Shown here: in pieces, positions 1 to 5,537 of the stretch
Numbering within the stretch: the first letter of the stretch is position 1
Layout of the letters: each line of letters starts with the position of its first letter
NCBI GenBank assembly: GCA_027483745.1
Contig: JAIXTZ010000042.1
Location: 1-5,537, forward strand
From: Lysobacteraceae bacterium
GTDB taxonomy: Bacteria; Pseudomonadota; Gammaproteobacteria; Xanthomonadales; Xanthomonadaceae
DNA: 5,537 bases
Reading direction: 5' to 3'
Program-made: the position numbers and the translations under genes
The notes under the pieces: generated by a model
Database searches by the model: none
The model's input: only the letters and a program-made list of their open reading frames with translations
Told to the model about the DNA's origin: nothing

Positions 1-1
1 C

Positions 2-3000
2 GCGCCGGGCCAGCGCGAGGCCGACCGCACGCACCTGCTGGCGGCGCTCGCGCAGCTCGACCGCGCGCCGATCGGCACCTTGCACGGCCTCTGCCACCGC
101 ATCCTCTCGGCGCATCCGCTGGAGAGCCGGCAGGGCTTCCAGCCACTGGCGCTCGGCGATGGGCGAGGCGTCCTCGAGGCGATGGCCCGCGACCTGCTGC
201 GCCGCATCGGTGCGGGCGAGCCGCCGCAGCCGGCGCGAACGCTGCCGAAGGGCTGCAGCACCCTCGACGGGCTGACGAAAGCCATTGCCGCGCTGCTGCA
301 GCCCGGCGTGGTGGTGACGCCAGCGCCGACGCACGAGGCCCTGAGAGCACTGATCTCTCCCGCCATCGAAACCACGCTGCGCGCGCTGACGGTCAAGGCA
401 GGCCACTTCAAGGACGCACGATCGGCGCAGCACAAAGCCGCGATCGCGCTGTGCGCTTTCCTGGATGCCGGCGGCGAACCGCCTGCCAATGCGTCGGCCC
501 TCCTCGCCAAGGAAGACTTCGGTGCCTGGGTGCTCCCTGCGGCGGAGAGCTTGCTGCGCGACGCCCAGTTTCAATGCGGCATGGCATCCCTTGTCACCGC
601 GATCGAGCAGGCCACCAGCCCCGAGCGCGCGTTCTGGGCGTGGTGGTGGCCGGAGCTGCGCGCGATGCAGAAGGCCCGCAGCCTTGAGATCGGCGAGATG
701 GGCTTCGACCGCCTGATCGAGCAGGTCAGCGGCGCGATGCGCGAGGACGATTCGCCGCTGCCCGACGCGGTGTTCGCCCGCTGGCCCATCGCGCTGGTGG
801 ACGAATTCCAGGACACCGACGGCGCGCAGTACGCCCTGCTCGACCGCCTCTACCGCGATAGCACTGGCGCGAAGCGCGGCCTGCTGGCGATGGTGGGCGA
901 CCCGAAGCAGGCCATCTACAGCTTCCGCGGCGGCGACATCGCGGCCTATCTCGCGGCCTGTCGTGATGCCGATGCCACGCTGACGCTCGACACCAACCAG
1001 CGTTCGTCCACGACCTACGTCACCGCCTGCAACACGCTGTTCGACGGCGCACGCGCGCACCTCGGCACCGGCGCGACGCCGATCACCTACGCGCCGGTGC
1101 GCGCCGCCGGCCGCGCCGACGCGAGGCCGCTGCTTGAGAACGGCCAGCCGATCGCGGCGCCGCTGGTGTTCCACCGTCTTGATCTCGCCCTGCCCAACAG
1201 CGTGATGCGCCCGAAGGCGATCGACGCCTGCGCCGCCCTCGTGGTCGATCTGCTCGCCTCCGGCCGCCATCGCCTGGGCGACCGTCCGCTGCAGCCGGGC
1301 GACCTCGCCGTGCTGCTGGTGTCGAACGCCGAGGTCTCGGCCCTGCGCCGCGCGCTGCAGCGCCACGGCGTGCCCTGCGCGGGCCAAGGCCGGCAGACGG
1401 TGTTCGATTCCGAGTGGGCGCGTGATCTGCTGCTGGCCCTGTACGCGGTGCGCCACCCCGGCGACGCCGGCGCCCTGCGTGCCGCCCTGCTTACGCCGCT
1501 GTTCGGCCTGACGCCGCCAGCGCTGCCCGCACTCGAAGCGAACGGCGGGCTCGACGCCTGGCGCGAGCGCTTCATCGCGCTTCGGCAGCGCTGGTCGCGC
1601 GCCGGGGTGCTGGCCGTGGTGCAGGCGCTGATCGAACTCGCCTTGCCCGTGCTGGCAAACCGCGACGAGAAGGACGGCGAGCGCGCCCTCACCGACCTTC
1701 GCCATCTGGGCGAACTGCTGCAGCAGGAAGCGGAAGCCGGCCATTCGCCGGATGCGCTGCTGGATTGGATGCGCGCGCAGCGCGAAGACGAAGAAGACGT
1801 CGCCGGCGGCGAACGCAGCCTGCGCCTCGAATCCGACGCGAAGCGCGTGCGCCTGATGACCCTGCACGCCAGCAAGGGCCTCGAATTCCCGGTGGTGCTG
1901 CTGCCCACGCTGTGGGCGCATGAGCATCGCCCGCCGAAGGGGCCGGCCATCGCCTCGCAGGACGCCGACGGCCGCCGCGCTGCGGTGTTCGAAGCCTCGG
2001 CGCTCCGCGACGCGAAAGAGGCGCAGCAGGACGAACGCTTCCGCCTGCTGTACGTGGCGCTTACCCGCGCCGAGCACGCCTGCCACGTGTTCACGCTGCC
2101 GCCGGAGCGTCCGGCGAAGCGCGGCGGCAAGGGCGCCAAAGCCGACCCCGACCGCTCCGCGCTCGACGCGCTGCTGTCGCGTTGGCCCGACAGCGAGCGC
2201 GAGGGCCCCGGCATCGCGTGGCGTCCGCATTGGCCGCTGCCGCCCGACTCGCCTTACGTCGCCGGCGAAGCTGTCGGCACGCCGGCCGAATCGACGCCGG
2301 CCGCACCCGCGGGCTTCGCGCTGCCCGGCCGCTACAGCTTCTCCAACCTGAGCGGGCACGGTGAACGGCGCCACGTCGAAGCGAGCGCCGCGGACGACGA
2401 GCGCAGCGCCGTGCCTGAGACCGACGCGACGCACGACACCACGCCCGCGCCGGCACCCGCCTTCGACGAGGATGCCCTCGCGACCTGGCAGGCCCTCGCG
2501 ACCGTGCGCGGTACCGGCTTCGGCCAAGCCGTGCACGACCTGTTCGAAGCGCGAGAGCCCAGCCAGGCCTTCGCCGCCGACCTCGCCGGCGTGCAGCGCG
2601 CCTTGGAGCAGCACGCGGTGCGCACCTCCGACGGCAGCCCGCTCAGCACGGCGGTGCCGCGCGTCGCCGCCATGCTCGACCGCTGCCTCGCGGTACTGCT
2701 GCCCACCGACAGTGCCGTGCCCTGCACGCTCGGCGGGCTCGCGCCCGGGCAGCAGGCCCTCGAGCTCGCCTTCCAGTTCCACATCGACCAGGCCTCGATG
2801 GCGGACCTGCGTCGCCTCGCCGCCGCGCACGGCGAACCGGCGCTGATTCCCGAAGGCCCGATCGATCGGCTGCGCGGCGCGATGGTCGGCGCCATCGACC
2901 TCGTGTTCGAACACGACGGCCGCTTCCACGTGCTCGACTACAAGACCAACGCGTTGCCCACGCTCGCCGACTACACGTCGAGCGCCCTCGTGGCCGCGAT

Positions 3001-3229
3001 GGACGCGCACCACTACCGCTTCCAGGCCTTCCTCTACACGCTCGCCGTGCACCGCCACCTGCGCCAGCGCCTTCGCGACCGCTACGCCTACGCCACCCAC
3101 ATCGGGCCGGCGATCTACCTGTTCGTACGCGCCGCGGGCCTCGCACCCGGGCTCGGCCTGTGGTCGCAACGGTTCCCGGAGGCGCTGGTGCTCGGCGCCG
3201 ACCGCCTCTTCGCCGGAGCGTCGGCATGA
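2..3229 (+). CDS. recB: RecBCD enzyme subunit RecB (exodeoxyribonuclease V beta), 5'-truncated by the window edge
   Basis: RecB is the 3'-5' helicase and only nuclease of RecBCD, which processes double-strand DNA ends in the cytoplasm. The reading frame is open from base 2, giving 1075 visible residues. E. coli RecB has about 1180, so roughly the first 100-plus residues, including Walker A, are missing. The first residues (IGTLHGLCHRIL) match the conserved STIHGFC region of UvrD-like helicases. Motifs follow in order: Walker B LVDEFQDTD (791-820), motif III VGDPKQAIYSFRGGD (about 890-940), motif IV LDTNQRSS (986-1009), motif V LMTLHASKGLEFPVV (about 1844-1906) and motif VI LLYVALTRAEHA (2042-2089). 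A proline/acid-rich linker (about 2384-2473) leads to the nuclease domain. There the catalytic set is intact: His (2534-2536) in GQAVHDLFE, Asp (2897-2899) in GAIDLVFE, Asp and Lys in LDYKTN (2936-2944), and the QxxxY helix (Gln 3023, Tyr 3035). The 13-residue spacing between the two Asp equals that of E. coli D1067/D1080. The end overlaps recD by four bases. The identification is very secure. Confidence 0.97.
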   Translation, partial: APGQREADRTHLLAALAQLDRAPIGTLHGLCHRILSAHPLESRQGFQPLALGDGRGVLEAMARDLLRRIGAGEPPQPARTLPKGCSTLDGLTKAIAALLQPGVVVTPAPTHEALRALISPAIETTLRALTVKAGHFKDARSAQHKAAIALCAFLDAGGEPPANASALLAKEDFGAWVLPAAESLLRDAQFQCGMASLVTAIEQATSPERAFWAWWWPELRAMQKARSLEIGEMGFDRLIEQVSGAMREDDSPLPDAVFARWPIALVDEFQDTDGAQYALLDRLYRDSTGAKRGLLAMVGDPKQAIYSFRGGDIAAYLAACRDADATLTLDTNQRSSTTYVTACNTLFDGARAHLGTGATPITYAPVRAAGRADARPLLENGQPIAAPLVFHRLDLALPNSVMRPKAIDACAALVVDLLASGRHRLGDRPLQPGDLAVLLVSNAEVSALRRALQRHGVPCAGQGRQTVFDSEWARDLLLALYAVRHPGDAGALRAALLTPLFGLTPPALPALEANGGLDAWRERFIALRQRWSRAGVLAVVQALIELALPVLANRDEKDGERALTDLRHLGELLQQEAEAGHSPDALLDWMRAQREDEEDVAGGERSLRLESDAKRVRLMTLHASKGLEFPVVLLPTLWAHEHRPPKGPAIASQDADGRRAAVFEASALRDAKEAQQDERFRLLYVALTRAEHACHVFTLPPERPAKRGGKGAKADPDRSALDALLSRWPDSEREGPGIAWRPHWPLPPDSPYVAGEAVGTPAESTPAAPAGFALPGRYSFSNLSGHGERRHVEASAADDERSAVPETDATHDTTPAPAPAFDEDALATWQALATVRGTGFGQAVHDLFEAREPSQAFAADLAGVQRALEQHAVRTSDGSPLSTAVPRVAAMLDRCLAVLLPTDSAVPCTLGGLAPGQQALELAFQFHIDQASMADLRRLAAAHGEPALIPEGPIDRLRGAMVGAIDLVFEHDGRFHVLDYKTNALPTLADYTSSALVAAMDAHHYRFQAFLYTLAVHRHLRQRLRDRYAYATHIGPAIYLFVRAAGLAPGLGLWSQRFPEALVLGADRLFAGASA
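3215..3218 (+). promoter_or_regulatory. Ribosome binding site (GGAG) for recD
   Basis: GGAG lies seven bases before the ATG at 3226, inside the last codons of recB. This Shine-Dalgarno match supports 3226 as the start over the upstream in-frame GTG at 3160, which lies deep in recB. It also supports it over the ATG at 3250, which lies eight codons further in. With the ATGA stop/start overlap it suggests translational coupling of recD to recB. Confidence 0.75.
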
Positions 3230-5373
3230 CGACGCAGCCGCATCCGCTGATGGCCCGCTCCGCCACCGGCCTGCCCGAGCACTGGCGGCCGATCGACCGC
3301 CTGCTGCACCGCTGGGTGCTGAGCCACGGTGGCACGGAAGACCTCGCGCGCCTCGGCGGCGCATTGAGTGCGGCGACCGGCGAAGGCCACAGCGCGCTCG
3401 CCGTCGAGGATGCGCTGCGCCTGGGCGCACCGACGCTGGATCACGACGCCCTCGACGCCTTGGGCGGTGCGTGGTTGGGCCCGCCCGAGGCCGACACACC
3501 CTTCGTTCGCGACGGCAACGCCCGCGTCTACCTGCGCCGCTATTGGCAGGCGGAAACCACCATCGCTGCGGCCGTCGCCGACGCCGTGCAGGCGACGCTG
3601 CCCGCGCTCGCCACCGCGATCGACGAGGCCGCGTTGGACGCGCTGTTCGGCGGCCCGGCGACGCCCGAGACCATGCCGCAGCGCGAGGCGGTGCGGCGCT
3701 GCCTCGGCACGCGGCTGTTCGTGCTCACCGGCGGGCCCGGCACCGGCAAGACCACCACCGTGCGGCGAATGCTGATGGCGCGGCAGCGGTTGCAGGACAC
3801 GCCGCTCGCCGTGCGCGTGGCCGCGCCCACCGGCAAGGCGGCGCAGCGTCTGGCGGAATCCTTGCGCGAGGGCGAGGGCCTGCCGGTGGCGCCGGTGGCG
3901 CTCACCGTGCATCGCCTGCTCGACTACCAGCCGCACGCGCAGGCCTTCGGCCGCCATCGCGGGCGGCCGATCGAGGCCGATCTCGTGGTCGTCGACGAAG
4001 CCTCGATGCTCGATCTCGAAACCCTGCACGCCCTGCTCGATGCCCTGCCGCCGCACGCGGCGCTGTGGCTGGTGGGCGATGCCGACCAGCTCAGCCCCGT
4101 GGGTCCGGGCTCGGCGCTGCAGGACCTCGTGCAAGCCTTCGAGGCGCGCGACGCCTCGCCGCTCGTGCGGCTGCGCCACAGCTTCCGTGCCGAAGCGGCG
4201 CTCGCGGCGGTCAACGCAGCGCTGCGCGAAGGCGACGGCGGCGCGCTCGGCGAAGCCATCGATCGCAGCGAGGGCGCGGTGCGCGTGCTCGACACCACCA
4301 CGCCCGCGGCGGTGCAGGGCGCCCTGCGCGACTGGGCCGAGGCCCTGCTTGCCGATGGCGCCATGCCGCTGCTGCCGGCCGATCCCGCGCAGGCGGCCAC
4401 GCTCGCCGCAGCGGCCCTGCGCGGCCTGAAAGCGCGGCAGTGGCTGTGCGCCGTGCGCGACGGTGCCTTCGGCAGCGTCGAAGCCAACCAGCGCCTCGAT
4501 GCCGCACTGCGTCGCCACGCGGGCGCGAACGCGCAAGGCGAGTGGTATGCCGGCCGCCGCGTGCTCATCACCCGCAACGACACGGACACCGGCCTCTTCA
4601 ATGGCGACGTCGGCCTCTGCCTTGCCGACGCCGATGGGCGACTGCGCGTCTGGTTCGAACGCATCGACGAAGGCGGCATCGCGCCGGCGCGCGCCCTGCC
4701 GATCGGCGCCCTGCCCGCCTTCGATCTCGGCTTCGCGCTCACCGTGCACAAGAGCCAGGGCTCGGAGTACGCCGAGGTGGCCGTACTGCTGCCGCCGGAC
4801 CCGCAGCACCGCGTGCTCTCGCGCGAGCTGCTCTACACCGCCGCCTCGCGCGCCAAGCGCACGCTCACCCTGCACACCGACGACGCGGTGATCGACGCCT
4901 GCCTCGACCGCCCGGTGCGTCGTGTCGGCGGCCTCCACGTGCGGCTGGCGGAAACGCTCACCGTCGCGCGGCCCCTGATCCGCACCGTCGCCGCCGTCAT
5001 CAGTGATGACGCCGGCCGCGTGCTGCTGGTGCGCAAGCAGGGCTCCTCCACCTTCATCCAGCCCGGTGGCAAGCGCGAAGCCGGCGAAGCGGCACTCACC
5101 ACCCTCGCGCGCGAGCTGCAGGAGGAACTCGGCGTCACGCTGGTCGAAGGCAGTGCCGTGCGCCTTGGCGAATTCGAAGCCGCCGCCGTGAACGAGCCCG
5201 GCCGTCGCGTGCGCGGCGAGGCCTACGCCGTGCGCATCGATGGCATTCCCCTCGCTTCGGCCGAGATCGCCGAGCTGGCGTGGGTCGCGCCGCAGGCCCC
5301 CTTCCCCGTGCCGGTGGCGCCGCTGAGTGCGGAGCACATCCTCCCGGCGTGGCGGGCTTGGCGGAACGCCTGA
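3226..5373 (+). CDS. recD: RecD helicase (exodeoxyribonuclease V alpha) fused to a C-terminal Nudix hydrolase domain
   Basis: The product is 715 residues, against about 608 for E. coli RecD. Residues 1-577 or so are a full RecD, the fast 5'-3' SF1B helicase of RecBCD. The N-terminal domain has the family patterns GEGHSAL (residues 52-58) and VYLRRYWQAE (101-110). The helicase core shows Walker A GGPGTGKTTT (169-178), Walker B VVVDEASMLD (254-263), motif III LVGDADQLSPV (282-292), LRHSFR (316-321), motif V LTVHKSQGSEY (505-515) and motif VI LLYTAASRAKRTL (535-547). RRVGGLHVRLAE (565-576) corresponds to the normal RecD terminus (RRSGL... in E. coli). The frame then continues without a stop into a complete Nudix domain (about 583-715). 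The start is fixed by the GGAG and the ATGA overlap with recB. RecD identity is near certain. The fusion is read directly from one uninterrupted frame; whether it stays fused in the cell and what its substrate is are unknown. Confidence 0.96.
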   Translation: MTTQPHPLMARSATGLPEHWRPIDRLLHRWVLSHGGTEDLARLGGALSAATGEGHSALAVEDALRLGAPTLDHDALDALGGAWLGPPEADTPFVRDGNARVYLRRYWQAETTIAAAVADAVQATLPALATAIDEAALDALFGGPATPETMPQREAVRRCLGTRLFVLTGGPGTGKTTTVRRMLMARQRLQDTPLAVRVAAPTGKAAQRLAESLREGEGLPVAPVALTVHRLLDYQPHAQAFGRHRGRPIEADLVVVDEASMLDLETLHALLDALPPHAALWLVGDADQLSPVGPGSALQDLVQAFEARDASPLVRLRHSFRAEAALAAVNAALREGDGGALGEAIDRSEGAVRVLDTTTPAAVQGALRDWAEALLADGAMPLLPADPAQAATLAAAALRGLKARQWLCAVRDGAFGSVEANQRLDAALRRHAGANAQGEWYAGRRVLITRNDTDTGLFNGDVGLCLADADGRLRVWFERIDEGGIAPARALPIGALPAFDLGFALTVHKSQGSEYAEVAVLLPPDPQHRVLSRELLYTAASRAKRTLTLHTDDAVIDACLDRPVRRVGGLHVRLAETLTVARPLIRTVAAVISDDAGRVLLVRKQGSSTFIQPGGKREAGEAALTTLARELQEELGVTLVEGSAVRLGEFEAAAVNEPGRRVRGEAYAVRIDGIPLASAEIAELAWVAPQAPFPVPVAPLSAEHILPAWRAWRNA
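4972..5370 (+). other. Nudix hydrolase domain fused to the RecD C-terminus
   Basis: This is a domain of the recD product, residues about 583-715. It opens with a typical Nudix first strand (RTVAAVISDDAGRVLLVRK, residues 586-604). The Nudix box spans residues 615-637 (bases 5068-5136) and fits GX5EX7REUXEEXGU exactly: GKREAGE, seven residues, then RELQEELGV. The metal-binding glutamates E630, E633 and E634 are present, so the domain should be catalytically competent. After the box come AAAVNEPGRRVRGEAYAV (653-670) and EIAELAWV (680-687), both usual in small stand-alone Nudix proteins of about 130-140 residues. Family members cleave nucleoside diphosphates linked to another moiety, but the fold does not reveal the substrate. 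Oxidised dNTPs, other nucleotides or a nucleotide cofactor are all possible. Catalytic competence is inferred from the motif only. Confidence 0.93.
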
Positions 5374-5398
5374 CGCCGCGCCCGCGGTGTGTCACATT

Positions 5399-5418
5399 GC
5401 GCCGTCCCCGCACGGCGC
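5399..5418 (+). terminator. Short GC-rich hairpin after recD, possible weak terminator or leader structure
   Basis: A perfect 7-base inverted repeat (GCGCCGT / ACGGCGC, 5399-5405 and 5412-5418) encloses a 6-base loop, 26 bases after the recD stop. No T-run follows, so a classical intrinsic terminator is not shown. In such GC-rich DNA a stem of this size can also arise by chance. It lies 13 bases upstream of the next start codon, so it could equally be a structure in that gene's leader. Confidence 0.3.
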
Positions 5419-5431
5419 CCTCCGTCCCCGC
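5402..5431 (+). repeat. 10-base direct repeat CCGTCCCCGC, two copies 20 bases apart
   Basis: CCGTCCCCGC occurs at 5402-5411 and again at 5422-5431. The first copy overlaps the hairpin and the second ends directly at the GTG start of the downstream frame. The copies could be paired protein-binding half-sites or simply the remnant of a small duplication. No regulator recognising this sequence is known to me. Confidence 0.4.
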
Positions 5432-5537
5432 GTGAGCACGTTCCGCCTTCCCCGCCAGCGCGATGCCCTCAGCGGCTTTGCCGATGACTTCGCCGCATGG
5501 TGCGAGGCCGCGGACGTGCCGCCGGCGGTGGCCACGC
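5432..5537 (+). CDS. Start of a possible RsbW-like anti-sigma/GHKL ATPase (3'-truncated by the window edge)
   Basis: A frame opens at GTG 5432 and stays open to the window end, giving 35 residues. They begin MSTFRLPRQRDALSGF and end EAADVPPAVAT. A short beta strand, then a helix starting after a few polar residues, then a V-P-x-x-V-A turn into a second helix is the usual beginning of small serine-kinase anti-sigma factors of the HATPase_c_2/RsbW type. In those proteins the next residues would be the LALDELLTNA-like N-box, which lies beyond the window. No Shine-Dalgarno motif precedes the GTG. An in-frame GTG at 5387 would add 15 residues crossing the hairpin, which look non-coding. The gene lies 58 bases after recD in the same direction and is probably functionally unrelated. 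The reading frame is likely real; the family assignment is tentative. Confidence 0.5.
   Translation, partial: MSTFRLPRQRDALSGFADDFAAWCEAADVPPAVAT

Follow-up and report, generated by a model that had tools for sequence, protein, structure and literature searches.

A RecD–Nudix fusion protein in a Silanimonas-like bacterium, probably one of several formed by loss of an intervening antiporter gene

RecD, the exodeoxyribonuclease V alpha subunit (TIGR01447), is the low-copy 5′–3′ motor of RecBCD. In one class of RecBCD–DNA structures, the RecD subunit is reported to be largely flexible (PMC13101046). Here we describe a stretch of 5,537 nucleotides (hereafter the window; GC content 73%) from a Silanimonas-like bacterium, the closest genomes to which are Silanimonas, in which RecD carries a 128-residue Nudix domain right after its C-terminus and differs in this from RecD of RecBCD. 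The original prediction knew of no account of this architecture, and we likewise found no description of a RecD–Nudix fusion in the literature searched on RecD/RecBCD, Nudix/MutT, domain fusions and Silanimonas recD. RecBCD is among the most thoroughly studied repair machines of bacteria, and its RecD subunit here bears a catalytic domain that this literature does not report for it.

The fused gene and its two modules

The fused recD-nudix gene occupies positions 3226..5373 of the forward strand as a single reading frame of 715 codons plus stop. A complete RecD moiety (3226..4947, forward strand, residues 1–574, ending in GGLHVRL) is joined through a short linker (4948..4986, forward strand; AETLTVARPLIRT) directly to a complete Nudix domain (4987..5373, forward strand, residues 588–715 plus stop), the coding sequence of which has no evident start codon of its own. 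The Nudix box at 5068..5136 of the forward strand (GKREAGEAALTTLARELQEELGV; residues 615–637 of the fused protein) is an exact match to the pattern Gx5Ex7REUxEExGU. In a structure model, the fused protein matches solved RecD, sharing its fold up to residue 606 of the E. coli chain, and then solved Nudix enzymes. Frame, profile and structure-model matches confirm the original prediction of one frame holding a RecD helicase and then a perfect Nudix box, and 3226..5373 encodes a genuine RecD–Nudix fusion protein with intact modules; six other fused clusters (five full-length, one a fragment) were also found.

The RecD moiety scored 360.7 bits against TIGR01447, above the cutoff of 310.15, and 250 bits against TIGR01448 (RecD2, an SF1B helicase), below the cutoff of 500. 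It shares with RecD of RecBCD the full-length helicase, the motifs and the recB–recD overlap: recB, 5′-truncated by the window edge (2..3229, forward strand), lies directly upstream, and its stop overlaps the recD start codon as ATGA (GCATGACG). The part of recB present scored 482 bits against TIGR00609, below a cutoff of 696 bits that applies to the whole protein. At E ≤ 0.001 the matches listed for the window did not include the RecD N-terminal domain PF21185, for which the fused protein P0005 scored 28.2 against 22 bits; the N-terminal part of the window protein aligns with solved RecD, and the RecD fold spans the whole RecD chain of the structure model.

The C-terminal domain of the window protein exceeded the gathering score of PF00293 and adopts a Nudix fold in the model. 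The E. coli CTP pyrophosphohydrolase ORF135 (2rrk), which we take to be NudG, is among its best PDB sequence and fold neighbours, and ORF135 and MutT-like Nudix enzymes have the Nudix fold and box in common with it. By contrast, the domain lies far under the curated cutoffs for the MutT 8-oxo-dGTP diphosphatase (TIGR00586; 28.6 bits for the whole protein and 32.0 bits for the domain against 97.9) and for the pyrimidine (deoxy)nucleoside triphosphate diphosphatase (NF007834; 38.2 and 42.6 bits against 156). At another place in the closest genome there is a gene for a MutT-ThiE-type protein (316.7, the cutoff being 245), so that nucleotide-pool cleaning in general need not rest on the fused Nudix; this protein and the TIGR00586 score speak against the domain being the MutT of the genome. 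Its nearest relatives are standalone Lysobacteraceae Nudix hydrolases (the copy at the Silanimonas locus L003, and P0011), which are 95–96% identical, have the same active site and are orthologous by tree, but which are encoded by separate genes with their own start codons (P0011, 144 aa) and are untied to RecD. Standalone relatives number 849 proteins at E ≤ 1e-10; the standalone copies conserve the same active site as the fused Nudix, and by eye the Nudix box is kept in 7/7 fused sequences seen (the window, P0001–P0005 and P0007).

Distribution and phylogeny of the fusion

A Nudix-scored search found 10 proteins: five full-length RecD–Nudix clusters (716–734 aa), one RecD–Nudix fragment, one Nudix-methyltransferase and three exonuclease–Nudix proteins; the search covered proteins of ~393–1251 aa (0.55–1.75 times the query) with Nudix domains sharing words with that of the window, RecD joined to another kind of Nudix being out of its reach. 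The P0001 cluster holds 25 member sequences and P0002 was found on two contigs. Given six other fused clusters, a one-off assembly error is unlikely. The exonuclease–Nudix proteins P0008–P0010 (DNA polymerase III epsilon-like) carry a related Nudix domain (45–48% identity), also C-terminal on a DNA-processing enzyme, but their fusion partner is an exonuclease and not a helicase. The exonuclease part is PF00929 in P0008 and P0009, and P0009 lies above and P0010 below the cutoff of PRK07942; P0008 is named Pseudolysinimonas by its source. In archaea, nudix genes are reported to adjoin a transcription factor gene, unfused (PMC2643942).

A search with the RecD part returned 5716 proteins, with six fused among the best 120. 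At 95–97% identity these best 120 hold 18 rows, 16 of them unfused full-length RecDs of 591 aa and two partial; all 16 full-length proteins end in SVPG or SVPS, and at L003 a recD tail of this type overlaps the stop of a convergent gene. At 74–82% RecD identity, P0154–P0156 are unfused with tails of other kinds. Among the matches listed for 198 genomes of the family, a subset of a larger group (190 with a match), none spanned both domains, and neither did any in eight genus genomes, which are drafts (the contig of G003 ends ~100 bases past recD). The original prediction had named, as a sign against it, a fusion confined to one assembly with a stop between the domains in relatives: the nearest relatives do have that stop, but the fusion recurs in other lineages.

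In a RecD tree of 55 rows, six of them fused, fusion changed state five times, at least four of these changes being forced by well-supported branches. The window falls within a 17-row clade in which all others are unfused (99/98), P0001 groups with the Silanimonas locus L001 and P0151 (97/95), and P0003 and P0005 stand apart; the RecD trees leave out the partial P0147, P0148 and P0007 and listed rows after P0180. P0002 and P0004 are sisters (100/98), with RecD parts 87.3% and Nudix parts 88.4% identical; while diverging by about 12%, the two appear to have retained a single fusion. AU tests on 23 of the 55 rows rejected a single clade of the five closest fused rows, a group chosen after the first RecD tree was known, at a cost of 225 log units (p 1e-166), and a clade of P0001 and P0003 alone cost 31 log units (p 0.0018). 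The 32 rows outside these tests were P0137–P0142 and P0144–P0146, which are near-copies of the window clade, and P0158–P0180.

The Nudix tree (51 rows, comprising L001, L003, the seven fused sequences and 42 standalone proteins out of the 120 listed) also needs five changes, and places the window with L003 and P0011 (100/92) and P0001 with L001 (100/92), so that the fused Nudix of the window and of P0001 is the local orthologue and not an import. The same tree groups P0002, P0003 and P0004 with weak support (85/66), and these three may go back to a single older fusion; with the linkers of P0001 and P0003 looking alike, this suggests that separate fusions may be fewer than the RecD tree implies. 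A single conserved fused clade is rejected, both in the two RecD trees and under the AU test. A conserved architecture is not supported, since fused rows are scattered in the phylogeny and the 16 full-length relatives at 95–97% RecD identity are unfused; the trees indicate that the RecD–Nudix fusion arose more than once.

Unfused Silanimonas loci and the history of the intervening gene

Two unfused Silanimonas loci preserve recD and nudix as separate genes: L003, from a metagenome-assembled genome, matches the window at 96% identity in its RecD and 95% in its Nudix; for L001 the values are 88% and 89%. Both have the order recB–recD–ybaL (opposite strand)–nudix–MCP–rsbW, where the gene between recD and nudix encodes a convergent Na/H exchanger (575 residues in L003) that contains a TrkA_N domain and that we take to be an antiporter of YbaL/Kef type, and MCP is a PAS-type chemotaxis receptor. 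The window reads recB–recD–nudix–rsbW, with neither the antiporter nor the MCP gene and with nudix kept between recD and rsbW. The last gene, of which the window holds the start (5432..5537, forward strand) before its edge cuts the gene off, belongs to the HATPase_c_2 family and is presumably RsbW-like; it is 100% identical over 36 residues to its L003 orthologue, which matches PF13581.

In both L003 and L001, recD and nudix lie in the same frame, and over 1197 and 1196 codons, respectively, the stop of recD itself is the sole in-frame stop; thus loss of the intervening gene by a multiple of three bases can give a fusion. About 19 nt of the window linker match neither side of the unfused L003 locus well, which argues against a clean deletion scar. 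A sequencing slip that removed a stop, raised beforehand as a possible undoing of the fusion, is unlikely, as the window differs from L003 by a whole gene and not by a point change.

Between L001 and L003, the end of ybaL that abuts recD has a dS of 0.464, against 0.43 for recD, 0.44 for nudix, 0.44 for MCP and 0.38 for recB, whereas the remaining four fifths of ybaL have a dS of only 0.07–0.22, which looks like later gene conversion. Since the recD-proximal end matches its neighbours, ybaL was probably in place in the common ancestor of L001 and L003, so that fusion would be the derived state in the window and in P0001. Yet ybaL also has traits of an acquired gene, and part of the change may have run the other way: identity between L001 and L003 is 98.4% for ybaL but 87.8% for the adjoining MCP, and in five of the eight draft genus genomes ybaL has no match at E ≤ 1e-60, with the best match in G003 (75%) lying at another place.

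Between the window and L003, dN/dS is low in both domains, at 0.225 for nudix (7 nonsynonymous, 11 synonymous) and 0.148 for recD (27 and 64), values that are pairwise, come from small counts and may include divergence predating the fusion. When L001 serves as outgroup, one nonsynonymous and three synonymous codon changes in nudix and seven and 17 in recD fall on the window branch, and two and five in nudix and four and 29 in recD on the L003 branch. The window branch is not clearly relaxed, the counts being too small to say more.

Formation of the fusion and its possible meaning

Taking these observations together, we think it probable that the fusion is one of several formed separately by loss of a convergent ybaL/kef-type antiporter gene, and that its product is an ordinary RecBCD subunit with an active Nudix passenger. 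The gene between recD and the orthologous nudix would have been lost repeatedly, a course that for the other fused clusters is read from protein sequence. Such a loss would also take away the ybaL–nudix intergenic region, presumably home to the nudix promoter. The nudix coding sequence would then survive as the 3′ end of recD, transcribed and translated with it, its expression depending on a recD start coupled to recB. Lineages keeping both activities would be those with an in-frame joint. The product would assemble as an ordinary RecBCD subunit, produced only at the level of RecD and with a Nudix hydrolase at its C-terminus; this Nudix, tied to RecD, is probably a functional passenger.

That selection favoured the fusion for a job specific to RecBCD, in which the tethered Nudix would act at the DNA end on nucleotides, whether damaged or regulatory, by hydrolysing them or by sensing them and tuning RecD, we hold to be doubtful. 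Four or more state changes on the RecD tree, apparent retention through about 12% divergence in P0002 and P0004, the keeping of both active sites and the joining of Nudix domains of 45–48% identity to exonucleases all speak for it, but sister lineages live without the fusion, standalone copies share the conserved active site, the closest genome has a MutT-ThiE-type protein of its own at another place, and adjacent genes, a common frame and 73% GC would also lead one to expect recurrence. The idea of local pool cleaning, raised by the original prediction, has its background in the report that sanitising the nucleotide pool keeps oxidised nucleotides from being inserted and that maladaptive repair is triggered without MutT (PMC9500592). 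It is unlikely, in our judgement, that RecD–Nudix is a convergently selected RecBCD variant whose tethered Nudix destroys or senses a specific nucleotide, a damaged dNTP or a signalling dinucleotide, at processed DNA ends.

The opposite polarity, in which recD–nudix adjacency or fusion is older and ybaL was inserted and spread by homologous recombination, splitting the protein, strikes us as quite unlikely. It would account for the missing ybaL matches in five draft genus genomes and its different place in G003, for the homogenised stretch of ybaL, for the alike linkers of P0001 and P0003, whose RecDs are not sisters (p 0.0018), and for the weak clustering of the P0002–P0004 Nudix domains. Against it, dS at the recD-side end of ybaL is as high as in the neighbouring genes, even P0157 (60% identity; read from the protein) has a ybaL-type recD tail, and in two genus genomes (G005, G008) a clear separate nudix sits off the recD contig. 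An assembly or sequencing artefact that dropped both the stop and ybaL is highly improbable: the 715-aa window protein itself is absent from the 10 Nudix-search proteins and the best 120 of 5716 RecD proteins, and its closest relatives are unfused, but the other six fused clusters have different linkers, with P0001 and P0002 each found more than once, and the ~19 nt at the junction occur in neither flank.

Should a convergently selected variant exist after all, it would couple the state of the nucleotide pool to break repair, and DnaQ-type exonuclease–Nudix fusions may do likewise. On the reading that we prefer, that of antiporter gene loss, a GC-rich genome that loses a convergent gene can end up with the adjoining genes fused into one, which calls for caution against reading function from a fusion alone. 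The same kind of fusion in several lineages, beside unfused sisters, offers a natural comparison for recombination, mutation and phage resistance.

Genes flanking nudix in the unfused Silanimonas loci

In the two unfused Silanimonas loci, an antiporter gene of ybaL/kef type (6762-8486 in L001 and 6765-8489 in L003) lies between recD and nudix on the opposite strand. Synonymous divergence between the two copies was graded along the gene, from 0.46 at the recD end to 0.07-0.09 in the 5′ two fifths, and this gradient suggests gene conversion or transfer.

Both loci also carry a gene encoding a PAS-type chemotaxis receptor 3′ of nudix, which is absent from the window, the difference falling at 5357-5369 in the window versus 8975-11036 in L003. 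Given that the nudix C-terminus of P0011, a standalone orthologue, resembles that of the window, the absence of the receptor gene may be independent of the RecD-Nudix fusion.

Irregularities in related recD and fusion sequences

Short tandem repeats of the type GGAATCGC occupy 4479-4576 of L002, immediately 3′ of the recD stop at a contig end, and the recD match L018 in G008, a genome of the same genus, contains a single in-frame TGA. In P0007, a RecD-Nudix fragment from another fused cluster encoded on a 2900-base contig, the C-terminal Nudix sequence is out of register past ...FAVRITG, probably owing to a frameshift or the contig end.

Related Nudix domains with other partners

P0006 is a methyltransferase with a related Nudix domain at its N-terminus, sharing 66% identity with the window's Nudix. 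Three further proteins (P0008, P0009, and P0010) combine an exonuclease domain of the DNA polymerase III epsilon type with a Nudix domain 45-48% identical to the window's. PF00929 was present in P0008; P0009 scored above and P0010 below the PRK07942 cutoff. These three proteins possibly represent another fusion of a related Nudix domain to a repair enzyme.
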